64,000 nt of DNA, from assembly GCA_913046365.1 (NCBI GenBank), contig CAJWRM010000003.1:1-64000 (forward strand), given 5' to 3'. Below are positions 1 through 64,000 of the stretch, piece after piece. This DNA is from an uncultured Flavobacteriales bacterium (lineage in GTDB: Bacteria > Bacteroidota > Bacteroidia > Flavobacteriales_D > Crocinitomicaceae). The translations under genes were made by a program, and so were the position numbers. Below the pieces are notes generated by a model. That model was not told where the DNA came from and searched no databases. It worked only from the letters and a program-made list of their open reading frames with translations. Position 1 is the stretch's first letter. Each line of letters begins with the position of its first letter.

Positions 1-1
1 T

Positions 2-196
2 TTTGAAATGCTGATTTTTAACCGATGGGGAGAAATCGTTTTTGAATCCCATAACACGGAAATAGGATGGGATGGTTCTTATGGTGTGAACGGAACGAAA
101 GCTTTGGATGGCACCTATTCTTGGAAAATCACTTACAAAAGTCCAAAAACCGACGAGAGGAAAGTTGTTGTAGGTTATGTAACTTTAATGCGTTGA
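2..196 (+). CDS. T9SS type-B sorting domain, C-terminal fragment of a secreted protein
   Basis: The reading frame is open from the left edge of the window, so only the last ~64 residues of a longer gene are seen. The fragment contains FNRWGEIVF, then IGWDGSYG, and ends in GYVTLMR. This is the layout of the gliding-motility-associated (CHU_C, type B) C-terminal domain, which directs proteins through the outer membrane by the type IX secretion system. The next gene ends in a closely related domain (LNRWGN, IGWDGT, GFLTLVR), so the two may be tandem cell-surface proteins. What the missing part does cannot be told. Confidence 0.85.
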   Translation, partial: FEMLIFNRWGEIVFESHNTEIGWDGSYGVNGTKALDGTYSWKITYKSPKTDERKVVVGYVTLMR

Positions 197-288
197 TATC
201 CGGTAATAGAATTTAAATGTAGTCACAGTCATAGAAGTTTTATACATCATAAGATTACATTTCCTGGATTTAGCTTAAACAAAACATG

Positions 289-319
289 TTGTTTTTTTAA
301 GGTAACTTAATTATCTTTA
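289..319 (+). promoter_or_regulatory. Candidate Bacteroidota promoter for the large T9SS protein
   Basis: A TTG (289-291) is followed after 20 nt by TATCTTTA (312-319), one base away from the Bacteroidota -7 consensus TAnnTTTG. This leaves a leader of about 30 nt before the ATG at 358. The same TTG-N20 spacing is seen ahead of pruA. The call is a pattern match only. Confidence 0.35.
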
Positions 320-357
320 TAAGCAACCAAACTTCGTCTAACCTGTCTTAGTATTGT

Positions 358-3300
358 ATGTTTTGTAAACCAATTATCTCTTTTTTAATTATTTCATCCG
401 TATTATTTTTCTCGAAATATACGTACTCACAACTGGTAATTGAGAACCAAGGTGCGACGGCAGAAGTTGTTGTCAACAGTATTATAAGCGGTGGGTTAAC
501 TATTTCTAATGCCACAATTAATTGTCCAACAAATGCCTATGGAACTTTTACCAATGGAGCTACTACAGATATAGGGATTCCTACAGGTTTGGTTATGACA
601 ACTGGAAATGTGGGTGACTTAAATGCTCCGGGAAATGCTTTTATGGATACGTGGAACGGTACAAATTGCAATGATCCTCAACTCAATAGTCTTGAACCTT
701 TAGCGACAAATGATTGCTGTATATTAGAATTTGATGTTATTCCGACGTGTGATGAATTACAAATTAGATTCGTTTTTGGTTCTGAAGAATACCCAGAATG
801 GGTTTCTGCTGGTTTTAATGATGCTTTTGGTTTTTTTATTTCGGGCCAAAATCCAGCAGGAGGTGATTACGTGAATTCAAATGTTGCTGTATTGCCAGAT
901 GGTAATACAATTGTTAGTATTGACAATGTAAACGCGGGATTGAATGCCGGGTTTTATGTAAATAATGCAGCAGGGTTGACGAATATTTTTGATGCTTTTA
1001 CAACCGTATTAATCACTGATGTTTCTGTCGTACCCTGTGAAACCTACCATTTTAAATTGGCCATTGCCGATGCTGGTGATGGAGTTTGGGATTCAGGAGT
1101 ATTTATTGACTTTTTAGAGTGTGTGGATGCTTTAGAAACAAATGTTTCTTCCTCACCTGTTAGTTGTGCTGGTTCGGATGGAACGGCAACCGTAAACGCA
1201 TCAGGTGGTTATCCGGGGTATACATATAATTGGAATACAACACCACCGCAAACAACTGCAACAGCAACAGGGCTTGATCCCGGTATTTATGAAGTTTCCG
1301 TGGATGATGCGGGCGCATGTACTGACCCAATCGTTGAAACGGTTGAGGTGGTTTCAGATGCAATTATTCCTACCTTGTCTATCAATTCTGAAACAATTTG
1401 TGAAGGTGATTTAGTTACCTTAACGGGAAACCCGTCTATTGCAGGCGGGACATTTTTATGGAGCACTGGAGAGACTTCTGCAACTATCAATGTTTCGCCC
1501 AATACAACAACGAATTATTCGTGCGACTATGACTTAGATGGTTGTCTTGCAAGTGAAACGACCACAGTTAATGTCAATACAACGGAGCCTGGGATTGATA
1601 TTCAAAATGCGTGTGATTCATATACGTGGATTGACGGCGTAACATATACCTCCAATAATAACACAGCGTCATTTACCTTAATCGGTGGCGCAGTGAATGG
1701 CTGTGATTCTTTGGTAAGCTTGAATCTAACAATTGACCCCCTCGTTACACCGGAGTTTGAACAAATGGGTCCTTATTGTGAAGGGGTGCTCATTCCTGAT
1801 TTGACTATAAATTCAGTAGAGGGTATAACAGGTTCATGGTTCCCAGCTATTGATAATTCTCAAACAACGACTTATACCTTCACCCCGGATGCTGGTCAAT
1901 GTGCCAATGCACAAACAATGCAAATCATAGTTGATCCTGAGCTTTCTCCTAATTTCGTTCAGCAGGGTCCTTTTTGTGAAGATGATGTAATTGCTAATTT
2001 GCCTATTACTTCTACTGGAGGTCTCACAGGTTCGTGGTCTCCCGCAATAGATAATACCCAGACGACGACCTATACCTTTACTCCCGATGCTGGCCAATGT
2101 GCTATCCCCGCGATTATGGAAATAACTATTGATCCATTATTGACCGCCTCTTTTGCTCAGGTTGGTCCATATTGTCAAGGTAGTCCCGTTCCAGATTTAT
2201 TGACAACTTCGATTGAAGGTATTACAGGAAGCTGGTCACCAATTATAGATAATGTACAGACGACAATTTATACCTTTATCGCTGGTCCAGGGCAATGTGT
2301 GAATCCATCTACTATGGAGATTATAATTGATCCTATTCAGGCGACTACTTTTGAACCCTTTGGTCCGTATTGTCAGGATGATCCGGCTGACCCATTACCG
2401 AATGTATCACCTGACGGAATAACCGGTGTTTGGGGCCCTCCGGGAATTAATACTAATGCCCTGGGGTCAACTATATATACCTTTGTTTCTGATCCCAACC
2501 AATGCGCTTTGAATTACCAGGTGGAAGTCACTGTTAATCCTATACCAGATATAGATATTAATGGTCCAAGTGAAATTTGTGAGGGACAAGATGCTATTTT
2601 GACTGCTATTTCTGGGTTAAGCAATGGGACCTATTCATGGCAACCAGGAGGTGAGAATACAAATGAAATTTCTGTTAACCCCATTGAAACAACGATCTAT
2701 TCAGTGATATATACCGTCAGCGGCTGTCCGAGTCCATTGAGTGAATTTACGTTAACAGTGAATCCAAATATTCCTGTTTTCGCAGGTGATGATATTGAAA
2801 TTTGTATCGGTGAAGCTGTCACATTAGAAGGTGATAATGCTGTAACCTATTCTTGGTCTGATGGTGTGGAAAACGGTATTCCTTTTGAGCCTGATTCTTC
2901 TGGGACCTATACGCTTATAGGTATAAGTGCAGATGGATGTGAAACACAAGATGAAGTATCAGTTTTTGTTAATCCCCTGCCAATTATTGATCCAGGTGCT
3001 CCTTTTTCTGTTTGTGAAGGTAGTGAGCTTACTTTAACTGCTGCAGGAGCTGGTCCAGGCGCATCCTACAATTGGGATAATGGTATTTTAAATGGTGTTC
3101 CTTTTTCATTGGATGTAACGAATGAATATACGGTTATTGGTACGGATGCAAATGGTTGTGAAGGAACGGCCTCGTTAATAATAACTGGAGTTCCAAACCC
3201 AGATGCTTTGTTTACAGCAAATCCGACCTCTGGTGTAATACCTTTGAATGTAGATTTTCAAAACATGAGTACGAATGCAACCAATTATTCATGGGATTAT

Positions 3301-3732
3301 GGAAATGGGGATAGTTTGAATTACGCCGAGCCGGACGCTCCGATTATTTCTTCACTATATAACAACGAGGGAATTTATCCTGTAATACTTACTGCTTTTA
3401 ATCAGTTTTGCTCCGACACACATATGATAGAAATCATTGCTAATTTGGTTGGAGATCCAATTGTTTTTGTCCCAAATGTTTTTACTCCGAATCAAGATGG
3501 TGCGAATGAGGAATTTATTTTAGAGACTGAAAATGTGGCGAGTCTTGAGCTTATTATCTTAAACCGTTGGGGGAATGTCATGACCATAATTGAATCTCTT
3601 GATATTGGGTGGGATGGTACATCAGCAAGTGGAAATGAAGCCACAGAGGGTGTTTATTTTTACAAGTATAATGCAGTAGGTCTTAATGGTCAAGAGCTTA
3701 CAGGACATGGTTTTCTGACCTTAGTTCGTTAG
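358..3732 (+). CDS. Large secreted repeat protein (choice-of-anchor L, SprB-like, Ig-like and PKD repeats, T9SS type-B tail)
   Basis: This is a 1124-residue cell-surface or secreted protein. A signal peptide covers residues ~1-25. It is followed by a ~230-residue domain with FVFGSEEYPEWV and GFFISG motifs, typical of the choice-of-anchor L domain. A SprB-like repeat (GGYPGYTYNW, residues ~280-330) comes next. Four ~67-70-residue repeats occupy ~461-730, each carrying GPYC or GPFC and a GITGSW-like motif and ending near IDP or VNP. Ig-like repeats of the SWSDGVENG / NWDNGILNG type follow, then a PKD-like segment (YSWDYGNGD). The C-terminus (VFTPNQDGANEEF, LNRWGN, GFLTLVR) is a T9SS type-B sorting domain. 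SprB-like repeats are known from gliding adhesins, but the ligand here is unknown. The 3' end overlaps the convergent TPR gene by 12 bp. Confidence 0.9.
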   Translation: MFCKPIISFLIISSVLFFSKYTYSQLVIENQGATAEVVVNSIISGGLTISNATINCPTNAYGTFTNGATTDIGIPTGLVMTTGNVGDLNAPGNAFMDTWNGTNCNDPQLNSLEPLATNDCCILEFDVIPTCDELQIRFVFGSEEYPEWVSAGFNDAFGFFISGQNPAGGDYVNSNVAVLPDGNTIVSIDNVNAGLNAGFYVNNAAGLTNIFDAFTTVLITDVSVVPCETYHFKLAIADAGDGVWDSGVFIDFLECVDALETNVSSSPVSCAGSDGTATVNASGGYPGYTYNWNTTPPQTTATATGLDPGIYEVSVDDAGACTDPIVETVEVVSDAIIPTLSINSETICEGDLVTLTGNPSIAGGTFLWSTGETSATINVSPNTTTNYSCDYDLDGCLASETTTVNVNTTEPGIDIQNACDSYTWIDGVTYTSNNNTASFTLIGGAVNGCDSLVSLNLTIDPLVTPEFEQMGPYCEGVLIPDLTINSVEGITGSWFPAIDNSQTTTYTFTPDAGQCANAQTMQIIVDPELSPNFVQQGPFCEDDVIANLPITSTGGLTGSWSPAIDNTQTTTYTFTPDAGQCAIPAIMEITIDPLLTASFAQVGPYCQGSPVPDLLTTSIEGITGSWSPIIDNVQTTIYTFIAGPGQCVNPSTMEIIIDPIQATTFEPFGPYCQDDPADPLPNVSPDGITGVWGPPGINTNALGSTIYTFVSDPNQCALNYQVEVTVNPIPDIDINGPSEICEGQDAILTAISGLSNGTYSWQPGGENTNEISVNPIETTIYSVIYTVSGCPSPLSEFTLTVNPNIPVFAGDDIEICIGEAVTLEGDNAVTYSWSDGVENGIPFEPDSSGTYTLIGISADGCETQDEVSVFVNPLPIIDPGAPFSVCEGSELTLTAAGAGPGASYNWDNGILNGVPFSLDVTNEYTVIGTDANGCEGTASLIITGVPNPDALFTANPTSGVIPLNVDFQNMSTNATNYSWDYGNGDSLNYAEPDAPIISSLYNNEGIYPVILTAFNQFCSDTHMIEIIANLVGDPIVFVPNVFTPNQDGANEEFILETENVASLELIILNRWGNVMTIIESLDIGWDGTSASGNEATEGVYFYKYNAVGLNGQELTGHGFLTLVR

Positions 3733-4908
3733 ATCTTTTTTCAGGATAAAATAAATGACAAAAGGAATTAAAGTGAATATCAGATAGATATACCATGGCC
3801 AGTTTAGTTGAGTACTTTGTTCCATCTCAATAGACGTTTTTAGATTTCTATCCGCCCTTTCTTTATTAATTATTTTAGTTTGTTTCTTCCTTAATAATGC
3901 AATTTCATTACCATAGTGTTTAGAAGTGTCGTTTTTCATCTTCATTTTAAGCGCTTCAATTCTATGAGAAATTAATCCATGGTTTTTTGCTAAAATAAGT
4001 GAAGAGTCTATGTATTTCCATCCTTTTTTATATTCTCCTAATTCGGTATAAATCTCTCCTAAATTTAAATATGCATCGCATGTGTAGGCAATTACACCTT
4101 GTTTTTTTCTATCTGCCAACACTTCTGAGAATAGAATAAGAGCGGCTTCCTTTTTTCCTTGGTAAAATCTTGTAATCGCAAGATTGTTTTTGGCTCTAAT
4201 TAAAATATATGGCGATGAACTTTTTTCTGCATTTTTCATTTGCTGCTCAAAATAAATCAAGGATTTTTCTATGTTTTTTTGATCTAATTGAATCTGGCCT
4301 AAAAATGAATATGCATTTGCAATAGATTCAAATTTATTTTCCTTTAGCGCTTGTTGAATATATTTTTTTGCATAAAACTGGGCAGAGGTAAGGTCTCCAT
4401 TTTCATAATAACATTGCGCTAAATTAATCTTAGCGAGGTAAGAAAAAGAATTTGATTTGCATGATTTACCAAATTTAATGGAAGTGTTAAAGTTGTTTTT
4501 AGCGCGTTCAAAATCATTCATTAATAAATAGCAGATACCGGTTTCATTAAAGGCTTCACAAATCAATTCATCGTCACCTAAATTAAGAAAGATTGATCTT
4601 GAAAATTTTAGCAATTTTAGCCCTTCTTCCATAAATCCTTTTCTGACATCAAACATGCCGAAGATCCTTTGATAGGTTGCTTTGACATAATTGTCGTCTA
4701 TCGGTTCATTGCTCTTTTTTAAATCCACACCCAAAATATTTAAGGAATCCAGATTGTACCGGTTGTAATATTTTAATAATTCTAGTGCAATGGTGGCTTT
4801 GTTTTTCGGATCACTTTCATGCGAGAACTGTGAAAAATTATATACGGATTGGCCATAGCAGAAGCTACTTAGATGTAATAGAACAATCACAAGCGTAATT
4901 CTATTCAT
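3721..4908 (-). CDS. TPR-repeat protein with signal peptide and C-terminal membrane anchor
   Basis: I place the start at the ATG giving MNRITLVIVLL, because a signal peptide ending in FCYGQ follows directly; an in-frame ATG 33 nt further upstream adds a non-signal-like extension. The body is a run of tetratricopeptide-like helices (YLLMNDFERAKNNF, NLGEIYTELGEYKKGW). It ends with one transmembrane helix (WPWYIYLIFTLIPFVIYFIL) and a short basic tail. The architecture resembles the sensor half of Bacteroidota TPR-type regulators, but no kinase or HTH domain follows, so it is probably a periplasmic scaffold tethered to the inner membrane. Its exact role is unknown. Confidence 0.8.
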   Translation of the reverse strand: MNRITLVIVLLHLSSFCYGQSVYNFSQFSHESDPKNKATIALELLKYYNRYNLDSLNILGVDLKKSNEPIDDNYVKATYQRIFGMFDVRKGFMEEGLKLLKFSRSIFLNLGDDELICEAFNETGICYLLMNDFERAKNNFNTSIKFGKSCKSNSFSYLAKINLAQCYYENGDLTSAQFYAKKYIQQALKENKFESIANAYSFLGQIQLDQKNIEKSLIYFEQQMKNAEKSSSPYILIRAKNNLAITRFYQGKKEAALILFSEVLADRKKQGVIAYTCDAYLNLGEIYTELGEYKKGWKYIDSSLILAKNHGLISHRIEALKMKMKNDTSKHYGNEIALLRKKQTKIINKERADRNLKTSIEMEQSTQLNWPWYIYLIFTLIPFVIYFILKKDLTN

Positions 4909-4925
4909 AGTAATGTAGACTTTAG

Positions 4926-4956
4926 TTGTAATGATACTCAACTATTCTTAAGTTTG
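4926..4956 (+). promoter_or_regulatory. Promoter candidate for pruA
   Basis: TTG (4926-4928), a 20-nt spacer and TAAGTTTG (4949-4956) match the Bacteroidota -33/-7 promoter pattern. The -7 box lies 16 nt before the ATG at 4973, in the short divergent gap between the TPR gene and pruA. Confidence 0.55.
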
Positions 4957-4972
4957 CAACAAAAAATATATT

Positions 4973-6601
4973 ATGTCAAATGCCTTTTATTCAGTACCTG
5001 TAGCGATTAATGAACCTGTAAAGTCTTATGCTCCAGGAAGTATTGAACGTGAAACACTTCTTAACGAATATTCTAGAATGTACAATGGCCACGTTGATGT
5101 ACCTATGTATATCGGAGATGAGCAGGTCTTTACTGATAATAAGAAAAAGCTAAGTCCCCCCCATGATCATGCTCATGCGATAGGGACTTCAAACTATGGA
5201 ACTGAAAAAGAGGTTAGAATGGCCATAGATGCTGCAATGGAGGCAAGAAAAAAATGGGCCAATATGAGCTGGGAGCATAGGGCTTCAATATTCTTAAAAG
5301 CAGCTGATTTACTTGCAGGACCATTTCGTGCAAAATTAAATGCAGCGACAATGCTTGCTCAAAGTAAAAACGTGATGCAGGCTGAGATTGATGCGGCTTG
5401 TGAGCTCATCGATTTCTTTAGATTCAATGTTCAGTATATGAGTCAATTGTATAAAGAACAGCCTGAATCTCTACCAGGTATGTGGAATCGTTTAGAGCAC
5501 AGACCATTAGAAGGATTTATTTTTGCGCTTACGCCATTTAATTTCACCTCTATTTGTGCAAATTTGTGTGCAGCTCCTGCAATGATGGGAAATGTTATTA
5601 TTTGGAAACCTGCTGAAACTCAAATATATTCTGCTCAAGTGATTATGGAGCTTTTTGAAGCAGCTGGTTTGCCAAAAGGTGTCATCAATATGGTTACGGT
5701 TAGTGGAAGGGAGATTTCAAACGTAGTATTTCAAGATAAGAATTTTGCAGGTTTACACTTTACTGGAAGTACTGATGTATTCAGAACGCTTTGGAAAGGA
5801 ATTGGTAATAATATAGAAAAATATAAATCCTATCCCCGCATTGTAGGTGAAACGGGAGGGAAAGATTTTATTGTTGCCCATAAATCTGCAGTGGCTGCGG
5901 AAGTTGCGACAGCAATTTCACGTGGTGCATTTGAATTTCAAGGTCAAAAATGTTCTGCTGCATCCAGGGCTTACATCCCTAGCAATATATGGAGTGATGT
6001 GAAGGATCAGATTATTTCAGATGCTAAGACATTTAAAATGGGTTCTCCTGAAGATCCAACAAATTTTATCAATGCGGTAATTTCAGAAAAAGCTTTTGAT
6101 AGCATAGCATCATATATAGATTATGCCAAAAATGCGACCGATGCAGAAATAATTGCAGGAGGTAACTATGATAAATCCAAAGGTTACTTTATCGAGCCAA
6201 CGATTATTGTGACTTCTGACCCGAAGTTCAAGACAATGGTGGAAGAGATTTTTGGTCCAGTTATGACCATTTATGTGTTTGAGGAAGACAAGTGGGAAGA
6301 GACGCTAAGCCTTGTTGATGACACGTCTGAGTATGCCTTAACTGGAGCTATCTTGTCTGTTGATCGATATGCAGCCGAATATGCTACTAAAGCACTTGAA
6401 AATGCTGCAGGAAATTTCTACATAAATGATAAGCCAACAGGTGCAGTTGTTGGCCAGCAACCGTTTGGTGGTGCTCGAGGATCGGGTACAAATGACAAGG
6501 CAGGATCTATTCTAAATTTGTTAAGATGGGTGTCTCCAAGAACCATTAAAGAAACCTTCGTTCCAGCCACTGATTATAGGTATCCATTTCTTGAAAAATA
6601 G
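4973..6601 (+). CDS. pruA: L-glutamate gamma-semialdehyde dehydrogenase (1-pyrroline-5-carboxylate dehydrogenase)
   Basis: This cytoplasmic enzyme catalyses the second step of proline catabolism, oxidising glutamate semialdehyde to glutamate with NAD+. The 542-residue length fits the stand-alone PruA/ALDH4 family. Visible motifs are the PFNFTS segment, WKPAETQ, FTGSTDVF, the general-base region VGETGGKDF (Glu293) and the nucleophile region FQGQKCSAASR (Cys327). The 34-residue spacing of Glu and Cys is that of active ALDH enzymes. No proline dehydrogenase gene (putA/prodh) lies next to it here. It has its own promoter-like sequence and stands alone between a divergent TPR gene and the downstream FkbM operon. 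Confidence 0.95.
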   Translation: MSNAFYSVPVAINEPVKSYAPGSIERETLLNEYSRMYNGHVDVPMYIGDEQVFTDNKKKLSPPHDHAHAIGTSNYGTEKEVRMAIDAAMEARKKWANMSWEHRASIFLKAADLLAGPFRAKLNAATMLAQSKNVMQAEIDAACELIDFFRFNVQYMSQLYKEQPESLPGMWNRLEHRPLEGFIFALTPFNFTSICANLCAAPAMMGNVIIWKPAETQIYSAQVIMELFEAAGLPKGVINMVTVSGREISNVVFQDKNFAGLHFTGSTDVFRTLWKGIGNNIEKYKSYPRIVGETGGKDFIVAHKSAVAAEVATAISRGAFEFQGQKCSAASRAYIPSNIWSDVKDQIISDAKTFKMGSPEDPTNFINAVISEKAFDSIASYIDYAKNATDAEIIAGGNYDKSKGYFIEPTIIVTSDPKFKTMVEEIFGPVMTIYVFEEDKWEETLSLVDDTSEYALTGAILSVDRYAAEYATKALENAAGNFYINDKPTGAVVGQQPFGGARGSGTNDKAGSILNLLRWVSPRTIKETFVPATDYRYPFLEK

Positions 6602-6658
6602 AAACGTTTAGTTTACTTATTACTATCAGGTAAAAATTCATTATTTTGGAGTCTAATT

Positions 6659-7456
6659 ATGACTCAAGCTACATTGAATGATGGCACCAAAGTTTTCTGT
6701 CTTAGAAAACCTGAGGCCAAGATGTTGGACCACCATGTTGACGGATACCTCCAAAATGGAATAAAAATTAATGACGGAGACGTTGTCTTTGACGTCGGTG
6801 CTAATGTTGGTGTTTTCGGTATTAGAGCCACTCAAAAGGCAAAAAATGTTCACGCCTATTGTTTTGAACCCATACCAGATATATATGCGGTGCTTAGTAA
6901 GAATGCTTCTGAGTATGGAAAAGGTATGATTCATACTTTCCGTATGGGGGTTTCTGATGCAGCCGCTAAAGCCACATTTACCTATTTCCCAAATACGCCT
7001 GCGCTATCTACCTTACATCCTGAGGAATGGGAGAAAGACCCAAAAGCATTTTCAAAAGCTGTGAAAGGGACGATGAAAAATCCACCTGTAGGTATGAAAT
7101 GGATGAAGTTAATACCCTCCTTTCTTTCAGGATTAATTGCCTTTGTATTGGTTCGTGGAAAGAGGAAAGTTGAATGTGATTTAAATACATTGTCTTCAAT
7201 TATTGAAAAAGAGCGCATAGAGAAGATTGATTTATTGAAAATAGATTGTGAAGGTGCAGAATGGTCCGTTCTTAAAGGAATATCTGATGAGCATTGGCCA
7301 TTGATTAAGTCCTTAGTGATTGAAGTCCATGATTTAGATGGCCGTCTAAATCAAATTCAAAAACTTTTAGGTGAAAAAGGTTTTTCAAAGCTTCATCATG
7401 AAAGGGAGGTTGGTTTAGAAGATTCAGTTATGTTTAATTTATTTGCATTGAGATGA
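6659..7456 (+). CDS. FkbM-family SAM-dependent methyltransferase
   Basis: The 265-residue protein has the SAM-binding motif VVFDVGANVGVFG near residues 40-52, then FEPIPDIY, and the FkbM hallmark LLKIDCEGAEWSVLKG near 190-205. FkbM enzymes O-methylate sugars, polyketides or lipid-linked substrates. An unusual hydrophobic insert (KLIPSFLSGLIAFVLVRG, ~150-165) suggests membrane contact. A GGAG stands 10 nt before the ATG. The stop overlaps the next start as ATGA, so it is coupled to a fatty-acid-hydroxylase-like membrane enzyme. A lipid or carotenoid-like substrate is therefore likely but is inference. Confidence 0.85.
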   Translation: MTQATLNDGTKVFCLRKPEAKMLDHHVDGYLQNGIKINDGDVVFDVGANVGVFGIRATQKAKNVHAYCFEPIPDIYAVLSKNASEYGKGMIHTFRMGVSDAAAKATFTYFPNTPALSTLHPEEWEKDPKAFSKAVKGTMKNPPVGMKWMKLIPSFLSGLIAFVLVRGKRKVECDLNTLSSIIEKERIEKIDLLKIDCEGAEWSVLKGISDEHWPLIKSLVIEVHDLDGRLNQIQKLLGEKGFSKLHHEREVGLEDSVMFNLFALR

Positions 7457-8148
7457 CAAGAGAATGGGTTGCGTTAGGGACAGTTTGTGTGCTATTAGGT
7501 TCAAATCTCTTTGGTTTAATCTACAGTATGCTTGTACTGAAAACCAATATTTTTAAGTCTTTTCGTATTCAATCGAAAAGCTATCAAGCGTCAATATTCA
7601 GTAAGCGTATGCCGCTTTTCGTTTTTAATTTTATCATTCTCATTAGTGTCGCGGGAGTCGGTTCTTATTTAATTTATGATAGCATAGACACTTCATTCAT
7701 TCCTATTTGGATGATTGGTTTGCAAATCCTATTTGCGTTTATTATTGATGATATTTGGTTCTATTTTTTTCATCGTTGGTTACATGAGAATAAATTTATG
7801 CTCAAGAATATTCATTCTATTCATCATCGGGCGACAACTCCTTTCCCCCTCGAGTATCTTTACGCCCATCCGTTAGAATGGATGCTTGGTATGATAGGTG
7901 TTGTTATTGCATTTGCTTTAATTCTAGTGGTTATGCCGATTAATGTATACGCATTATGGGGTTTTGGTTTACTTAGGAACCTTCACGAAATTCATATTCA
8001 TTCTGACCTTGAGCTACCTGGATTTAGCAAAATCCCATTTCTAAGCAAGACCAAACATCATGATGATCACCACTCGAAGCTTGCCGGGAATTACGCGTCT
8101 ACCTTTAACTGGATGGATAGAATTTTTAAAACGACCTTTAAGAAATGA
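7453..8148 (+). CDS. Fatty acid hydroxylase / sterol desaturase superfamily membrane di-iron enzyme
   Basis: This 231-residue membrane protein has about four hydrophobic segments and the histidine boxes of the fatty acid hydroxylase superfamily: HRWLH, HSIHH, HEIHIH and HDDHH. These bind a di-iron centre that hydroxylates or desaturates an alkyl or isoprenoid chain using O2. Start and stop overlap both neighbours as ATGA, making a tight three-gene operon with an FkbM methyltransferase and a DUF2141 protein. Family members act on fatty acids, sterols or carotenoids, and the substrate here is not shown by the sequence. Confidence 0.88.
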   Translation: MTREWVALGTVCVLLGSNLFGLIYSMLVLKTNIFKSFRIQSKSYQASIFSKRMPLFVFNFIILISVAGVGSYLIYDSIDTSFIPIWMIGLQILFAFIIDDIWFYFFHRWLHENKFMLKNIHSIHHRATTPFPLEYLYAHPLEWMLGMIGVVIAFALILVVMPINVYALWGFGLLRNLHEIHIHSDLELPGFSKIPFLSKTKHHDDHHSKLAGNYASTFNWMDRIFKTTFKK

Positions 8149-8567
8149 AAGGGTTGGTGTTATTTTTAGGCTTGGCGTTTCCCATATTTTTCTTGGCACA
8201 ATCAACCGTCGATTTACAAGTAAAAATAAGCAATATTGAAAACAATAGAGGCCTTGTTCAATTGGGTCTGTACAACGATGCCTCTAGATTCCCAAAGGTA
8301 GGGAGGACCTATAAAATGGTTCGGGTCAGAACAAAAGGCAAGCACAAGTATTATACCTTCAAAGATTTGCCTGTAGGTAAATATGCATTGGCAATATATC
8401 ACGATGAAAATGCAAATAAAATATGCGATACTAATTTTTTTGGTATTCCTAAAGAAGCATATGCATTTTCCAATGGAATTAGGCCAAGGTTTTCAGCTCC
8501 CAGTTTTCAGTCCTGCTCATTTATGGTAAATGCAGATAAAGCCATAACCATTAAATTGGTCTACTAA
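8145..8567 (+). CDS. DUF2141 domain secreted protein
   Basis: A signal peptide (residues ~1-19, ending FFLAQ) is followed by a compact beta-rich domain. Motifs include GLVQLGLYNDASRFP, FKDLPVGKYALAIYHDEN and FFGIPKEAYAFSNG, typical of DUF2141. The family is small, periplasmic or surface-located, of unknown function, and I recall it often lies beside carotenoid or lipid genes. It is the third member of the overlapping operon with the FkbM methyltransferase and the di-iron hydroxylase. Its 3' end overlaps convergent coaE by 17 bp. Confidence 0.85.
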   Translation: MKGLVLFLGLAFPIFFLAQSTVDLQVKISNIENNRGLVQLGLYNDASRFPKVGRTYKMVRVRTKGKHKYYTFKDLPVGKYALAIYHDENANKICDTNFFGIPKEAYAFSNGIRPRFSAPSFQSCSFMVNADKAITIKLVY

Positions 8568-9138
8568 GCTGTTTTAAAAGCATAGAAATCCGGTCCTCAA
8601 TCGGATGCTTTCCATCGTTCAAAATATGGTAAGGAGTATGTTTCATTTTTTCCTCATCTGTCCACTGTGTTTTCATTTTTTTTAAAACTTCCTCTTTAGA
8701 AACGCCATCTCTTTTTTTAATTCTTTCTAGCTTTATCTCCAAAGGCGCATAGACCAGAATCACTGAATCAAAATTTACATAAGCTCCCGTTTCAAAGAGT
8801 ATGGCTGCTTCATTGAATATAAATTCATCATCTGTAAAACCTTTTTTCCATTGCTCGAAATCTGCTCGTACGATGGGGTGAATCAGTTGATTTATTTTTT
8901 GTCGAAGCGTTTTATCTGAAAATATTTTGTTGGAAATCAGTTCACGGTTTATTCCGTCTTCAGTGTATGCCTCATCTCCTATGAGCAGTTTTAATTTTTT
9001 TTGAATTCGGATGTCTGAATTCATCAACTTTTTTGCTCGATCATCAGAATAATAAACTGAGAATCCCATTTCTTCAAGAATTTTACAAACGAAGCTTTTT
9101 CCACTTCCGATGCCGCCTGTAATTCCTATTACTTTCAT
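8551..9138 (-). CDS. coaE: Dephospho-CoA kinase
   Basis: This is the last step of coenzyme A synthesis: ATP-dependent phosphorylation of the 3'-OH of dephospho-CoA in the cytoplasm. The 195 residues begin with the P-loop GGIGSGKS (8-15), followed by YYSDDRAKKLM (the substrate-site region, usually a D-x-D/I pattern). NQLIHPIVR and FNEAAILFETGAY are typical of CoaE. Length is normal for the family. A TAAATTTG box lies only 5 nt before the ATG, suggesting an almost leaderless transcript. Confidence 0.95.
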   Translation of the reverse strand: MKVIGITGGIGSGKSFVCKILEEMGFSVYYSDDRAKKLMNSDIRIQKKLKLLIGDEAYTEDGINRELISNKIFSDKTLRQKINQLIHPIVRADFEQWKKGFTDDEFIFNEAAILFETGAYVNFDSVILVYAPLEIKLERIKKRDGVSKEEVLKKMKTQWTDEEKMKHTPYHILNDGKHPIEDRISMLLKQLSRPI

Positions 9139-9143
9139 TATTT

Positions 9144-9151
9144 CAAATTTA
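9144..9151 (-). promoter_or_regulatory. -7 promoter box of coaE, 5 nt from the ATG
   Basis: On the minus strand the sequence reads TAAATTTG-AAATA-ATG, a perfect TAnnTTTG box with five bases before the coaE start codon. If used, transcription would begin at or within a base or two of the ATG. Confidence 0.5.
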
Positions 9152-9197
9152 GAGTTTTTTGCGCACTCATCCTTCCTAATATACTTGCTAAAAGTTG

Positions 9198-9205
9198 TAG
9201 TTTTG
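9198..9205 (+). promoter_or_regulatory. -7 promoter box of the methyltransferase-ZIP operon, 4 nt from the ATG
   Basis: TAGTTTTG matches TAnnTTTG and is followed by TCTC and then the ATG at 9210. This again implies a near-leaderless transcript. No clear -33 TTG is seen at the usual distance. Confidence 0.45.
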
Positions 9206-9209
9206 TCTC

Positions 9210-9941
9210 ATGCCGAAAAAAGAATGGTTTGCAGATTGGTTTGATACACCGTACTACCATATTCTTTATCAAAATAGGGGAGAAGAGGAGGCGAAAGAAT
9301 TTATTAAAGCTTTACTTTTTAAGCTCAATCTACCATTGGGTGCTTCCTTACTTGATTTAGCATGTGGAAAAGGAAGACACTCGATAACTTTAAATTCATA
9401 CGGATTCAAGGTGTTGGGTGTTGATCTATCATCAAAGAGCATCACTCATGCAAAATTGCATGAGAATTCGAATTTATCTTTTGCTATTCAGGACATGCGT
9501 GAACCAATTAAAGGTAGAAAGTTCGATGCAATATTCAATTTATTTACAAGTTTCGGGTATTTTGAAACGCATCGAGAAAATGAAAAGGTTTGCAAATCTA
9601 TGTCTCAAATGCTCAAGAAAGGAGGTAGACTTGTTATTGATTTCATGAATGCAAAAAGGGTTATAGATGGTCTAGTTCCATTTGAAAAAAAAATACTGAA
9701 TGACATCGAGTTTAATATTTCTAGAGAATATACGGGAACACATATTATAAAGACCATTTCTTTTGAGGATAAATCTGAGACTTATCAATATCAAGAGAAA
9801 GTACAAGCAATAGACAGAAAACAATTTATGCAATTATTATCCCCTTATTTTGAGGTAGATTTTATATTTGGATCTTTCGATTTAGAGGATTATTCTCTGC
9901 GAGAATCAGAACGATTAATTATCATTGCAACTCGGAAATAA
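9210..9941 (+). CDS. Class I SAM-dependent methyltransferase
   Basis: The 243-residue protein has motif I LLDLACGKGRHS (~48-59), motif II VLGVDLSS, and the FDAIFNLFTSFGYF and KKGGRLVIDF motifs of small-molecule methyltransferases of the Methyltransf_25/11 type. The substrate cannot be read from the sequence. The stop overlaps the ATG of a ZIP metal transporter (TAATG), so the two are translated together. No metal-binding motif is seen in the methyltransferase, so the functional link is unclear. Confidence 0.85.
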   Translation: MPKKEWFADWFDTPYYHILYQNRGEEEAKEFIKALLFKLNLPLGASLLDLACGKGRHSITLNSYGFKVLGVDLSSKSITHAKLHENSNLSFAIQDMREPIKGRKFDAIFNLFTSFGYFETHRENEKVCKSMSQMLKKGGRLVIDFMNAKRVIDGLVPFEKKILNDIEFNISREYTGTHIIKTISFEDKSETYQYQEKVQAIDRKQFMQLLSPYFEVDFIFGSFDLEDYSLRESERLIIIATRK

Positions 9942-10666
9942 TGAGTTTTATTTTACTACAGTGTTTTTTGATTTTATCAGTTCTATTGGGAGGCCTTTTG
10001 GTTTCTTATCTAAAGAAGAATTATAAAACGCAGACCATTAAATTGACCTTGGCGTTCAGTGGTGGTTTTTTGTTGTCCATTGTTTTTTGTCATCTATTGC
10101 CAGATTTGTATAAGCATGATTTTGTAACGACAGGTTTCTATATTTTACTAGGGTTTTTAGTTCAACTTATTCTTGAATATTTTTCAGGTGGAATTGAACA
10201 TGGTCATACGCATTCCAACTCTAGATTGAGTGTTCCATTAAGCTTGTTTCTTGCATTGTCTATCCATTCGATCATAGAAGGATTTCCATTGGGAAATGTT
10301 GAGGGAGGTCATGCATCTCATGTTGGGCATGGTCATGGCTCCTTGTTTTGGGGTATTCTATTTCATCAAATACCTGTTGCAATAGCATTAATGTCATTAT
10401 TTGTCGATTCGAATATGGGAATGCGCAAATCATGGCTGTTTTTAACATTATTTGCCTTAACAACCCCAATTGGTGCAGTAATTGGTCTTTATGTCAATCC
10501 AGAGGACGTAGGCCTCGATGTACATGTTGTTTTAGCGGTTGTCGTCGGGATGTTCTTACACATATCCACAACAATTATTTTTGAAACTTCTGAAAACCAC
10601 CGCATCAACTTTTTAAAGCTGATTTGTATCCTTTTTGGTGGAGTTTTAGCTATGTTTCTTGCTTAG
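9941..10666 (+). CDS. ZIP family divalent metal transporter
   Basis: This inner-membrane transporter (241 residues, about seven to eight transmembrane segments) probably moves Zn2+ or a related metal into the cytoplasm. Family hallmarks are SIHSIIEGFPLGN (TM4) and ILFHQIPVAIALM (TM5), whose His and Glu residues form the metal site. Two His-rich loops (EHGHTHSN and GGHASHVGHGHGS) resemble metal-sensing loops of other ZIPs. It is translationally coupled to the upstream methyltransferase through a TAATG overlap. The 177-nt gap that follows shows no convincing terminator or RNA gene. Confidence 0.92.
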   Translation: MSFILLQCFLILSVLLGGLLVSYLKKNYKTQTIKLTLAFSGGFLLSIVFCHLLPDLYKHDFVTTGFYILLGFLVQLILEYFSGGIEHGHTHSNSRLSVPLSLFLALSIHSIIEGFPLGNVEGGHASHVGHGHGSLFWGILFHQIPVAIALMSLFVDSNMGMRKSWLFLTLFALTTPIGAVIGLYVNPEDVGLDVHVVLAVVVGMFLHISTTIIFETSENHRINFLKLICILFGGVLAMFLA

Positions 10667-10843
10667 CATCTTTTGTATTGCTTTAGATAGATATTATTGG
10701 TTATGGCTCGCTTGCCAATAAAGTTTAAATGTCAGCATAATTGAATAGTATTGTTTGAAATGTTCAAGCTTATTTTTGAACTAAAACGCGCATGAAGCCG
10801 TTATATCATTAATTTTATACTGCCTCTTGAAAAGGCCGGTCAA

Positions 10844-11932
10844 ATGAAAAATAAACTTGTCGATAGAATCCGAAATCAATCTGACCTCTTCGTTATTGCC
10901 GGTCCATGTAGTGCAGAGAGTAGAGAGCAAGTAAATCAAATTGCGCAGGCACTTTCCTTAAACTCATGGGTTCAGTTGATGCGCGCTGGAATTTGGAAAC
11001 CGAGGACACACCCAGATAGCTTTGAAGGCCTCGGTGAAAAAGCACTGCCATGGTTGGTTGACGCAGGAAGAGAATATGGTGTTCCTACTTGTATTGAAGT
11101 TGCGAACAAATCACATGTAGATGCCGCTTTGAAAGCCGGTGTGGATGCATTATGGATTGGAGCAAGAACAACTGTAAATCCATTTGCCGTGCAAGAAATC
11201 GCCGATGCGTTAAAAGGTACAGATACTTCCGTCTTAATTAAGAATCCAATAAATCCCGATCTCGAATTGTGGCTCGGTGCTTTTGAGCGATTCAATAATG
11301 CGGGTTTAGATGATCTCACTGCTATTCACAGAGGATTCTCCATATATAATCATGCGAAGTATAGGAATGTTCCTAGATGGGAAATCCCTATTGCATTCAA
11401 TGAAAAACGCCCTGATGTACCTATGATTTGTGATCCGAGCCATATTGCTGGAAACCGCAAGCTTCTTTTGGAGGTTAGTCAATATGCGATGGATTTAAAC
11501 TTTGATGGCTTAATGATTGAAACGCATCCTAATCCCAATCGTGCATTATCGGATGCAAAACAGCAGGTAGATGCAATTGGTTTATCCTCATTACTAGAAA
11601 AGCTAGTGCTTAGACAGCCTGATTTTTCGCAAGATGTGGGGACGATGATTGATGAAATCAGGGATAAAGTTTCCATTTTGGATGATCAGCTTTTTGATAT
11701 ACTTAGTGATCGCATGCAGCTTAGTGAGGAGGTAGGTATCTTAAAGCGAGAAAATAATATTACGGTTCTCCAGCAGGAACATTGGAACCAATTAATTTCA
11801 AAGCGTTTGACCCAAAGTAATGACTATCATTTGACCAATCAGTTTGTAAGGACGCTTATGGATGCAATTCACCAAGAGTCTATTCGTCATCAAACTAGAA
11901 TAATGAATCCAAAGACAACAAAGCATTCATGA
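10844..11932 (+). CDS. Bifunctional 3-deoxy-7-phosphoheptulonate synthase / chorismate mutase
   Basis: Residues ~1-265 form a DAHP synthase of the short AroA-I-beta / KDO8P-synthase-like class (VIAGPCSAESREQV, RAGIWKPRTHPDSFEG, IEVANKSHVDAAL, ICDPSHIAGNR, LMIETHPNP). Residues ~270-362 form an AroQ-type chorismate mutase (EIRDKVSILDDQLFDILSDRM, LKRENNI). The first domain condenses PEP and erythrose-4-phosphate; the second converts chorismate to prephenate. In other fused enzymes the mutase domain lets prephenate or chorismate feed back on the synthase. The gene overlaps aroA by ATGA. Confidence 0.93.
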   Translation: MKNKLVDRIRNQSDLFVIAGPCSAESREQVNQIAQALSLNSWVQLMRAGIWKPRTHPDSFEGLGEKALPWLVDAGREYGVPTCIEVANKSHVDAALKAGVDALWIGARTTVNPFAVQEIADALKGTDTSVLIKNPINPDLELWLGAFERFNNAGLDDLTAIHRGFSIYNHAKYRNVPRWEIPIAFNEKRPDVPMICDPSHIAGNRKLLLEVSQYAMDLNFDGLMIETHPNPNRALSDAKQQVDAIGLSSLLEKLVLRQPDFSQDVGTMIDEIRDKVSILDDQLFDILSDRMQLSEEVGILKRENNITVLQQEHWNQLISKRLTQSNDYHLTNQFVRTLMDAIHQESIRHQTRIMNPKTTKHS

Positions 11933-13194
11933 TTAAGAAGATTCAGCCATGTCTTCTATCCGGCGAGCTTATTGTCCCAGCCTCTAAAAGTGATGCGCAA
12001 AGAGCTATTTTGGCTGCGTCCTTATGTGAAGGTAGGTCTGAAGTATACAATGTAGGTAGCAGTGATGATGTTCGTGTAATGCTGGACTGTGTTAAGGAAA
12101 TTGGAGCAACTGTTCTGGAAAATGAAAATACTGTTTCAATAATTGGCGTGGCTAATTTCCCGAAAAAGGCAAGTTTTAATTGTGGAGAAAGCGGCTTGGC
12201 TTTTCGTTTAATTGCAGGTGTTTGCTGTGTGAATGATGGTGTTTATCAACTCAATGGATCTGGCTCTCTTCTTCAACGAAAGCACAGTTTTATTGATGAG
12301 TTTGGTATCGAATATGGTATTAAAGTTCAATCAGAAAACGGAAAGCTTCCTTATGTTATTCATGGAGGATTCAGAGGTAAAACAATCGCAATTGACGGTA
12401 GTCAAACTTCTCAATTTTTGTCTGGTTTACTGATGGGTTTACCTTTATTAAATAGAGATATAGAATTGTTGGCTCGGAATCTGAAGAGTGCTCCATATGT
12501 TGAAATGACCATTGCAACTTTAACTAAATATGGTGTTGTTATTGAAGTTGATCAAGAAGATGTATTTAAAATAGAGGCCAATTCGATCTATCAGTTGACA
12601 AAATATACTGTAGAGGGAGATTGGAGTGCAGCGAGCTATTGGCTTATTGCAGCTGCTTTAGGTTCTGAAATAACGCTGAAGGGATTAAATATAGATTCTT
12701 TACAAGCAGATAGAAGACTGCTTGATTTATTTTCAGATTTCGATAATTTTTATAAAAAGGAAGGGCAGCTCACGATAGGTAAACGCCCCCTTATTTCTTT
12801 TGATTTTGACGCGACACACTGTCCAGATTTATTTCCAGCATTGGTTTCATACGCTGTTTTTTGCGAAGGTGTTTCTAGGATCAAAGGAGTACACCGATTA
12901 CTGAATAAAGAAAGTAATAGAATAGAAACATTATTAAGCGAATTTGCAAAAATTGGTGCCGAACTTTACGTAAGAAATGATACTTTGTTTGTTTGTAAAA
13001 GCGAACTTTATTCTAATTCAGTTCATTCCTTTGGAGATCACAGAATTGCGATGTGTCTCGCGATTGTCGGTATAAATTTAAATGAAGGGATTTCTATTTC
13101 AGATGCGGGAGCTGTTGCCAAAAGCTATCCTGAATTTTGGGCTGATTTGATAGAATTGAGCAAAAAAAAGGGGCCTAAGCCCCATTTTCAATAA
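11929..13194 (+). CDS. aroA: 3-phosphoshikimate 1-carboxyvinyltransferase (EPSP synthase)
   Basis: This enzyme transfers the enolpyruvyl group of PEP to shikimate-3-phosphate, the sixth shikimate step. Motifs are VPASKSDAQRAILAA (substrate loop), CGESGLAFRLIAG (PEP loop, with Glu-Ser rather than the common Asn-Ala-Gly-Thr), LNGSGSLLQRK, SQTSQFLSGLL and SFGDHRIAMCLAI. The divergent PEP loop is common in Bacteroidota enzymes. It is coupled by ATGA to the DAHP synthase-chorismate mutase gene. Its last codons contain a terminator hairpin that serves the convergent DUF3127 gene. Confidence 0.93.
   Translation: MIKKIQPCLLSGELIVPASKSDAQRAILAASLCEGRSEVYNVGSSDDVRVMLDCVKEIGATVLENENTVSIIGVANFPKKASFNCGESGLAFRLIAGVCCVNDGVYQLNGSGSLLQRKHSFIDEFGIEYGIKVQSENGKLPYVIHGGFRGKTIAIDGSQTSQFLSGLLMGLPLLNRDIELLARNLKSAPYVEMTIATLTKYGVVIEVDQEDVFKIEANSIYQLTKYTVEGDWSAASYWLIAAALGSEITLKGLNIDSLQADRRLLDLFSDFDNFYKKEGQLTIGKRPLISFDFDATHCPDLFPALVSYAVFCEGVSRIKGVHRLLNKESNRIETLLSEFAKIGAELYVRNDTLFVCKSELYSNSVHSFGDHRIAMCLAIVGINLNEGISISDAGAVAKSYPEFWADLIELSKKKGPKPHFQ
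13162..13183 (-). terminator. Intrinsic terminator of the DUF3127 gene, inside the aroA coding end
   Basis: Read on the minus strand, GGGGC-TTAG-GCCCC is followed directly by eight Ts. The hairpin lies within the last ten codons of aroA and 24 nt past the stop of the minus-strand DUF3127 gene. On the plus strand only a weak ATTTTC follows the stem, so it should act mainly on minus-strand transcripts. Confidence 0.8.
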
Positions 13195-13206
13195 TCATAT
13201 TATTTT

Positions 13207-13593
13207 TTAGAACGGAAGATCGTCTTTTTCTTCAGAACTGGCTGTTGCTTCAGTTGAAGGTTGTGCATCCAAAGACATATTAGATGGACCTGCGGCCGGA
13301 ATTCCACCACCTTGACCCATTTTTTCAATTCTCCATGCATCAAGTGTATTGAAGTATTTCACGACTCCGTCGGGGCTTGTCCACTCACGTCCTCTAAGGT
13401 TAAAAGAAACTTCGACTTGGTCCTCTGCAGCGTATCCATTTAACATGTCACATTTGTCCTGAACAGACTGAAACATAACGTCTTGTGGATACATAGAGGA
13501 TGTATCAGTTACGACAAATTCTCTTTTTTTGAATTTTTCGCTGATTACCTGAGTGTCATTAATGACTTTAATTTTTCCTTGGAATTTGTACAT
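13207..13593 (-). CDS. DUF3127 protein with SSB-like acidic tail
   Basis: The protein has 128 residues. The first ~90 form a beta-rich, OB-like domain (KIKVINDTQVISEKFKKREF, VEVSFNLRGREW, YFNTLDAWRIEKM) typical of DUF3127. A flexible Gly/Pro/Ser linker leads to the acidic end EEKDDLPF. That terminus closely copies the single-stranded-DNA-binding protein tail (DDDIPF type) that recruits DNA repair and replication proteins. A role in single-stranded nucleic acid metabolism is therefore likely but is inference. A strong terminator follows 24 nt downstream. Confidence 0.85.
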   Translation of the reverse strand: MYKFQGKIKVINDTQVISEKFKKREFVVTDTSSMYPQDVMFQSVQDKCDMLNGYAAEDQVEVSFNLRGREWTSPDGVVKYFNTLDAWRIEKMGQGGGIPAAGPSNMSLDAQPSTEATASSEEKDDLPF

Positions 13594-13608
13594 TTTTTTG
13601 TTGTGTAT

Positions 13609-14502
13609 TTAATTGTTAAAAGAAAGAAGCGTCAACCATGCCTCTTCCAAATGATTTCTTTCTAGTAGTAATTTTGCCTTCTTATGAATTTCAATTTCTA
13701 GCTGTTGGGCATCGTCTTCCAAAGATAAGAACAATTCACTTAATTCAAGGAGTTTATACTCATTTACATCAGTTTCGTTTGGAATAGATTCTATACCGGC
13801 CAATTGACCTAAATTATTAGCTGTCAGTATCTGACTATTCAAAATATCTTGAGGCAATTCATCGTATCCAATGCCGCATGTCGTAATCGGTTTAGGAATC
13901 TCAAACATTGAATTTTCTTCTGCACGACAATACCAATTTCCGCCCATTCTTGAGACCAAGTCAATTTTATGCTGGTCGATCATGCCTTTTTCATCAAGTA
14001 CCTCTTTACTAATATGTATTTTTAGTACTTCACAAATGATTAAATTTCCTGCCCCACCTTGGTCACCAAGCTCTATGACTTGATTTACGCGACATTCAAA
14101 TTGAACAGGTGATTCCTTAATTCGAAATGGTTTAACAAGCTCTGATGCTATTGGTGTCAAACCACTCTTTACAAATTCATCTATTCTTGATGGATATGGT
14201 GAACTTGCAAGGCTCATCTGATGAACGAGCTCATAATTGACAACATTGATCACTACCTCAGGTAGTTCTTTCACATTATTGTAAGTGTCTTTCGTAGTGT
14301 TTGTTCTTCCAGATCTTGCAGGTGAAAATACTAGAATAGGAGGATTTGCACTGAAAGCATTGAAAAAACTGAAAGGCGCAAGATTTGAAACTCCATTAGC
14401 ATCAATAGTTGAGGCAAATGCAATTGGTCTTGGACCAACTGCTCCCAAAAGGTAGCGGTGCAATTTTGGAACTTCTATGTTTTGTGGATCTATTGAAATC
14501 AT
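13609..14502 (-). CDS. Flavin reductase-like FMN-binding protein
   Basis: The 297-residue protein has the split-barrel flavin reductase domain in its N-terminal two thirds (VGPRPIAFASTIDANGVSNLAPFSFFNAFSANPPIL, given here only as positions ~22-57). EVVINVV, SPVQFECRV and GNLIICEV follow. Proteins of this family bind FMN and serve as flavin reductases or flavoredoxins. The C-terminal ~80 residues look helical and are specific to this subfamily. It lies 15 bp upstream of the DUF3127 gene on the same strand and may be cotranscribed with it. The electron partner is unknown. Confidence 0.85.
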   Translation of the reverse strand: MISIDPQNIEVPKLHRYLLGAVGPRPIAFASTIDANGVSNLAPFSFFNAFSANPPILVFSPARSGRTNTTKDTYNNVKELPEVVINVVNYELVHQMSLASSPYPSRIDEFVKSGLTPIASELVKPFRIKESPVQFECRVNQVIELGDQGGAGNLIICEVLKIHISKEVLDEKGMIDQHKIDLVSRMGGNWYCRAEENSMFEIPKPITTCGIGYDELPQDILNSQILTANNLGQLAGIESIPNETDVNEYKLLELSELFLSLEDDAQQLEIEIHKKAKLLLERNHLEEAWLTLLSFNN

Positions 14503-14603
14503 GATATTTCAATTACAAAAGTAATTAGAACTATTCTTTCAGTGGTTTATTCAGTCTTTTTTTATTCACAATTTTCATTCTTTTTTCACTGTCTTAAATC
14601 GAA

Positions 14604-14611
14604 TAGATTTG
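14604..14611 (+). promoter_or_regulatory. -7 promoter box of the YwqK-like gene
   Basis: TAGATTTG matches TAnnTTTG and lies 12 nt before the ATG at 14624. No TTG is seen at the -33 distance. Confidence 0.35.
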
Positions 14612-14623
14612 TATTTTAGATTT

Positions 14624-15466
14624 ATGAATTCAAAAGCCTTGCTTTTATTTATTTCACTCTGTTTTTTCTTCAATGAAAATTTTGCCCAAAATAAGCGAGA
14701 TGCTTCAGGTCGCAAATCCGGCAAATGGGTATTCAAAGGCAAAGATCATCCATCCTCTAATTATGCTGATAATTCAATTATAGAGGAAGGGAATTTTATT
14801 AATGGTAGAAAGGAGGGTATTTGGTTACGATATCATAAAGACGGTAAAACACCAAAGCTAAAGGGTAATTATAGAAACAATAGACCTGAAGGATTTTATA
14901 TTCGTTACCACAGGAATTCGAAGAAGATGGAAGAAGCCACCTTTATTCAAAACAAGTACAAAGGCAACTGCATTCGTTATTACAACAACGGCAAGATAGC
15001 ATATAAAGGCAACTACAATAATAGCGGGAAAGAATCGGGAAAGATTCAGTATTTCCATAAAAACGGGAAATTACAGCTTGAATATTCAGCAAAAAACGGA
15101 AGGCCTTTTGGGACGATTAAGCATTATTACCGGAATGGGTCTTTGAAATACGAAGTGAAGTTAGATGAAGCAGGAAAGAAAGAATCTCTTATTACCTATG
15201 AACCTTCAATTGAAAAACCGATTGAGATAGTGAAAGACAAATCTTTGAGACCTCCTCGGATTGTTGCACCAAATACAAGGGGTGTTCGATTTGAAGAATT
15301 TGGATATAATAAGGTGTACAATAAAAATGATGAGATTTGGATAGATGGAACCTTTAGAAATGGTTCTTTATGGGATGGAAAGGTTTATGAATATGATATT
15401 GACGGAATCATCATGAAGGTGAAAGTTTATAAGAAGGGAAAATATCATTCTGATGGACAATTTTAA
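14624..15466 (+). CDS. Secreted YwqK/MORN-like repeat protein
   Basis: I prefer the ATG giving MNSKALLLFIS because it begins a clean signal peptide ending FAQ; an upstream TTG would add five residues. The mature protein is built of ~20-25-residue repeats (EGNFINGRKEGIWLRYHKDG, KGNYRNNRPEGFYIRYH, YKGNYNNSGKESGKIQYF) of the toxin-antitoxin YwqK/MORN-variant type, rich in Lys, Tyr and Asn. Such proteins are common and functionally unassigned in Bacteroidota. The last ~70 residues repeat the theme more loosely. It precedes fabD by 43 nt, but fabD has its own promoter-like box. Confidence 0.82.
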   Translation: MNSKALLLFISLCFFFNENFAQNKRDASGRKSGKWVFKGKDHPSSNYADNSIIEEGNFINGRKEGIWLRYHKDGKTPKLKGNYRNNRPEGFYIRYHRNSKKMEEATFIQNKYKGNCIRYYNNGKIAYKGNYNNSGKESGKIQYFHKNGKLQLEYSAKNGRPFGTIKHYYRNGSLKYEVKLDEAGKKESLITYEPSIEKPIEIVKDKSLRPPRIVAPNTRGVRFEEFGYNKVYNKNDEIWIDGTFRNGSLWDGKVYEYDIDGIIMKVKVYKKGKYHSDGQF

Positions 15467-15483
15467 TATTCTAATACTTCTTT

Positions 15484-15491
15484 TACTTTTG
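15484..15491 (+). promoter_or_regulatory. -7 promoter box of fabD
   Basis: TACTTTTG matches TAnnTTTG and lies 18 nt upstream of the fabD ATG at 15510. Confidence 0.4.
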
Positions 15492-15509
15492 TGAAAAAAT
15501 AGAAACAAT

Positions 15510-16391
15510 ATGAAAGCATACGTTTTTCCGGGCCAAGGAGCTCAATTTTCCGGAATGGGTAAGGAGCTATATGAGGCTTCTCCTTTAGCCAAAGAATTAT
15601 TTTTGAAAGGAAATGACATTTTAGGTTTTGACATTAAAAAAATCATGTTCGAGGGGACGGCTGATGAGCTAAAGCAAACTAAGGTAACGCAGCCTGCAAT
15701 ATTCTTGCATTCTACAATTTTAGCAGCTTGTTTAGAAAATTCATTTTCACCAGCTATGGTTGCGGGACATTCTTTAGGGGAATTTTCGGCACTTGTAGCC
15801 AATCGCGCTTTGAGTTTTGAAGATGGTTTGTCTCTAGTTTCTCAACGCGCTCTGGCAATGCAGAAGGCATGTGAAAAAGAGCCGTCTACTATGGCGGCTA
15901 TTTTAGGATTAGAGGATTCAGCCGTAGAAGAAATCTGTGCAAGTATAGATGGTGTCGTTGTTCCCGCTAATTACAACTGTCCCGGTCAGTTGGTAATTTC
16001 AGGAGCTATTCCAGCTGTAGAAGAAGCCTGTGCAAAGCTCAGCGAAGCTGGAGCAAGACGGGCGATGTTACTTCCTGTAGGAGGTGCTTTTCACTCACCT
16101 TTAATGGAACCTGCAAGAGAAGAGTTAGCTGCGGCTATAGAGTCGACAAGTTTCAATACTCCAATTTGTCCTGTTTACCAAAATGTAAATGCACAAGCGG
16201 TTTCTGATCCAAATGAAATTAAAAAGAACTTGGTATTGCAGCTTACCGGAGCTGTTAAATGGACGCAAATCATGGAGAGTATGTTGGGTGATGGGGCAAA
16301 TCATATCATTGAAGTAGGTCCAGGAAGAGTCCTTCAAGGTTTATTTAAGAAAGTAAATAGAGAGGTGCTAGCAGAGGGGGCTGCCATTTAA
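15510..16391 (+). CDS. fabD: Malonyl-CoA:ACP transacylase
   Basis: This enzyme loads malonyl groups onto acyl carrier protein for fatty acid synthesis in the cytoplasm. The 293 residues show FPGQGAQFSGMG at the N-terminus, the nucleophile elbow GHSLGEFSALV (Ser88), SQRALAMQKAC with the substrate Arg, GAFHSPLM with the catalytic His, and IIEVGPGRVLQGL. Length and motifs are standard. No other fab gene is adjacent. It is convergent with truA, 18 bp away, and no terminator is visible between them. Confidence 0.95.
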   Translation: MKAYVFPGQGAQFSGMGKELYEASPLAKELFLKGNDILGFDIKKIMFEGTADELKQTKVTQPAIFLHSTILAACLENSFSPAMVAGHSLGEFSALVANRALSFEDGLSLVSQRALAMQKACEKEPSTMAAILGLEDSAVEEICASIDGVVVPANYNCPGQLVISGAIPAVEEACAKLSEAGARRAMLLPVGGAFHSPLMEPAREELAAAIESTSFNTPICPVYQNVNAQAVSDPNEIKKNLVLQLTGAVKWTQIMESMLGDGANHIIEVGPGRVLQGLFKKVNREVLAEGAAI

Positions 16392-16398
16392 AATAAAA

Positions 16399-16423
16399 AG
16401 TATACGACATTAGTATACGACAT
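16399..16423. repeat. 13-bp tandem duplication at the truA stop codon
   Basis: AGTATACGACAT occurs at 16399-16410 and again at 16412-16423. The truA stop codon (TAA on the minus strand, 16410-16412) lies in the junction. With one copy removed, truA would read on for three more residues (FLF) before a stop. Confidence 0.8.
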
Positions 16424-17141
16424 CCCATAAAAACAAACCGGATGCTGGTGCAGAAGCGGCGGCATTTTGTCTAGATTTTGATGTTATAATCTGCTGAAAT
16501 TCTTCTAAACTTATTTTATGTAGACCAACTTCGATAAGTGTTCCTACAATTGCACGAACCATATTTCGTAAAAAACGATTTGCGGAAATTTCAAAAACAA
16601 TTCCATTATCGATAGAAGTAAAATCAGCTTTTGTTATAGTACATATGTGTGTTTTAACATCCGTATGTTTTTTGGAAAATGCCTCAAAGTCCATCTTTCC
16701 GATTAGTAATACCGCTGCTTTATTCATAAGCTCAAGGTCTATATCTTGAGAAATCCACCAAGAGGTGTGTTGTTTAAATGCATCTTTTTTAAAATGAATG
16801 AAATACTTGTATGTTCTCAATTTAGCATTGAATCGGGCGTGCAAATTATCAGAAACTTGAAAGATTTTATGAATGGAAATGGTTTTTTCAAGCATTAAGT
16901 TTAGCTTGAATTTGAATTGAGATAGATCAACTTTTTCTTTCAGGTCAACGTGAAAAAAATATTTTTTTGCATGAACTCCGGTATCAGTTCGTCCACAACC
17001 TATGATTGAGATCGGTTTCATGGAGCATAGTTTGCTTAAGGAATCTTCAATACTGCTTTGAACGGTGGCGCCTTTTGCTTGTTTTTGCCAACCTAGAAAG
17101 TTGGTGCCCTCATATGATATTTGGAAAAAGTAACGCGGCAT
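16410..17141 (-). CDS. truA: tRNA pseudouridine(38-40) synthase
   Basis: TruA converts uridines 38-40 of the tRNA anticodon arm to pseudouridine. The 243 residues include YEGTNFLGWQKQ, GCGRTDTGVHAKKYFFH with the catalytic Asp53, FNAKLRTYKYF and RFLRNMVRAIVGTLIEVG, all family signatures. The C-terminus ends GLFLWDVVY at a stop created within a 13-bp tandem duplication. The enzyme is otherwise normal in length. It lies downstream of the TPR/PD40 gene on the same strand. Confidence 0.95.
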   Translation of the reverse strand: MPRYFFQISYEGTNFLGWQKQAKGATVQSSIEDSLSKLCSMKPISIIGCGRTDTGVHAKKYFFHVDLKEKVDLSQFKFKLNLMLEKTISIHKIFQVSDNLHARFNAKLRTYKYFIHFKKDAFKQHTSWWISQDIDLELMNKAAVLLIGKMDFEAFSKKHTDVKTHICTITKADFTSIDNGIVFEISANRFLRNMVRAIVGTLIEVGLHKISLEEFQQIITSKSRQNAAASAPASGLFLWDVVY

Positions 17142-17172
17142 AAAAATGAGCTAAGCCTGATGAATGAGTATT

Positions 17173-18540
17173 TTATTTTTTGATAAAAGGGAAATCTGAT
17201 TCACTAAGGTCGATCTTAAAAATGTCATAGCTAAAGTAGCCGTTGAAATCGTTGATTGATGAAACTGTTCCTAACTGATATTCCGGAAAGTATTGAAAAT
17301 GAGTATCATCATTAACCGTGTTGATAGATGCTCCAAGATTCACAGGTGGTCCCCATGTATTATTCATCCAGCGACAATAATAAACATCATATCCCCCCAT
17401 ACCATTCAATCCATCACTACTAAAAAATAGATATTGACCATCCTCTGTAATAAATGGTGTGGTCTCCCTTCCTGTAGTATTTATTTCGGACAAAGGCTTG
17501 GCCTCTCCCCATTTATCGTCTATGCGTTGAGCTGAGTATAAGTCAGTGAGGGTTTTTTCTGCTTTTCGGTCACTAACAAAAATCATGGTTTGAGAAGCAG
17601 TTTCATCTTCATCAAAGCTAGTATCTGAAATCGTTGCAGCTCCTTCAAAATAGCTAGTGTTAATTGATTCAGATTTTATGGGGTCAATATACCACGATGA
17701 GTCTTCTTCATCAGTTTCAAATTCAAATATTTCTGAGCTTTCCGTTGATTTTTCAACGGTTGCTGAGGTGTTGATGGTGAGTAAACCATATTTCCCATTA
17801 CGTGAAACAAAGTTTAGTGCATCAAACCCCTCGGTATTATAGTCCTCCATGGACGCTATATTGATTATCCAATCATTTCTGTTTTCATTCCAATCTGCCC
17901 TGTAGATATCCTCAAAAAACTTTTGGTCGTCATAATTAATATTCTTTCCTGTTGTTTCCGGTTGTCTAGCAGTATAAAGTAGTCTTTTTTGATTGTAAAT
18001 AAGAATGGCACCGTATTCATCGTATTTTGAGTTGACAGCTCTTGAAAATGGTTCACAAATATTTGTTACTCCTTTTTTCATTTCGTTATTGACAAAGTCA
18101 CATTGCTGAAGCAAAATATGTAAATCATAATCCTTGGCTATCCTAGCACCTAGCTTATCTTTTGATATTGAGTAAAATGATTTTGCAGAATCAATCAGAT
18201 TTACCGTATGGTATATTCTCCCCATGTAGTAATAATATTCACCATCTTTTTTCTTTGTGATTAACTGTTCTGCTCGCCTTGCATTTTCGTGGGCATTGTA
18301 ATAATCTCTCAGGTAAAATTGAGCAACACTCAATTGATAGTGTGCTTCACCGGAATTAGGATTCTTGAGTTTCGCCCTTTTAAATGTCAGCATTGCCTCA
18401 CTTGTACGACCTGCGTATATAAGTTCCTTACCTTCACCAATTAATTTTTTTGCAATCAACTTATCCATAGATGATATTTTTTGCCCTATAGAGATGTATG
18501 AAGATGATAAAATGACAAGCGTCAAAAATAATTTATGCAT
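17173..18540 (-). CDS. Secreted TPR plus PD40 (WD40-like beta-propeller) protein
   Basis: Residues 1-19 are a signal peptide ending ISIGQ. Residues ~25-130 hold TPR helices (KELIYAGRTSEAMLTFKRAK, AHYQLSVAQFYLRDYYNAHENA). The rest carries PD40 propeller blades (GRETTPFITEDGQYLFFSSD, GGYDVYYCRW, ASINTVNDDTHFQYF). The layout recalls the N-terminal part of PorE-type T9SS accessory proteins, but the carboxypeptidase-regulatory and OmpA-like peptidoglycan-binding domains are missing and there is no lipobox. It is probably periplasmic or surface-associated. The role is unknown. Confidence 0.8.
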   Translation of the reverse strand: MHKLFLTLVILSSSYISIGQKISSMDKLIAKKLIGEGKELIYAGRTSEAMLTFKRAKLKNPNSGEAHYQLSVAQFYLRDYYNAHENARRAEQLITKKKDGEYYYYMGRIYHTVNLIDSAKSFYSISKDKLGARIAKDYDLHILLQQCDFVNNEMKKGVTNICEPFSRAVNSKYDEYGAILIYNQKRLLYTARQPETTGKNINYDDQKFFEDIYRADWNENRNDWIINIASMEDYNTEGFDALNFVSRNGKYGLLTINTSATVEKSTESSEIFEFETDEEDSSWYIDPIKSESINTSYFEGAATISDTSFDEDETASQTMIFVSDRKAEKTLTDLYSAQRIDDKWGEAKPLSEINTTGRETTPFITEDGQYLFFSSDGLNGMGGYDVYYCRWMNNTWGPPVNLGASINTVNDDTHFQYFPEYQLGTVSSINDFNGYFSYDIFKIDLSESDFPFIKK

Positions 18541-18649
18541 GGTCTAAAATTTATATTGTTTGCGGTGAATGCCTTTACGTAAAAATATTACTTTTTCCTT
18601 ACTTTAAACCTGCCCGTTTGGGTTATATGGATTTATCTTAGTTTTTAAC

Positions 18650-18674
18650 AAAAAAAAAGGACCAAATCTGGTCC
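18650..18674 (-). terminator. Intrinsic terminator of metK
   Basis: On the minus strand GGACCA-GATT-TGGTCC is followed by nine Ts, 20 nt past the metK stop. It is a classical Rho-independent terminator. Confidence 0.9.
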
Positions 18675-18694
18675 TTTCATTATTTCTTTGTCGC

Positions 18695-19948
18695 TTATAG
18701 GTCAAATGCGGCCTTGACTTTATCAACATAATTCAGTTCTTCCCAAGGAAATAGCTTGACATCTATATTTTTTACTTGTCCAGAAGCATCTTTAAACTCT
18801 TTTTGTACCTGAACACAAGTTCTACCCATATGACCATAGGCTGCAGTTTCAGAATAGATAGGTGTTCTTAAATTAAACCTTGTTTCAATGGCAAAAGGTC
18901 TCATATCAAATAGGTTCTCTAATTTTTTCGCGATTTCACCGTCTGAAAGTCCTACTTTTGAACTTCCGTAGGTATCTACATATAACCCCATAGGTTTTGC
19001 GACACCGATTGCGTATGCAACCTGCACCAATATTTCATCACATAATCCAGCCGCAACTGCGTTTTTAGCAATATGACGAGTAGCATATGCTGCAGAACGG
19101 TCTACCTTGGATGGGTCTTTCCCAGAAAAAGCACCTCCACCGTGGGCTCCCTTTCCGCCATAAGTATCAACAATAATTTTTCTTCCTGTAAGACCTGTGT
19201 CTCCGTGAGGTCCTCCAATAACAAAAACTCCAGTTGGATTGACATGATAAATTATATCGTCTGTGAAAAGGGCTTGTGTTTCGGTTGGGAGTAGAGCTTT
19301 TACACGGGGAATCAATATCTCAACAACATCTGTTTTAATTTTTTCAAGCATTTCAGCTTCGCCCGAAAAATCATCGTGTTGCGTGGATAATACGATAGCG
19401 TCAATACGAATAGGCTTATTATCATCAGAATACTCAATTGTGACTTGAGACTTAGAATCAGGTCTTAAATAGGTTATTTCTTTATTTTCTCTGCGGAGTG
19501 CTGCAAGCTCTTTTAATAAGAGGTGCGAAATTTCCAATGGAAGCGGCATAAAACTTTCTGTTTCATTTGTTGCATAACCGAACATCATTCCTTGGTCACC
19601 AGCTCCTTGCTCTTCTTTAACTTCTCGTTCAACACCTTGGTTTATATCTGAGGATTGTTCATGTATAGCAGAAAATACACCACAAGAGTTTCCATCAAAC
19701 ATGTACTCACTTTTGGTGTAACCTATTTTGTTGATGACATCTCTGGCGATTTTTTGAACATCGAGATAGGTGTGCGATTTCACTTCTCCCGCCAAAACAA
19801 CTTGACCTGTTGTAACCAATGTTTCGCATGCAACTTTGGATTCAGGATCAAAAGCAAGAAAGTTATCAATGAGGGCATCAGATATCTGATCCGCTACCTT
19901 ATCTGGATGTCCTTCAGAAACAGACTCAGAAGTAAATAAGTAAGCCAT
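18695..19948 (-). CDS. metK: S-adenosylmethionine synthetase
   Basis: MetK makes S-adenosylmethionine from methionine and ATP in the cytoplasm. The 417 residues carry the signatures [32 protein letters not shown] and [19 protein letters not shown]. The enzyme is slightly longer than the typical 385-400 residues, with an extension near residues 105-120 and in the central part that is common in Bacteroidota. It has its own promoter-like box upstream and a strong terminator downstream, so it is probably monocistronic. It supplies the several methyltransferases encoded in this window. Confidence 0.96.
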
Positions 19949-19967
19949 GGTGTAAATTATTAAGTTG

Positions 19968-19975
19968 CAAATGTA
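19968..19975 (-). promoter_or_regulatory. -7 promoter box of metK
   Basis: On the minus strand TACATTTG, a perfect TAnnTTTG, lies 19 nt before the metK ATG in the short gap after the acyl-CoA dehydrogenase gene. Confidence 0.45.
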
Positions 19976-19994
19976 CTAAAATCAGATGAAAATC

Positions 19995-21158
19995 TTATTC
20001 GTAAAACTGCTTATTTTCTTTGACCATTTGACGTAAAAGAGGATTAGGTCGGTAGCGGTCTTCGCCATAATAATCAAATAGGTTTTGAAGCTGCTTGAGG
20101 ATTTTATCTAGTCCGATTTCATCTCCCCATTTCAGTAATCCTTTTGGGTAGTTTACCCCTTTAGTCATTGCTAAGTCAACATCTTTTGACGTTGCTACAC
20201 CCATGAAAACGGCATCAATCGCTTCATTGATGAGCAGGCATAGTATACGGTTTAAAATTTTTTCACCTAATGCTTTATCGGTTTGAGGTTTCGGATTTAG
20301 TTTGACGTCATCATAATCGTAATAACCCCTTCCTGATTTTCTACCAAAATATCCTGCTTCAGCATATCGTTTTTGGGTAAACGAGGGTTTGAACCTTGGG
20401 TCATAAAAGAATGCTTTGAATACAGATTCGGTAACGGCAAAGTTTACATCATTTCCGATATAATCCATCAATGTAAATGGTCCCATTCTGAATCCTCCGA
20501 TCTCTGTTAGTGCCCAATCAATAGTGGAAAAATCAGCCATTCCTTCTTCATATATACGAAGTGCCTCTCCGTAAAAAGGGCGCGCTACCCGATTGACAAT
20601 AAAGCCTGGTGTATCCTTGCATAATACGACCGTTTTTCCCCAGCTAGAAATTAGGTTTTTACATACAGTAGTAGTCTTTTCTCCTGTTTGAATAGAGGGT
20701 ATTATTTCTACCAAGGGCATGAGCGGTGCAGGATTAAAGAAATGAATGCCAATAATGCGTTCAGCTATTTTTAGTGAGGCACCAATTGATGCAATGGATA
20801 AAGAGGAGGTGTTTGTAGCTAAAATGCAATGCTCTGACACAATATTTTCGAGTGATTGAAATACTTGATGCTTGATTTCGATAGACTCTACAATAGCTTC
20901 AATTACCAATCCACAAGGCCAAAGTTCACTCATCTTAGGAGTAAAAACCATCCTATCTATAATTTTTTTTCTCTCGTTATCTGTAATTCTTTCTTTTTCA
21001 ACGAGTCGGTTGAGTACTTTTTCAAGGCCTAATTTAGCTTTCTCGAGTTGGGCCTCACTATGGTCATATATAATAACTTGGTGCTCATTTTGAGCTGCAA
21101 TTTGCGCAATTCCAATACCCATCGTTCCTGCGCCAACGACCCCTACTGTTTCAATCAT
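19995..21158 (-). CDS. 3-hydroxyacyl-CoA dehydrogenase
   Basis: The protein oxidises 3-hydroxyacyl-CoA to 3-ketoacyl-CoA with NAD+. The 387 residues start with the dinucleotide-binding motif GVVGAGTMGIGIAQIAA. NTSSLSIASI, GIHFFNPAPLMPLVEII (with the catalytic His) and KDTPGFIVNRV follow. Two C-terminal 3HCDH domains (IGGFRMGPFTLMDYIG and a second copy near 295-380) make it the longer PaaH/PaaC-like form. It overlaps the upstream enoyl-CoA hydratase gene by 4 bp, so the two catalyse consecutive beta-oxidation-type steps. Whether the substrate is a phenylacetate intermediate or a fatty acid is not resolved; no other paa gene is nearby. Confidence 0.93.
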   Translation of the reverse strand: MIETVGVVGAGTMGIGIAQIAAQNEHQVIIYDHSEAQLEKAKLGLEKVLNRLVEKERITDNERKKIIDRMVFTPKMSELWPCGLVIEAIVESIEIKHQVFQSLENIVSEHCILATNTSSLSIASIGASLKIAERIIGIHFFNPAPLMPLVEIIPSIQTGEKTTTVCKNLISSWGKTVVLCKDTPGFIVNRVARPFYGEALRIYEEGMADFSTIDWALTEIGGFRMGPFTLMDYIGNDVNFAVTESVFKAFFYDPRFKPSFTQKRYAEAGYFGRKSGRGYYDYDDVKLNPKPQTDKALGEKILNRILCLLINEAIDAVFMGVATSKDVDLAMTKGVNYPKGLLKWGDEIGLDKILKQLQNLFDYYGEDRYRPNPLLRQMVKENKQFYE

Positions 21159-21928
21159 TTTCCTGTAAATTTTGGTGTTCTTTTATCTAAAAATGCCTGC
21201 ACACCTTCGCTAAAGTCATCGGTTTGACCGGCTTCATTTTGTAAATTTTCTTCGAGATCTAGTTGCTGCTGCATCGTATTATTGTAGCTTGAATTGACAG
21301 CCTTTTTTGTTAGTCCTAATGCTCTTGTTGGCATTTTTGATAGCTTTTCTGCAAAAGTCATGACAGTTTCATCAAAATCTTCGTCATTTATGGCTTTGTA
21401 GATCATTTTCATTTCTTCAGCGTCCTCGGCCGAAACTTTATCTCCTGTCATCATTAATGCCATCGCTTTTTGAAAACCAATGATTCTCGGCAGGAAATAG
21501 GTGCCACCAGAATCTGGAATAAGGCCAATTTTAGAAAATGCTTGAATGAACGAGGCACTTTTTTTTGCAAAAACAATATCACATGCCAAGGCTATATTTG
21601 CTCCTGCTCCTGCTGCAACGCCATTAACAGCCGCAATGACGGGCTTTTCTATGGAGCGTATTCTAGAAATAATAGGGTTATAATGCTCGCCAACAATACT
21701 TTTCAGTTCAGGACCCTCCGGATCTGTGACCTCAGCGAGGTCCTGTCCAGCACAAAAAGCTTTCCCTTCTCCTTTCAGAACGATCGCACGAACATTTTTA
21801 TCTTTTGCGCAAGCGTCAAGTGTCTGCTGAAGCGCCATTGCCATTGGTTTGTTAAACGAGTTGTATACTTTTGGCCTATTCAATGTGATAAGACAGATGC
21901 CATCTCGTTGTTCTATTTTAATTTCCAT
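21155..21928 (-). CDS. Enoyl-CoA hydratase/isomerase family protein (PaaG-like)
   Basis: This is a crotonase-fold enzyme of 257 residues. Motifs are RAIVLKGEGKAFCAGQDL (oxyanion hole), AAVNGVAAGAGANIALACD, IGLIPDSGGTYFLPR and a C-terminal TPKF tail. The sequence CAGQDL and the Asp of PDSGG resemble PaaG, the ring 1,2-epoxyphenylacetyl-CoA isomerase, more than a plain hydratase with two catalytic Glu. The exact reaction is an inference. It is translationally coupled with the hydroxyacyl-CoA dehydrogenase (ATGA overlap). Confidence 0.88.
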   Translation of the reverse strand: MEIKIEQRDGICLITLNRPKVYNSFNKPMAMALQQTLDACAKDKNVRAIVLKGEGKAFCAGQDLAEVTDPEGPELKSIVGEHYNPIISRIRSIEKPVIAAVNGVAAGAGANIALACDIVFAKKSASFIQAFSKIGLIPDSGGTYFLPRIIGFQKAMALMMTGDKVSAEDAEEMKMIYKAINDEDFDETVMTFAEKLSKMPTRALGLTKKAVNSSYNNTMQQQLDLEENLQNEAGQTDDFSEGVQAFLDKRTPKFTGK

Positions 21929-21975
21929 ACGAATATTTCTAGTGCTGTAAAATTAACAATTACTTGCTTCTTATT

Positions 21976-22983
21976 TTATAAATTGTAGCGCTTCGTCATT
22001 GCCAATATGCGCTCTGTTAATGCGCTTTTTAGTTCTAAAGGTTCTATGATTTCTATTTCACCGCCGTAGCTTAGTAGCGTCCGAATTAATTCTTCAGAGA
22101 GTAAAAGTTTAAATTCAAAAGAGGTTCCGTTTTCTGTCTCTTCGAGCACCTCTTGAGAATGGTGTATTGGCTGACTCTTGATATATCTTGAAGCAATTTC
22201 ATCTGCTTTCAAGATGATTTTTTTGGCTTCGCCTTTGTAGCTTGTAATTCCCATTGCATTTTGAAAATAGGTATCAGCATCAAAATCTTTAGGTTTAATT
22301 TGTTCATCTTCCAATATTTTTGGGTCTTCTATACGGTCTAATGCATAGGTTCTGATGTCATTTTGACTCGGATCGTATGAAATCAAATACCACCTGTTTC
22401 TGTATTCTTTCAAGAACAAGGGAGAAACTTTTCTCGGCTTTCCCTGTCCCTTTATAAAACTAGTATATATAAACCATACTTTCTTTTTACGCTGAATGGC
22501 TTCTAGAAGCATTGGTAAAAATTCATTTCCTCCTATCGAATTGGCTGCTTCGAATTTTATATACTTAGACATTTCATTTTGTGCACTGCCTACTGAGATT
22601 CGATCGACAATTTTGTCTATGGCATTTCCAAACTCCTTGAAAAACGGTGTTTCTTTAAATTGATGTAGCGTGTCCACAGCATATTTTATAGAGCTCAATT
22701 CATCTTCGCTTAGCGGAATGTCATTAATGCTGTAAGAAGGATCTTCATAATAATAGCCGCCATTTTTTTTGCTATACTTTATTGGTGCATCGTGCTCCAT
22801 TTTCATATTAAAGAGATCTTTTTCAATTGTACTATTACAAATATGAAGACCATCAATGGAACCATATAAAGATTCCTCACAGGCTTCTCTTAGTTCTTTT
22901 TTTGATGGATATGATTTATATTTATTTCGAATCATTTTATCAATAATTCTGAAACGAAGAAGTGCATTTTTAATATGTGGCAT
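21976..22983 (-). CDS. WYL-domain transcriptional regulator
   Basis: The 335-residue protein has an N-terminal helical DNA-binding-like region (~1-75, ALLRFRIIDKMIRNKYKSYP). A WYL domain follows near 160-240 (KKVWFIYTSFIKGQGKPRKVSPLFL, shown only by position ~165-190, and RNRWYLISYD), then a C-terminal extension. WYL proteins sense nucleic acid or nucleotide ligands and often control repair, defence or metabolic genes. Its ATG overlaps the stop of the upstream gene (TAATG), so it is coupled to the conserved unknown protein. No defence genes are adjacent. Confidence 0.88.
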   Translation of the reverse strand: MPHIKNALLRFRIIDKMIRNKYKSYPSKKELREACEESLYGSIDGLHICNSTIEKDLFNMKMEHDAPIKYSKKNGGYYYEDPSYSINDIPLSEDELSSIKYAVDTLHQFKETPFFKEFGNAIDKIVDRISVGSAQNEMSKYIKFEAANSIGGNEFLPMLLEAIQRKKKVWFIYTSFIKGQGKPRKVSPLFLKEYRNRWYLISYDPSQNDIRTYALDRIEDPKILEDEQIKPKDFDADTYFQNAMGITSYKGEAKKIILKADEIASRYIKSQPIHHSQEVLEETENGTSFEFKLLLSEELIRTLLSYGGEIEIIEPLELKSALTERILAMTKRYNL

Positions 22984-24404
22984 TATACTTTTACCTCTTT
23001 TTTATGGTAACCGAAAAGTTCAAAGGCTTTAATGGCTTTGGCTACAGACTTTGGAACATCTTCTTCCCAACTTGATGCCCCAGCTCTAATTTTCGAAAGC
23101 ACATCATCAGACATAATGTGCAAAAGTTTTGGGTCAAATTCAAGAATAGGTTTCATTTTATCATTCTCTCGCATATAACTCAATAGTCCTTTTAGATTAT
23201 CCGCTATTTCTATATTGTCGAGGTGATAAATCTCTCCATCTTCAACATTTAAAGCCGGGTAGACGTATAGCTTCATGTTTGGACCGAAACCTCTACCGAA
23301 GGCTTCAAGTAAACCTCCTGGGAGGTTTTCATAGTAGCGCTCATCAAAAATGGTATTGAGATTATAAACCCCAAGTATGACGCCAATAAGATTACCCCTG
23401 GATATCGGTGCGAGATACTCAACCATTTTGTAATGTTTCAAATAATTTGAAACCATCACAGTATAACCCAGTGAACTTAATAAATCGGCTCGGTCTAAAA
23501 AGTCTTGAACAGAAATTTTACCATCTGCAGTCAAATCTTTTAAGGTTAATTCAAAAATAACGGCAACATTATCCTCGTTAACATCCTTTTCTTTAGAAAA
23601 AGCTTTACGACCGTTTTCAATCATGTCAATATGCACCTTCGTTACAGGTCTAAATCTTCCTCTTGTGAGTAAAATATTTTTTTTATAGAGTGCATTAGTT
23701 GGTTGTAAGACATTTTGCGAGAGGTCAAACATCGTCGCGTCAGTGATTCCACGTTTGACTAAATTTAGTGCAATGACACGATTGTCTATATTACTAAAGT
23801 CGGGGCCTGTAAGGCTCAGCATATCAATTTCAATGCGATCTCTTGGGATCCGTCTGGTTAAACCATCAAGGAACTCATCAATATCATTGTTTTTATGGTA
23901 GCATGAATGAATTAAGTTAACACCTAATATACCGAGCGCTTCTTGCTGCCCTTTATGGCTATTGTCATGCATTTTAACATGAAGAACTACCGTATTAGGT
24001 TCTGTTTCTGGTTCCAGCTGAAATCGAATACCAATCCATCCTTTACCTTGATTTGTTTTATGATAATTTAAAGATTCTACTGTATTGCAAAAAGCAAAGA
24101 ATTTGGATTCTTTGTATTTATTTGGCAGTGTTTTTTTAAGGTTAGAAAATTCTGTATCCAACATTATCTGTAAGCGTTCTTCGCAAACATATCTTTTGGT
24201 TTCTCCATACATAGAATCTGAAACCTTCATGTCGTATGCTGAGTGACTAAATGCTATTGTTCCTGAGCTTCCACCTGCCTTGAAGAAGTTTGCTGCAACC
24301 TCTTGTCCTGCACCTATTTCGGCAAAGCAACCATAAATATCAGGTTGTAAATTTATTTTTAGCGCTTTCTCTTCTGTTGTTAAATGTCGTGATGTAGTTG
24401 CCAT
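22983..24404 (-). CDS. Conserved protein of unknown function (473 residues)
   Basis: The protein has no signal peptide, transmembrane helix or known cofactor motif that I can see, so it is probably cytoplasmic. Strong blocks include PDIYGCFAEIGAGQEVAANF (~20-39), AYDMKVSDSMYG, RDRIEIDMLSLTGPDFSNIDNR, RGRFRPVTKVHIDM and LPGGLLEAFGRGFG. I recall homologues in cyanobacteria and proteobacteria that databases call TonB-dependent receptor or nicotinate-nucleotide adenylyltransferase. Neither label fits: there is no plug or barrel and no HxGH motif. It is coupled to a WYL regulator by a TAATG overlap, which suggests a shared function. It is followed upstream by the unrelated dihaem peroxidase operon, 2 bp away. 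Confidence 0.75.
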   Translation of the reverse strand: MATTSRHLTTEEKALKINLQPDIYGCFAEIGAGQEVAANFFKAGGSSGTIAFSHSAYDMKVSDSMYGETKRYVCEERLQIMLDTEFSNLKKTLPNKYKESKFFAFCNTVESLNYHKTNQGKGWIGIRFQLEPETEPNTVVLHVKMHDNSHKGQQEALGILGVNLIHSCYHKNNDIDEFLDGLTRRIPRDRIEIDMLSLTGPDFSNIDNRVIALNLVKRGITDATMFDLSQNVLQPTNALYKKNILLTRGRFRPVTKVHIDMIENGRKAFSKEKDVNEDNVAVIFELTLKDLTADGKISVQDFLDRADLLSSLGYTVMVSNYLKHYKMVEYLAPISRGNLIGVILGVYNLNTIFDERYYENLPGGLLEAFGRGFGPNMKLYVYPALNVEDGEIYHLDNIEIADNLKGLLSYMRENDKMKPILEFDPKLLHIMSDDVLSKIRAGASSWEEDVPKSVAKAIKAFELFGYHKKEVKV

Positions 24405-24406
24405 AG

Positions 24407-25483
24407 TTAATTAAATGGATCCTTAAATTTAGGATTATTAATGTAAGTAGTATCGTTAAGGGAAAGTAAGAATTTCTTTAGCCATTGTTTTTCTAGTTCA
24501 TCAAGTTGAACTCCACCTTGATTGGCAAACTCAATCAAGGGGTCTAATGTTTCACTTTGCTGAATACCTGTTGAGTAATGCTCGATGACTTCCTCTAGGC
24601 TATTAAATCTCCCGTCATGCATGTAAGGCCCAGTTGCGGATAAATTCCTCAGCGAAGGGACCTTGAACTTCCCCTCATCGTCTGGGTTTTGGGTGACCAA
24701 TGCTCTTCCCTGGTCGCTGAATTCTATATCCAAACCATTGTTGCTGAACTTTTTAACACGCATTAATGGGCCGTTATGGCAATGAAAACAGTCTGCACCA
24801 TTTAAACTTTTAAAAAGGTCATAGCCTGCCCACACCTCAGCCTCAATATTGCCTATAACTGAGTTTTCTGAGGCCGATAAAGGTAGTCCATTTTCATATT
24901 TGTACATCACATCAAAAGTAGAATTTGCCGAGATAATTGTTCGAATAAACTGGGCGATTGATTTCGCAACCTTAATAGAGTCAATACCCTCCTCTCCAAA
25001 AGCCCTAAAAAACTTATTTCTGTAGGCAACATCTAGCTGCAATTTCGCAACTGCATCCGTCCATTTCAAATGCATTTCAATTGGATTTGGAACGGGTTCA
25101 AGAATTTGGTCTTCTAGTGTTATTTTACGCCCATCCCATGTAAAGAAATCATCCCATCCCAAATTAAATAGTGGCATAGAGTTTCTTGTCCCAGCGATGC
25201 CCTGTATTCCTAGTGGTAAAGAAACATTGTCCGCGAATGAATGACTTAATTGATGGCAGCTTGCGCAACTCATCGTATTATCCCCACTTAGCTTTGTTTC
25301 ATAAAATAAAAATCTTCCCAATTCAACTCCTTCTTCCGTCATGGGATTGTCCTCTGGAATATTCATTTGCGGAAAATGTGATGGGATTTCTATCGTATAA
25401 GGTGTTGGGATAAATGAAACCTTTTCTTTGCGACAAGATGTCAACAGTAAAATTACAACAATGAAAAAAGCAGCTTTTGTCAT
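24407..25483 (-). CDS. Dihaem cytochrome c peroxidase of the MauG/MbnH type, lipoprotein
   Basis: A lipoprotein signal (VVILLLTSC) anchors this 358-residue protein in the periplasm. It carries two c-type haem sites, CASCH (~71-75) and CFHCH (~231-235), plus SATGPYMHDGRF near the C-terminus, as in bacterial cytochrome c peroxidase/MauG enzymes. MauG and MbnH use a bis-Fe(IV) state to oxidise residues of a partner protein, while classical CcpA reduces hydrogen peroxide. The TAATG overlap with an MbnP-like gene favours the MbnH-like reading. The axial ligands and the key inter-haem Trp cannot be assigned by eye. Confidence 0.9.
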   Translation of the reverse strand: MTKAAFFIVVILLLTSCRKEKVSFIPTPYTIEIPSHFPQMNIPEDNPMTEEGVELGRFLFYETKLSGDNTMSCASCHQLSHSFADNVSLPLGIQGIAGTRNSMPLFNLGWDDFFTWDGRKITLEDQILEPVPNPIEMHLKWTDAVAKLQLDVAYRNKFFRAFGEEGIDSIKVAKSIAQFIRTIISANSTFDVMYKYENGLPLSASENSVIGNIEAEVWAGYDLFKSLNGADCFHCHNGPLMRVKKFSNNGLDIEFSDQGRALVTQNPDDEGKFKVPSLRNLSATGPYMHDGRFNSLEEVIEHYSTGIQQSETLDPLIEFANQGGVQLDELEKQWLKKFLLSLNDTTYINNPKFKDPFN

Positions 25484-26277
25484 TAGGGCACCGTTAATGC
25501 GTTTAAAAAATTCAAAACAACTTTTTCTGTAAGAGCCTGCTGTCCACTATTGCTATGGGTTAAAAACTCATCTTTTAAATCAATATTATTTCCTTGATGA
25601 TTTAGAAAGACTGATAGGTCTAAATTTAAATGAAAAGTGTGTTCATTTTCACCAGTTTGTTCCCATAGAATATTATTAAATGAAAATTCTTGACTAAAAT
25701 TATCGGTTCCGACATGGAAGCTGAAATTGTGATTAAAAGTTCCGGATGCCAAGGTATCGACCTTTCCTTCTAAATTTATAAAAATATAACCTGTATTCCA
25801 GCTCCAATGCATGGTGCCTGCGTTCTCAATGTTTAAGTCATTTTGGAGCTCGAATCCTGATGGATCGCTATGGTTGTTTGATGAGTCTACACCTATAATA
25901 CCCTGAATAGATGGGAACATATTGTAATCTGCTTGTGCCGCCATTAAATGCGTTCCTTTTTCTCTTAAGTCAAAAAGGTAGGATGCATTTATTGTGTCTT
26001 GTTGATGACTAATCTGACTTACAAAGAAGTTGATTTTCGTAAACTTCACATTGTATCCTTCATTTGTTGTATAGATTGAGTCTAACTGAAAATCTAAACC
26101 ATTATAGTTCGGTGTTATTTTAATTTTGATGGAATCATTCGGGGCATATTCGCAGCTTCCATCATCTTGATTGGCGCTAGCATTGTAGTTTTCTGCATTT
26201 TCGTCAGTACAGCCTTCTTTATTACAAGAGACAAATAGAAAGCAAAAACAGAAAAACAAATAAATAAATCGCATCAT
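25483..26277 (-). CDS. MbnP-like lipoprotein
   Basis: I start at the first of two adjacent ATGs, because a lipoprotein signal (FLFVSC) follows and a TAATTTTG promoter box lies 6 nt upstream; the longest open frame adds 34 residues without signal character. After a GCTDENAENYNASANQDDGS motif (a common Bacteroidota calcium-binding-like linker), the body shows KFTKINFFVSQI and MHWSWNTGYIFINLEG, the signature region of MbnP. MbnP proteins are periplasmic copper binders in which a Trp is converted to kynurenine by MbnH. It overlaps the dihaem peroxidase gene by TAATG. Copper handling is an inference from the pairing. Confidence 0.85.
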   Translation of the reverse strand: MMRFIYLFFCFCFLFVSCNKEGCTDENAENYNASANQDDGSCEYAPNDSIKIKITPNYNGLDFQLDSIYTTNEGYNVKFTKINFFVSQISHQQDTINASYLFDLREKGTHLMAAQADYNMFPSIQGIIGVDSSNNHSDPSGFELQNDLNIENAGTMHWSWNTGYIFINLEGKVDTLASGTFNHNFSFHVGTDNFSQEFSFNNILWEQTGENEHTFHLNLDLSVFLNHQGNNIDLKDEFLTHSNSGQQALTEKVVLNFLNALTVP

Positions 26278-26283
26278 ACTTAT

Positions 26284-26291
26284 CAAAATTA
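26284..26291 (-). promoter_or_regulatory. -7 promoter box of the MbnP/MbnH-like operon, 6 nt from the ATG
   Basis: On the minus strand TAATTTTG matches TAnnTTTG and is followed by six bases and then the ATG at 26277. It supports that start codon and implies a near-leaderless mRNA. Confidence 0.5.
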
Positions 26292-26345
26292 AGCTAAAAT
26301 TATCGGATTTTCCTATTTTTAAGCCTACAGAATCTATACCAGAAA

Positions 26346-29300
26346 ATGCTTGCATCAATTGACAGAAATACATTTCCATTGTGTGTGCTCAATGCCTCGG
26401 CAGGAAGCGGTAAAACTTTCCAGCTTGTTTTAGAATACCTCAGTATATTACTAGCGCCAGAAGGATCAAATAAATACAAGAGTATTGTTGCAATAACTTT
26501 TACAAACAAGGCGTCTACTGAAATGAAAACAAGGATTATTGATGCTTTGTTCAGTATCGCAAAATACAATGCAGCGGAGGGTGATGCCAAAACTGGATCT
26601 ATTATTATAGAATTACAGAAGATTTTGGGTCTAAAGGAAGCTGAAATCAAAAAAAGAGCTTCAAAATCACTCAAAGCCATTCTTCATGGGTATGAACATT
26701 TTAATGTATCTACAATAGATAAGTTCAATTTGAGGTTAATCAAGTCGTTTTCCAATGATTTGAATCTACCTGCTGAATTTGAAATTTCACTAAATGAAAA
26801 AGAGGTTTTAGATGAGGTCCTGGAATTGTTATTGAGCAATATTGGATTGGAAGAAAATATTGCGCTTACAAAGCTTGTAAAAAACTATGCGAAATCAAAT
26901 TTTAAAGATGGAGGTCAGTGGAACTTTAAAAGGCACTTATTGTCTTTTGCATCTTCTCTTAACAATGAGAAGAATCGATTCTTTATTGAGCTGCTTCAAA
27001 CTCTTTCCTTTGATGAAAAAGATTTCAGTCTTATTTTTCTGGAGCTAAAACAAATTGAGGATTCATTTGCCAATATTCAAAAAGAACTCATTGATTATTT
27101 AGGGCATTTCAATATAGATCCTAATGACCTGCCAGGTAAAACAAATACCTTAAAGTCACTAAATAAAATCACCTCCTTCCCTAAGTTCCCCAATTTTAAT
27201 AGAGATAATTCTCTGCTTACAAAAACTTTTTTAAAGTATTGTGCTGAACCAGGAGACAGTATGGCGTTTACCAAAGAATTGAAGCAGCTTCTTCTGAGAT
27301 TGAATGCTTGTTACGAGGAAAATGCTCAGCGACACATGATGCTTTCGCGATATAAGGGAAATTTTTACAATATGGCACTGCTTAAATATATTTCTGAGGC
27401 TTTAAAGGAGCTTCGTATAAAAACAAAAGTCATTCGAATTTCAGAATTCAACGAGCTAATTGGCACCCTAGTTCAGAAAGAAGATGCACCATATATTTAT
27501 GAACGATTTGGTACACGATACGAGCATTTTTTATTAGATGAATTTCAGGATACCTCAAGGCTACAATGGCTCAATCTTTTGCCTTTATTGCGCGAGTCTT
27601 TGTCAAATGGAAAACAAAACTTGATTGTTGGCGACCCAAAACAATCAATTTATAGATTTAACAATGGTTTAGCTGAACAGTTTGTCGAACTGCCCGCGGT
27701 CTATAATCCTGAGGGAGATCCTAAAATAGCTGAGCATTCTGCTTATTTCGCAAAATTGGGAATAAAGAAGCCTCTGGAAATGAATTATCGTTCTTCTAGT
27801 GAGATTGTTCATTTTAACAATGAGTTTTTTCAGTGTTTTTCAACTAAACTCCCACCTTTTTTTGAGGGATTCTATGATGCTGTGGCGCAGAACCCTGTAT
27901 CAAATAAACTAGGTTTTGTAAAGGTTATTTCTGAAAAAAGAAAACCTGATCCCGTTGAAATGATTGATGAAATTGAGGCTATTATTGGTCAATGTTTGGA
28001 TGATGAATTTGATTTGGGAGACATATGTATTTTGACAGATAAAAATGCATTAGGAGTTCAGATTGCGAATCAGCTAACGAAAAGAGGTATTACTGTTTTT
28101 TCACAGGAGTCTTTGTTGATTTCTAGAAATATGGAAGTTCGTTTGCTCATCGCCTATCTTAAATGGCGAATGAAGCCTAATGTGGACAATATGAAAAGGC
28201 AATTTGCTGAGCTTTATTTTAGAATGAATGCATCAATGAAGGATCCGTATTTTTCATACATCGTTGATTTAACGACGAGCCAAGGAAAGCAAATTAAAGT
28301 TTTTGATGATGCATTATTTTTGAAAGATTATTTCGGCGGTGCAAAAATATTTTTTAGACCTTTTGAAAATCTGGTTCAACTTGTTCAAGATTTTATACGC
28401 ATAATGGGATGGAAGGAAGTTTCTAATCCCTATTTGCATCAGTTTTCTGATTTAGTTTTTCAATTCCAATGTAACAGACAGTCGGATTTATCTAAGTTCA
28501 TTGAATATTACGAGGAGAACAAGTCAAAATTTGCGCTAAAAATGGCTGAGAGTAAAGATGCAGTTCAGATAATGACTATTCATAAATCAAAAGGTTTAGA
28601 ATTCCCGGTGGTGATTATTCCAAAAGTTGATTTTAGTCTAAGCATTCATAATGAAGCGAAGTTCTTTGTGGAGGCAGATGGCAAAGTACTTTATACATCT
28701 TTAAGTAAAAATAATGTCTTGGATGAGATTCATCGCAAGGCCATTGAAGAAGAAAATTTAATCTTATTGGATAAATTAAATTTGCTTTATGTTGGATTAA
28801 CTAGACCAGAACGTCGGTTGTATTTGTTTAATCGTTTCGAGCGTAGTTCCAATTTAGGGCATCTTTTCCATCAAAATATGGTGACAACATTTTCTATTAA
28901 AGAAAATGAGGATTCAATTCTTTATGAGTCCGGTACTAGGCAGAAAAAGATCAATGCGTATAGCGGTAATGGCGCCTTTTATGTTCCAAAAGAAGTTGTA
29001 AACGAGACCTCAAAATTTCAAATAGCTTTTCGAAAGGTTCAAAAAGAACATTATGCTTCTCAAGAGGAGAGGTTGTTTGGGATTTATTTTCATGCACTCA
29101 TGGGAGCAATTGACGATGCGAGTCAGATTCACGAGACACTTGATATACTCATTAAGCAGGGTATTGTGGATAGTTCACTGCGCAAAAAAATAGAAGCAAC
29201 CGCACAAGTGTTTTTTGAAAATGGCGGAGCTATTGGTCTTTTTGATGGAATACATAAAGTCTTAAATGAGCGCTCAATATTATTGCCTTCAGGAAAACTT

Positions 29301-29486
29301 TTTATACCGGATAAAGTAATGATTAGGGCAAATGATATTATAGTACTCGACTTTAAGACAGGTAAAAAAGAGTTAAAGCATGAAAAACAGGTACGTAATT
29401 ACAAAAAGAATCTTGAAGACATTTTTAATCAAAAAATCATCCCGATGCTCTACTATACGAAGTCAAATGAATTTATTCAGGTTTGA
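26346..29486 (+). CDS. UvrD-like helicase/nuclease, AddA/RecB type
   Basis: The 1046-residue cytoplasmic enzyme processes DNA double-strand ends for recombination. The helicase motifs are in order: I ASAGSGKT (17-24), AITFTNKA, II LLDEFQDTS (~398), III LIVGDPKQSIYRF (~430), IV MNYRSS, V MTIHKSKGLEFPVVI (~740) and VI LYVGLTRPERRL (~820). The C-terminal nuclease domain keeps GIYFHALMG, IPDKVMI and VLDFKTGKK, with a nearby QVRNY, so it looks active. AddA usually needs an AddB partner, which is not in this window. It overlaps the convergent amidotransferase-like gene by 10 bp. Confidence 0.92.
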   Translation: MLASIDRNTFPLCVLNASAGSGKTFQLVLEYLSILLAPEGSNKYKSIVAITFTNKASTEMKTRIIDALFSIAKYNAAEGDAKTGSIIIELQKILGLKEAEIKKRASKSLKAILHGYEHFNVSTIDKFNLRLIKSFSNDLNLPAEFEISLNEKEVLDEVLELLLSNIGLEENIALTKLVKNYAKSNFKDGGQWNFKRHLLSFASSLNNEKNRFFIELLQTLSFDEKDFSLIFLELKQIEDSFANIQKELIDYLGHFNIDPNDLPGKTNTLKSLNKITSFPKFPNFNRDNSLLTKTFLKYCAEPGDSMAFTKELKQLLLRLNACYEENAQRHMMLSRYKGNFYNMALLKYISEALKELRIKTKVIRISEFNELIGTLVQKEDAPYIYERFGTRYEHFLLDEFQDTSRLQWLNLLPLLRESLSNGKQNLIVGDPKQSIYRFNNGLAEQFVELPAVYNPEGDPKIAEHSAYFAKLGIKKPLEMNYRSSSEIVHFNNEFFQCFSTKLPPFFEGFYDAVAQNPVSNKLGFVKVISEKRKPDPVEMIDEIEAIIGQCLDDEFDLGDICILTDKNALGVQIANQLTKRGITVFSQESLLISRNMEVRLLIAYLKWRMKPNVDNMKRQFAELYFRMNASMKDPYFSYIVDLTTSQGKQIKVFDDALFLKDYFGGAKIFFRPFENLVQLVQDFIRIMGWKEVSNPYLHQFSDLVFQFQCNRQSDLSKFIEYYEENKSKFALKMAESKDAVQIMTIHKSKGLEFPVVIIPKVDFSLSIHNEAKFFVEADGKVLYTSLSKNNVLDEIHRKAIEEENLILLDKLNLLYVGLTRPERRLYLFNRFERSSNLGHLFHQNMVTTFSIKENEDSILYESGTRQKKINAYSGNGAFYVPKEVVNETSKFQIAFRKVQKEHYASQEERLFGIYFHALMGAIDDASQIHETLDILIKQGIVDSSLRKKIEATAQVFFENGGAIGLFDGIHKVLNERSILLPSGKLFIPDKVMIRANDIIVLDFKTGKKELKHEKQVRNYKKNLEDIFNQKIIPMLYYTKSNEFIQV

Positions 29487-30160
29487 TTTCTTTTCTTAAC
29501 AGCCATCTTAAGAAAGGTGTAAATTATGGGATGGGGAATATCTCTTGTTGAAGAAATCTGTGGGCAAAATGCACAGCTGATAAAAAACATATGGTCTTTT
29601 AAACTTATTATTTCCAAATCATCAAATTGGTTGGTAGCCTCTATATCTATATAATTACTTTTAAGTTGTTCGGTGAGCTGCGGGTAAATACTATATCTTG
29701 AAGAGGTGAGCTCTATATTTGAAAAGTTTTCGTAGAGTTTTTTGAAGGCTTTACTTTTTGGATAAATAGTAAGCCTTTCAAAGCTATTTCCGGCAACGAG
29801 GTTTTCAGAGATAAGTTTTTCTTGATAGGAGGTAAGCTGATGAAAAGTAATGAGGTATTCTAAAAATAGTTTGAATCCCTCCCCGGTAATAAGCACTGGT
29901 ATTTTGTTTTCAATTAACTTTTTGAAGATTCCTGAGAGGTAGAATGGATTTTCAATTGGTCCAGGTGCAATCCAGATACCATCATATTGGTCGAAGTATG
30001 CGGCTTTATGCTTGAGAGCATCACTGATTTTGATCCAATAATAATTGGGTTCTAATTCTAGAAATTCTGCCGAATGGTCAAGGGATAAATTTGTTGCATG
30101 GTGAGCATTATACGTGAAATTGTAATCTCCAATAATTGCTATTTTGAGTGTGTCACTCAT
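29477..30160 (-). CDS. Glutamine-amidotransferase-like protein related to the CTP synthase C-terminus, probably inactive
   Basis: The 227-residue protein has a class I amidotransferase fold: IAIIGDYN at the N-terminus, YDGIWIAPGP, PVLITGEGFKLFLEY where the nucleophile elbow should be, and FCPQISS with IPHPIIYTFL at the C-terminus. In the stand-alone CTP-synthase-C-like family the elbow reads roughly G-T-C-G-G-F-Q. Here the alignment gives T-G-E-G-F-K, so the nucleophilic Cys is absent. It could be a binding or regulatory protein. No synthetase domain is attached. Confidence 0.75.
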   Translation of the reverse strand: MSDTLKIAIIGDYNFTYNAHHATNLSLDHSAEFLELEPNYYWIKISDALKHKAAYFDQYDGIWIAPGPIENPFYLSGIFKKLIENKIPVLITGEGFKLFLEYLITFHQLTSYQEKLISENLVAGNSFERLTIYPKSKAFKKLYENFSNIELTSSRYSIYPQLTEQLKSNYIDIEATNQFDDLEIISLKDHMFFISCAFCPQISSTRDIPHPIIYTFLKMAVKKRNQT

Positions 30161-30178
30161 AGAAACAAGATAGGGATT

Positions 30179-30811
30179 CTATTTCTTAAACCAAGAAGTT
30201 ATTTTACCGTTTTCAATATTAAGAGACTCATCTAGGTTGGTTTGAGGATTTATTCTCCACACTAGACAACTAAATGTACACTCGAACAATGAATAATCAC
30301 CAGTGTTATCTGATTCTTGCTTTTTAATGACGAAAGTTCCGGTTTGACCTAAATCACTTTCTCTTGAAACCCATGATACGCCAAGGTTGTCTGTGTATTC
30401 TATTTCCATTCCACTCAAACCTTGATCGGAGAATGATACCGGAGTATTAGACCAGGTATTTAACCAATCGTTAAACATAGAAACAGTCGGGTAAGAGTTT
30501 TGAGAAACATCCCAATCTAGTGTTCCAAACTTAACCCGAATCGCTTGATCATTATAAATGGATTTAATTTTAGATCCGTAGGTCATATGTGACGGAGTTG
30601 GGGAGGGATTAATATCCTCTGCGTTAATAGCAACAGCTCCGTATCCATTAACATTCTGGGTGAATTCGACTTGCGTTCCATTTACAAAACCTATAAATGC
30701 TGCATTTAAGTCAACAGTAGTCTCTGGAGCAGGGATTACTTCATGCTCAATACATGAAGAAAAAATCAGACCTACAAATAATAAAAGGGTAAAAGGTTTA
30801 AGCATTCTCAT
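30179..30811 (-). CDS. Hypothetical lipoprotein
   Basis: A lipoprotein signal peptide ends in GLIFSSC, so the 210-residue protein is probably anchored to a membrane on the periplasmic side or surface. The mature part is beta-rich with Asn, Thr and Ser (AFIGFVNGTQVEFTQNVNGYG, residues ~38-58; FGTLDWDVSQN). Three Cys are present, one in the signal and two near residues 180 (ECTFSCLVW). I do not recognise the family. It stands in a short run of minus-strand genes, 53 bp downstream of the DUF6495 gene. Confidence 0.7.
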   Translation of the reverse strand: MRMLKPFTLLLFVGLIFSSCIEHEVIPAPETTVDLNAAFIGFVNGTQVEFTQNVNGYGAVAINAEDINPSPTPSHMTYGSKIKSIYNDQAIRVKFGTLDWDVSQNSYPTVSMFNDWLNTWSNTPVSFSDQGLSGMEIEYTDNLGVSWVSRESDLGQTGTFVIKKQESDNTGDYSLFECTFSCLVWRINPQTNLDESLNIENGKITSWFKK

Positions 30812-30864
30812 TATTCTAAATTTGATAAATGATGGGTAAATATACTTTAAAAACGAAAATTCTC

Positions 30865-31356
30865 CTAAAAAGATGCTTTATTGCTATGGTTTTTATGGAA
30901 TTGATTGAAATATTGCCATAGTTCTTCATCAGCAACGAGACAACCTTTTTCAGTTAAAGCATGAATTTCATCTAAAATTTTATCTCCCAAAGAACGTTTG
31001 GCAGACAGTAATTCATAGTTATTGGTATTTTTTGATGTACGTTCCAATACGCTTTTGAGGTCTTTAAAAGCTAATGTTTTTGATTTGTTTTTAACGACAA
31101 TAGCCTCCATTTCTTCACCGTTAATTTTGAAAATTGAAAATACCTGTTCGGAAACAAAACTGAGGTATTGGACTTTTGCATATACTTTTTGGAGAACTGT
31201 ATCGCTGAAAAGAGCAACTAACTCTTCTGCTTTTTGAGGGGATTTTTTGTTTATGTCCCTCCACAGATCATCATCAATACCCTGCACAACTAGAAATTGA
31301 ATCAGCTCTTCGGACAATGCCTCAAGCTCTATTTTAGATAGCTTTCGAAATCTCAT
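30865..31356 (-). CDS. DUF6495 family protein
   Basis: The 163-residue, signal-less protein has the pattern MRFRKLSKIELEALSEELIQ, FLVVQGIDDDLWRDI, VALFSDTVLQKVYAKVQYL and VFSIFKING. I recognise this as the Bacteroidota-specific DUF6495 family, whose function is unknown. Its ATG overlaps the gldH stop as ATGA, so it is cotranslated with a gliding-motility lipoprotein. A link to motility is suggested by position only. Confidence 0.75.
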   Translation of the reverse strand: MRFRKLSKIELEALSEELIQFLVVQGIDDDLWRDINKKSPQKAEELVALFSDTVLQKVYAKVQYLSFVSEQVFSIFKINGEEMEAIVVKNKSKTLAFKDLKSVLERTSKNTNNYELLSAKRSLGDKILDEIHALTEKGCLVADEELWQYFNQFHKNHSNKASF

Positions 31357-31847
31357 TTTTCCCAGTTTGTTGGCAATACTTCGATGGTTACATCGTGGAT
31401 TGCTGCAAGCTCCTCCATCGTAACGCCTTGCTCTAATTTAAAAGCGTAACTCCCTTTGCAGAATTTACTTCGGATGTAATATAATTTATTTTCAATAAAA
31501 GTTCCCGATTTTTGCCCAATCCACTCACCATTTTTTTTCGCGATTTTAAGCTCTTTTGGTTTTCGTCCAAGAAACCCTGATTTCCCACTCATATCATCAC
31601 ATATCGGGCCTGATGTACTCATGTAGAGCCATAAGTTATTAAACTCGTAATTTGTTGACGTGCGGAATGTAAAAATAACATCGTATGAGGTAGAGTCTCC
31701 ATTGAAATCAACATTAAAAACCGGAGTGGTATCTTCCAGCCATTTTTCATTTTCAAACTTATATGTATCCATGAAATAGGGTTGCTCTCCACAAGAAAAC
31801 ATCATAAACAGACAGAAACAGAGCATAAAGCTATAAAAGGCTTTCAT
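31353..31847 (-). CDS. gldH: Gliding motility lipoprotein GldH
   Basis: The 164-residue protein has a lipoprotein signal (FMMFSC) and the GldH pattern of a beta-sandwich with YKFENEKW, YDVIFTFRTSTNYEFNNLWLY, FLGRKPKEL and KFCKGSY-like segments near the C-terminus. GldH is required for gliding and T9SS function in Flavobacterium-type bacteria. Its start directly abuts the ricT stop (TAG followed by ATG), and it overlaps the DUF6495 gene. The holB-ricT-gldH order is, as far as I recall, conserved in Flavobacteriia. Confidence 0.85.
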   Translation of the reverse strand: MKAFYSFMLCFCLFMMFSCGEQPYFMDTYKFENEKWLEDTTPVFNVDFNGDSTSYDVIFTFRTSTNYEFNNLWLYMSTSGPICDDMSGKSGFLGRKPKELKIAKKNGEWIGQKSGTFIENKLYYIRSKFCKGSYAFKLEQGVTMEELAAIHDVTIEVLPTNWEK

Positions 31848-32999
31848 CTATTCTTTTTTTTTATTAGGTCTTTTCTTTCTTCGTGAATTTTTCCGATTGT
31901 TTTTCTTAAAGCTTTTTTCAAATCGACTGACACTATCTTGCCCATCTAAATTTGAATAACCAGTATCTTCAACAATCGCCGCTTCTTTGATTTGATAATC
32001 TTTTAAATCGCTCGGTTTTTTGCCTTTTTTGTTTGATTCGATAATTTCTTTTACCCGTGCTGATGTAAGCGGGTATAGTTCACTTTCTCCACGAAATCCA
32101 TACCACATAGTACCCTTAAAAACATCTGTCTTTACATGATAGGCATCTCCCTTTTGTGTTTTCAAACGTACATCTGTTCTAGGAAAGCTTTTAAGCCCTT
32201 CAAGGTAGGCGTCTAGTTCGAAGTTTAGGCAACATTTTAGCTTTCCACATTGTCCGGCAAGTTTTTGAGGATTCAATGATAATTGCTGGTATCGCGCCGC
32301 AGATGTCGAAACACTTCTAAAATCCGTAAGCCATGTTGAGCAGCATAATTCCCGACCACAAGATCCTATTCCTCCTAAACGAGATGATTCTTGTCTTGCG
32401 CCAATCTGCTTCATTTCTATGCGCATTCTAAATTCGCTTGCCATATCTTTTATAAGCTGTCTGAAATCCACACGTCCCTCGGCAGTGTAATAGAATATGG
32501 CTTTGGACATGTCGCCTTGATATTCAACATCTGAAATTTTCATTTCGAGCCCTATATTTAACGCTAATGTTCTCGCTTTATACATTAGTTCTTTTTCGTT
32601 CGAACGTGCTTTAATCCAAAGGTCTATGTCTTTTTGATTTGCAATACGAATTACTTTTCTAGCCTCTAATGGCTTGAAGTCTTTTTTCTTTTTTCGCACC
32701 TGGATTCGCGCCAATTCTCCCGCTACAGAAACAATACCTACATCAAATCCTGATGCAGCATCGACCACAACAATATCTCCAACCTGAATATTGATTTTTT
32801 GTTCATTTCGGTAGAAATCTTTTCTTGAGTTTTTAAATCGTACTTCAAGTATATCGTAGGTTTGCTGTCCTCCCGGGAGATCGATATTAGCTAGCCAATC
32901 ATATACTTCTAGTTTATTGCAACCGCTGGTGCTACACGTGCCATTTGTACGACAACCATTAGGCTTCCCCCCACCACTACTACACGAATTACAACTCAT
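31848..32999 (-). CDS. ricT: PSP1 domain regulatory iron-sulfur protein RicT (YaaT)
   Basis: The 383-residue cytoplasmic protein starts with a Cys-rich stretch (CNSCSSGGGKPNGC). It carries the PSP1 core (VGDIVVVDAASGFDVGIV, YYTAEGRVDFRQLIKDMA, GIGSCGRELCCSTWL, GQCGKLKCCLNFE). In Bacillus, RicT joins RicA and RicF in a [4Fe-4S] complex controlling RNA maturation. In Bacteroidota the partner genes are not evident, and none is seen here. The C-terminus has a long basic tail (KKNNRKNSRRKKRPNKKK), suggesting RNA binding. It sits between holB and gldH. Confidence 0.93.
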   Translation of the reverse strand: MSCNSCSSGGGKPNGCRTNGTCSTSGCNKLEVYDWLANIDLPGGQQTYDILEVRFKNSRKDFYRNEQKINIQVGDIVVVDAASGFDVGIVSVAGELARIQVRKKKKDFKPLEARKVIRIANQKDIDLWIKARSNEKELMYKARTLALNIGLEMKISDVEYQGDMSKAIFYYTAEGRVDFRQLIKDMASEFRMRIEMKQIGARQESSRLGGIGSCGRELCCSTWLTDFRSVSTSAARYQQLSLNPQKLAGQCGKLKCCLNFELDAYLEGLKSFPRTDVRLKTQKGDAYHVKTDVFKGTMWYGFRGESELYPLTSARVKEIIESNKKGKKPSDLKDYQIKEAAIVEDTGYSNLDGQDSVSRFEKSFKKNNRKNSRRKKRPNKKKE

Positions 33000-33034
33000 A
33001 TTATAGGTTAAAATTATACAATTTAAATCAATCT

Positions 33035-34156
33035 CTACTTATGAAGGAAGCGCATTGATTGAAAGCAAAGTAAGGTAAATAGAATCTTGGAATTCGCATT
33101 CCTTTCGAGCTGGTAATATGCTTCATCAAATGCTTTCATGAATTCTCTGATATTTTTGCCTGAAACAAAGGGCGAAAATCGTTCTATAAATGCTTCTTCT
33201 TCTTTTGAGACCTGAACAAGTCTTTCGCCCATATAATTCTTGACAATACATTGTCTGAGCATGTGAAGTGTATAGTTCAGAAATATTTTTTGACGTTCCC
33301 TACCTTTTTTAGCCATGGAATCAGACCAATTCATCATTTCAATCACATTCTTTTTATAGCTAGAACGCATCATGTCAATAAATGCATCTTTGAGTTCTTC
33401 GTCATCATCACTGGATTTAGCTATTTCATAGGCTTTGAGTAAATTCCCTTCAGAAAAAGAGGTTATAGATTTGCATTTTTGTTCATCTATATTGAATGTC
33501 TTTTTCAGATGCGTTTGAATGAGTTTTCTTTCTATACGATGAAGTTGAAGTATTTGACACCTTGATCGAATTGTATCTATAAGCGCGTCCGCATCGGCAG
33601 AAACAAGCAGGAATAATGTTTTTTCCGGAGGCTCTTCAAGAATCTTCAAGATTTTGTTAGCACATTGCAGATTCATCGTTTCTGGCAACCACATGATTAA
33701 TATCTTGTAGCCACCTTGATAAGACTTGAGCCTGAGTTTTTTTTGAATGTCTTCACTTTCAAAAACTGATATGATAGGTTTCGTTTTGTCCTCTTTTGGA
33801 TCTATCTTTTTGATCCAATCAAAAGATGAAAAGTATGGCGATTCTTGAATTTGCGATCTCCAATCAGGCAATAGACCATTGGAAACTTTACTAATCGATT
33901 GAACTGTGGGAAAGCTGAAGTGTAAATCAGGATGTTGTAATTTCTCCACTTGTCTGCAGGTCGTACAGACACCACAACTATCATTTTCTTGCTTTTCTTC
34001 ACATAAAATATATTGGGCAAAAGCCAAGGCCAAAGGCAGAGCACCAAATCCTGGGTCGCCCAAAAACATTTGCGCATGGCTGATTTTTTGATTTTCAACT
34101 TCTCTAAGAAGCTTTTTTTTCAAATCATTTTGCCCAATAACATTTTCGAAACGCAT
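33035..34156 (-). CDS. holB: DNA polymerase III subunit delta'
   Basis: This clamp-loader subunit helps place the sliding clamp during replication. The 373 residues contain a degenerate P-loop (GDPGFGALPLA), a zinc-binding region (CGVCTTC, ~60-66), LKILEEPPEKTLFLLV and SRCQILQ (the SRC motif). The delta' subunit does not need ATP binding, so loss of the P-loop Lys is expected. It heads the holB-ricT-gldH-DUF6495 operon. A TAAATTTG box lies 4 nt before its ATG. Confidence 0.9.
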   Translation of the reverse strand: MRFENVIGQNDLKKKLLREVENQKISHAQMFLGDPGFGALPLALAFAQYILCEEKQENDSCGVCTTCRQVEKLQHPDLHFSFPTVQSISKVSNGLLPDWRSQIQESPYFSSFDWIKKIDPKEDKTKPIISVFESEDIQKKLRLKSYQGGYKILIMWLPETMNLQCANKILKILEEPPEKTLFLLVSADADALIDTIRSRCQILQLHRIERKLIQTHLKKTFNIDEQKCKSITSFSEGNLLKAYEIAKSSDDDEELKDAFIDMMRSSYKKNVIEMMNWSDSMAKKGRERQKIFLNYTLHMLRQCIVKNYMGERLVQVSKEEEAFIERFSPFVSGKNIREFMKAFDEAYYQLERNANSKILFTLLCFQSMRFLHK

Positions 34157-34160
34157 ATTT

Positions 34161-34168
34161 CAAATTTA
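34161..34168 (-). promoter_or_regulatory. -7 promoter box of the holB operon, 4 nt from the ATG
   Basis: The minus strand reads TAAATTTG-AAAT-ATG, almost the same string as ahead of coaE. If used, transcription starts at or next to the ATG. Confidence 0.45.
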
Positions 34169-34221
34169 AGAATGTTTTCAGTTCACTATTCAAAAAGAAG
34201 TTTAAATTAGTAGTAAAAAAA

Positions 34222-34884
34222 ATGAAGACACTTTATCTTATCCTATTTCTCTTTTTTTCCATTAATTCTTTTGCTCAGTCTATAAAAGTTAAGGAGTCAA
34301 ATTCAGACTTTTCTACTGCTCAAAATGTCAATGCGCTTGTTGTAGAAATTCCATATGTTTCACAGGATTTTATTGAAGGTAAAATCAAAAAGCTTTTTAA
34401 AGGCTTTGGTAAGCATAAAGTCTCGAAGAAGGAACATGTTGCAATGATGGTCGAGCTAAAAGATTTTGGAAAGATGCCTTTCAATGCATATGCCTTAAGT
34501 TCTTTATCCAATGATCAGTTGGTATCGGTTAGATTTGGCTTCGATTTAGGAGGAGCGTATCTGAATAGCAAGGATCATCCAGAAAAATACAAGGTGATTG
34601 AGAAAATCATTCAAGATTTTGCTTCTAAAGCAGTTAAATCTTGGGTTGAGGGTATTGTTCGTGATGAGAATAAGCGATTAAATAACCTTGAGAAAGAGCA
34701 AAAAGATTTGGTAAAACGAAAAGAACATCTTGAAAAAGAAATCAAAGATTTTGAAAGAAAGATAGAAGAGAATAAAAGTTCAATAAAAGAAAATTTAGAA
34801 AGCCAGTCTGCTAAAAAGAATGAGATAGAAACGCAAAAGAAACAGGTTGAGTTGGTTGAAAAACAACTAAAATCACTGCGTTAA
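34222..34884 (+). CDS. Secreted coiled-coil protein of unknown function
   Basis: A signal peptide (residues ~1-19, ending NSFAQ) leads to a ~130-residue globular part (ALVVEIPYVSQDFIEGKIKK, GKHKVSKKEHVAMMVELKDFG). A long, charged coiled coil (~150-220, LEKEQKDLVKRKEHLEKEI) completes it. The family is common in Bacteroidota but I cannot assign a function. It is probably periplasmic. Its 3' end overlaps convergent rsmI by 4 bp. Confidence 0.75.
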   Translation: MKTLYLILFLFFSINSFAQSIKVKESNSDFSTAQNVNALVVEIPYVSQDFIEGKIKKLFKGFGKHKVSKKEHVAMMVELKDFGKMPFNAYALSSLSNDQLVSVRFGFDLGGAYLNSKDHPEKYKVIEKIIQDFASKAVKSWVEGIVRDENKRLNNLEKEQKDLVKRKEHLEKEIKDFERKIEENKSSIKENLESQSAKKNEIETQKKQVELVEKQLKSLR

Positions 34885-35552
34885 GCTTTTCCTTCCACAA
34901 TCAAAACGAGTTCACCTTTGGGTTTGTTTTCCGTAAAATAAGTATGAAGTTCAGAAAATGAGCCATGATGATAACTTTCATAAATCTTTGAGATTTCTCT
35001 CACAACGCAGGCTTTCCGATCCTCACCAAGCACACTTTGTAATTGATTTAATGTTTTTACAATGCGATGAGGAGATTCATAATAGACAATGGTACAGGTG
35101 AGCGCTGAAATACTTTTAATTCTAGTTTCTCTTCCTTTTTTATGAGGTAGAAATCCTTCAAAATGAAATCTTTCACATGAAAACCCTGAGCCAACTAGGG
35201 CAGGAATAATTGCTGTAGGTCCAGGAAGACATTCAATCTCAATACCTGCTTTGATACACTCATGTACAAGTAAGTATCCTGGATCTGAAATGCCTGGAGT
35301 ACCGGCATCAGAAACCAGAACTGTAGTTTCATTGTCCTCGATAGTTGCGATACACTTATCTATAATTTTATGTTCGTTATGGGCGTGAAAGGCTAAAATT
35401 CTATTCTCAATATTTAGGTGCGTTAACAGTCTCCTTGTCACTCGTGTATCTTCTGCATAGATTAAATTGCAATCTTTCAAATGCCTAATCGCTCGAAGCG
35501 TAATATCTTCAAGGTTACCAATAGGGGTAGGAACAATAATGAGTTTTCCCAT
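34881..35552 (-). CDS. rsmI: 16S rRNA (cytidine(1402)-2'-O)-methyltransferase
   Basis: RsmI 2'-O-methylates C1402 in the decoding centre of 16S rRNA. The 223 residues have LIIVPTPIGNLEDITLRA, YAEDTRVTRRLL, LVSDAGTPGISDPGYLLV, LPGPTAIIPALVGSG and YYESPHRIVKTL, all standard. The protein is shorter than proteobacterial forms at the C-terminus, as usual in Bacteroidota. It lies 11 bp downstream of radA on the same strand. Confidence 0.95.
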   Translation of the reverse strand: MGKLIIVPTPIGNLEDITLRAIRHLKDCNLIYAEDTRVTRRLLTHLNIENRILAFHAHNEHKIIDKCIATIEDNETTVLVSDAGTPGISDPGYLLVHECIKAGIEIECLPGPTAIIPALVGSGFSCERFHFEGFLPHKKGRETRIKSISALTCTIVYYESPHRIVKTLNQLQSVLGEDRKACVVREISKIYESYHHGSFSELHTYFTENKPKGELVLIVEGKA

Positions 35553-35563
35553 TTTTATTGCGT

Positions 35564-36919
35564 TTAAGAAAATACCGCTTTCACTACCTGATCTATTTTA
35601 GAGCACTGCACAATATCAATCTTGTAATTTGAGGCGTCAAATCCTTTTATGTTTTGTGAAATTATGATTTTTTTATAACCAAGCTTCTCGACCTCCGCAA
35701 TGCGCTGATCTACTCGGTTTACTGGTCTAATCTCCCCTGAAAGACCAACTTCGGCGGCAAACGCTATACCTGCAGGTATAGGCAGGTTTGCATTGGAGGA
35801 CAATACTGCCATGGTAACGGCTAGATCAACACCTGGATCATCTACCTTTATGCCACCAGCAATGTTTAAAAATACATCTTTTGCTCCAAGCTTAAATCCA
35901 CATCTCTTTTCGAGAACAGCGAGCAGCATATTGAGTCTTTTTGCATCAAATCCGGTAGAGCTGCGTTGAGGTGTACCGTAGGCAGCTGAGCTTACAAGTG
36001 CTTGAATTTCGATTAGAAATGGTCTTACACCTTCAATGGTTGATGATATAGCAATGCCACTTAATTCTACATCAGTATTCGTCACAAGTATTTCAGATGG
36101 GTTTTCTACAGGCCGCAGACCGGATCCCGACATTTCATAGATGCCAATTTCATTTGTAGATCCAAATCGATTTTTACTGGTTCTGAGCAGTCGATACACA
36201 TAGTTTCGATCGCCTTCAAATTGTAAAACGGTATCGACCATATGCTCTAGCACCTTTGGGCCAGCAATTCCTCCGTCTTTAGTAATATGACCAATTAAAA
36301 AGGTCGGTACATCAGATTCTTTGGAATATCTTAAAAGCGAGGCTGTGCATTCTCTAACTTGTGATACACTACCTGCAGCACTCTCAATTTGGCTGCTGTG
36401 CAATGTCTGAATAGAGTCAATAATTAATATTTCAGGCTGAACGTTATTTGCATGTATAAGGATAGACTCGAGATTCGTTTCTGTTAAGATGTGACAGTGT
36501 TCGTTTAAAATACCGATTCGTTCTGCCCGCATTTTAATTTGATTTTCACTTTCTTCCCCAGAAACGTATAGGACTTTCAGGTTCTCCTTGATTGCGAGCT
36601 GAAGCATTAGTGTTGATTTTCCTATTCCAGGATCACCTCCGACAAGTATAAGCGAGCCTACTACGATACCTCCACCTAAAACACGGTTTAGCTCTTTGTC
36701 TTGAAGTTCATTTTTCTGTTTTTCATTTCGGGAAATATCCCCAAGAACTACAGGTTTTGCGTCTGTTGAGTTTTTAGAAAAAGGTGCAGCACTTCCCTTT
36801 TTTTGTTTGATCTCTTCAACAAAAGAATTCCAGCTAGAGCATGATGGGCATTTACCCATCCATTTTGGGCTTTCATAGCCACAGCTTTGACAAAAAAATG
36901 CTGTTTTCGTTTTTGACAT
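35564..36919 (-). CDS. radA: DNA repair protein RadA/Sms
   Basis: RadA is a RecA-like ATPase and helicase that drives branch migration of recombination intermediates. The 451 residues show the N-terminal zinc finger CQSCGYESPKWMGKCPSC (~10-27), Walker A GGDPGIGKST, the KNRFGST motif (~247-253) and a C-terminal Lon-like domain (DPGVDLAVTMAVLSS, EVGLSGEIRPV). It is complete. It shares the strand with rsmI downstream and a small outer-membrane barrel upstream. Confidence 0.96.
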   Translation of the reverse strand: MSKTKTAFFCQSCGYESPKWMGKCPSCSSWNSFVEEIKQKKGSAAPFSKNSTDAKPVVLGDISRNEKQKNELQDKELNRVLGGGIVVGSLILVGGDPGIGKSTLMLQLAIKENLKVLYVSGEESENQIKMRAERIGILNEHCHILTETNLESILIHANNVQPEILIIDSIQTLHSSQIESAAGSVSQVRECTASLLRYSKESDVPTFLIGHITKDGGIAGPKVLEHMVDTVLQFEGDRNYVYRLLRTSKNRFGSTNEIGIYEMSGSGLRPVENPSEILVTNTDVELSGIAISSTIEGVRPFLIEIQALVSSAAYGTPQRSSTGFDAKRLNMLLAVLEKRCGFKLGAKDVFLNIAGGIKVDDPGVDLAVTMAVLSSNANLPIPAGIAFAAEVGLSGEIRPVNRVDQRIAEVEKLGYKKIIISQNIKGFDASNYKIDIVQCSKIDQVVKAVFS

Positions 36920-36937
36920 TACTTGAATTAGCTGTAA

Positions 36938-37531
36938 TTAAAATGCATAAGCCAGTTTGCAACCTATACCGAAGTGCAAGAAATAATTAGAAATAGGAGC
37001 TGCATTCATTTGATTGAATTCTTTTTCAAAACCCAAGCCAATGTTGACAGATAAATCAATTAAAAAGTGTTGATCGAAAAATCTGTGGTATCCTAACCCT
37101 ATTCTTGGAATAATTCGTTGGTGATACTCAATATTTTCCTCTAAAGCTCCGGTTGTAGAGTACTGCTGATAAGCATCTCTGTATCTTCTATATTTAATAG
37201 CTGCCGCACAGTATATAAGGTCTCCAGCCCTATAGGGGTAATAGCGTGCTGCAAGTGAAAATGCAGGCCCCATTTTTTGAAGTCGCGTTTGAGCGCCAAT
37301 TGATTCTTGCACAAAATTCATAAGATAGTTATCTGTTACAAACCCTAAACCTATTTCAGCACTTATTTTTTTATGAAATAGGTATTCATAATATGGCATA
37401 AATTCCCCCACAAGAGTAGGGGCGAAGTCAAACTTAATGCTATGTCTGTTATGATCAGATTTTTGGGCATGAGCTTTCTCGGTCGAAAAAACACTAAATA
37501 AAAAGATCATTAAAAAGATAAAAAAACGCAT
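36938..37531 (-). CDS. Small outer-membrane beta-barrel protein
   Basis: The 197-residue protein has a signal peptide ending AHAQ. Alternating hydrophobic strands rich in Gly and Tyr follow (HKKISAEIGLGFVTDNYLM, FSLAARYYPYR, RIGLGYHRFF, VNIGLGFEKEF). It ends in a C-terminal strand (YFLHFGIGCKLAYAF) typical of outer-membrane barrels. The function is unknown. It is 18 bp upstream of radA and probably cotranscribed by chance of compaction. Confidence 0.75.
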   Translation of the reverse strand: MRFFIFLMIFLFSVFSTEKAHAQKSDHNRHSIKFDFAPTLVGEFMPYYEYLFHKKISAEIGLGFVTDNYLMNFVQESIGAQTRLQKMGPAFSLAARYYPYRAGDLIYCAAAIKYRRYRDAYQQYSTTGALEENIEYHQRIIPRIGLGYHRFFDQHFLIDLSVNIGLGFEKEFNQMNAAPISNYFLHFGIGCKLAYAF

Positions 37532-37649
37532 GATAGTTGTTACTTTCTTTGATTAAAGGTACTTAGTTTTCATTTAGATTCCTTGTTTGAAATTCTAAAA
37601 TCCTATTATTGTACGAGAAATTTTAAAAAATGATACTATTTCTTTTCCT

Positions 37650-37657
37650 TATCTTTG
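37650..37657 (+). promoter_or_regulatory. -7 promoter box of the deoC-aldehyde dehydrogenase operon
   Basis: TATCTTTG matches TAnnTTTG and lies 15 nt before the deoC ATG at 37673, in a 141-bp divergent intergenic region. Confidence 0.5.
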
Positions 37658-37672
37658 ATTTGAATAGAATTT

Positions 37673-38584
37673 ATGATAGATAAATACGGTTTTCACGAAG
37701 TTCCATCTTCCCCATCTATAGACAAGGTTGGTGTGGAAGAACGCGTATCTAGATTTCAATCAAGAAGCATCAAAACGACTGCAAAAATGCAGGGGCTTAA
37801 AATGGTTCTTAGTATGATTGATCTGACTACACTTGAGGGCAAGGATACACCAGGTAAAGTAAGACAAATGTGTTTTAAAGCCGCTCATCTTCATGACGGC
37901 CATCCTGACTTACCAACAGTTGCTGCAGTATGCGTATATCCCTCTATGGTTGGCATAGCAAAATCAATTGTTGGCGCTTACGGTATTAAGGTAGCTTCTG
38001 TTTCTACTGCTTTTCCTTCAGGTCAAGCACCCTTGGATGTTAAACTTGCAGATACCAAGTATGCGGTTGATCATGGTGCGGATGAAATAGATATGGTTAT
38101 TTCAAGAGGTAAGTTTTTAGCTGGAGATCATGCGTTTGTTTTTGATGAAATCGCTGCGATAAAAGAGGTTTGTGGGACTGCAAGGTTAAAAGTTATTTTA
38201 GAAACTGGCGAGCTAATAACACTAGATAATGTTCGTCGAGCAAGCGATATAGCGATCTATGCTGGTGCAGATTTTATAAAAACTTCAACGGGTAAAATTC
38301 AACCTGCAGCAACATTACAGGTTACTTATACGATGCTTCAGTCGATAAGGGATTATTATGATGCTACTGGAAAAATGGTTGGTATGAAACCTGCTGGCGG
38401 AATTTCTAATTCTAAGCTTGCCTTACATAATTTAGTTATGGTAAAAGAGGTTCTTGGTGAAGCTTGGTTGACAAATCAATGGTTTCGATTTGGTGCTAGT
38501 AGTCTTGCCAATGATGTTCTAATGCAAATTATTAAAACTGAATCTGGCGTTTATCAATCTGCTGATTATTTTACATTGGATTAA
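37673..38584 (+). CDS. deoC: Deoxyribose-phosphate aldolase
   Basis: DeoC splits 2-deoxyribose-5-phosphate into glyceraldehyde-3-phosphate and acetaldehyde. The 303 residues include MIDLTTLEGKDT, VAAVCVYPSMV, IDMVISRGKFL, KVILETGEL, the Schiff-base region GADFIKTSTGK (Lys203) and MKPAGGIS. The length is that of the longer class found in eukaryotes and many Bacteroidota. It is one base from the aldehyde dehydrogenase that follows, which could oxidise the acetaldehyde released. The operon has a good promoter-like box. Confidence 0.95.
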   Translation: MIDKYGFHEVPSSPSIDKVGVEERVSRFQSRSIKTTAKMQGLKMVLSMIDLTTLEGKDTPGKVRQMCFKAAHLHDGHPDLPTVAAVCVYPSMVGIAKSIVGAYGIKVASVSTAFPSGQAPLDVKLADTKYAVDHGADEIDMVISRGKFLAGDHAFVFDEIAAIKEVCGTARLKVILETGELITLDNVRRASDIAIYAGADFIKTSTGKIQPAATLQVTYTMLQSIRDYYDATGKMVGMKPAGGISNSKLALHNLVMVKEVLGEAWLTNQWFRFGASSLANDVLMQIIKTESGVYQSADYFTLD

Positions 38585-38585
38585 T

Positions 38586-40031
38586 ATGAGTACAAACAAA
38601 AACAATTGGGAATACGCCGCTTCTGTCGAGAGTACAGGTCATATAAATTTGAAGAAAAAATATGGGTTGTATATCAATGGAAAATGGGTTAAACCGTCGT
38701 CTAAGAAATATTTTTCTTCATCTAACCCTCATGATGAGCAACATATAGCGGATGTAGCAAAAGCCAATACAGAGGATGTGAATTTAGCTGTGGAAGCTGC
38801 TGACAAGGCATTTAAAGAGGTATGGTCTAAAATTAGTGCTGCAGAAAGAGGGAAGTATATTTTTAGAATTGCTAGATTAATGCAAGAGCAAGCACGTGAG
38901 CTTGCAGTAATTGAATCTCTTGATTCTGGCAAACCGATCCGAGAAGCTCGAGATATTGATATTCCCTTGGCATGCAATCATTTCTTTTATTATGCAGGTT
39001 GGGCTGATAAATTGGAGTATGCATTTCCAAATCAATCCAAAGAGCCTCTTGGCGTTGCTGGACAAATTATACCTTGGAATTTCCCCTTACTCATGGCAGC
39101 ATGGAAAATAGCACCTGCTCTTGCTACTGGTAATACGGTTGTTCTTAAGCCAGCAGAGACTACCTCTTTAACTGCATTGAAATTGGCAGAAATAATTGAG
39201 GCTTCAGGTATTCCTCCGGGAGTAGTAAATATTGTAACAGGATTCGGGGATACGGGTGCAGCAATTGTGTCGCATCCAAAAGTTTCAAAAATAGCTTTTA
39301 CAGGTTCCACTGGGGTGGGTAAGCTCATTCAAAAAACCATTGCTGGCTCAGATAAGAGGGCAACACTCGAATTGGGTGGTAAGTCTGCGAATATAATTTT
39401 TGACGATGCACCGATTGACCAAGCAGTAGAAGGAATCATAAATGGAATATTTTTTAATCAAGGTCACGTGTGCTGCGCAGGTTCAAGATTGTTTGTGCAG
39501 GAGAATGTGGCAGATAAGGTCATTAGAAAGCTAAAGCATAGAATGCAATCTCTCGTTATCGGAAACCCCCTTGATAAGAATACTGATATTGGTGCAATTA
39601 ATTCAGAGGAGCAGCTCAAAATAATAAATAAATACATCGATATTGGTATTAAAGAGGGATCTGAATTTTTTCAAACCGATTGTACTTTGCCATCGAAGGG
39701 GTATTATTGCCGTCCAACACTTTTTATCAATGTTGCACAGTCTAGTATTTTGGCGCAAGAGGAAATATTTGGTCCAGTTTTGACAATTCAAACTTTTAGA
39801 ACAGTTGATGAGGTAATTCAAAAAGCAAATAACTCTCCTTATGGACTAGCTGCCGGGGTATGGACAGATAAAGGTTCCAAGATTTTCAACCTTACTTCAA
39901 AGTTGAAAGCTGGTGTTGTTTGGGCAAACACCTATAACAAGTTTGACCCTTCATCTCCTTTTGGTGGATATAAAGAAAGTGGTTTTGGAAGGGAAGGTGG
40001 TTTACATGGATTGGGGGCTTATCTTAAATAA
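38586..40031 (+). CDS. NAD(P)-dependent aldehyde dehydrogenase (ALDH16-like catalytic subunit)
   Basis: The 481-residue enzyme has a full active site: IIPWNFPLLMAAWK, LKPAETTSLTALKL, FTGSTGVGKLI, Glu262 in LELGGKSAN and Cys296 in GHVCCAGSR, with the usual 34-residue spacing. It lies one base after deoC and 8 bp before a half-length ALDH. The order deoC, active ALDH and inactive ALDH half recalls ALDH16, in which both ALDH parts are fused. Acetaldehyde is the likely substrate, as an inference from the neighbour. Confidence 0.92.
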   Translation: MSTNKNNWEYAASVESTGHINLKKKYGLYINGKWVKPSSKKYFSSSNPHDEQHIADVAKANTEDVNLAVEAADKAFKEVWSKISAAERGKYIFRIARLMQEQARELAVIESLDSGKPIREARDIDIPLACNHFFYYAGWADKLEYAFPNQSKEPLGVAGQIIPWNFPLLMAAWKIAPALATGNTVVLKPAETTSLTALKLAEIIEASGIPPGVVNIVTGFGDTGAAIVSHPKVSKIAFTGSTGVGKLIQKTIAGSDKRATLELGGKSANIIFDDAPIDQAVEGIINGIFFNQGHVCCAGSRLFVQENVADKVIRKLKHRMQSLVIGNPLDKNTDIGAINSEEQLKIINKYIDIGIKEGSEFFQTDCTLPSKGYYCRPTLFINVAQSSILAQEEIFGPVLTIQTFRTVDEVIQKANNSPYGLAAGVWTDKGSKIFNLTSKLKAGVVWANTYNKFDPSSPFGGYKESGFGREGGLHGLGAYLK

Positions 40032-40039
40032 CAATAGAT

Positions 40040-40918
40040 ATGAAACGTTTAGAGGTATTAAAGACATACAAGATATATATTGGCGGAAAGTTTCCGAGAA
40101 GCGAATCAGGAAGGTTTTACAAGGTGCTAAATAAAGCTAAAGAGCCTATTGCTAATGTATGCTTAAGCTCAAGAAAAGACCTTAGAAATGCTGTTCAGGC
40201 TGCTAGAAAGGCACAAGGTTCTTGGCAGGAGAGAACGGCCTTTAACCGTGGACAAGTGTTATATAGAATCGCTGAAATGCTTGAGGGAAGAAGGGCTCAA
40301 TTTGTGGAAGAATTAATGCTTGAAAATTATACTAAAAAAGAGGCGCAAACGGAGGTGGATAATTCCATAGATAGAATTGTTTATTACGCCGGTTGGTGTG
40401 ATAAATTTAATCAGGTAGCTAGCTCTGTAAATCCTGTTAGTTCTTCTCATTTTAATTTTTCGAGTTATGAACCAATGGGTGTAATAGGAATTTTGGCAGT
40501 ACAGTCTTCTGGTCTATTGGGATTAGTTTCAATGCTTATGCCTGTTATTGCAGGAGGTAATTCATCAGTGATTATTGCTTCTGAAGACAAACCTCTCTGT
40601 GCAGTTACATTGGCTGAGGTGCTAAATTCATCTGATGTACCAGGTGGCGTTGTAAATATATTAACTGGTTCTATTGCTGAATTATGGTCACCGTTGTCCT
40701 CTCATATGGATGTTAATGGAATAAGTATAGATGCGGTTAACGAACACGTTTCTGATGTTCAATTGGCTTCCGTTGATAATCTGAAGCGTGTACGTATTTA
40801 TTCAAATGATTTTAGTCTGATTAAAGAACAAGGTATTCAATTTATCACTGACTTTCAGGAGCTTAAGACAACATGGCATCCCATTGAGAAAATAGGTGGT
40901 GCATCAAGTTCCTATTAG
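40040..40918 (+). CDS. Half-length aldehyde dehydrogenase without catalytic domain (ALDH16 pseudo-domain-like)
   Basis: The 292-residue protein matches the first ~270 residues of an ALDH: KIYIGGKFPRSESGRFY, ARKAQGSWQERTAFNRGQVL, YYAGWCDKFNQV, YEPMGVIGILAV and DVPGGVVNILTG. It ends before the catalytic Glu and Cys. Even in the shared part the PWN segment (IPWNFP in the neighbour) is replaced by AVQSSG. The reading frame is intact and closes normally, so it is not simply a broken gene. Together the two ALDH genes encode 773 residues, close to bacterial ALDH16 proteins as I remember them. It probably binds the active subunit. Confidence 0.85.
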   Translation: MKRLEVLKTYKIYIGGKFPRSESGRFYKVLNKAKEPIANVCLSSRKDLRNAVQAARKAQGSWQERTAFNRGQVLYRIAEMLEGRRAQFVEELMLENYTKKEAQTEVDNSIDRIVYYAGWCDKFNQVASSVNPVSSSHFNFSSYEPMGVIGILAVQSSGLLGLVSMLMPVIAGGNSSVIIASEDKPLCAVTLAEVLNSSDVPGGVVNILTGSIAELWSPLSSHMDVNGISIDAVNEHVSDVQLASVDNLKRVRIYSNDFSLIKEQGIQFITDFQELKTTWHPIEKIGGASSSY

Positions 40919-41385
40919 AAATAAGGTGCGTCTTTAATTTCTACTAGCCAATTTTCTCTTAGCTCATGTAAGCTCTCTATTCTTGGATTGAAAACAAAAT
41001 CACCTTTATAGGACCCTATATCATGGTAGGAAACGAGTTTTGGAGTTTCGTTTTTTAGAACAAGGACATTGAGTCGATTGAAGAAATCAACCTCCAAATG
41101 GTTTTCGATCATTTTTACAAAATGTACGGAGGAATCAATTGAGCATCCCGAAATGCGTTCTATTGATTCATCAACAACTAACACGATGTATTGATTGAAT
41201 AAAAGCTGACCATTCGCACAAAGTGGCTTTTGGTGAGCTTTCCAAGAGCCTGTAAACGTTTTGATTTGATTTTCAATTAGATTTGCTTCCTGATCGTTTA
41301 AACTTCTGTTGCACAGATAGGTCCAAACCCGACTTTCATCAGGCATTTCTGGAAATAGTCTTTTAAAGCTCTGCTGCATTGGCAA
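40915..41385 (-). CDS. Bacteroidota conserved protein (often mislabelled ABC transporter ATPase)
   Basis: The 156-residue cytoplasmic protein shows MPDESRVWTYLCNRSL, FTGSWKAHQKPL, YIVLVVDESIERISGCSIDSS (residues ~67-87) and DFFNRLNVLV. I recognise the family from Bacteroidota genomes, where it is called ABC transporter ATPase, yet no Walker A, Walker B or signature motif is present. Its function is unknown. It overlaps the HdrB-like gene by 23 bp, so it belongs to that operon. A downstream ATG at codon 3 is an equal start candidate. Confidence 0.75.
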   Translation of the reverse strand: MPMQQSFKRLFPEMPDESRVWTYLCNRSLNDQEANLIENQIKTFTGSWKAHQKPLCANGQLLFNQYIVLVVDESIERISGCSIDSSVHFVKMIENHLEVDFFNRLNVLVLKNETPKLVSYHDIGSYKGDFVFNPRIESLHELRENWLVEIKDAPYF

Positions 41386-42151
41386 TTAATTCGGCAATAT
41401 CTAAAACTTTTACTGTTTCCTCTTTTTCTGCGTTTTTTATTCCGTCAGTCATCATTGTATTACAAAAAGGACAGCCTGTTGCAATGACCTCTGCAGCGGT
41501 CTCGATAGCGTCCTCAGTTCTTTCAATATTAATTTCTTTATTCCCTTTTTCTGCCTCTTTGAACATTTGTGCACCTCCAGCTCCACAGCAAAGACCTTTG
41601 GTTTTGCATCTTTTCATTTCCACAAGTTCAGCGTCCAGTTTCTCTATGAGCTCACGCGGAGCTTCATAAACATCATTTGCCCTACCCAAGTAACATGGAT
41701 CGTGGAAAGTGATTTTTTTTCCTTTGAAAGAACCAGACTTTTCAAGTGCTAGTTTCCCTGTGTTTATTAGGTCTTGAATCATTTGGGTATGGTGTATAAC
41801 TTCATATTCACCACCTAATTCGGGGTATTCATTTTTGAGTGTATTAAAACAATGAGGACATGCAGTAACTATTTTTTTTATGTCATATGCATTTAACACT
41901 TCAATATTCATCATTGCCTGCATCTGATAGGTGAATTCATTACCTGCACGCTTGGCGGGATCGCCAGTGCAACTTTCTTCGCTACCAAGCACGGCAAAAG
42001 AAACCCGACAATTGTTTAATATTTTGACTAGTGCTTTTGTTATTTTTTTTGCACGATCATCAAAGCTGCCAGAGCAACCAACCCAAAATAAAATATCTGG
42101 GTTTTCACCTTTGGCCATCATATCTGCCATTGTCGGTACTTGCATGCTCAT
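41363..42151 (-). CDS. Fe-S protein with two CCG domains (HdrB/LutA-like)
   Basis: The 262-residue protein has two cysteine-rich CCG domains. The first spans FWVGCSGSF, SCTGDPAKRAGN and TACPHCFNTL; the second spans HDPCYLGRAND, GLCCGAGG (~187) and GCPFCNTMM. Such domains bind unusual [4Fe-4S] clusters in heterodisulfide reductase subunit B, lactate oxidase LutA and glycerol-3-phosphate dehydrogenase GlpC. The partner is the membrane ferredoxin-like gene two places upstream. Together they likely form a membrane-bound quinone-linked oxidoreductase. The substrate is unknown. Confidence 0.88.
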   Translation of the reverse strand: MSMQVPTMADMMAKGENPDILFWVGCSGSFDDRAKKITKALVKILNNCRVSFAVLGSEESCTGDPAKRAGNEFTYQMQAMMNIEVLNAYDIKKIVTACPHCFNTLKNEYPELGGEYEVIHHTQMIQDLINTGKLALEKSGSFKGKKITFHDPCYLGRANDVYEAPRELIEKLDAELVEMKRCKTKGLCCGAGGAQMFKEAEKGNKEINIERTEDAIETAAEVIATGCPFCNTMMTDGIKNAEKEETVKVLDIAELIANAAEL

Positions 42152-42154
42152 ATT

Positions 42155-42589
42155 TTATTCTTTAAATACTTGAATGTTGACACTCTTCTCAACGAGATTC
42201 GTAAACTTTCCTGAATATCTTGTTGCTCTTACAATATGGTTGTCTATCCAATGATAATTACCTCCCCTTGGTTTTCCCATTAGCAGACCATGGTAATTAA
42301 AACCATTTTTCTTGAGCCATTGTTCAGTGACTTCACGATGGTCTTCAACTCGCGAGGTAAAAAAGGTAATGATATGGCCTTCTTCGAACCAAGTATTAAT
42401 TGTTTCAAGTGCATCGTCAAATAATTCTGCTGTAGCCATCCTTTCAGGCTCCTCATTTGGTATATCATCACATATTGTCCCATCAATATCGATCATATAG
42501 TTCTTTACTTCGTCTGGAAGTACAGGTGAAATTGACTTTCCATCCTCTTTGGCATCAATTAATTTAAAACCTTCTTTGTTATTCTTCAT
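42155..42589 (-). CDS. HAD-superfamily phosphatase-like protein
   Basis: The 144-residue protein has HAD motif I (YMIDIDGTICDD), motif II (ITFFTSR), a conserved Lys in LLMGKPRGGNYHWID and motif IV-like WIDNHIV. Related Bacteroidota entries are sometimes called phosphoheptose isomerase, which the motifs contradict. It is inserted between the membrane Fe-S gene (11-bp overlap) and the HdrB-like gene (3-bp gap). A role in the same pathway is possible but unproven. Confidence 0.8.
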   Translation of the reverse strand: MKNNKEGFKLIDAKEDGKSISPVLPDEVKNYMIDIDGTICDDIPNEEPERMATAELFDDALETINTWFEEGHIITFFTSRVEDHREVTEQWLKKNGFNYHGLLMGKPRGGNYHWIDNHIVRATRYSGKFTNLVEKSVNIQVFKE

Positions 42590-43916
42590 TTGCCCAATTT
42601 AATCTGTCGTTTTGTGAAAATTGCCAAGGCGCACCGTTGTTTTCAATATTGGTGAGCATACCCGTTAATTCATTTGGAATTTTTGATTCTTCCATTACTA
42701 GAAACCTTCTTAAATCTACAATAATTGATAAAGGATCAATATTGACTGGGCATTCATCAACACAAGCATTACAAGAAGTACATGCCCATAACTCTTCTTC
42801 TGTTATGTAGTCGCCAAGTAAAGATTTACCATCTTCAAACTCTTTTCCGTTTTTCCTTTTATTTTCGCCTACCTCCACCAGACGATCCCTTGTATCCATC
42901 ATTATTTTTCGTGGTGAAAGAAGTTTTCCTGTAATATTTGCTGGACATGAAGATGTGCATCGTCCACATTCTGTGCATGTATATGCGTCCATTAAATTTT
43001 TCCAGGTCAAATCTGTTACATCTTTTGCTCCAAATCTAGATGGTGGAGGAGCATTTGGATCAGGAGCTGCATAAGGATCTGCTGTCGGATCCATCATTAG
43101 CTTCACTTCGTTGGTAACGCTATCCATATTTGTGAACTTTCCTTTCTTTTCGAGATTGGAATAGTAGGTGTTGGGAAAGGCCAAAAGAATATGAAAATGC
43201 TTAGAGTAGGGGAGGTAGTTCAAGAAACCCAATACCATTAAAAGATGCCCCCACCAACCGATTCTTTCGGCTATATGTAAAGCGTGTGTGCTTAATCCGT
43301 CAAAAAATAGTGGTCCGATAAATGATGAAACGCTGAAACCAAAGCTACCAGAAGTTCCGTCGCTCACATGCGAGGCGCCTCTTTGAAATAAGACTTCATC
43401 TGTTCCATTCATTGTAAAAATACAGACCAATAGAATTAGCTCGAAAATTAGAATCAGGTTTGCATCTTTCGTTGGCCAACCAATCATTTCTTTCATATTA
43501 AGTCGTGGAAGCTTCAGCAAATTCCTTCTTGCAAGAAACGCAATTGTTGCAATAAACGCTAGGACCGATAATATTTCTATAAAGCTAATTGCAAAAGTGT
43601 AAAATCCACCTAGACTAGATCTGAATAAACGGTGCTCGTTAAGTATTCCGTCTGCAAAAATCTCTAACAATTCAACTTGAGTAATGACAAATGCCACATA
43701 TAAGCATAAATGTAATATTGCTGGAATGGGTCGTGAAAACATCTTTTTTTGACCAAAAGCAACGAGTATCATGGTTTTGAGTCTTTTCCCCTTTTGATCT
43801 TTTCGTTCAAGAGAAAGTCCAAGATTTATATTGTATCTTATTTTCCAAATATTATAGGAGAAAAAGGCCACCCCTAAGGATGCAATAATGGCAAAAAATA
43901 GAATACTTATATTCAT
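42579..43916 (-). CDS. Membrane-bound 4Fe-4S oxidoreductase (HdrC/HdrE-like)
   Basis: The N-terminal half holds about five transmembrane helices (~1-25, 60-85, 105-130, 150-172, 220-245) like the cytochrome b-type anchor of heterodisulfide reductases. The C-terminal half has two 4Fe-4S motifs, CTECGRCTSSCP (~309-320) and CTSCNACVDECP (~374-385). Electrons probably pass between menaquinone and the HdrB-like protein encoded downstream. The gene heads a four-gene operon and has a TATATTTG box upstream. The electron donor is not visible in the window. Confidence 0.88.
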   Translation of the reverse strand: MNISILFFAIIASLGVAFFSYNIWKIRYNINLGLSLERKDQKGKRLKTMILVAFGQKKMFSRPIPAILHLCLYVAFVITQVELLEIFADGILNEHRLFRSSLGGFYTFAISFIEILSVLAFIATIAFLARRNLLKLPRLNMKEMIGWPTKDANLILIFELILLVCIFTMNGTDEVLFQRGASHVSDGTSGSFGFSVSSFIGPLFFDGLSTHALHIAERIGWWGHLLMVLGFLNYLPYSKHFHILLAFPNTYYSNLEKKGKFTNMDSVTNEVKLMMDPTADPYAAPDPNAPPPSRFGAKDVTDLTWKNLMDAYTCTECGRCTSSCPANITGKLLSPRKIMMDTRDRLVEVGENKRKNGKEFEDGKSLLGDYITEEELWACTSCNACVDECPVNIDPLSIIVDLRRFLVMEESKIPNELTGMLTNIENNGAPWQFSQNDRLNWANEE

Positions 43917-43933
43917 TAATCTTTATATGTAGT

Positions 43934-43941
43934 CAAATATA
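43934..43941 (-). promoter_or_regulatory. -7 promoter box of the Fe-S/HdrB-like operon
   Basis: The minus strand reads TATATTTG, 17 nt before the ATG at 43916. It sits in a 181-bp gap that otherwise shows no gene or RNA, and it separates the operon from the mlaD-like gene upstream. Confidence 0.45.
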
Positions 43942-44097
43942 GCTAAACTTATTATATTATGCACGCATAGTATTGTTAAAAATCAATACAACATATTATT
44001 TATTAGTTTTTTGATTAAATATACGTATTGTTGTCTTGAACTGATGATTAGATATAAAGCGTTATCAGAAGGTCAGTTCTTAATTTATTAACCCATA

Positions 44098-45135
44098 TTA
44101 ATCTTGAATACTGTCCAAAACTTTTCTTAGCTTTCTTTCTTCTTTAGGACTCAATGTTGTTCCTTTCGTTTTTGAACCCAACAAAGAAAAGTGAATATAC
44201 CTTTCCGGATGAAGGGTTAGGTCTTCCACAAGGTCCTGAAGTTTTTTATTGGATTCTACAAGCTCCGTGTATAGTGATTCGTCATGTAGTAGCTTACTCA
44301 TGGTTCCAGTTCCATTCTCGACCTCTTCAAGAACGGCATTTATCTTTTGAATAGAGGTATTAGCATCTAGAATAATACCTTTGAAATCTGCAGAAACCAA
44401 ATCATCTGATATTTTCTTTGTATTTCCGATTATCTCAGTTACAGCAGAATTACTCTTTTTTAAATTAACCGTAATACTTTCCACATTCGACATGATGCGA
44501 GCGAATTGAAGTTTCTCTTCAGCAACAAATAGTTCAATTTCTTCCGCGGCATTACCTAGCTTGTCTATAGTCGTTTTTACACGGTTGAAACTGCCTTCAA
44601 TTTCAGAGGTCGCTGTTGAATCCCAAAAAGCAGAAAGGGAGTTGACCATGTTGTCAACTGAAATCATCATGCTTTGAAGCTTTTGGGTGATTGGATCCGC
44701 ATACTCTTTAACCTGATAAGCAATATCTAGACTAGATTTTATACCTGGAATCTCAGATCCTTTTTCGTATTCATTATTATTTGAAGGATTTGTCTTAAGA
44801 ATTAATCCTTTTGTAAAGAAGTCAGGAGAGCCAATTTCAACGGTACTTCCTTTGGTTATTTTGACCGTGCTATTCTGCACATTAAAAGTTATTTTTACTC
44901 TACGATTAGGTTCGTTCTCCGGAAAAATGTCAACATCTACTACCTTTCCAATGACAACACCATTGAGGATTACGTCACTTGAGACCATTAACTGATTGGA
45001 GTTCTCAAAATAAGAGTGATAAACATCATCACCCCCAAAAAAGCTATAGCCTTTAAGAAAATTAATACCAAACACTAAAATTAAAATAGCGAATATGGCT
45101 ACCAAACCTGCCTTTATTTCCTTTTGAAATTTCAA
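44098..45135 (-). CDS. MlaD/MCE-domain protein
   Basis: The 345-residue protein has one N-terminal transmembrane helix (~10-27, GLVAIFAILILVFGINFLKG) and an MCE domain (~35-120: VILNGVVIGKVVDVDI, GSTVEIGSPDFFTKGLIL). A long helical coiled region follows. MCE proteins shuttle lipids between the inner and outer membrane. No MlaE/F permease or ATPase gene is nearby; an orphan ABC ATPase lies at 49.9 kb but is not obviously linked. It follows the amidase gene by 3 bp, so the two form an envelope operon. Confidence 0.9.
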   Translation of the reverse strand: MKFQKEIKAGLVAIFAILILVFGINFLKGYSFFGGDDVYHSYFENSNQLMVSSDVILNGVVIGKVVDVDIFPENEPNRRVKITFNVQNSTVKITKGSTVEIGSPDFFTKGLILKTNPSNNNEYEKGSEIPGIKSSLDIAYQVKEYADPITQKLQSMMISVDNMVNSLSAFWDSTATSEIEGSFNRVKTTIDKLGNAAEEIELFVAEEKLQFARIMSNVESITVNLKKSNSAVTEIIGNTKKISDDLVSADFKGIILDANTSIQKINAVLEEVENGTGTMSKLLHDESLYTELVESNKKLQDLVEDLTLHPERYIHFSLLGSKTKGTTLSPKEERKLRKVLDSIQD

Positions 45136-45138
45136 ACC

Positions 45139-46314
45139 TTATTTTTCTACTAATTTAATGGCTTTTTCTATACCAATGCGTTCTCCGTCCAAGAAAGCGA
45201 CCACAAAAGCTCCTTTAAATCCTTTTTCTCGCATTTGAACCTTGTACTCTACGGCTAAATTTAGGTCTTTTCCAAATCCTTTGGTACAATATTTATATAA
45301 ACCGCCTTGCTTGTATTCATATGTGTTTTCCTCACCTTTGAGTCGATGAGAATCGCCGCTTATTTTCGCATTTAGGCTTAGAATTTGAACCCTGAATATA
45401 AGTCCTGTGTTGTTTTCTGAGGATTCAATTACTTTTTCTATAAATGTCGGGTTTTGAGGCGACTCGTTTGTTTTCTTTACCTCTTGAACAATTTCTTCAG
45501 GTCTTTCTTCACTAATATTCTGTGAATCCGTCGAGGATGAATCACCATTACCTTCAATAGATCTTTTATATTTTTCAAAGGCAACAAGCATCGCATTAGC
45601 CATTTTATTTTGACCAGCTTCTTTTCCAATAAAACCTTCTTCGCTTGGGTTTGTTAAAAACCCTGTCTCAATCAATACACTTGGCATTGTTGTTCTATAT
45701 AGAACCATAAATCCGGCTTGTTTGACTCCGCGGTCGCGTCGGCCGAGTTTTTTAAATTCTGCCTGCAGATACTGGGCAAACATAATGGCGTGATCTAGAA
45801 AAACAGATAATTGTAATCGTTTAGCGATAATAGCATCTGGCGATAAATCGAAGTTTTTGTATTGTGCACCGCCATCTTCTTCAAGCTCAATAATAGCGTT
45901 CTCTCTCGAGGCCACTTTTTGTTGAGATTCGGAACGGTGCAGTCCTAATACATAGGTCTCTGTACCATAAGCGGCAGGTGATGCAGCATTTGCATGAATA
46001 CAGATAAATAAATCAGCTTTTGCCCTGTTTGCAATATTGGCACGTTCTCCAAGTTCAACGAAAACATCGGTGTCACGGGTGTAAATTACTTTTAATTCAG
46101 GGTATTTTTTTTCAATGAGTGCACCTAGTTTTAGGGCCATCGAGAGGCATACATGTTTTTCCTTTGAAAATTTACCATGGCAACCGGGATCCTTACCCCC
46201 ATGTCCCGCATCAATTACGATCGTTTCAATAGAGTTTTGAGTGAGGTATGGATTACTTCCATTAAAAACGAGCAATACAAATAAAAAGGTTCGCAATACG
46301 TTACCCTTATACAT
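45139..46314 (-). CDS. N-acetylmuramoyl-L-alanine amidase (Amidase_3)
   Basis: I choose the ATG giving MYKGNVLRTFLFVLL because a signal peptide follows; the longest frame starts 12 codons earlier. The amidase domain has the zinc and catalytic residues in VIDAGHGGKDPG, SKEKHVCLSM, FICIHANAA and SVLIETGFLTNPSEE. The enzyme cleaves peptide stems from peptidoglycan in the periplasm. A Ser/Glu-rich linker and a C-terminal SPOR-like region (FRVQILSL, VQMREKGFKGAFVVAF) follow. It is divergent from lptD, with only ~30-60 bp between the starts, and cotranscribed with the MCE gene. Confidence 0.9.
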   Translation of the reverse strand: MYKGNVLRTFLFVLLVFNGSNPYLTQNSIETIVIDAGHGGKDPGCHGKFSKEKHVCLSMALKLGALIEKKYPELKVIYTRDTDVFVELGERANIANRAKADLFICIHANAASPAAYGTETYVLGLHRSESQQKVASRENAIIELEEDGGAQYKNFDLSPDAIIAKRLQLSVFLDHAIMFAQYLQAEFKKLGRRDRGVKQAGFMVLYRTTMPSVLIETGFLTNPSEEGFIGKEAGQNKMANAMLVAFEKYKRSIEGNGDSSSTDSQNISEERPEEIVQEVKKTNESPQNPTFIEKVIESSENNTGLIFRVQILSLNAKISGDSHRLKGEENTYEYKQGGLYKYCTKGFGKDLNLAVEYKVQMREKGFKGAFVVAFLDGERIGIEKAIKLVEK

Positions 46315-46326
46315 TGGTAAAATTGG

Positions 46327-46334
46327 TAATTTTG
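46327..46334 (+). promoter_or_regulatory. Candidate -7 promoter box of lptD
   Basis: TAATTTTG matches TAnnTTTG. It lies 10 nt before the outermost TTG and 40 nt before the second TTG start candidate of lptD, within the divergent region. Confidence 0.35.
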
Positions 46335-46344
46335 TCCTATCCAT

Positions 46345-48906
46345 TTGCATATAAACAAATTTAGTGCACTCCTATTGAGCAAACTTCATTCCATACTATA
46401 TTTTATACCCCTTGCTTTGTTAATAATGCAACACGATAATACGGTTACTGCTCAGGTGACTCCTATGGACACTGTTATTGTGTATGAGTCTGATTTAGAC
46501 GATGTTATTACCTATAGTGCGAGAGATTCTATATATAGTGACTTAAAAAACAAGCTTGTCTTTTTATATGGAGATGCAAAGGTGGATATGGGTGCAGTTT
46601 CTTTGAAGGCCGGCTATATTGAGGTTGATCTTGACTTAAATGAGGTCACGGCAAAATATATTTTGGATTCAGCTGGAACTCCTATTGAGTATCCCGAATT
46701 TCAGGACGGTCAAGAAAAAATGCGTTGTGAAGAAATGCGCTACAATATGAATACGAAAAAAGGATTCATTAAGGAGCTTGCCTTGCAGCAGGATGAATTT
46801 TATTTCAAGATGGGAACGGCAAAACGCCAACCCACTGAAGAGATTCATTTGTTAAAAGGAAGACTAACTACCTGTGATCAAGATCAACCTCATTATCATT
46901 TTCAGCTTTCTAAAGGTGTAATTGTTCCAGAAAAACGGATTGCCACAGGTCCCATGAACTTATGGATCAATGGTATTCCTACTCCTTTTGGTTTGCCTTT
47001 TGCGCTTATTCCAAATCAAAAGGAACGCGCTCATGGAATTCTATTTCCTGAAATAGTTCCTGGATCTGTTTATGGTTTTGGTTTTCAAGACTTAGGGTAC
47101 TATATTCCGATAAACGACCGGCTTCAGACATCTGTTTATGCAAATTTATATAGCCGGGGAAGTTGGGGTTTGAGGAATGACTTGGATTATGCAAAAAGGT
47201 ATGCCTATACTGGTCGTTTGTCATTGGGCTTTCAGCAGTATCGAACTGGTTTTCCTGACAATGAGAGAAATAATAAGGCCACTATTATTTGGACCCATCG
47301 AAAAGCACGGAAATCTAATCCAAATTGGTCTTTTTCTTCCAACGTTAATTTTATTTCAGATAATCAGACAAAAAATAATTTAGATCCTATAAATCCGAGT
47401 TATTTTAACAATTCATTCAATTCTGATATCAACTTGAATAAAACCTTTCCAGGTAAACTTCTGAATATGGGATTAAAGATTTCATTGAGGCAAAATTCCT
47501 TGTCAGAATCAATATCACTGACTAGCCCAATCCTTACAGCTAATATGACGAGGATTTTTCCTTTCAAAAAGTTGATTAAACGTTCGAATAAAGAATGGAA
47601 AAAAATGGTTGAACGTATTGGTTTTGCCTATAATTTTGATGGCCAAAATAAATCCACATTTGCCGATTCTCTCATTAGTCAAGGTGATTTCAATCGCATT
47701 AGTGATCAGTTTATGTATGGCGCAAGGCAGTCGATGAGTATTCAAACTACAGGGGGGCTTTTTAAAAATGTATTGAAAATAACTCCAAGCGCAAATTATG
47801 CGACCAAGTTGAATTTTCAAAAAATAGAAAAGTCATACGATGCCATTAATAACGTAACTCAGGTCGATACAATATCAGCAGCTGATCTGGCACATGAGTT
47901 TAATTTGAACCTTAGTGCGACAACGGTGCTCTATTCCTACTACAATTTTGTCGGTAAAAAGCAAGCCAAGATGAGGCATATTATGACACCGAAATTGAGC
48001 TACCGGTATGTCCCTTTAATTAACCCCTTAGTGACGGGCAATTTTGGAGTTAACCAAAGTGAAATAAGCTATTCCTCATATGAACGCAGTTTATATTCTG
48101 TTGGAAATTCATCTGAATCGTCTTTTCTGTCTTTCGCTTTAAATAATACATTCGAACTCAAGCTAAAGTCAAATAAGGATACGGTGACAGGATTCAAAAA
48201 GATACGAATCATTGATCAACTTTCATTTGCTGGAAATTATGATTTTTTAAAGGATTCTATGAATCTGTCAAATATTACTATGAATATGCGAATTAGTCCC
48301 AAAAACTGGTTAAATGTTGTTACCAACGCTACTTTTAGTCCATATTCTTGGGATAGCACTGGTACTACGCAATCTGATTATGCTTTCAATAATAAACAAG
48401 GTTTAGGTCGATTTTTAACCGTTAACTTTTCAACTACACTTGTGCTAGCACCGAAAAAAGACCGAGAAAAAATTAAGCAAGAAACGGAACATCTTAATGA
48501 TCAATGGAATGCAGATTTCAATTATTTTGCCTTGCATCCGGAGCACATGGTATTTTTTGATATTCCGTGGAAAATGAATCTTTCCCACATCTACAGTATA
48601 AAAGCTAATCAAAATGTATCAGAAACAAATCCTGACCCGCTAATATTTGTCCAGTCTTTAAGCGTAAATGGAGACCTGAGTTTTACGAAAAGATGGAATT
48701 TATCAGGAAATTTAAATTTTAATATTGTTGACAAGATGCTATCCAATGCGAATTTTTCGCTAAACAGAAATATGCATTGCTGGGCATTGTCTATCTTTTG
48801 GACACCAGTTGGAGGTAATAAGAGCTTTCTGTTGAGTATTAGAAATACATCAGCCATTTTTAGCGATGCTAAAATTGAGTTCAGAAAACCCCCCGCATTT
48901 TTATAG
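46345..48906 (+). CDS. lptD: LPS-assembly outer-membrane protein LptD (OstA-like)
   Basis: This is a large outer-membrane barrel that inserts lipopolysaccharide. The 853 residues open with a signal-like hydrophobic stretch (LYFIPLALLIM), then an OstA/LptA-like domain (LVFLYGDAKVDMGAVSLKAG, EMRYNMNTKKGFI), the LptD segment TGPMNLWINGIPTPFGLPFA and a ~600-residue barrel of amphipathic strands. No ATG precedes the signal region: the first ATG (46426) would remove it, so translation must begin at TTG 46345 or TTG 46375. It is divergent from the amidase gene. Confidence 0.88.
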   Translation: MHINKFSALLLSKLHSILYFIPLALLIMQHDNTVTAQVTPMDTVIVYESDLDDVITYSARDSIYSDLKNKLVFLYGDAKVDMGAVSLKAGYIEVDLDLNEVTAKYILDSAGTPIEYPEFQDGQEKMRCEEMRYNMNTKKGFIKELALQQDEFYFKMGTAKRQPTEEIHLLKGRLTTCDQDQPHYHFQLSKGVIVPEKRIATGPMNLWINGIPTPFGLPFALIPNQKERAHGILFPEIVPGSVYGFGFQDLGYYIPINDRLQTSVYANLYSRGSWGLRNDLDYAKRYAYTGRLSLGFQQYRTGFPDNERNNKATIIWTHRKARKSNPNWSFSSNVNFISDNQTKNNLDPINPSYFNNSFNSDINLNKTFPGKLLNMGLKISLRQNSLSESISLTSPILTANMTRIFPFKKLIKRSNKEWKKMVERIGFAYNFDGQNKSTFADSLISQGDFNRISDQFMYGARQSMSIQTTGGLFKNVLKITPSANYATKLNFQKIEKSYDAINNVTQVDTISAADLAHEFNLNLSATTVLYSYYNFVGKKQAKMRHIMTPKLSYRYVPLINPLVTGNFGVNQSEISYSSYERSLYSVGNSSESSFLSFALNNTFELKLKSNKDTVTGFKKIRIIDQLSFAGNYDFLKDSMNLSNITMNMRISPKNWLNVVTNATFSPYSWDSTGTTQSDYAFNNKQGLGRFLTVNFSTTLVLAPKKDREKIKQETEHLNDQWNADFNYFALHPEHMVFFDIPWKMNLSHIYSIKANQNVSETNPDPLIFVQSLSVNGDLSFTKRWNLSGNLNFNIVDKMLSNANFSLNRNMHCWALSIFWTPVGGNKSFLLSIRNTSAIFSDAKIEFRKPPAFL

Positions 48907-48916
48907 GTAATGCTTT

Positions 48917-49837
48917 TTAATTGTATAAAAGAATCTTTGGTCCCAGAACCATACTCACCCGACTTATTCTTCTCTCGGGACTATTCTTTTTTGCCTGTGC
49001 TGCATCTATTTCGGGAGGAAGCATTTCACCTCTTCCATTAATCTCAACATCAATAATAAGCTCTACATTAGTTTTTTGAGCTTTGAATTGTTTCATTAGC
49101 TCATCTGAGACTGCTTGAGCGCGTTTTTCAGAGAGCAACTTATTTTTTTTCTTGCGCTCATTTTCGTTGCCCGTGCCCTGCTCGTCTGCATAACCATTAA
49201 TCACAATCATAAGTCTGTACACTGAGTCGTTAAAAATATTTGCGTTGTGGTCCAAGAGATAATCATCCCACATTACTTTATCTTCTTTCATGGAAGTAAC
49301 CAACTTGGAAACTTCTTTTCGTCCGGATTTGTTTAAATCCGCACTACCAGCATCGAAGCTAATATCTCCACCAATTTTTCGAACCTCTTTATTTGATTCA
49401 ATCATTTTTTTCAACGGTTCAATATAGTTCTGTAAAAGATTGTTAAGCTCCTCAGCAAGCTCAAGGCTTCTTTTGTGACCATTCATAGAATAAGGAGACG
49501 TCTCATTTAGCTCGGCAATGATAGCTTCAGTTCTTTCGTAAATTTTCACAAGTGCCAACTCGATATCTTCAACCCTTTCAGTAGTATCTATTTTAGCCAT
49601 TTCTGCTTTTTGCTGCTCAACAATTCTTTGGGCGGCATCGGCTTTTTCCATGGCTAGAAATAAGGCTTTCTCCCTTTCAGCTCTGTTTTTATTTGCGTTC
49701 GTTACTTCTTTCTCTCCAGTTTGACCTTTGTAAGTTGTCGTTTGAAACACTGGTTTACGTAGGCTATTATTTGTAGCACAGCTAGAAATTAAGAAAATTA
49801 TTGAAAAATAAAGGATTGATATATTTGAGACTTTCAT
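48917..49837 (-). CDS. OmpA-family lipoprotein with coiled-coil region
   Basis: I prefer the ATG of MKVSNISILYFS, three codons into the longest frame. A lipobox (FLISSCA) follows. Residues ~55-155 are charged helices, likely a coiled coil (REKALFLAMEKADAAQRIVE). The C-terminal ~140 residues are OmpA-like: FDAGSADLNKSGRKEVSKLV, MIVINGYADEQG, LLSEKRAQAVSDEL and SPERRISRVSMV, with the Asp and Arg that bind diaminopimelate. It would tether the outer membrane to peptidoglycan. It is a single-gene unit, convergent with lptD, 10 bp apart. Confidence 0.88.
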   Translation of the reverse strand: MKVSNISILYFSIIFLISSCATNNSLRKPVFQTTTYKGQTGEKEVTNANKNRAEREKALFLAMEKADAAQRIVEQQKAEMAKIDTTERVEDIELALVKIYERTEAIIAELNETSPYSMNGHKRSLELAEELNNLLQNYIEPLKKMIESNKEVRKIGGDISFDAGSADLNKSGRKEVSKLVTSMKEDKVMWDDYLLDHNANIFNDSVYRLMIVINGYADEQGTGNENERKKKNKLLSEKRAQAVSDELMKQFKAQKTNVELIIDVEINGRGEMLPPEIDAAQAKKNSPERRISRVSMVLGPKILLYN

Positions 49838-49934
49838 TTGAAACATTTTAAGATAAAAGTACCTAATAGTATTTATAAAAGTAAATCTGATGGTTATATT
49901 TTATTATATATTATTGTGAATCAGTTTTTTTCAT

Positions 49935-50864
49935 TTACTTTTTGTACTTGCGATGTATCGTTATGCTGATGTCTTTGTTTAAAGGTTCGGTGCTCGAAAG
50001 AATAATTGTTCCCATTTCAGCGTCAAAGAAGTAATTTAGGAATAGGGCACCTAAAAATACCGTGTAATCGTAATTTAAGCTTAGATTTCCTTTTGATGAT
50101 ATTTGGTATTCATCTGGCCTAAATCTTATTTTTTTTCCATCAATTTTGGTTTGATTAACAATACCTAACAACATTGCATTGCTTAGATGTCCAAGCTGAT
50201 AGTAAGCATTGAATGGTGTTTTTCTAGCACTCAGCTTTCCTTTATTTAAAAAGTAGATGGCATCTGATAGTCCGAGTACATCCTGCCCTTCGTGAGAAAC
50301 AAGTATGATCGTAAGGTTTTCCTTTTCTCTCAGCTTTAAAATATACTTGAAGAGCATGGCCCTCAGGTGAGCGTCTAAATTTGAGAAAGGTTCATCCAAG
50401 AGCAGCACCTCCGGTTTTAGGGCTATGGCTCTGGCAATAGACAATCGTTGTTGCTCTCCTCCTGATGTTTCATTGGCCTTTACATTTCGAATTGTATCTA
50501 GCTTAAGAAGTTTTATGAGTTGCTCCACTCGGCGTACCTTATCTTTTTCTGGAAGTGACATTGCTGCTTCTCGAATATTTTCTTCAACCGTATGGTAGGG
50601 GTCAAGATTGTAATCTTGAGATACTAGTTTAATTTCTTGGAACCCCGGGATCAGTAAATTTGAGGCATTGGGCAATGCTTCTCCGTTTAAATAAAGTGTT
50701 CCATCTTTTGGTGCTAATTGTCCTGAGATTATATTTAGCAAGGTAGATTTTCCTGCACCTGATTTCCCAACCAATCCAATAATTTGTCCTCGTTTTGCTG
50801 TAAAGCTAATGTTATTTAAAATTGGTCGGTCAAAGTCGACATATATGTTTTTTATTTCAAGCAT
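49935..50864 (-). CDS. ABC transporter ATP-binding protein (orphan ATPase)
   Basis: The 309-residue ATPase has Walker A GKSGAGKST (33-41), a Q-loop (KLVSQDYNLDP), signature ETSGGEQQRLSIARA (~133-147), Walker B EVLLLDEPFSNLDA and the switch His (ILVSHEGQDV). The C-terminal ~80 residues resemble a TOBE-like regulatory part of the PotA/FbpC type. No permease or binding protein gene is near; the partner is unknown. It is 5 bp downstream of a LETM1-related gene and is the last gene of the 55.2-49.9 kb operon. Confidence 0.9.
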   Translation of the reverse strand: MLEIKNIYVDFDRPILNNISFTAKRGQIIGLVGKSGAGKSTLLNIISGQLAPKDGTLYLNGEALPNASNLLIPGFQEIKLVSQDYNLDPYHTVEENIREAAMSLPEKDKVRRVEQLIKLLKLDTIRNVKANETSGGEQQRLSIARAIALKPEVLLLDEPFSNLDAHLRAMLFKYILKLREKENLTIILVSHEGQDVLGLSDAIYFLNKGKLSARKTPFNAYYQLGHLSNAMLLGIVNQTKIDGKKIRFRPDEYQISSKGNLSLNYDYTVFLGALFLNYFFDAEMGTIILSSTEPLNKDISITIHRKYKK

Positions 50865-50869
50865 ATCTA

Positions 50870-52144
50870 TTATTTTTCGTCCTTTTTTTCATCAATGGTA
50901 TTTTCTTTAAATGCTGAAGGAAGCAGGTCAGGAAAAAGCTTGATAACGATTGGGAGTAATATAGCGCCGCCTGGAAGTAAAAATATCGCCAAGGATGGCA
51001 TGGATTTTAGGATGTCATAAAATTGAGTTTTGAATTGATCTTTTTCTTCAGCGCTAAGGTCTCTGACAGTTGACTTTCCGATAAGATCCATGAGTTCTTT
51101 GCTTTCCTTTATTTCACTGAAAATTTTTTCTTTGTTTCTTCCAAGAATTAATAGCCACTTTTTTTGTATTGCCTTGAGTAATACGCCTGACGATTTCTCT
51201 TCGTTTAAAATAGCAAGAGCACCTTTATTCTTGAAGACAAAAGTTCTGCCCACTAGAAATGCTTCTTCTATTTCAAAATTATTAAGGTTTAGTGCTTTTC
51301 CGATTTTCTTCAAATTTCTTTCCTCACTCGGGTGAACGGTATGCGTTCCGCATGCAACGAAAACACAAAGCTCAAAAACTAGTTTATAATCTAGTTGCGA
51401 TCCCTCGAACAGAACTTCTTCTTCTAATTCATTTGGAACTGAAATCCAATTCGCTAATTTTTGTTTGAGGTCCTCTTTCAGGTGACTTGATGATAGCAAA
51501 TAACCAAGTAGTCTTTTTTCCTTTTCCTCAATTTTTCCATCGCTGTAGGCAGCCTTGGTCATGAAGTACAAAAGATTAAAAACAAAGGTGTCATAGTTCT
51601 TAACTGGATCAATTTCCTGATTCTTTAGAAAGTCTGAGAAAAGTAAAACATCGACAAACACAAGTCCATTTGTACTTTGGTTTAGCCAGTAATTTCCTTT
51701 GGTAATATTTGACTTTATTTTTACACGCTCACTAAGTATTTTCTCAATTTTGAGACTTGTTTCTTTGTCAGAATCAAAATCCCATAGTGATATCTTCTTT
51801 TGGAATGTATTATAGAAACCTTCTAATATATTCAGGAAGTTATTATAATCGGTGTGCTCCTTTGAATTGTTGCATTGGTATACGAAAAATAAATTTTCGA
51901 ATAAGAGCAGCTTTAGTTTTTCCTCTTTGGTTAGATGAGAAACAAATTTTTGACTCGTGTAAAGGTTTGATAAAGCTGAGCCATAAAGAATACCTGTCTT
52001 ATTAAAGATATAATGAATCATTTCTCCAAATGAATCAGACTTGAATTTGAATCCAATGGAAAGCACTCCTTTCTTGTGTAAATGAAAGAAGTAACGAATC
52101 CAATTTTTGGATCCCGTTGAAATTCTATTTTTATCTAATTGCAT
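50870..52144 (-). CDS. LETM1-related protein with TerB-like region
   Basis: The 424-residue protein has an N-terminal helical part, a TerB-like acidic helical segment (MTKAAYSDGKIEEKEKRLLGYL, residues ~195-216) and a C-terminal LETM1-like block (LSAEEKDQFKTQFYDILKSM). The block is followed by a hydrophobic stretch (LAIFLLPGGAILLPIVIKLF), the hallmark of LETM1 ribosome-binding-like domains. I recall this family from Bacteroidota as LETM1-related biofilm-associated protein. Mitochondrial LETM1 affects ion exchange and translation; the bacterial role is not known. It overlaps the barrel gene upstream by 14 bp. Confidence 0.8.
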   Translation of the reverse strand: MQLDKNRISTGSKNWIRYFFHLHKKGVLSIGFKFKSDSFGEMIHYIFNKTGILYGSALSNLYTSQKFVSHLTKEEKLKLLLFENLFFVYQCNNSKEHTDYNNFLNILEGFYNTFQKKISLWDFDSDKETSLKIEKILSERVKIKSNITKGNYWLNQSTNGLVFVDVLLFSDFLKNQEIDPVKNYDTFVFNLLYFMTKAAYSDGKIEEKEKRLLGYLLSSSHLKEDLKQKLANWISVPNELEEEVLFEGSQLDYKLVFELCVFVACGTHTVHPSEERNLKKIGKALNLNNFEIEEAFLVGRTFVFKNKGALAILNEEKSSGVLLKAIQKKWLLILGRNKEKIFSEIKESKELMDLIGKSTVRDLSAEEKDQFKTQFYDILKSMPSLAIFLLPGGAILLPIVIKLFPDLLPSAFKENTIDEKKDEK

Positions 52145-52592
52145 AGCGAATGGATAAGCCCCCTCCCCAATTAAACCTTGGTTCTGGGTATATGAAAATT
52201 AAGGGTCCCATATTTAACGAACAATTGATTGGAACCTCTTCAAACATATATTCTATCCCAATAGTTGAGTTGATTCCCAACTGAAGCTTAGTTGTTCCAG
52301 AGTCATTTGTTGTAAATCCCAAAAGACCCCCACCTCCGTAATACCAAGAAAAAGACGATTCAAGACTATGCTGAATTTCATAATCTATGATGACAAAAGC
52401 ACCATTTCCATAGTTTTCTCGAGACATGCCTCCAAAGGAGGCCTCTAATGCTGAGCTTTCTGAAATAAAATACTTTGCATTTAGGCTTCCAAAACCAGGA
52501 TATCCACCTTTGATCCCTAGTGCAATCTTATAATCTTGACTAAAAATCAATGTGCTCAGCAAAATAAAAGAAAGTGCTAGTATTTTATTCAT
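52131..52592 (-). CDS. Small outer-membrane beta-barrel protein
   Basis: A signal peptide (ILLSTLIFSQ) leads to a 153-residue protein of eight or so amphipathic strands (YKIALGIKGGYPGFGSLNAK, ALEASFGGMSRENYG, FSWYYGGGGLLGF). It ends in FNWGGGLSIRYAIR, which resembles a C-terminal barrel strand. It overlaps the LETM1-related gene by 14 bp and follows the T9SS lamin-tail gene by 10 bp. The function is unknown. Confidence 0.78.
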   Translation of the reverse strand: MNKILALSFILLSTLIFSQDYKIALGIKGGYPGFGSLNAKYFISESSALEASFGGMSRENYGNGAFVIIDYEIQHSLESSFSWYYGGGGLLGFTTNDSGTTKLQLGINSTIGIEYMFEEVPINCSLNMGPLIFIYPEPRFNWGGGLSIRYAIR

Positions 52593-52602
52593 GGAAGTAA
52601 AT

Positions 52603-55173
52603 TTAGATTTTACCCGCCAATGTGAACGCTTTCACCTTTGTAAAGAATACACTTCCGTCTGTTGAAAAAGCCTCAAAAACCATTACGTATGCCCCAATAG
52701 GACTATTTTGTCCGTTATTATTCATCCCATCCCATGTAAACGTTCCTGTCGATCCTAATAATTGATTCTGAAATAAGTCTTTTATCGGCCTTCCCATATT
52801 ATCAAATATTTGTACATGACCAAGTAAGCCCTCTTTCTCAAGATCGTAATTGACCTGCAGTACATCCTCATATCCATCGTTGTCAGGAGAAAATGTTGAA
52901 TTCGTGAAAGAAAAGTCTCCTGAATAAACAGCAGGAATGAATTGAGAGTTTTTAATTCCTGGGGTACCAAATCCAATATCCTGTGCAGCAGAATGCCAAT
53001 TAAAAGCGTCATTTGAATCTCCATTGGGGTCTATTCTTTCTAAAGACACGCCATCTAGGTCATCAATTACGCTCAAATGCCAATCATCATTATAAGAAAC
53101 CTTATCCATGATGTTAAGACCTTGAAGTAAAACAACGGATCCGGAATCATTAGCGTAGGAGGGTAAATCATTTTGTAGAAATACATTTGAATTATTACTG
53201 GGGTAATTTTCTATTGCGAATTGTGGGTCCTCTCCAACGACAACAAATGCGCCAGGAGGAACGACATAATGAAAAGAAATCGTTTCGAAATTACTTAAGG
53301 TGTCATCTTGATAGTTTCCAAATTTCCATTGGTATAGGTCAATATATTTATTTGAATTGTTATAAAGCTCAACCCAATCCTCTCCATCCGTATAGGGATT
53401 ACTCAAAATTTCGTTGATTACTAGTTCTCCAGGATCTGCCAGTTCTGGAAGTGCAAATGTTCCACTAAGCGAAGCAGGGTTTAACCAGCAGTCTTTAATG
53501 TTTATCAAAGAGAATGTATAGGTTTGACTTGGAATTAGGTTTTCGTTAAACGAGAAGATTAATCCATTTGCGTAGGTACTTTCAATGTAAGTATTGGCAA
53601 TGGTTAAACTTGGTTCGGTATTAAAAACCACATCTATTAAGGAGCTTGAATCGATTCCTTCGTTAAATTCAACTTGCAAATAATTGGGATTTAGTGCGAT
53701 GGTATTTAATAGCTGAGGAGGTTCGATGTCTTCTGTGTTATCAAAAATAGAGTTTAGATTTCCTGGTGTTCCTCCATTTACAGCATTGGAGGCGCTCCAA
53801 TTTAGTGCATCTGAGCAAGGATCAATAAGGTTAATTCTCTCTAAAGTATAACCTCCTGATGCTTTTGATTCATCTTGGTACCAATCATGAGTATAATTAA
53901 CCTCGTCGAGCAAAATACCATTTGAACTATACAACTTTAAAGAGTCTCCGGCGTTGTTTAGGCTTGGAAAGCTTGTGACGGGATATGAAGACTGAAAGGA
54001 ATCAATATTTGCTGTAGCTGTTAGAACTCCATAGTTGTTGGGCATAAGCCAACCGTCTTGTATTGTGCCATCTGATGATGGATCTTCGATTTTCCATTCT
54101 GAGAGATCAAATATTTTGTTGGAATTATTGAATATTTCAATAAACTCAACCGAAGGAAGTCCTACGGACGGAGTAGGGTCAGGGAAAACCTCCGTTATAA
54201 TAACATCTCCTTTTTCTGGAGTTTCGCCAATAAGAAAGCTTAAGTCAAAGCTCTGAGGTAAAGATGAATTCCCTTCCAAATCTTCAATGTCTTCAATACT
54301 TAGCGTATATTCTGTACCATTTGACAGGGGTTCTGCTAGGCTTAAATGGACAATACTCGAATTATTTTCGTCAAGATTTGCTTGAAAAATGCTGAGTGAT
54401 GGAGAAACGGCATAATTCGATACATCTTCTGCGGATATCTGTTCAAGGGGTTCGTTAAACTGCAGGTCAATTTCCGTTGCGGAAAGTACGGTAACATCAA
54501 GGCAAGATGGAGGTGTTTCGTCTATTTCTTCTATTCCAATATAGATATCGTCATAGTAAAACTTATTGGCATTACTTACTGTGTAAGTGCTCAGTATTCC
54601 TGAGTAACTATTGCCTAACGGGCTTATATCACTCGCGGTTGAAAGAAGGATGAAGTTAGTTCCTCCTGTTAAGTCACAAAAAAGCTTCCAATCTCCGTTG
54701 ATTGATCGAGTTATTTTAATATTGACCTCAAAACTAGTTGCTATTTGCCCTTCAATACCGGTACATAAAAGAGTTGAATTACCATCGCTCATTTTGAAAA
54801 GTCGAATTGCATCTATTGATCCTGATTCTCCAAGCTGTATGTAAAATCCATTTTGGCAATTGCTGAGGTCCTCATTATCCGAGGTTAAGAATAGCCGCCC
54901 GAAATTAGCGGATGATGGAGAAAAGGATTGTTTCACCCAGAACCGCCATTCATTGTCATTTGAATCATTGAGATTGTTTTCGATACTCAGGTATGAGCTT
55001 GTGGCTACGGAGTTGTTTAATTGAAGTACTAGATCCGAATTGACTATATAATCCGAAATCGAACCACTCCAAGAAGGATTGTTCGTAAAGTTTCCATCCG
55101 AGAAATCTTCAGTGATTTGAGAAAGCACTGAATGACACGATAATAAAAGAACAAATGCTATTTTAAGATGCAT
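52603..55173 (-). CDS. Secreted lamin-tail-domain protein with T9SS-type C-terminus
   Basis: The 856-residue protein has a signal peptide (residues ~1-18), then a ~200-residue lectin-like sheet region (WRFWVKQSFSPSSANFGRL). Ig-like domains of the Big_5 type (TVLSATEIDLQFNEPLEQIS) and two lamin-tail domains (ITEVFPDPTPSVGLPSVEFIE, positions ~330, shown only in part; and LVINEILSNPYTDGEDWVEL, ~600) follow. The C-terminus (STFSPDNDGYEDVLQVNYDL, FDNMGRPI, FTWDGMNNNG) is the FlgD/T9SS-like sorting region. It is the first gene of a four-gene operon with a perfect -7 box. Its ligand or enzyme role is unknown. Confidence 0.85.
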   Translation of the reverse strand: MHLKIAFVLLLSCHSVLSQITEDFSDGNFTNNPSWSGSISDYIVNSDLVLQLNNSVATSSYLSIENNLNDSNDNEWRFWVKQSFSPSSANFGRLFLTSDNEDLSNCQNGFYIQLGESGSIDAIRLFKMSDGNSTLLCTGIEGQIATSFEVNIKITRSINGDWKLFCDLTGGTNFILLSTASDISPLGNSYSGILSTYTVSNANKFYYDDIYIGIEEIDETPPSCLDVTVLSATEIDLQFNEPLEQISAEDVSNYAVSPSLSIFQANLDENNSSIVHLSLAEPLSNGTEYTLSIEDIEDLEGNSSLPQSFDLSFLIGETPEKGDVIITEVFPDPTPSVGLPSVEFIEIFNNSNKIFDLSEWKIEDPSSDGTIQDGWLMPNNYGVLTATANIDSFQSSYPVTSFPSLNNAGDSLKLYSSNGILLDEVNYTHDWYQDESKASGGYTLERINLIDPCSDALNWSASNAVNGGTPGNLNSIFDNTEDIEPPQLLNTIALNPNYLQVEFNEGIDSSSLIDVVFNTEPSLTIANTYIESTYANGLIFSFNENLIPSQTYTFSLINIKDCWLNPASLSGTFALPELADPGELVINEILSNPYTDGEDWVELYNNSNKYIDLYQWKFGNYQDDTLSNFETISFHYVVPPGAFVVVGEDPQFAIENYPSNNSNVFLQNDLPSYANDSGSVVLLQGLNIMDKVSYNDDWHLSVIDDLDGVSLERIDPNGDSNDAFNWHSAAQDIGFGTPGIKNSQFIPAVYSGDFSFTNSTFSPDNDGYEDVLQVNYDLEKEGLLGHVQIFDNMGRPIKDLFQNQLLGSTGTFTWDGMNNNGQNSPIGAYVMVFEAFSTDGSVFFTKVKAFTLAGKI

Positions 55174-55187
55174 ATCTAGATTGTATT

Positions 55188-55195
55188 CAAATATA
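55188..55195 (-). promoter_or_regulatory. -7 promoter box of the lamin-tail/LETM1/ABC operon
   Basis: The minus strand reads TATATTTG, 14 nt before the ATG at 55173, in the 71-bp divergent gap to asd. Confidence 0.45.
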
Positions 55196-55244
55196 TTAAT
55201 TTTACACCCACAGTTTGTGATTCAATGAAAGATTTAACAGAGAG

Positions 55245-56225
55245 ATGATAGTAGCAGTTGTAGGTGCCACCGGAATGGTGGGTCAAGTGGTGTTAAAAGT
55301 GTTAATTGAGGAGGGCTTTCCAGTAACAAAGCTTATACCCGTTGCCTCTTCTAAATCTATTGGTTCGAAGATTAACTTTAATGGAAATGATTTCAGTGTT
55401 GTTGGTATAAATGAAGCTTTACAGCAAAAGCCTGACATTGCTATTTTTTCAGCTGGTGGATCGTTGTCATTGCAATGGGCTCCAAAGTTTGCAGAAATAG
55501 GAGCTTATGTAATCGACAATTCTTCGGCGTGGAGAATGGATCCAACGAAAAAATTAATCGTGCCTGAGGTGAATGGTAATTCACTCACTAAAGCGGATAA
55601 AATCATACCAAATCCAAATTGCAGTACCATTCAGCTGGTTTTGGTATTAAAACCTTTGCACGATAAGTATTGTGTTAAAAGAGTTCTAATATCAACGTAT
55701 CAATCTATAACAGGAACGGGTGTTAAAGCCGTTCAGCAAATGGAGAACGAACGTTCAAATAATGAGACCGATATGGCCTATCCTTATCAAATAGATAAAA
55801 ATTGCATTCCTCAATGTGATGTTTTCTTAGATAACGGCTATACAAAAGAGGAAATGAAGCTTACAAATGAAACTAAAAAAATCTTAGATTCAGACATTAA
55901 TGTTTCGGCTACGGCTGTTCGTATACCCGTTGTTGGAGGGCATTCTGAAGCTGTCAATATAGAGTTCGAGCATGAGTATAAAATTGATGATTTGAGAAAG
56001 GTTTTAGCCTCTATGCCAGGGGTGGTTATTTTGGATGATCCGGACAATGAGGTTTATCCGATGCCGATTCATGCCGAAGGTAAGAATGACGTTTTTGTCG
56101 GACGCATTCGTAGAGATGATACGCAAGCTAAAACAGTCAATCTTTGGATTGTAACTGACAACCTCAGAAAAGGAGCTGCGACAAATGCAGTTCAAATTGC
56201 AAAGCACGTGGCAAGGTTCATATAA
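55245..56225 (+). CDS. asd: Aspartate-semialdehyde dehydrogenase
   Basis: Asd makes aspartate semialdehyde, the branch point for lysine/diaminopimelate, threonine and methionine. The 326 residues have VAVVGATGMVGQVVL, SAGGSLSLQWAPKFAE, VIDNSSAWRMDP, the nucleophile NPNCSTIQ (Cys126), YQSITGTGVKAVQQM and VPVVGGHSE-like RIPVVGGHSEAV. All parts are complete. It stands alone; the following 175-bp gap carries nothing I recognise. Confidence 0.96.
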   Translation: MIVAVVGATGMVGQVVLKVLIEEGFPVTKLIPVASSKSIGSKINFNGNDFSVVGINEALQQKPDIAIFSAGGSLSLQWAPKFAEIGAYVIDNSSAWRMDPTKKLIVPEVNGNSLTKADKIIPNPNCSTIQLVLVLKPLHDKYCVKRVLISTYQSITGTGVKAVQQMENERSNNETDMAYPYQIDKNCIPQCDVFLDNGYTKEEMKLTNETKKILDSDINVSATAVRIPVVGGHSEAVNIEFEHEYKIDDLRKVLASMPGVVILDDPDNEVYPMPIHAEGKNDVFVGRIRRDDTQAKTVNLWIVTDNLRKGAATNAVQIAKHVARFI

Positions 56226-56400
56226 CGTAGTTTCTTCTTTACGACTGTGTTTCTCCATGTCAAAACCTCAAAAACTACGGTGATACGCTATTCGAAACAA
56301 ATCTTGTTTTTATCAAAAAATTATAAATGTTGTTTTAGTTGTTACATTTTTTTGGTATAAATTTATGCTAAGAGTTTGTTTTAATTTTTAAAATTCACCA

Positions 56401-59052
56401 ATGAGAAGCGTATTTTTCTGTCTACTATTTTTTTCTTCTTTCTCATTTGGACAAACCCCTCTCACTACTTTTTTTGATGGTTGGGAGCCAAGAAATTTCA
56501 CTATTCCAGACCAAACAATTCCTTCCAATGTAATTAGCGGCTCTGCAAGTGTTGTAATTAGTATAGACCCATCCACAGAAATTTCAGACGTATTACCAAC
56601 TCATTTTGGGACCAATATGCCAAGTTTTTTAGGTGGAAATAAGCTTGACGAGGCAGACTTCATGAGACATCTTAAGAATTTAGGGCCAACTTATTTAAGG
56701 TATCCTGGCGGTAGTGGATCTGATCGGTTTTTTTGGGATGGTAATTTACCAAGTGCAATTTTGGAGAATGATCAGATTGAAATAAATAATCTAATTTCTG
56801 GAACAGGTTTTCGAATATCACCCTTCGAATTTAAGGATATGCTAGATTCTACTTCAGGTGAAGGTATTGTTGTTGTTAATTTTGGTTATGCCCGTTATGG
56901 TACAGCGCCTAATAGAGTAGAAGTTGCCGCTGGTTATGCAGCCGATTTTGTTAGACACATGAATTTTACTTTAGGCGCCAATATAAAATATTGGGAAATT
57001 GGAAATGAAAATTACGGACGATGGGAGGCAGGATATAGTGTACAAGGAGACACTTTAGATGGAAGTGAGTATGGAGATATTTTTGCAGTTTTTGCAGATT
57101 CCATGAGGTCGGCAGATCCAACCATTAAACTAGGAGCTGTGGTTTACCCGTTGGACTCTTCTGATGCATGCTGCGATATAGGAAGTTGGACGAAAGATGT
57201 ATTGCAAAAGGTTCACAATATTGCCGATTTTTTAATTGTTCATGACTATTTTGTAAGAAAGCCCGATGAAAATGACGTTACCTATGCTGAAATGCTCGGT
57301 TCTTTATCCGAGGTTCAAGAAGATAAGGACAATATCAATAATATGTTAACCGCATACACTCCAAAACCTGCTGGGTATTTCCCTCTTGCCATGACTGAGT
57401 ATAATTCGAATTCTGGTGAACGAGAAATATCCATGGCTAATGCCATTTTTATTGTTCAGGCACTCTGTGAGCAAATAAAACATGAATTTGGTATGTCGTT
57501 AATTTGGGATATTCAAAATGGCTTAAGCGATGACGGTGGAGACCACGGAATGCTGGCGAAATCTGGAGCTGGAAATCCTTCTTTAGTTCCTGAAAATACG
57601 CCAAGACCAGCATATTATATTTATTATCTTTTAAATAACTTTTTTGGTGATAAGCTTATAGCTTCAAGTTCAAGTGATGCTGATATTTCTTGTTATGCAA
57701 GTAAGTTCAGCGGTAACGAAGTTGGAATGGTTTTGGTCAATAATTCTTCCGTTTCAAAAGTCATTGAATTAGACTTTGGAATCAATGGCATTGGAGATGA
57801 TTTCTACTGGTATGAGCTCCATGCTCCAGATGAAACGGATAAAAAAGTATACATCAATACGATTACCAACACCCTAGTAGAGGGTGGCCCGTTAAATTAT
57901 GATGACTTACCTTCATATCACAGACTTTATGAGAATAATTCAAAATTTGAATTGAAACCATATTCCGTAAATTTCCTCGCCAATTCTAGTTTTTCAAATG
58001 AAATAATCGGCGATACTTCAATAATAAGTAACTGCGCTAGCTATTTATGGAATGGTGTTTCGTACTCTTCGTCCGGGTTTTTTAGTGATACTCTTGTAAG
58101 TGTTGACGGATTCGATAGTATAATTTCGCTCGATTTAACAATATTTTCATTGCCAGAGGTAAATGCTGGTGCAGACCAAACGATATGTGCTGGAGAAACG
58201 GTATCGCTTTCTGGTTCGGGAGCGAGTAGCTATGCATGGGACAATGGCGTGATCAATGGAGTATCGTTTAGTCCATCGCTTGGCACTACAACCTATACCC
58301 TCACAGGAACAGATGCTAATGGATGTTTAAGTACCGATGAGGTTGAAGTAATCGTAAATTCATTGCCAGAGGTAAATGCTGGTGCAGACCAAACGATATG
58401 TGATGGAGAAACGGTATCGCTTTCTGGTTCGGGAGCGAGTAGCTATGCATGGGACAATGGCGTGATCAATGGAGTATCGTTTAGTCCATCGCTTGGCACC
58501 GCGACCTATACACTTACAGGCACAGATGGTAATGGTTGCGTAAGCAACGATGCTGTGGATATTACAATGTATTCAAATCCAGAAGTTTCTTTCACCTTAA
58601 CTCAAGATTCTTTATGCTTTTCTGCTGACAGTTTGGAGCTTTTTGGTTTACCATTAGGAGGGGACTTTTCAGGCAATGGAGTAAACAACAACTGGTTTCA
58701 CCCGAGTGCAGCTGGATTAGGTGGTCATGCCCTAACGTATTCATATACAGATTCGTTAACCAACTGCATAGGCTCAGATACTGTGATAATAGAAGTTCTG
58801 GGTTGTGCGGGAGTTGTGAACTTAGGTCAAGAATTCATTCATGTTTATCCAAATCCAACATTCGATAAAATCACAATTGTTATTGACGGATATTACGGTC
58901 CTTTGGAAGTAGAAATTTATGATTTGAACGGGAACTTAATTAAAACATTTAATGATGCTGAATTTTCTATTAAAGAGTTTGCAAGAGGGACTTACATCTT
59001 AAGTATTAATTACAAGCATTTTTCAGAAAAAATAAATATTCTCAAATTTTAA
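56401..59052 (+). CDS. Secreted clan GH-A-like glycosidase with Ig-like repeats and T9SS type-A tail
   Basis: The 883-residue protein has a signal peptide (ending SFSFGQ) and a ~500-residue catalytic region. The motif YWEIGNENYG (Glu203) has the GNE acid/base pattern, and LAMTEYNSNSGE (Glu333) fits the nucleophile of clan GH-A TIM-barrel enzymes such as alpha-L-arabinofuranosidases; GPTYLRYPGGSGSDRFFWDG near ~100 supports this. A linker, two 71-residue Ig-like repeats that are almost identical in DNA (~583-724), another Ig-like unit and a T9SS type-A sorting domain (VYPNPTFDKITI) follow. The glycosidase family and substrate are uncertain. Confidence 0.85.
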   Translation: MRSVFFCLLFFSSFSFGQTPLTTFFDGWEPRNFTIPDQTIPSNVISGSASVVISIDPSTEISDVLPTHFGTNMPSFLGGNKLDEADFMRHLKNLGPTYLRYPGGSGSDRFFWDGNLPSAILENDQIEINNLISGTGFRISPFEFKDMLDSTSGEGIVVVNFGYARYGTAPNRVEVAAGYAADFVRHMNFTLGANIKYWEIGNENYGRWEAGYSVQGDTLDGSEYGDIFAVFADSMRSADPTIKLGAVVYPLDSSDACCDIGSWTKDVLQKVHNIADFLIVHDYFVRKPDENDVTYAEMLGSLSEVQEDKDNINNMLTAYTPKPAGYFPLAMTEYNSNSGEREISMANAIFIVQALCEQIKHEFGMSLIWDIQNGLSDDGGDHGMLAKSGAGNPSLVPENTPRPAYYIYYLLNNFFGDKLIASSSSDADISCYASKFSGNEVGMVLVNNSSVSKVIELDFGINGIGDDFYWYELHAPDETDKKVYINTITNTLVEGGPLNYDDLPSYHRLYENNSKFELKPYSVNFLANSSFSNEIIGDTSIISNCASYLWNGVSYSSSGFFSDTLVSVDGFDSIISLDLTIFSLPEVNAGADQTICAGETVSLSGSGASSYAWDNGVINGVSFSPSLGTTTYTLTGTDANGCLSTDEVEVIVNSLPEVNAGADQTICDGETVSLSGSGASSYAWDNGVINGVSFSPSLGTATYTLTGTDGNGCVSNDAVDITMYSNPEVSFTLTQDSLCFSADSLELFGLPLGGDFSGNGVNNNWFHPSAAGLGGHALTYSYTDSLTNCIGSDTVIIEVLGCAGVVNLGQEFIHVYPNPTFDKITIVIDGYYGPLEVEIYDLNGNLIKTFNDAEFSIKEFARGTYILSINYKHFSEKINILKF
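58147..58499 (+). repeat. Near-identical 140-bp direct repeats (period 213 bp) in the glycosidase gene
   Basis: The first copy (58147-58286) and second copy (58360-58499) differ at one base by my reading, an Ala-to-Asp change in CAGET versus CDGET. The 73 bp between them are the divergent rest of each 71-residue repeat unit. The units encode WDNGVINGVSFSPSLG-type Ig-like repeats. Confidence 0.85.
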
Positions 59053-59112
59053 GGTACTTATTCTTTAATTGATATTTGAATCACATTTTATAATTTTTTC
59101 AATAAAATCAAA

Positions 59113-60609
59113 CTATTCTATGCGTTTGTATTCTTCCATAAGAATTTCATAAGCATCTTTCTTGGCGTATCTGGCACGCATCCAAGCATAAAATATAATT
59201 AATCTTGGGTCCCTAAACACCCTTTCCTTTCTTAGATTTATTTTTTTCTCAAATTGAGATAATATATTTTGATCAGCTTCATGTGGGTTTTTGATATACG
59301 TTTTTATCGCACTAATGAAATGTCTGACCATGCCGTATTGATCCACATCCAGCATTTCCTTATGCTTTGACTCGATGCCATTCATGATCTTAATACTATA
59401 ATCAGTATTCCCAATAGAGGTTTGAACGATTGCTAAAATCATTTCTTTTCTAATGAGCCATTCTCGGCCCATTTCTTTCTGATAGTATTTATCAGACTCT
59501 GACATAAAATTAAGAATCCGAATAGCTCTTGAGTAATCACCCACGATGATATAATACCCTGAAAGATTTAGAGATAAGTTTAGGTTCTCTTGTATGGTAA
59601 TCTTATTGATTTCATTTTCTAGGAATAATTCTGTTTGCGCAATAGCCTGATCGATTTTATAATCAAAGACTTGAATAAAACTAGCGATAGCCATTCTCTT
59701 TCCTCTATAATTTAGGTTCACCATTTCGCTTCTCGACATTAGGTCCTCTAATTTTGCAAGATGATAGAGTGATTTTTTAAAATTCCGTGTATTTAGAAAT
59801 GTATACGACATGATGTATTCAATTTGCGCATGCGTATTGATTTGCGAATTATCGTCAAAAGCTTCTTCAGAAAACTCCTTGTAATATTGTTGGGCTACCT
59901 CAGCGAAAACTTTGAATTTTCTATTTACAATATACTCAGCACGGATCATTTCAATTACCTTGAGGTGTATATTGGGGTTTTTATATTCGGCTTTGAGGCT
60001 TTTGTACTGAGCGAGTGCCCCTTTGATAATTTGTGTTGGAGATTCGACAATCCCTTCAGCAATTTTTTGCTTCAAATCATTTTTAATCTCAATAAAATAT
60101 AATTGAAATTGATCTAGCTTGGCCTGCTTGTTTTGTAGGTCGAGAATTTTGGCTTTTATTCCGGGGAAAAGCTCCTGATTAAAATAGGGGAGTATTTTAA
60201 GCTTAAGGCGTTGTATTTTTAGGTTTAAATCAACGTTGTTTGATTTTTCCGCATTTTTTTCTTCTTTATTCAGTAATTCCCAGGCTGCTTGAAACTTCTT
60301 TCTTTCAATAAAATAAGAAATCATTAAAATCATTCCATCTCTTTTATTCTCCTTTTGCTCGCTTATTGATTTTTTGAGAATCACAAAGTTTGTAAGTGAT
60401 TTTGTAATTCTTTTGCGAATTGCATGATAGTTTTGATCTCCTATGAGGTCGTTTTTGCTCGGTATATTTCCATTATACAGGGAAAATAGTTTTCTAAATA
60501 CGTCCACGTCTTTTCTCACAGAACCTGGACGTTTTCTGGTAAGGAATTGCTCAAATTCCTTCTTGTCAGGATCAGATAAGGTTAAGATGATTTCTTTTAT
60601 TAAGTCCAT
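59113..60609 (-). CDS. Helical-repeat protein of unknown function
   Basis: The 498-residue protein has no signal peptide and is almost entirely helical. Segments such as ERKKFQAAWELLNKEEKNAE, NFKKSLYHLAKLEDLM and GDYSRAIRILNFMSES look like TPR-type repeats. The N-terminus (LTLSDPDKKEFEQFLTRKRP) is distinctive. I know similar proteins from Bacteroidota only as hypothetical. It is probably a cytoplasmic scaffold. It is divergent from the next gene across 234 bp. Confidence 0.75.
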   Translation of the reverse strand: MDLIKEIILTLSDPDKKEFEQFLTRKRPGSVRKDVDVFRKLFSLYNGNIPSKNDLIGDQNYHAIRKRITKSLTNFVILKKSISEQKENKRDGMILMISYFIERKKFQAAWELLNKEEKNAEKSNNVDLNLKIQRLKLKILPYFNQELFPGIKAKILDLQNKQAKLDQFQLYFIEIKNDLKQKIAEGIVESPTQIIKGALAQYKSLKAEYKNPNIHLKVIEMIRAEYIVNRKFKVFAEVAQQYYKEFSEEAFDDNSQINTHAQIEYIMSYTFLNTRNFKKSLYHLAKLEDLMSRSEMVNLNYRGKRMAIASFIQVFDYKIDQAIAQTELFLENEINKITIQENLNLSLNLSGYYIIVGDYSRAIRILNFMSESDKYYQKEMGREWLIRKEMILAIVQTSIGNTDYSIKIMNGIESKHKEMLDVDQYGMVRHFISAIKTYIKNPHEADQNILSQFEKKINLRKERVFRDPRLIIFYAWMRARYAKKDAYEILMEEYKRIE

Positions 60610-60843
60610 AGGATTGTATAAATCTAGTTTAAAAGCTAAAGTTCACATAAAATATGGTATTCCTGTAGATAAAGGTCAAATTATTTTTAGAAATAAATAT
60701 CCTTTTTTTAAATGTTAAGTTTCTGTATTTCAGTAAATTAATGTCAGTTATAGCCGTATATAAATACCTTTAAAAATATATTTTTCTTGTTGACTATATC
60801 GATAAATTATTTTTCTTTGTGATGAAATTTTAAAAACTAAATA

Positions 60844-62010
60844 ATGAAAAATTCTTTACTAATAATATCACTGTTTGTCTTTTCGTTTGGTGCTTTTGCT
60901 CAAGGAAATTCGTCTATTGCTGTCGCTAATCCAAATGTTGAAGGCCTATACGCAACGCCAGAAATGTGTGCTAAAATGATCCGCTTGGAATTATCAAAGC
61001 TCAATAAATACTCAGTATACGATAAGTTTGATATGCAAGATGTCTATGATTCAAATGAATCCTACAAAACTTGCCTAAGTAAGTCTTGCCTTGTTGAATT
61101 TGGCCAAAAGCTTGGTGTAAATTATATGATTACAGGTAGCTTTGATTTACTGGGTAATAAAATTGTAATCACCTTGAAAATGATTGATGTAGCGAATAAT
61201 TCAGTCTATAAATCAGGTTTAAAGGAATTTACCAATCAAGAAAAAGAACTCCAGCGAATGGTGGAAGTTCTTATCACAGAAATGTTAGATATACCTGTCA
61301 ATAAAGAACTTAGTGATCAACTTAAGTTTGATAACGATATTATTACTAAAGCGAATGTTGGTAAAGTAAGCAATTCAGGACCTCGAGTTGGAGTTGGAGT
61401 CATGACTGGTGCCTTCTACGAATACGCCAATCGCTCAAAGTCCCAGGGTGGTCTCGACATATTCCCCGCAATAAGTATGATTGGTTATCAGCTTGAAGCA
61501 CAATATGTAGGAACAGATAATTTCTCTGCTTTAGCTGAGTTTATATTAAATGTTAATGGCTTAGAACAAGGTAAATTTATACCGACCCTATCTATTTTAA
61601 ATGGTTTCAGATTTGGGGATTCTGCATGGGAATTTGCCTTCGGTCCTGGTTTTACATTGACGAAAACATCTATGGGAAGATTCGTGGATGGTAATTACCA
61701 AACCCAACGAGAATATCAGGATTATTGGGCTGATCAGTGGGATAATACTTCTGGTATCTCATACGGTGAGCACATGAATAACCAAGATTACCAGGATATA
61801 CTTAATACGATGGAAGAAACATTGGACGATAGAGCCGATGTCAGAGGTGCCTTTATGTTTGTTATGGCTTTTGGACGTACTTTCAGGGCAGGTGCATTGA
61901 ATATTCCAGTAAATATTTTTTATTCATCTCGAGGTGGAGGCGGTATTGCAGGATTGAACGTTGGTTTCAATGTAACCAAGAAAAAGACCTCGATGATGCA
62001 GGGGCTTTAG
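60844..62010 (+). CDS. Secreted protein with TolB-N/CsgG-like N-terminus and barrel-like C-terminus
   Basis: A signal peptide (ending AFAQ) is followed by a ~130-residue domain (SSIAVANPNVEGLYATPEMC, KSCLVEFGQKLGVNYMITGS, LKMIDVANNSVYKSG). Its pattern resembles the nucleotide-like fold of TolB-N, CsgG or FlgO proteins. Two Cys near residue 75-80 could form a disulfide. The C-terminal ~200 residues are Gly- and aromatic-rich strands (VGVGVMTGAFYEYA, AFGRTFRAGALNIPVNIFY) as in outer-membrane barrels. The function is unknown. A strong terminator follows. Confidence 0.78.
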   Translation: MKNSLLIISLFVFSFGAFAQGNSSIAVANPNVEGLYATPEMCAKMIRLELSKLNKYSVYDKFDMQDVYDSNESYKTCLSKSCLVEFGQKLGVNYMITGSFDLLGNKIVITLKMIDVANNSVYKSGLKEFTNQEKELQRMVEVLITEMLDIPVNKELSDQLKFDNDIITKANVGKVSNSGPRVGVGVMTGAFYEYANRSKSQGGLDIFPAISMIGYQLEAQYVGTDNFSALAEFILNVNGLEQGKFIPTLSILNGFRFGDSAWEFAFGPGFTLTKTSMGRFVDGNYQTQREYQDYWADQWDNTSGISYGEHMNNQDYQDILNTMEETLDDRADVRGAFMFVMAFGRTFRAGALNIPVNIFYSSRGGGGIAGLNVGFNVTKKKTSMMQGL

Positions 62011-62026
62011 TATAAAACTATAATTT

Positions 62027-62067
62027 AAAAAAGGGTTGGTTCCAATATGGGGTCAACCCTTTTTTTA
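62027..62067. terminator. Bidirectional intrinsic terminator
   Basis: AAAAAAGGGTTG (62027-62038) pairs with CAACCCTTTTTT (62054-62065) around a 15-nt loop. A-rich and T-rich flanks on both sides allow it to end both the plus-strand 60844 gene and transcripts of the minus-strand pterin dehydratase gene. Confidence 0.88.
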
Positions 62068-62226
62068 TCAAAAATAGGACAAATGAAAAGGTCCAAATTT
62101 ACTTGAATTTCCCTTCTTTTTAATTATCACGGCGGTTTTGCAGCTTATAGTCGTATAAATGATCTATGAGCGCTAGGTTTACTTTGAATTTGGTTATCGC
62201 TGGAATATTGGAAAGAAATAATACAG

Positions 62227-62469
62227 TTATCTACCGTCCAAAATCAGGTCAATTTCCTTTACTAGTTCATAATCTTTTTCCGTAATTGAATTTGTATCAT
62301 GGGTATAGACCTCAATGCTCAGATATTTATAGCTGTATATTTTCAGATCTGGATGGTGGTTTATTTCCTCTGCAACCACCGCTATTTTATTTAATAATGC
62401 CAGTGCTTCTTTAAATTCTTGGCATTTTACATTTCTCACGAGTTTTCCATCTGATTCTTCCCATTTCAT
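62227..62469 (-). CDS. Pterin-4a-carbinolamine dehydratase (4a-hydroxytetrahydrobiopterin dehydratase)
   Basis: The 80-residue protein is short but keeps the active-site pattern: AVVAEEINHHPDLKIYSYKY with the His-His-Pro motif, then VEVYTHD-like IEVYTHDTNSITEKD. The family recycles the pterin cofactor of aromatic amino acid hydroxylases, or acts in other pterin pathways. No hydroxylase gene is in the window. It faces the riboswitch-controlled receptor gene divergently, 70 bp from the riboswitch start. Confidence 0.88.
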   Translation of the reverse strand: MKWEESDGKLVRNVKCQEFKEALALLNKIAVVAEEINHHPDLKIYSYKYLSIEVYTHDTNSITEKDYELVKEIDLILDGR

Positions 62470-62534
62470 GATATGAAAATAAAATTTATTAAGCTTTCCA
62501 AGTCATGTTTTAAAAAATAATTACTTTTGTGGCG

Positions 62535-62610
62535 TCTCTAAGGGGTGCCGAAAGGCTGAGATTATACCCATTGAACCTGATTAGGATAATGCCTGCGCAG
62601 GGAAGATGAC
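62535..62610 (+). promoter_or_regulatory. TPP (THI-box) riboswitch aptamer
   Basis: The conserved blocks of the thiamin pyrophosphate aptamer appear in order: AAGGGGTGCC (62541-62550), GGCTGAGA (62555-62562), TACCC (62566-62570), GAACCTGAT (62574-62582), GGATAATGCC (62585-62594) and TGCGCAGGGAAGA (62595-62607). It lies 66 nt before a TonB-dependent receptor start. The platform between them has GGGG/GCCCC pairing potential with the aptamer and a weak AAGAA/TTCTT hairpin before a T-rich run, so attenuation is possible but not shown. Confidence 0.95.
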
Positions 62611-62675
62611 CGAGCTAGTTAATTATTTATAACCAATAAGAATTAGCCCCTTGTTCTTGTTTAATTTTTTTAAAA

Positions 62676-64000
62676 ATGAAAACAAGCGTTTTTTTAACAC
62701 TTTCTTTTTCTTTATTTATTCTTTTAGGTTTTTCGCAAAAAACACTTTCTGGAGTTGTCAAATCTGAGGATGGATCTGCCATTCCTTATGCTAAAATCCG
62801 GGTGGATCAATCGCAGAAAGGAACCATCAGTGATGTAGAGGGGAAGTTCAAAATTGAAAATATTGCTTCTGCTTCAAAGCAGATTATTGTGAGCGCTTTG
62901 GGTTATGCCGAGCAAGAAATCTCAATCGAAGGAAATACAAGTAATATAGAGGTTCAGCTGTACAAGCAGGTGCAGAATTTAGAAACTGTCCAGGTAGACG
63001 CGACAAGACCGCAAATTGTTCCCTCTTCAGCTACACAAATTGATAAAGAGGAAGATTTACAAGGTAAAAACTTTGGACAAGACCTGCCGATTTTATTGAA
63101 TGCTATGCCTTCTGTTGTGACTACATCAGATGCAGGTGCGGGAATCGGATATACGGGAATGCGTATTCGAGGAGTTGACGCAGAACGGATCAATGTGACC
63201 ATCAATGGAATCCCTGTAAACGATCCAGAATCCCACGGTGTATGGTGGGTGAATATGCCAGATTTGGTAGGTTCAGTTGACAATATACAGGTTCAGCGCG
63301 GTGTAGGGACTTCTACAAACGGCGCGGCCTCTTTTGGTGCCAGTGTCAATATCAAGACGGACAATATTTCGGAGAAAGCTTACGGTACGATAGATAACGC
63401 TGTTGGAAGTTTCAATACCTGGAAAAGTTCAGTGCGTGCAGGTACAGGATTGATAGGCGGCAAATTCGCGATGGATATTCGTTTATCAAGAGTATTGAGT
63501 GATGGATTTATTGATAGAGCAAGTTCGAATCTCAAATCTTTTTATTTATCTGGTTCCTATGTTGGGAAAAAATCATTAATCAAGGCTGTTGCGTTTAGTG
63601 GTAAAGAACGCACTTACCAATCATGGTATGGAACTCCTGAAAGTGTCATCAATGGTGATGCCGATGAGATGAATGCCTATGCTGACAGGAATTATCTTTC
63701 AGATGCAGAGCGCACAAATTTATTGGCGTCAGGAAGGTCTTATAATTATTATACTTATCAAGATGAGGTTGACAACTACCAGCAGGACAACTATCAGCTT
63801 CATTTTACGCATACATTTTCACCGAAAACGACACTCAACGTTGCCGGTCATTATACAAAAGGTAGAGGGTATTACGAGCAATATAAGTTTGGTGAAAATC
63901 TTTCGGAGTATGGTCTCAGTGATGTAATTGTTGGAGCAGATACTGTAACAAGTACAGATTTAATTCGCCGCCGCTGGTTAGATAACGATTTTGTAGGTGG
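62676..64000 (+). CDS. TonB-dependent outer-membrane receptor, probably thiamin uptake (cut by window edge)
   Basis: The frame is open from the ATG at 62676 through the right edge, giving 441 residues of a longer protein. A signal peptide (~1-20, ending GFSQ) is followed by a carboxypeptidase-regulatory-like domain (TLSGVVKSEDGSAIPYAKI, ~23-41). The plug domain comes next (LPILLNAMPSVVTTSDAGAG, MRIRGVDAERINVTINGIPV, VQRGVGTSTNGAASFGASVN), then the first barrel strands. A TPP riboswitch upstream implies control by thiamin pyrophosphate, so the ligand is probably thiamin or a precursor. Ligand binding itself is not visible. Confidence 0.93.
   Translation, partial: MKTSVFLTLSFSLFILLGFSQKTLSGVVKSEDGSAIPYAKIRVDQSQKGTISDVEGKFKIENIASASKQIIVSALGYAEQEISIEGNTSNIEVQLYKQVQNLETVQVDATRPQIVPSSATQIDKEEDLQGKNFGQDLPILLNAMPSVVTTSDAGAGIGYTGMRIRGVDAERINVTINGIPVNDPESHGVWWVNMPDLVGSVDNIQVQRGVGTSTNGAASFGASVNIKTDNISEKAYGTIDNAVGSFNTWKSSVRAGTGLIGGKFAMDIRLSRVLSDGFIDRASSNLKSFYLSGSYVGKKSLIKAVAFSGKERTYQSWYGTPESVINGDADEMNAYADRNYLSDAERTNLLASGRSYNYYTYQDEVDNYQQDNYQLHFTHTFSPKTTLNVAGHYTKGRGYYEQYKFGENLSEYGLSDVIVGADTVTSTDLIRRRWLDNDFVG

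Follow-up and report, generated by a model that had tools for sequence, protein, structure and literature searches.

A two-gene relative of the aldehyde dehydrogenase ALDH16 encoded next to deoC in a Flavobacteriales bacterium

Results

The deoC, aldA and half ALDH genes

The window, by which we mean the whole stretch of 64,000 nucleotides that was analysed (contig CAJWRM010000003.1 of an uncultured Flavobacteriales bacterium), contains a compact run of three genes, all intact and all on the plus strand:

37673..38584, plus strand: deoC, deoxyribose-phosphate aldolase (303 aa), above the cut-off of TIGR00126
38586..40031, plus strand: aldA, catalytic aldehyde dehydrogenase (ALDH) part (481 aa), with the first domain of the ALDH16 structure 6mvr as its closest solved structure
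40040..40918, plus strand: half ALDH (292 aa), corresponding as a protein of its own to the C-terminal domain of ALDH16, matched to 6mvr

A single base separates deoC from aldA and 8 bases lie between the aldA stop and the half ALDH gene; the two ALDH genes are separate and in different frames, so that the two domains are not joined in one polypeptide here. An open frame on the opposite strand has its end within the final four bases of the half ALDH gene. A promoter and terminator scan returned fewer sites than were found in shuffled sequences. The window's DeoC scored 165.8 bits against TIGR00126 (cut-off 117.3), and the genome gave seven matches to the Aldedh model, the adjacent two being aldA and the half ALDH. 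The initial annotation, which had described deoC, an intact 481-residue ALDH with Glu262 and Cys296 and, 8 bp further on, a 292-residue half (773 residues combined), was confirmed in all these points.

AldA carries Glu262 and Cys296 together with the PWNFP, LKPAE and FTGST motifs, and retention of the two residues predicts NAD-dependent oxidation of an aldehyde. Its best match among 270 distinct PDB sequences was the first domain of 6mvr (470.9 bits) and the next scored 447.7, so that by sequence search the margin for ALDH16 over ordinary ALDHs is small (471 vs 448 bits). For the half ALDH the best match among all solved chains was again bacterial ALDH16 (6mvr/6mvu, residues 501–764; 158.4 bits), in an alignment to the 6mvr second domain that takes in the tail, compared with 105.2 bits for the best ordinary ALDH and 49.9 bits for the first domain of 6mvr. 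The proposal that the pair corresponds to ALDH16 divided into two genes was thus borne out, as the half prefers the ALDH16 second domain (158 bits) to ordinary ALDHs (at most 105 bits), and the ALDH domain, the half and the deoC neighbourhood all indicate ALDH16. As the single chain of ALDH16 is lacking, we have filed the pair as a split relative of ALDH16 rather than as a member; at the level of sequence it resembles ALDH16 in the other features tested.

The Pfam Aldedh model covers the half ALDH at model positions 5–232 of 461 only. The PWNFP, LKPAE and FTGST motifs are absent from it and alignment showed that the catalytic domain is absent too, leaving a degenerate NAD-binding domain, an oligomerization arm and a terminal strand. 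The earlier description of a protein that stops before the catalytic residues therefore holds for the loss of the catalytic domain, but there is no simple stop, as the sequence continues in its place with a tail alignable to the final strand of ordinary ALDHs. Pfam labels both proteins alike as plain Aldedh, and among the 25 top NCBIfam matches listed for either there is none that reaches its cut-off. Since these models do not separate aldA from the half, a dead subunit is easily miscounted as an enzyme.

Split and fused loci in Bacteroidota

In the phylum of the window (Bacteroidota), a half-like match was obtained in 72 of 395 genomes, with a frame of 288–486 residues in 67 and of at least 806 residues in the other five. 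Split-type aldA, defined by an identity of at least 62% (the next values were at most 55%), was present in 67 of the 395 genomes, and these were the same 67. One genome (G096) was fused by the half search and absent from the aldA search. Thirty-nine Bacteroidota loci were examined in detail (34 split, 5 fused); for the other 33 of the 67 genomes the split call comes from frame length and a separate aldA match only. All three genes occurred together in 30 of the 34 split loci, and deoC adjoined all five fused loci. The co-occurrence of aldA and the half is partly a product of linkage and kinship.

In five of the 67 genomes (four of the examined loci and G131) the genes lie apart, and all of the parts were found. 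Two genomes of one family have aldA 6.4–6.6 kb from the half, and three genomes of one genus carry the half, aldA and deoC on three contigs. Retained without an adjacent aldA in these five genomes, the half behaves as expected of a partner that acts in trans. The dN/dS ratio of the half, computed for eight pairs of relatives, was 0.04–0.16, indicating purifying selection, and that of aldA, where computable in the same pairs, was 0.03–0.10; these values are rough, as dS was near saturation in several pairs. A search of viral contigs returned five stretches, none of which was a relative.

Split and fused loci in other phyla

The idea that the split form is limited to one phylum was ruled out by samples from other phyla, each named after the record title of its centre genome and possibly including contaminated genomes. 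With profile A1, matches were obtained in 68 of 221 genomes of the phylum of a Chloroflexota genome, 9 of 149 for an Acidobacteriota genome, 101 of 150 for a Gemmatimonadota genome and 27 of 140 for a Deltaproteobacteria genome (ranked Myxococcota). Inspection of 80 loci from these four samples, mostly those with short frames, gave complete split pairs in all of them (Chloroflexota 25, Acidobacteriota 6, Gemmatimonadota 9, Deltaproteobacteria/Myxococcota 21). In Pseudomonadota the same profile matched 27 of 299 genomes, and all of the frames were 779–871 residues long, which is fused by frame length. A scan of named genomes gave, among the best 80 of 590 loci, 71 full-length fused genes, 7 cut by a contig end and 2 with a broken frame; because these loci were ranked against a fused sequence, the absence of split pairs there means little.

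The set of split pairs used below comprises 96 loci, namely that of the window, 34 from its phylum and 61 from the four other phyla; open frames were selected for in this set and are not a result. Eight loci with a contig-end cut or a broken ALDH frame (L239, L241, L256, L269, L277, L280, L281 and L296) were left outside it. The fused set comprises 81 loci and leaves aside L095 and L156 as well as seven loci truncated at the start; L266–L268, L270 and L271, each either fused or truncated, stayed outside the sets, and L284, which has an in-frame stop, was counted neither as split nor as fused.

The oligomerization elements of aldA and the half ALDH

The oligomerization domain of ALDHs consists of the arm and the terminal strand. 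In the ALDH16 structure the catalytic part lacks both and the second part has both, an arrangement that can also be read off the fused loci here. To compare the anatomy, aldA was aligned with one ordinary ALDH, three halves and the second domains of two fused proteins. In ordinary ALDHs an arm of two strands precedes PWNFP, and the last strand resembles YTQLKTVWV. Counted by eye, there are 10 residues between the helix end and the P-x-G-V motif in aldA, 21 in the half ALDH and 20–24 in the four nearest ordinary ALDHs. AldA also terminates just short of the last oligomerization strand; in the half ALDH this strand is FQELKTTWHP, and the NAD-binding part leads into the tail with hardly any sequence in between.

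Spacing was then counted by script across both sets. The distance from AGWxD to PWN was 22–23 residues in 93 of the 96 split aldA proteins (of the remaining three, two were mis-anchored and one had no anchor) and 20 residues in 80 of the 81 fused first domains. The script anchored few of the 21 ordinary ALDHs, and their comparison was consequently made by eye on the four nearest. At the C-terminus, the terminal-strand pattern was found in none of the 96 split aldA proteins; a K-x-x-W tail was present in 93 of the 96 split halves and in all 81 fused second domains, the exceptions among the halves being two with Q in place of K and one truncated at a contig end. Of the 21 ordinary ALDHs, 10 fit the strict tail pattern and the other 11 have, by eye, a strand of K plus hydrophobic residues. 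Thus, as judged from sequence and spacing, split and fused loci share a catalytic part without arm and terminal strand and a second part with both.

The missing catalytic domain and NAD-binding motifs of the half might suggest a decaying duplicate of an ordinary ALDH, that is, a pseudogene without function. This is very improbable in view of the low dN/dS of the half, its presence in precisely those 67 genomes, out of 395, that carry aldA and its conserved tail, which together rule out such a reading; a decaying copy would also not be expected to persist in the five genomes in which the genes are apart, or to resemble the second domain of ALDH16 more closely than it does any ordinary ALDH.

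Linkage to deoC

A deoC gene was found near 86 of 95 split loci (excluding that of the window), in some cases as a piece at a contig end, and near 79 of the 81 fused loci. Fused homologues beside deoC in other genomes, a search for which had been put forward as a check, are therefore present. Against the DeoC of the window, DeoC proteins from split loci scored 187–454 bits (187 being a contig-end piece) and those from fused loci 82–249 bits, so that in sequence terms DeoC similarity tracks the split/fused divide.

We infer from this neighbourhood that the substrate is most likely the acetaldehyde released by DeoC from deoxyribose 5-phosphate, and the recurrence of deoC suggests a concrete substrate, acetaldehyde, for the ALDH16 family. 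A search for the phosphopentomutase DeoB (TIGR01696) gave no match in the genome of the window; it says little, as Bacteroides, one of 14 controls, was likewise without a match. With DeoB not found, a supply of deoxyribose 5-phosphate is putative in this genome.

Structural models of a read-through chain

In nine split loci both genes are in one frame with a single stop between them, and the natural DNA can therefore be read as one chain. One such pair (L051, of the same class as the window) was read through its stop and modelled with AlphaFold2. Model 1, from an alignment of 20 rows without fused proteins, had a pLDDT of 78.9 and a pTM of 0.58, and its catalytic domain was partly poor, the alignment being too shallow. 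Model 2, from 106 rows including 32 fused proteins, had good domains (pLDDT 90.5, pTM 0.64). The best full-length Foldseek match of both was ALDH16, at a TM score of 0.55–0.58 by query length and an rmsd of 17–22 angstrom. An ALDH16-like placement of the half was not seen in either single-chain model, in a run that had no positive control, and the low pTM means that the position of the half in these models is not to be trusted; as they stand, the models lean against docking of the ALDH16 kind. A second aligner applied to the read-through model gave matches to the aldA part only, with no ALDH16 among the 50 matches listed.

Trees of the ALDH and half domains

The trees took in 24 to 38 split rows and 24 to 40 fused rows. 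In the first trees the distant outgroups were flagged as long branches; nearer outgroups left the result unchanged. An alignment with free-standing halves (A2) was discarded, as its invariant columns indicated that MAFFT had matched them to the N-terminal part of aldA. With ordinary ALDHs as the root, the ALDH-domain tree placed 38 split and 24 fused rows in sister clades (100/98 and 100/99), and aldA and fused ALDH16 fell together on one side of a branch from the six ordinary ALDHs sampled (100/99). In the half-domain tree, which was rooted over a long branch on the N-terminal parts of ordinary ALDHs, the fused domains formed one clade (100/99); a single split clade received support of 82/84, then 91/43 and finally 66/0 with increasingly wide sampling. 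Because the unity of the split type is unsupported in this tree (66/0), the fused proteins could stem from within it. In AU tests, a tree uniting the split clade with L060, the deepest of the fused lineages, was not rejected (p = 0.104), and one uniting it with the two deepest was rejected (p = 0.008).

Discussion

The pair is a widespread and old two-gene form of ALDH16. Our main reading, to which we assign a probability of roughly 80%, is that aldA and the half, as two separate proteins, make up one ALDH16-type enzyme between them, form a complex and oxidise the acetaldehyde released by DeoC. AldA, having kept its NAD-binding and catalytic residues, would do the chemistry, but lacks the two-strand arm and terminal strand by which ordinary ALDHs pair. 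The half is an old copy of an ALDH from which the catalytic domain and NAD-binding motifs have been lost and in which the arm and terminal strand are retained. It most likely docks on aldA where the second subunit sits in ordinary ALDH dimers, as the fused second domain does, giving a lasting complex in which the half would supply the oligomerization surfaces; most simply this would be A2H2, imitating the ALDH tetramer. Made beside deoC, such an enzyme most likely acts on the acetaldehyde that DeoC releases.

The half might instead be an occasional regulator or scaffold of aldA or DeoC, for example a tether between DeoC and the ALDH for acetaldehyde channelling, and no permanent subunit. Linkage of deoC to both split and fused types would fit such a role, as would the single-chain models, in which the half was left undocked on aldA, and the three genomes with the genes on separate contigs, an arrangement that would allow separate regulation. 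However, aldA lacks exactly those oligomerization elements that the half has, and in fused ALDH16 the same elements are covalently joined to it, which makes this explanation improbable.

ALDH16 itself is known. Like the pair, fused ALDH16 loci have a catalytic part without oligomerization elements, a second part with them and a deoC neighbour. Human ALDH16A1, also a member of the ALDH16 family, is fused. The bacterial ALDH16 structures (PDB 6mvr, 6mvs, 6mvt and 6mvu) are from Loktanella (Liu and Tanner, 2019, as cited in PMC8160307); their two domains are the best solved-structure sequence matches of aldA and the half, but belong to one chain there and to two proteins from two genes here, and in the ALDH-domain tree the split proteins stand as a separate clade. 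The human protein is described as a pseudoenzyme without catalytic residues (PMC8160307, PMC10650815), and is set apart here by that description. Ordinary ALDHs (of the ALDH1/2 and betaine-aldehyde dehydrogenase types) share their catalytic residues with aldA, and the half is derived from such an enzyme; unlike aldA they possess both arm and terminal strand themselves and can do without a partner protein. Among the titles and abstracts listed we found no split ALDH16 and no deoC with ALDH16; most subscription journals lie outside this search, and there may be an earlier mention of the two-gene form or the deoC link.

ALDH16 has been puzzling for its extra inactive domain. The two-gene form allows this domain to be removed, added back or exchanged in vitro, and its role in assembly and catalysis becomes directly testable. 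The split and fused sister groups likewise open to test an origin of the domain in which an ALDH was duplicated, lost its catalytic part and was fused.

The initial annotation had suggested that a split version would help to explain how the fusion arose. The tree topology and AU tests make recent break-up of a fused gene unlikely, and to that extent the suggestion stands; an early split and an early fusion are both possible orders of events, and of the two we prefer the fusion. In one such history, which we rate as slightly less likely than not, the two-gene form is ancestral. A tandem ALDH duplicate beside deoC would have lost its catalytic domain and become an obligate oligomerization subunit, its partner would have lost the arm and strand, and a single fusion would have given rise to all fused ALDH16. 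The split pairs of today would then be surviving two-subunit precursors of ALDH16, and the family would at first have served to dispose of the acetaldehyde from DeoC.

Alternatively, the split form might be a broken fused ALDH16 gene, derived and uninformative on the origin of the fusion, although compatible with a two-subunit function. The sister topology fits either ancestral state and the AU test does not reject the joining with L060; L284, a gene of the fused type whose linker contains a single in-frame TAG, shows that breaks of this kind may occur. This derivation seems rather unlikely to us, given that the fused proteins make up a clade separate from the split type in each of the two trees, ALDH-domain and half-domain (100/99 in each), and that joining of the split clade with the two deepest fused lineages was rejected. 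Whichever form came first, phyla are mixed inside both the split and the fused clades of the ALDH-domain tree, which suggests transfer between phyla.

The neighbour of the half ALDH gene in the window, and DeoB in its genome

Downstream of the half ALDH gene in the window, which encodes the stand-alone counterpart of the C-terminal domain of ALDH16, lies the following feature:

40915-41385, minus strand, TTG-initiated open frame (156 aa)

This frame is convergent with the half ALDH gene, and its end lies inside the last four bases of that gene. With the TIGR01696 model, DeoB phosphopentomutase was not found in the genome that carries the window (G000; estimated completeness 94%), and the Bacteroides among the 14 controls likewise gave no match, so this negative result carries little weight.

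Variant arrangements at other loci

At two loci, L251 (genome G849) and L252 (genome G769), the catalytic ALDH gene, aldA, adjoins the half ALDH gene and the neighbouring deoC lies on the opposite strand; the operon has therefore been rearranged there. In a third (L296:3097-5750, genome G1308), DeoC is followed by a partial ALDH within a single open frame, with the half ALDH downstream, which represents either a join of deoC to the ALDH gene or a broken assembly.

Among the fused-type ALDH16 genes, the two domains of L095:3383-5852 and L256:3430-5795 were found in different, overlapping frames, most likely as a result of frameshifts in the assembled contigs. The fused-type gene at L284:3183-5837 (genome G1106, from the phylum of a Gemmatimonadota genome) carries a single in-frame TAG in the inter-domain linker; either the gene has split independently here, or the stop is an error of sequencing or assembly.
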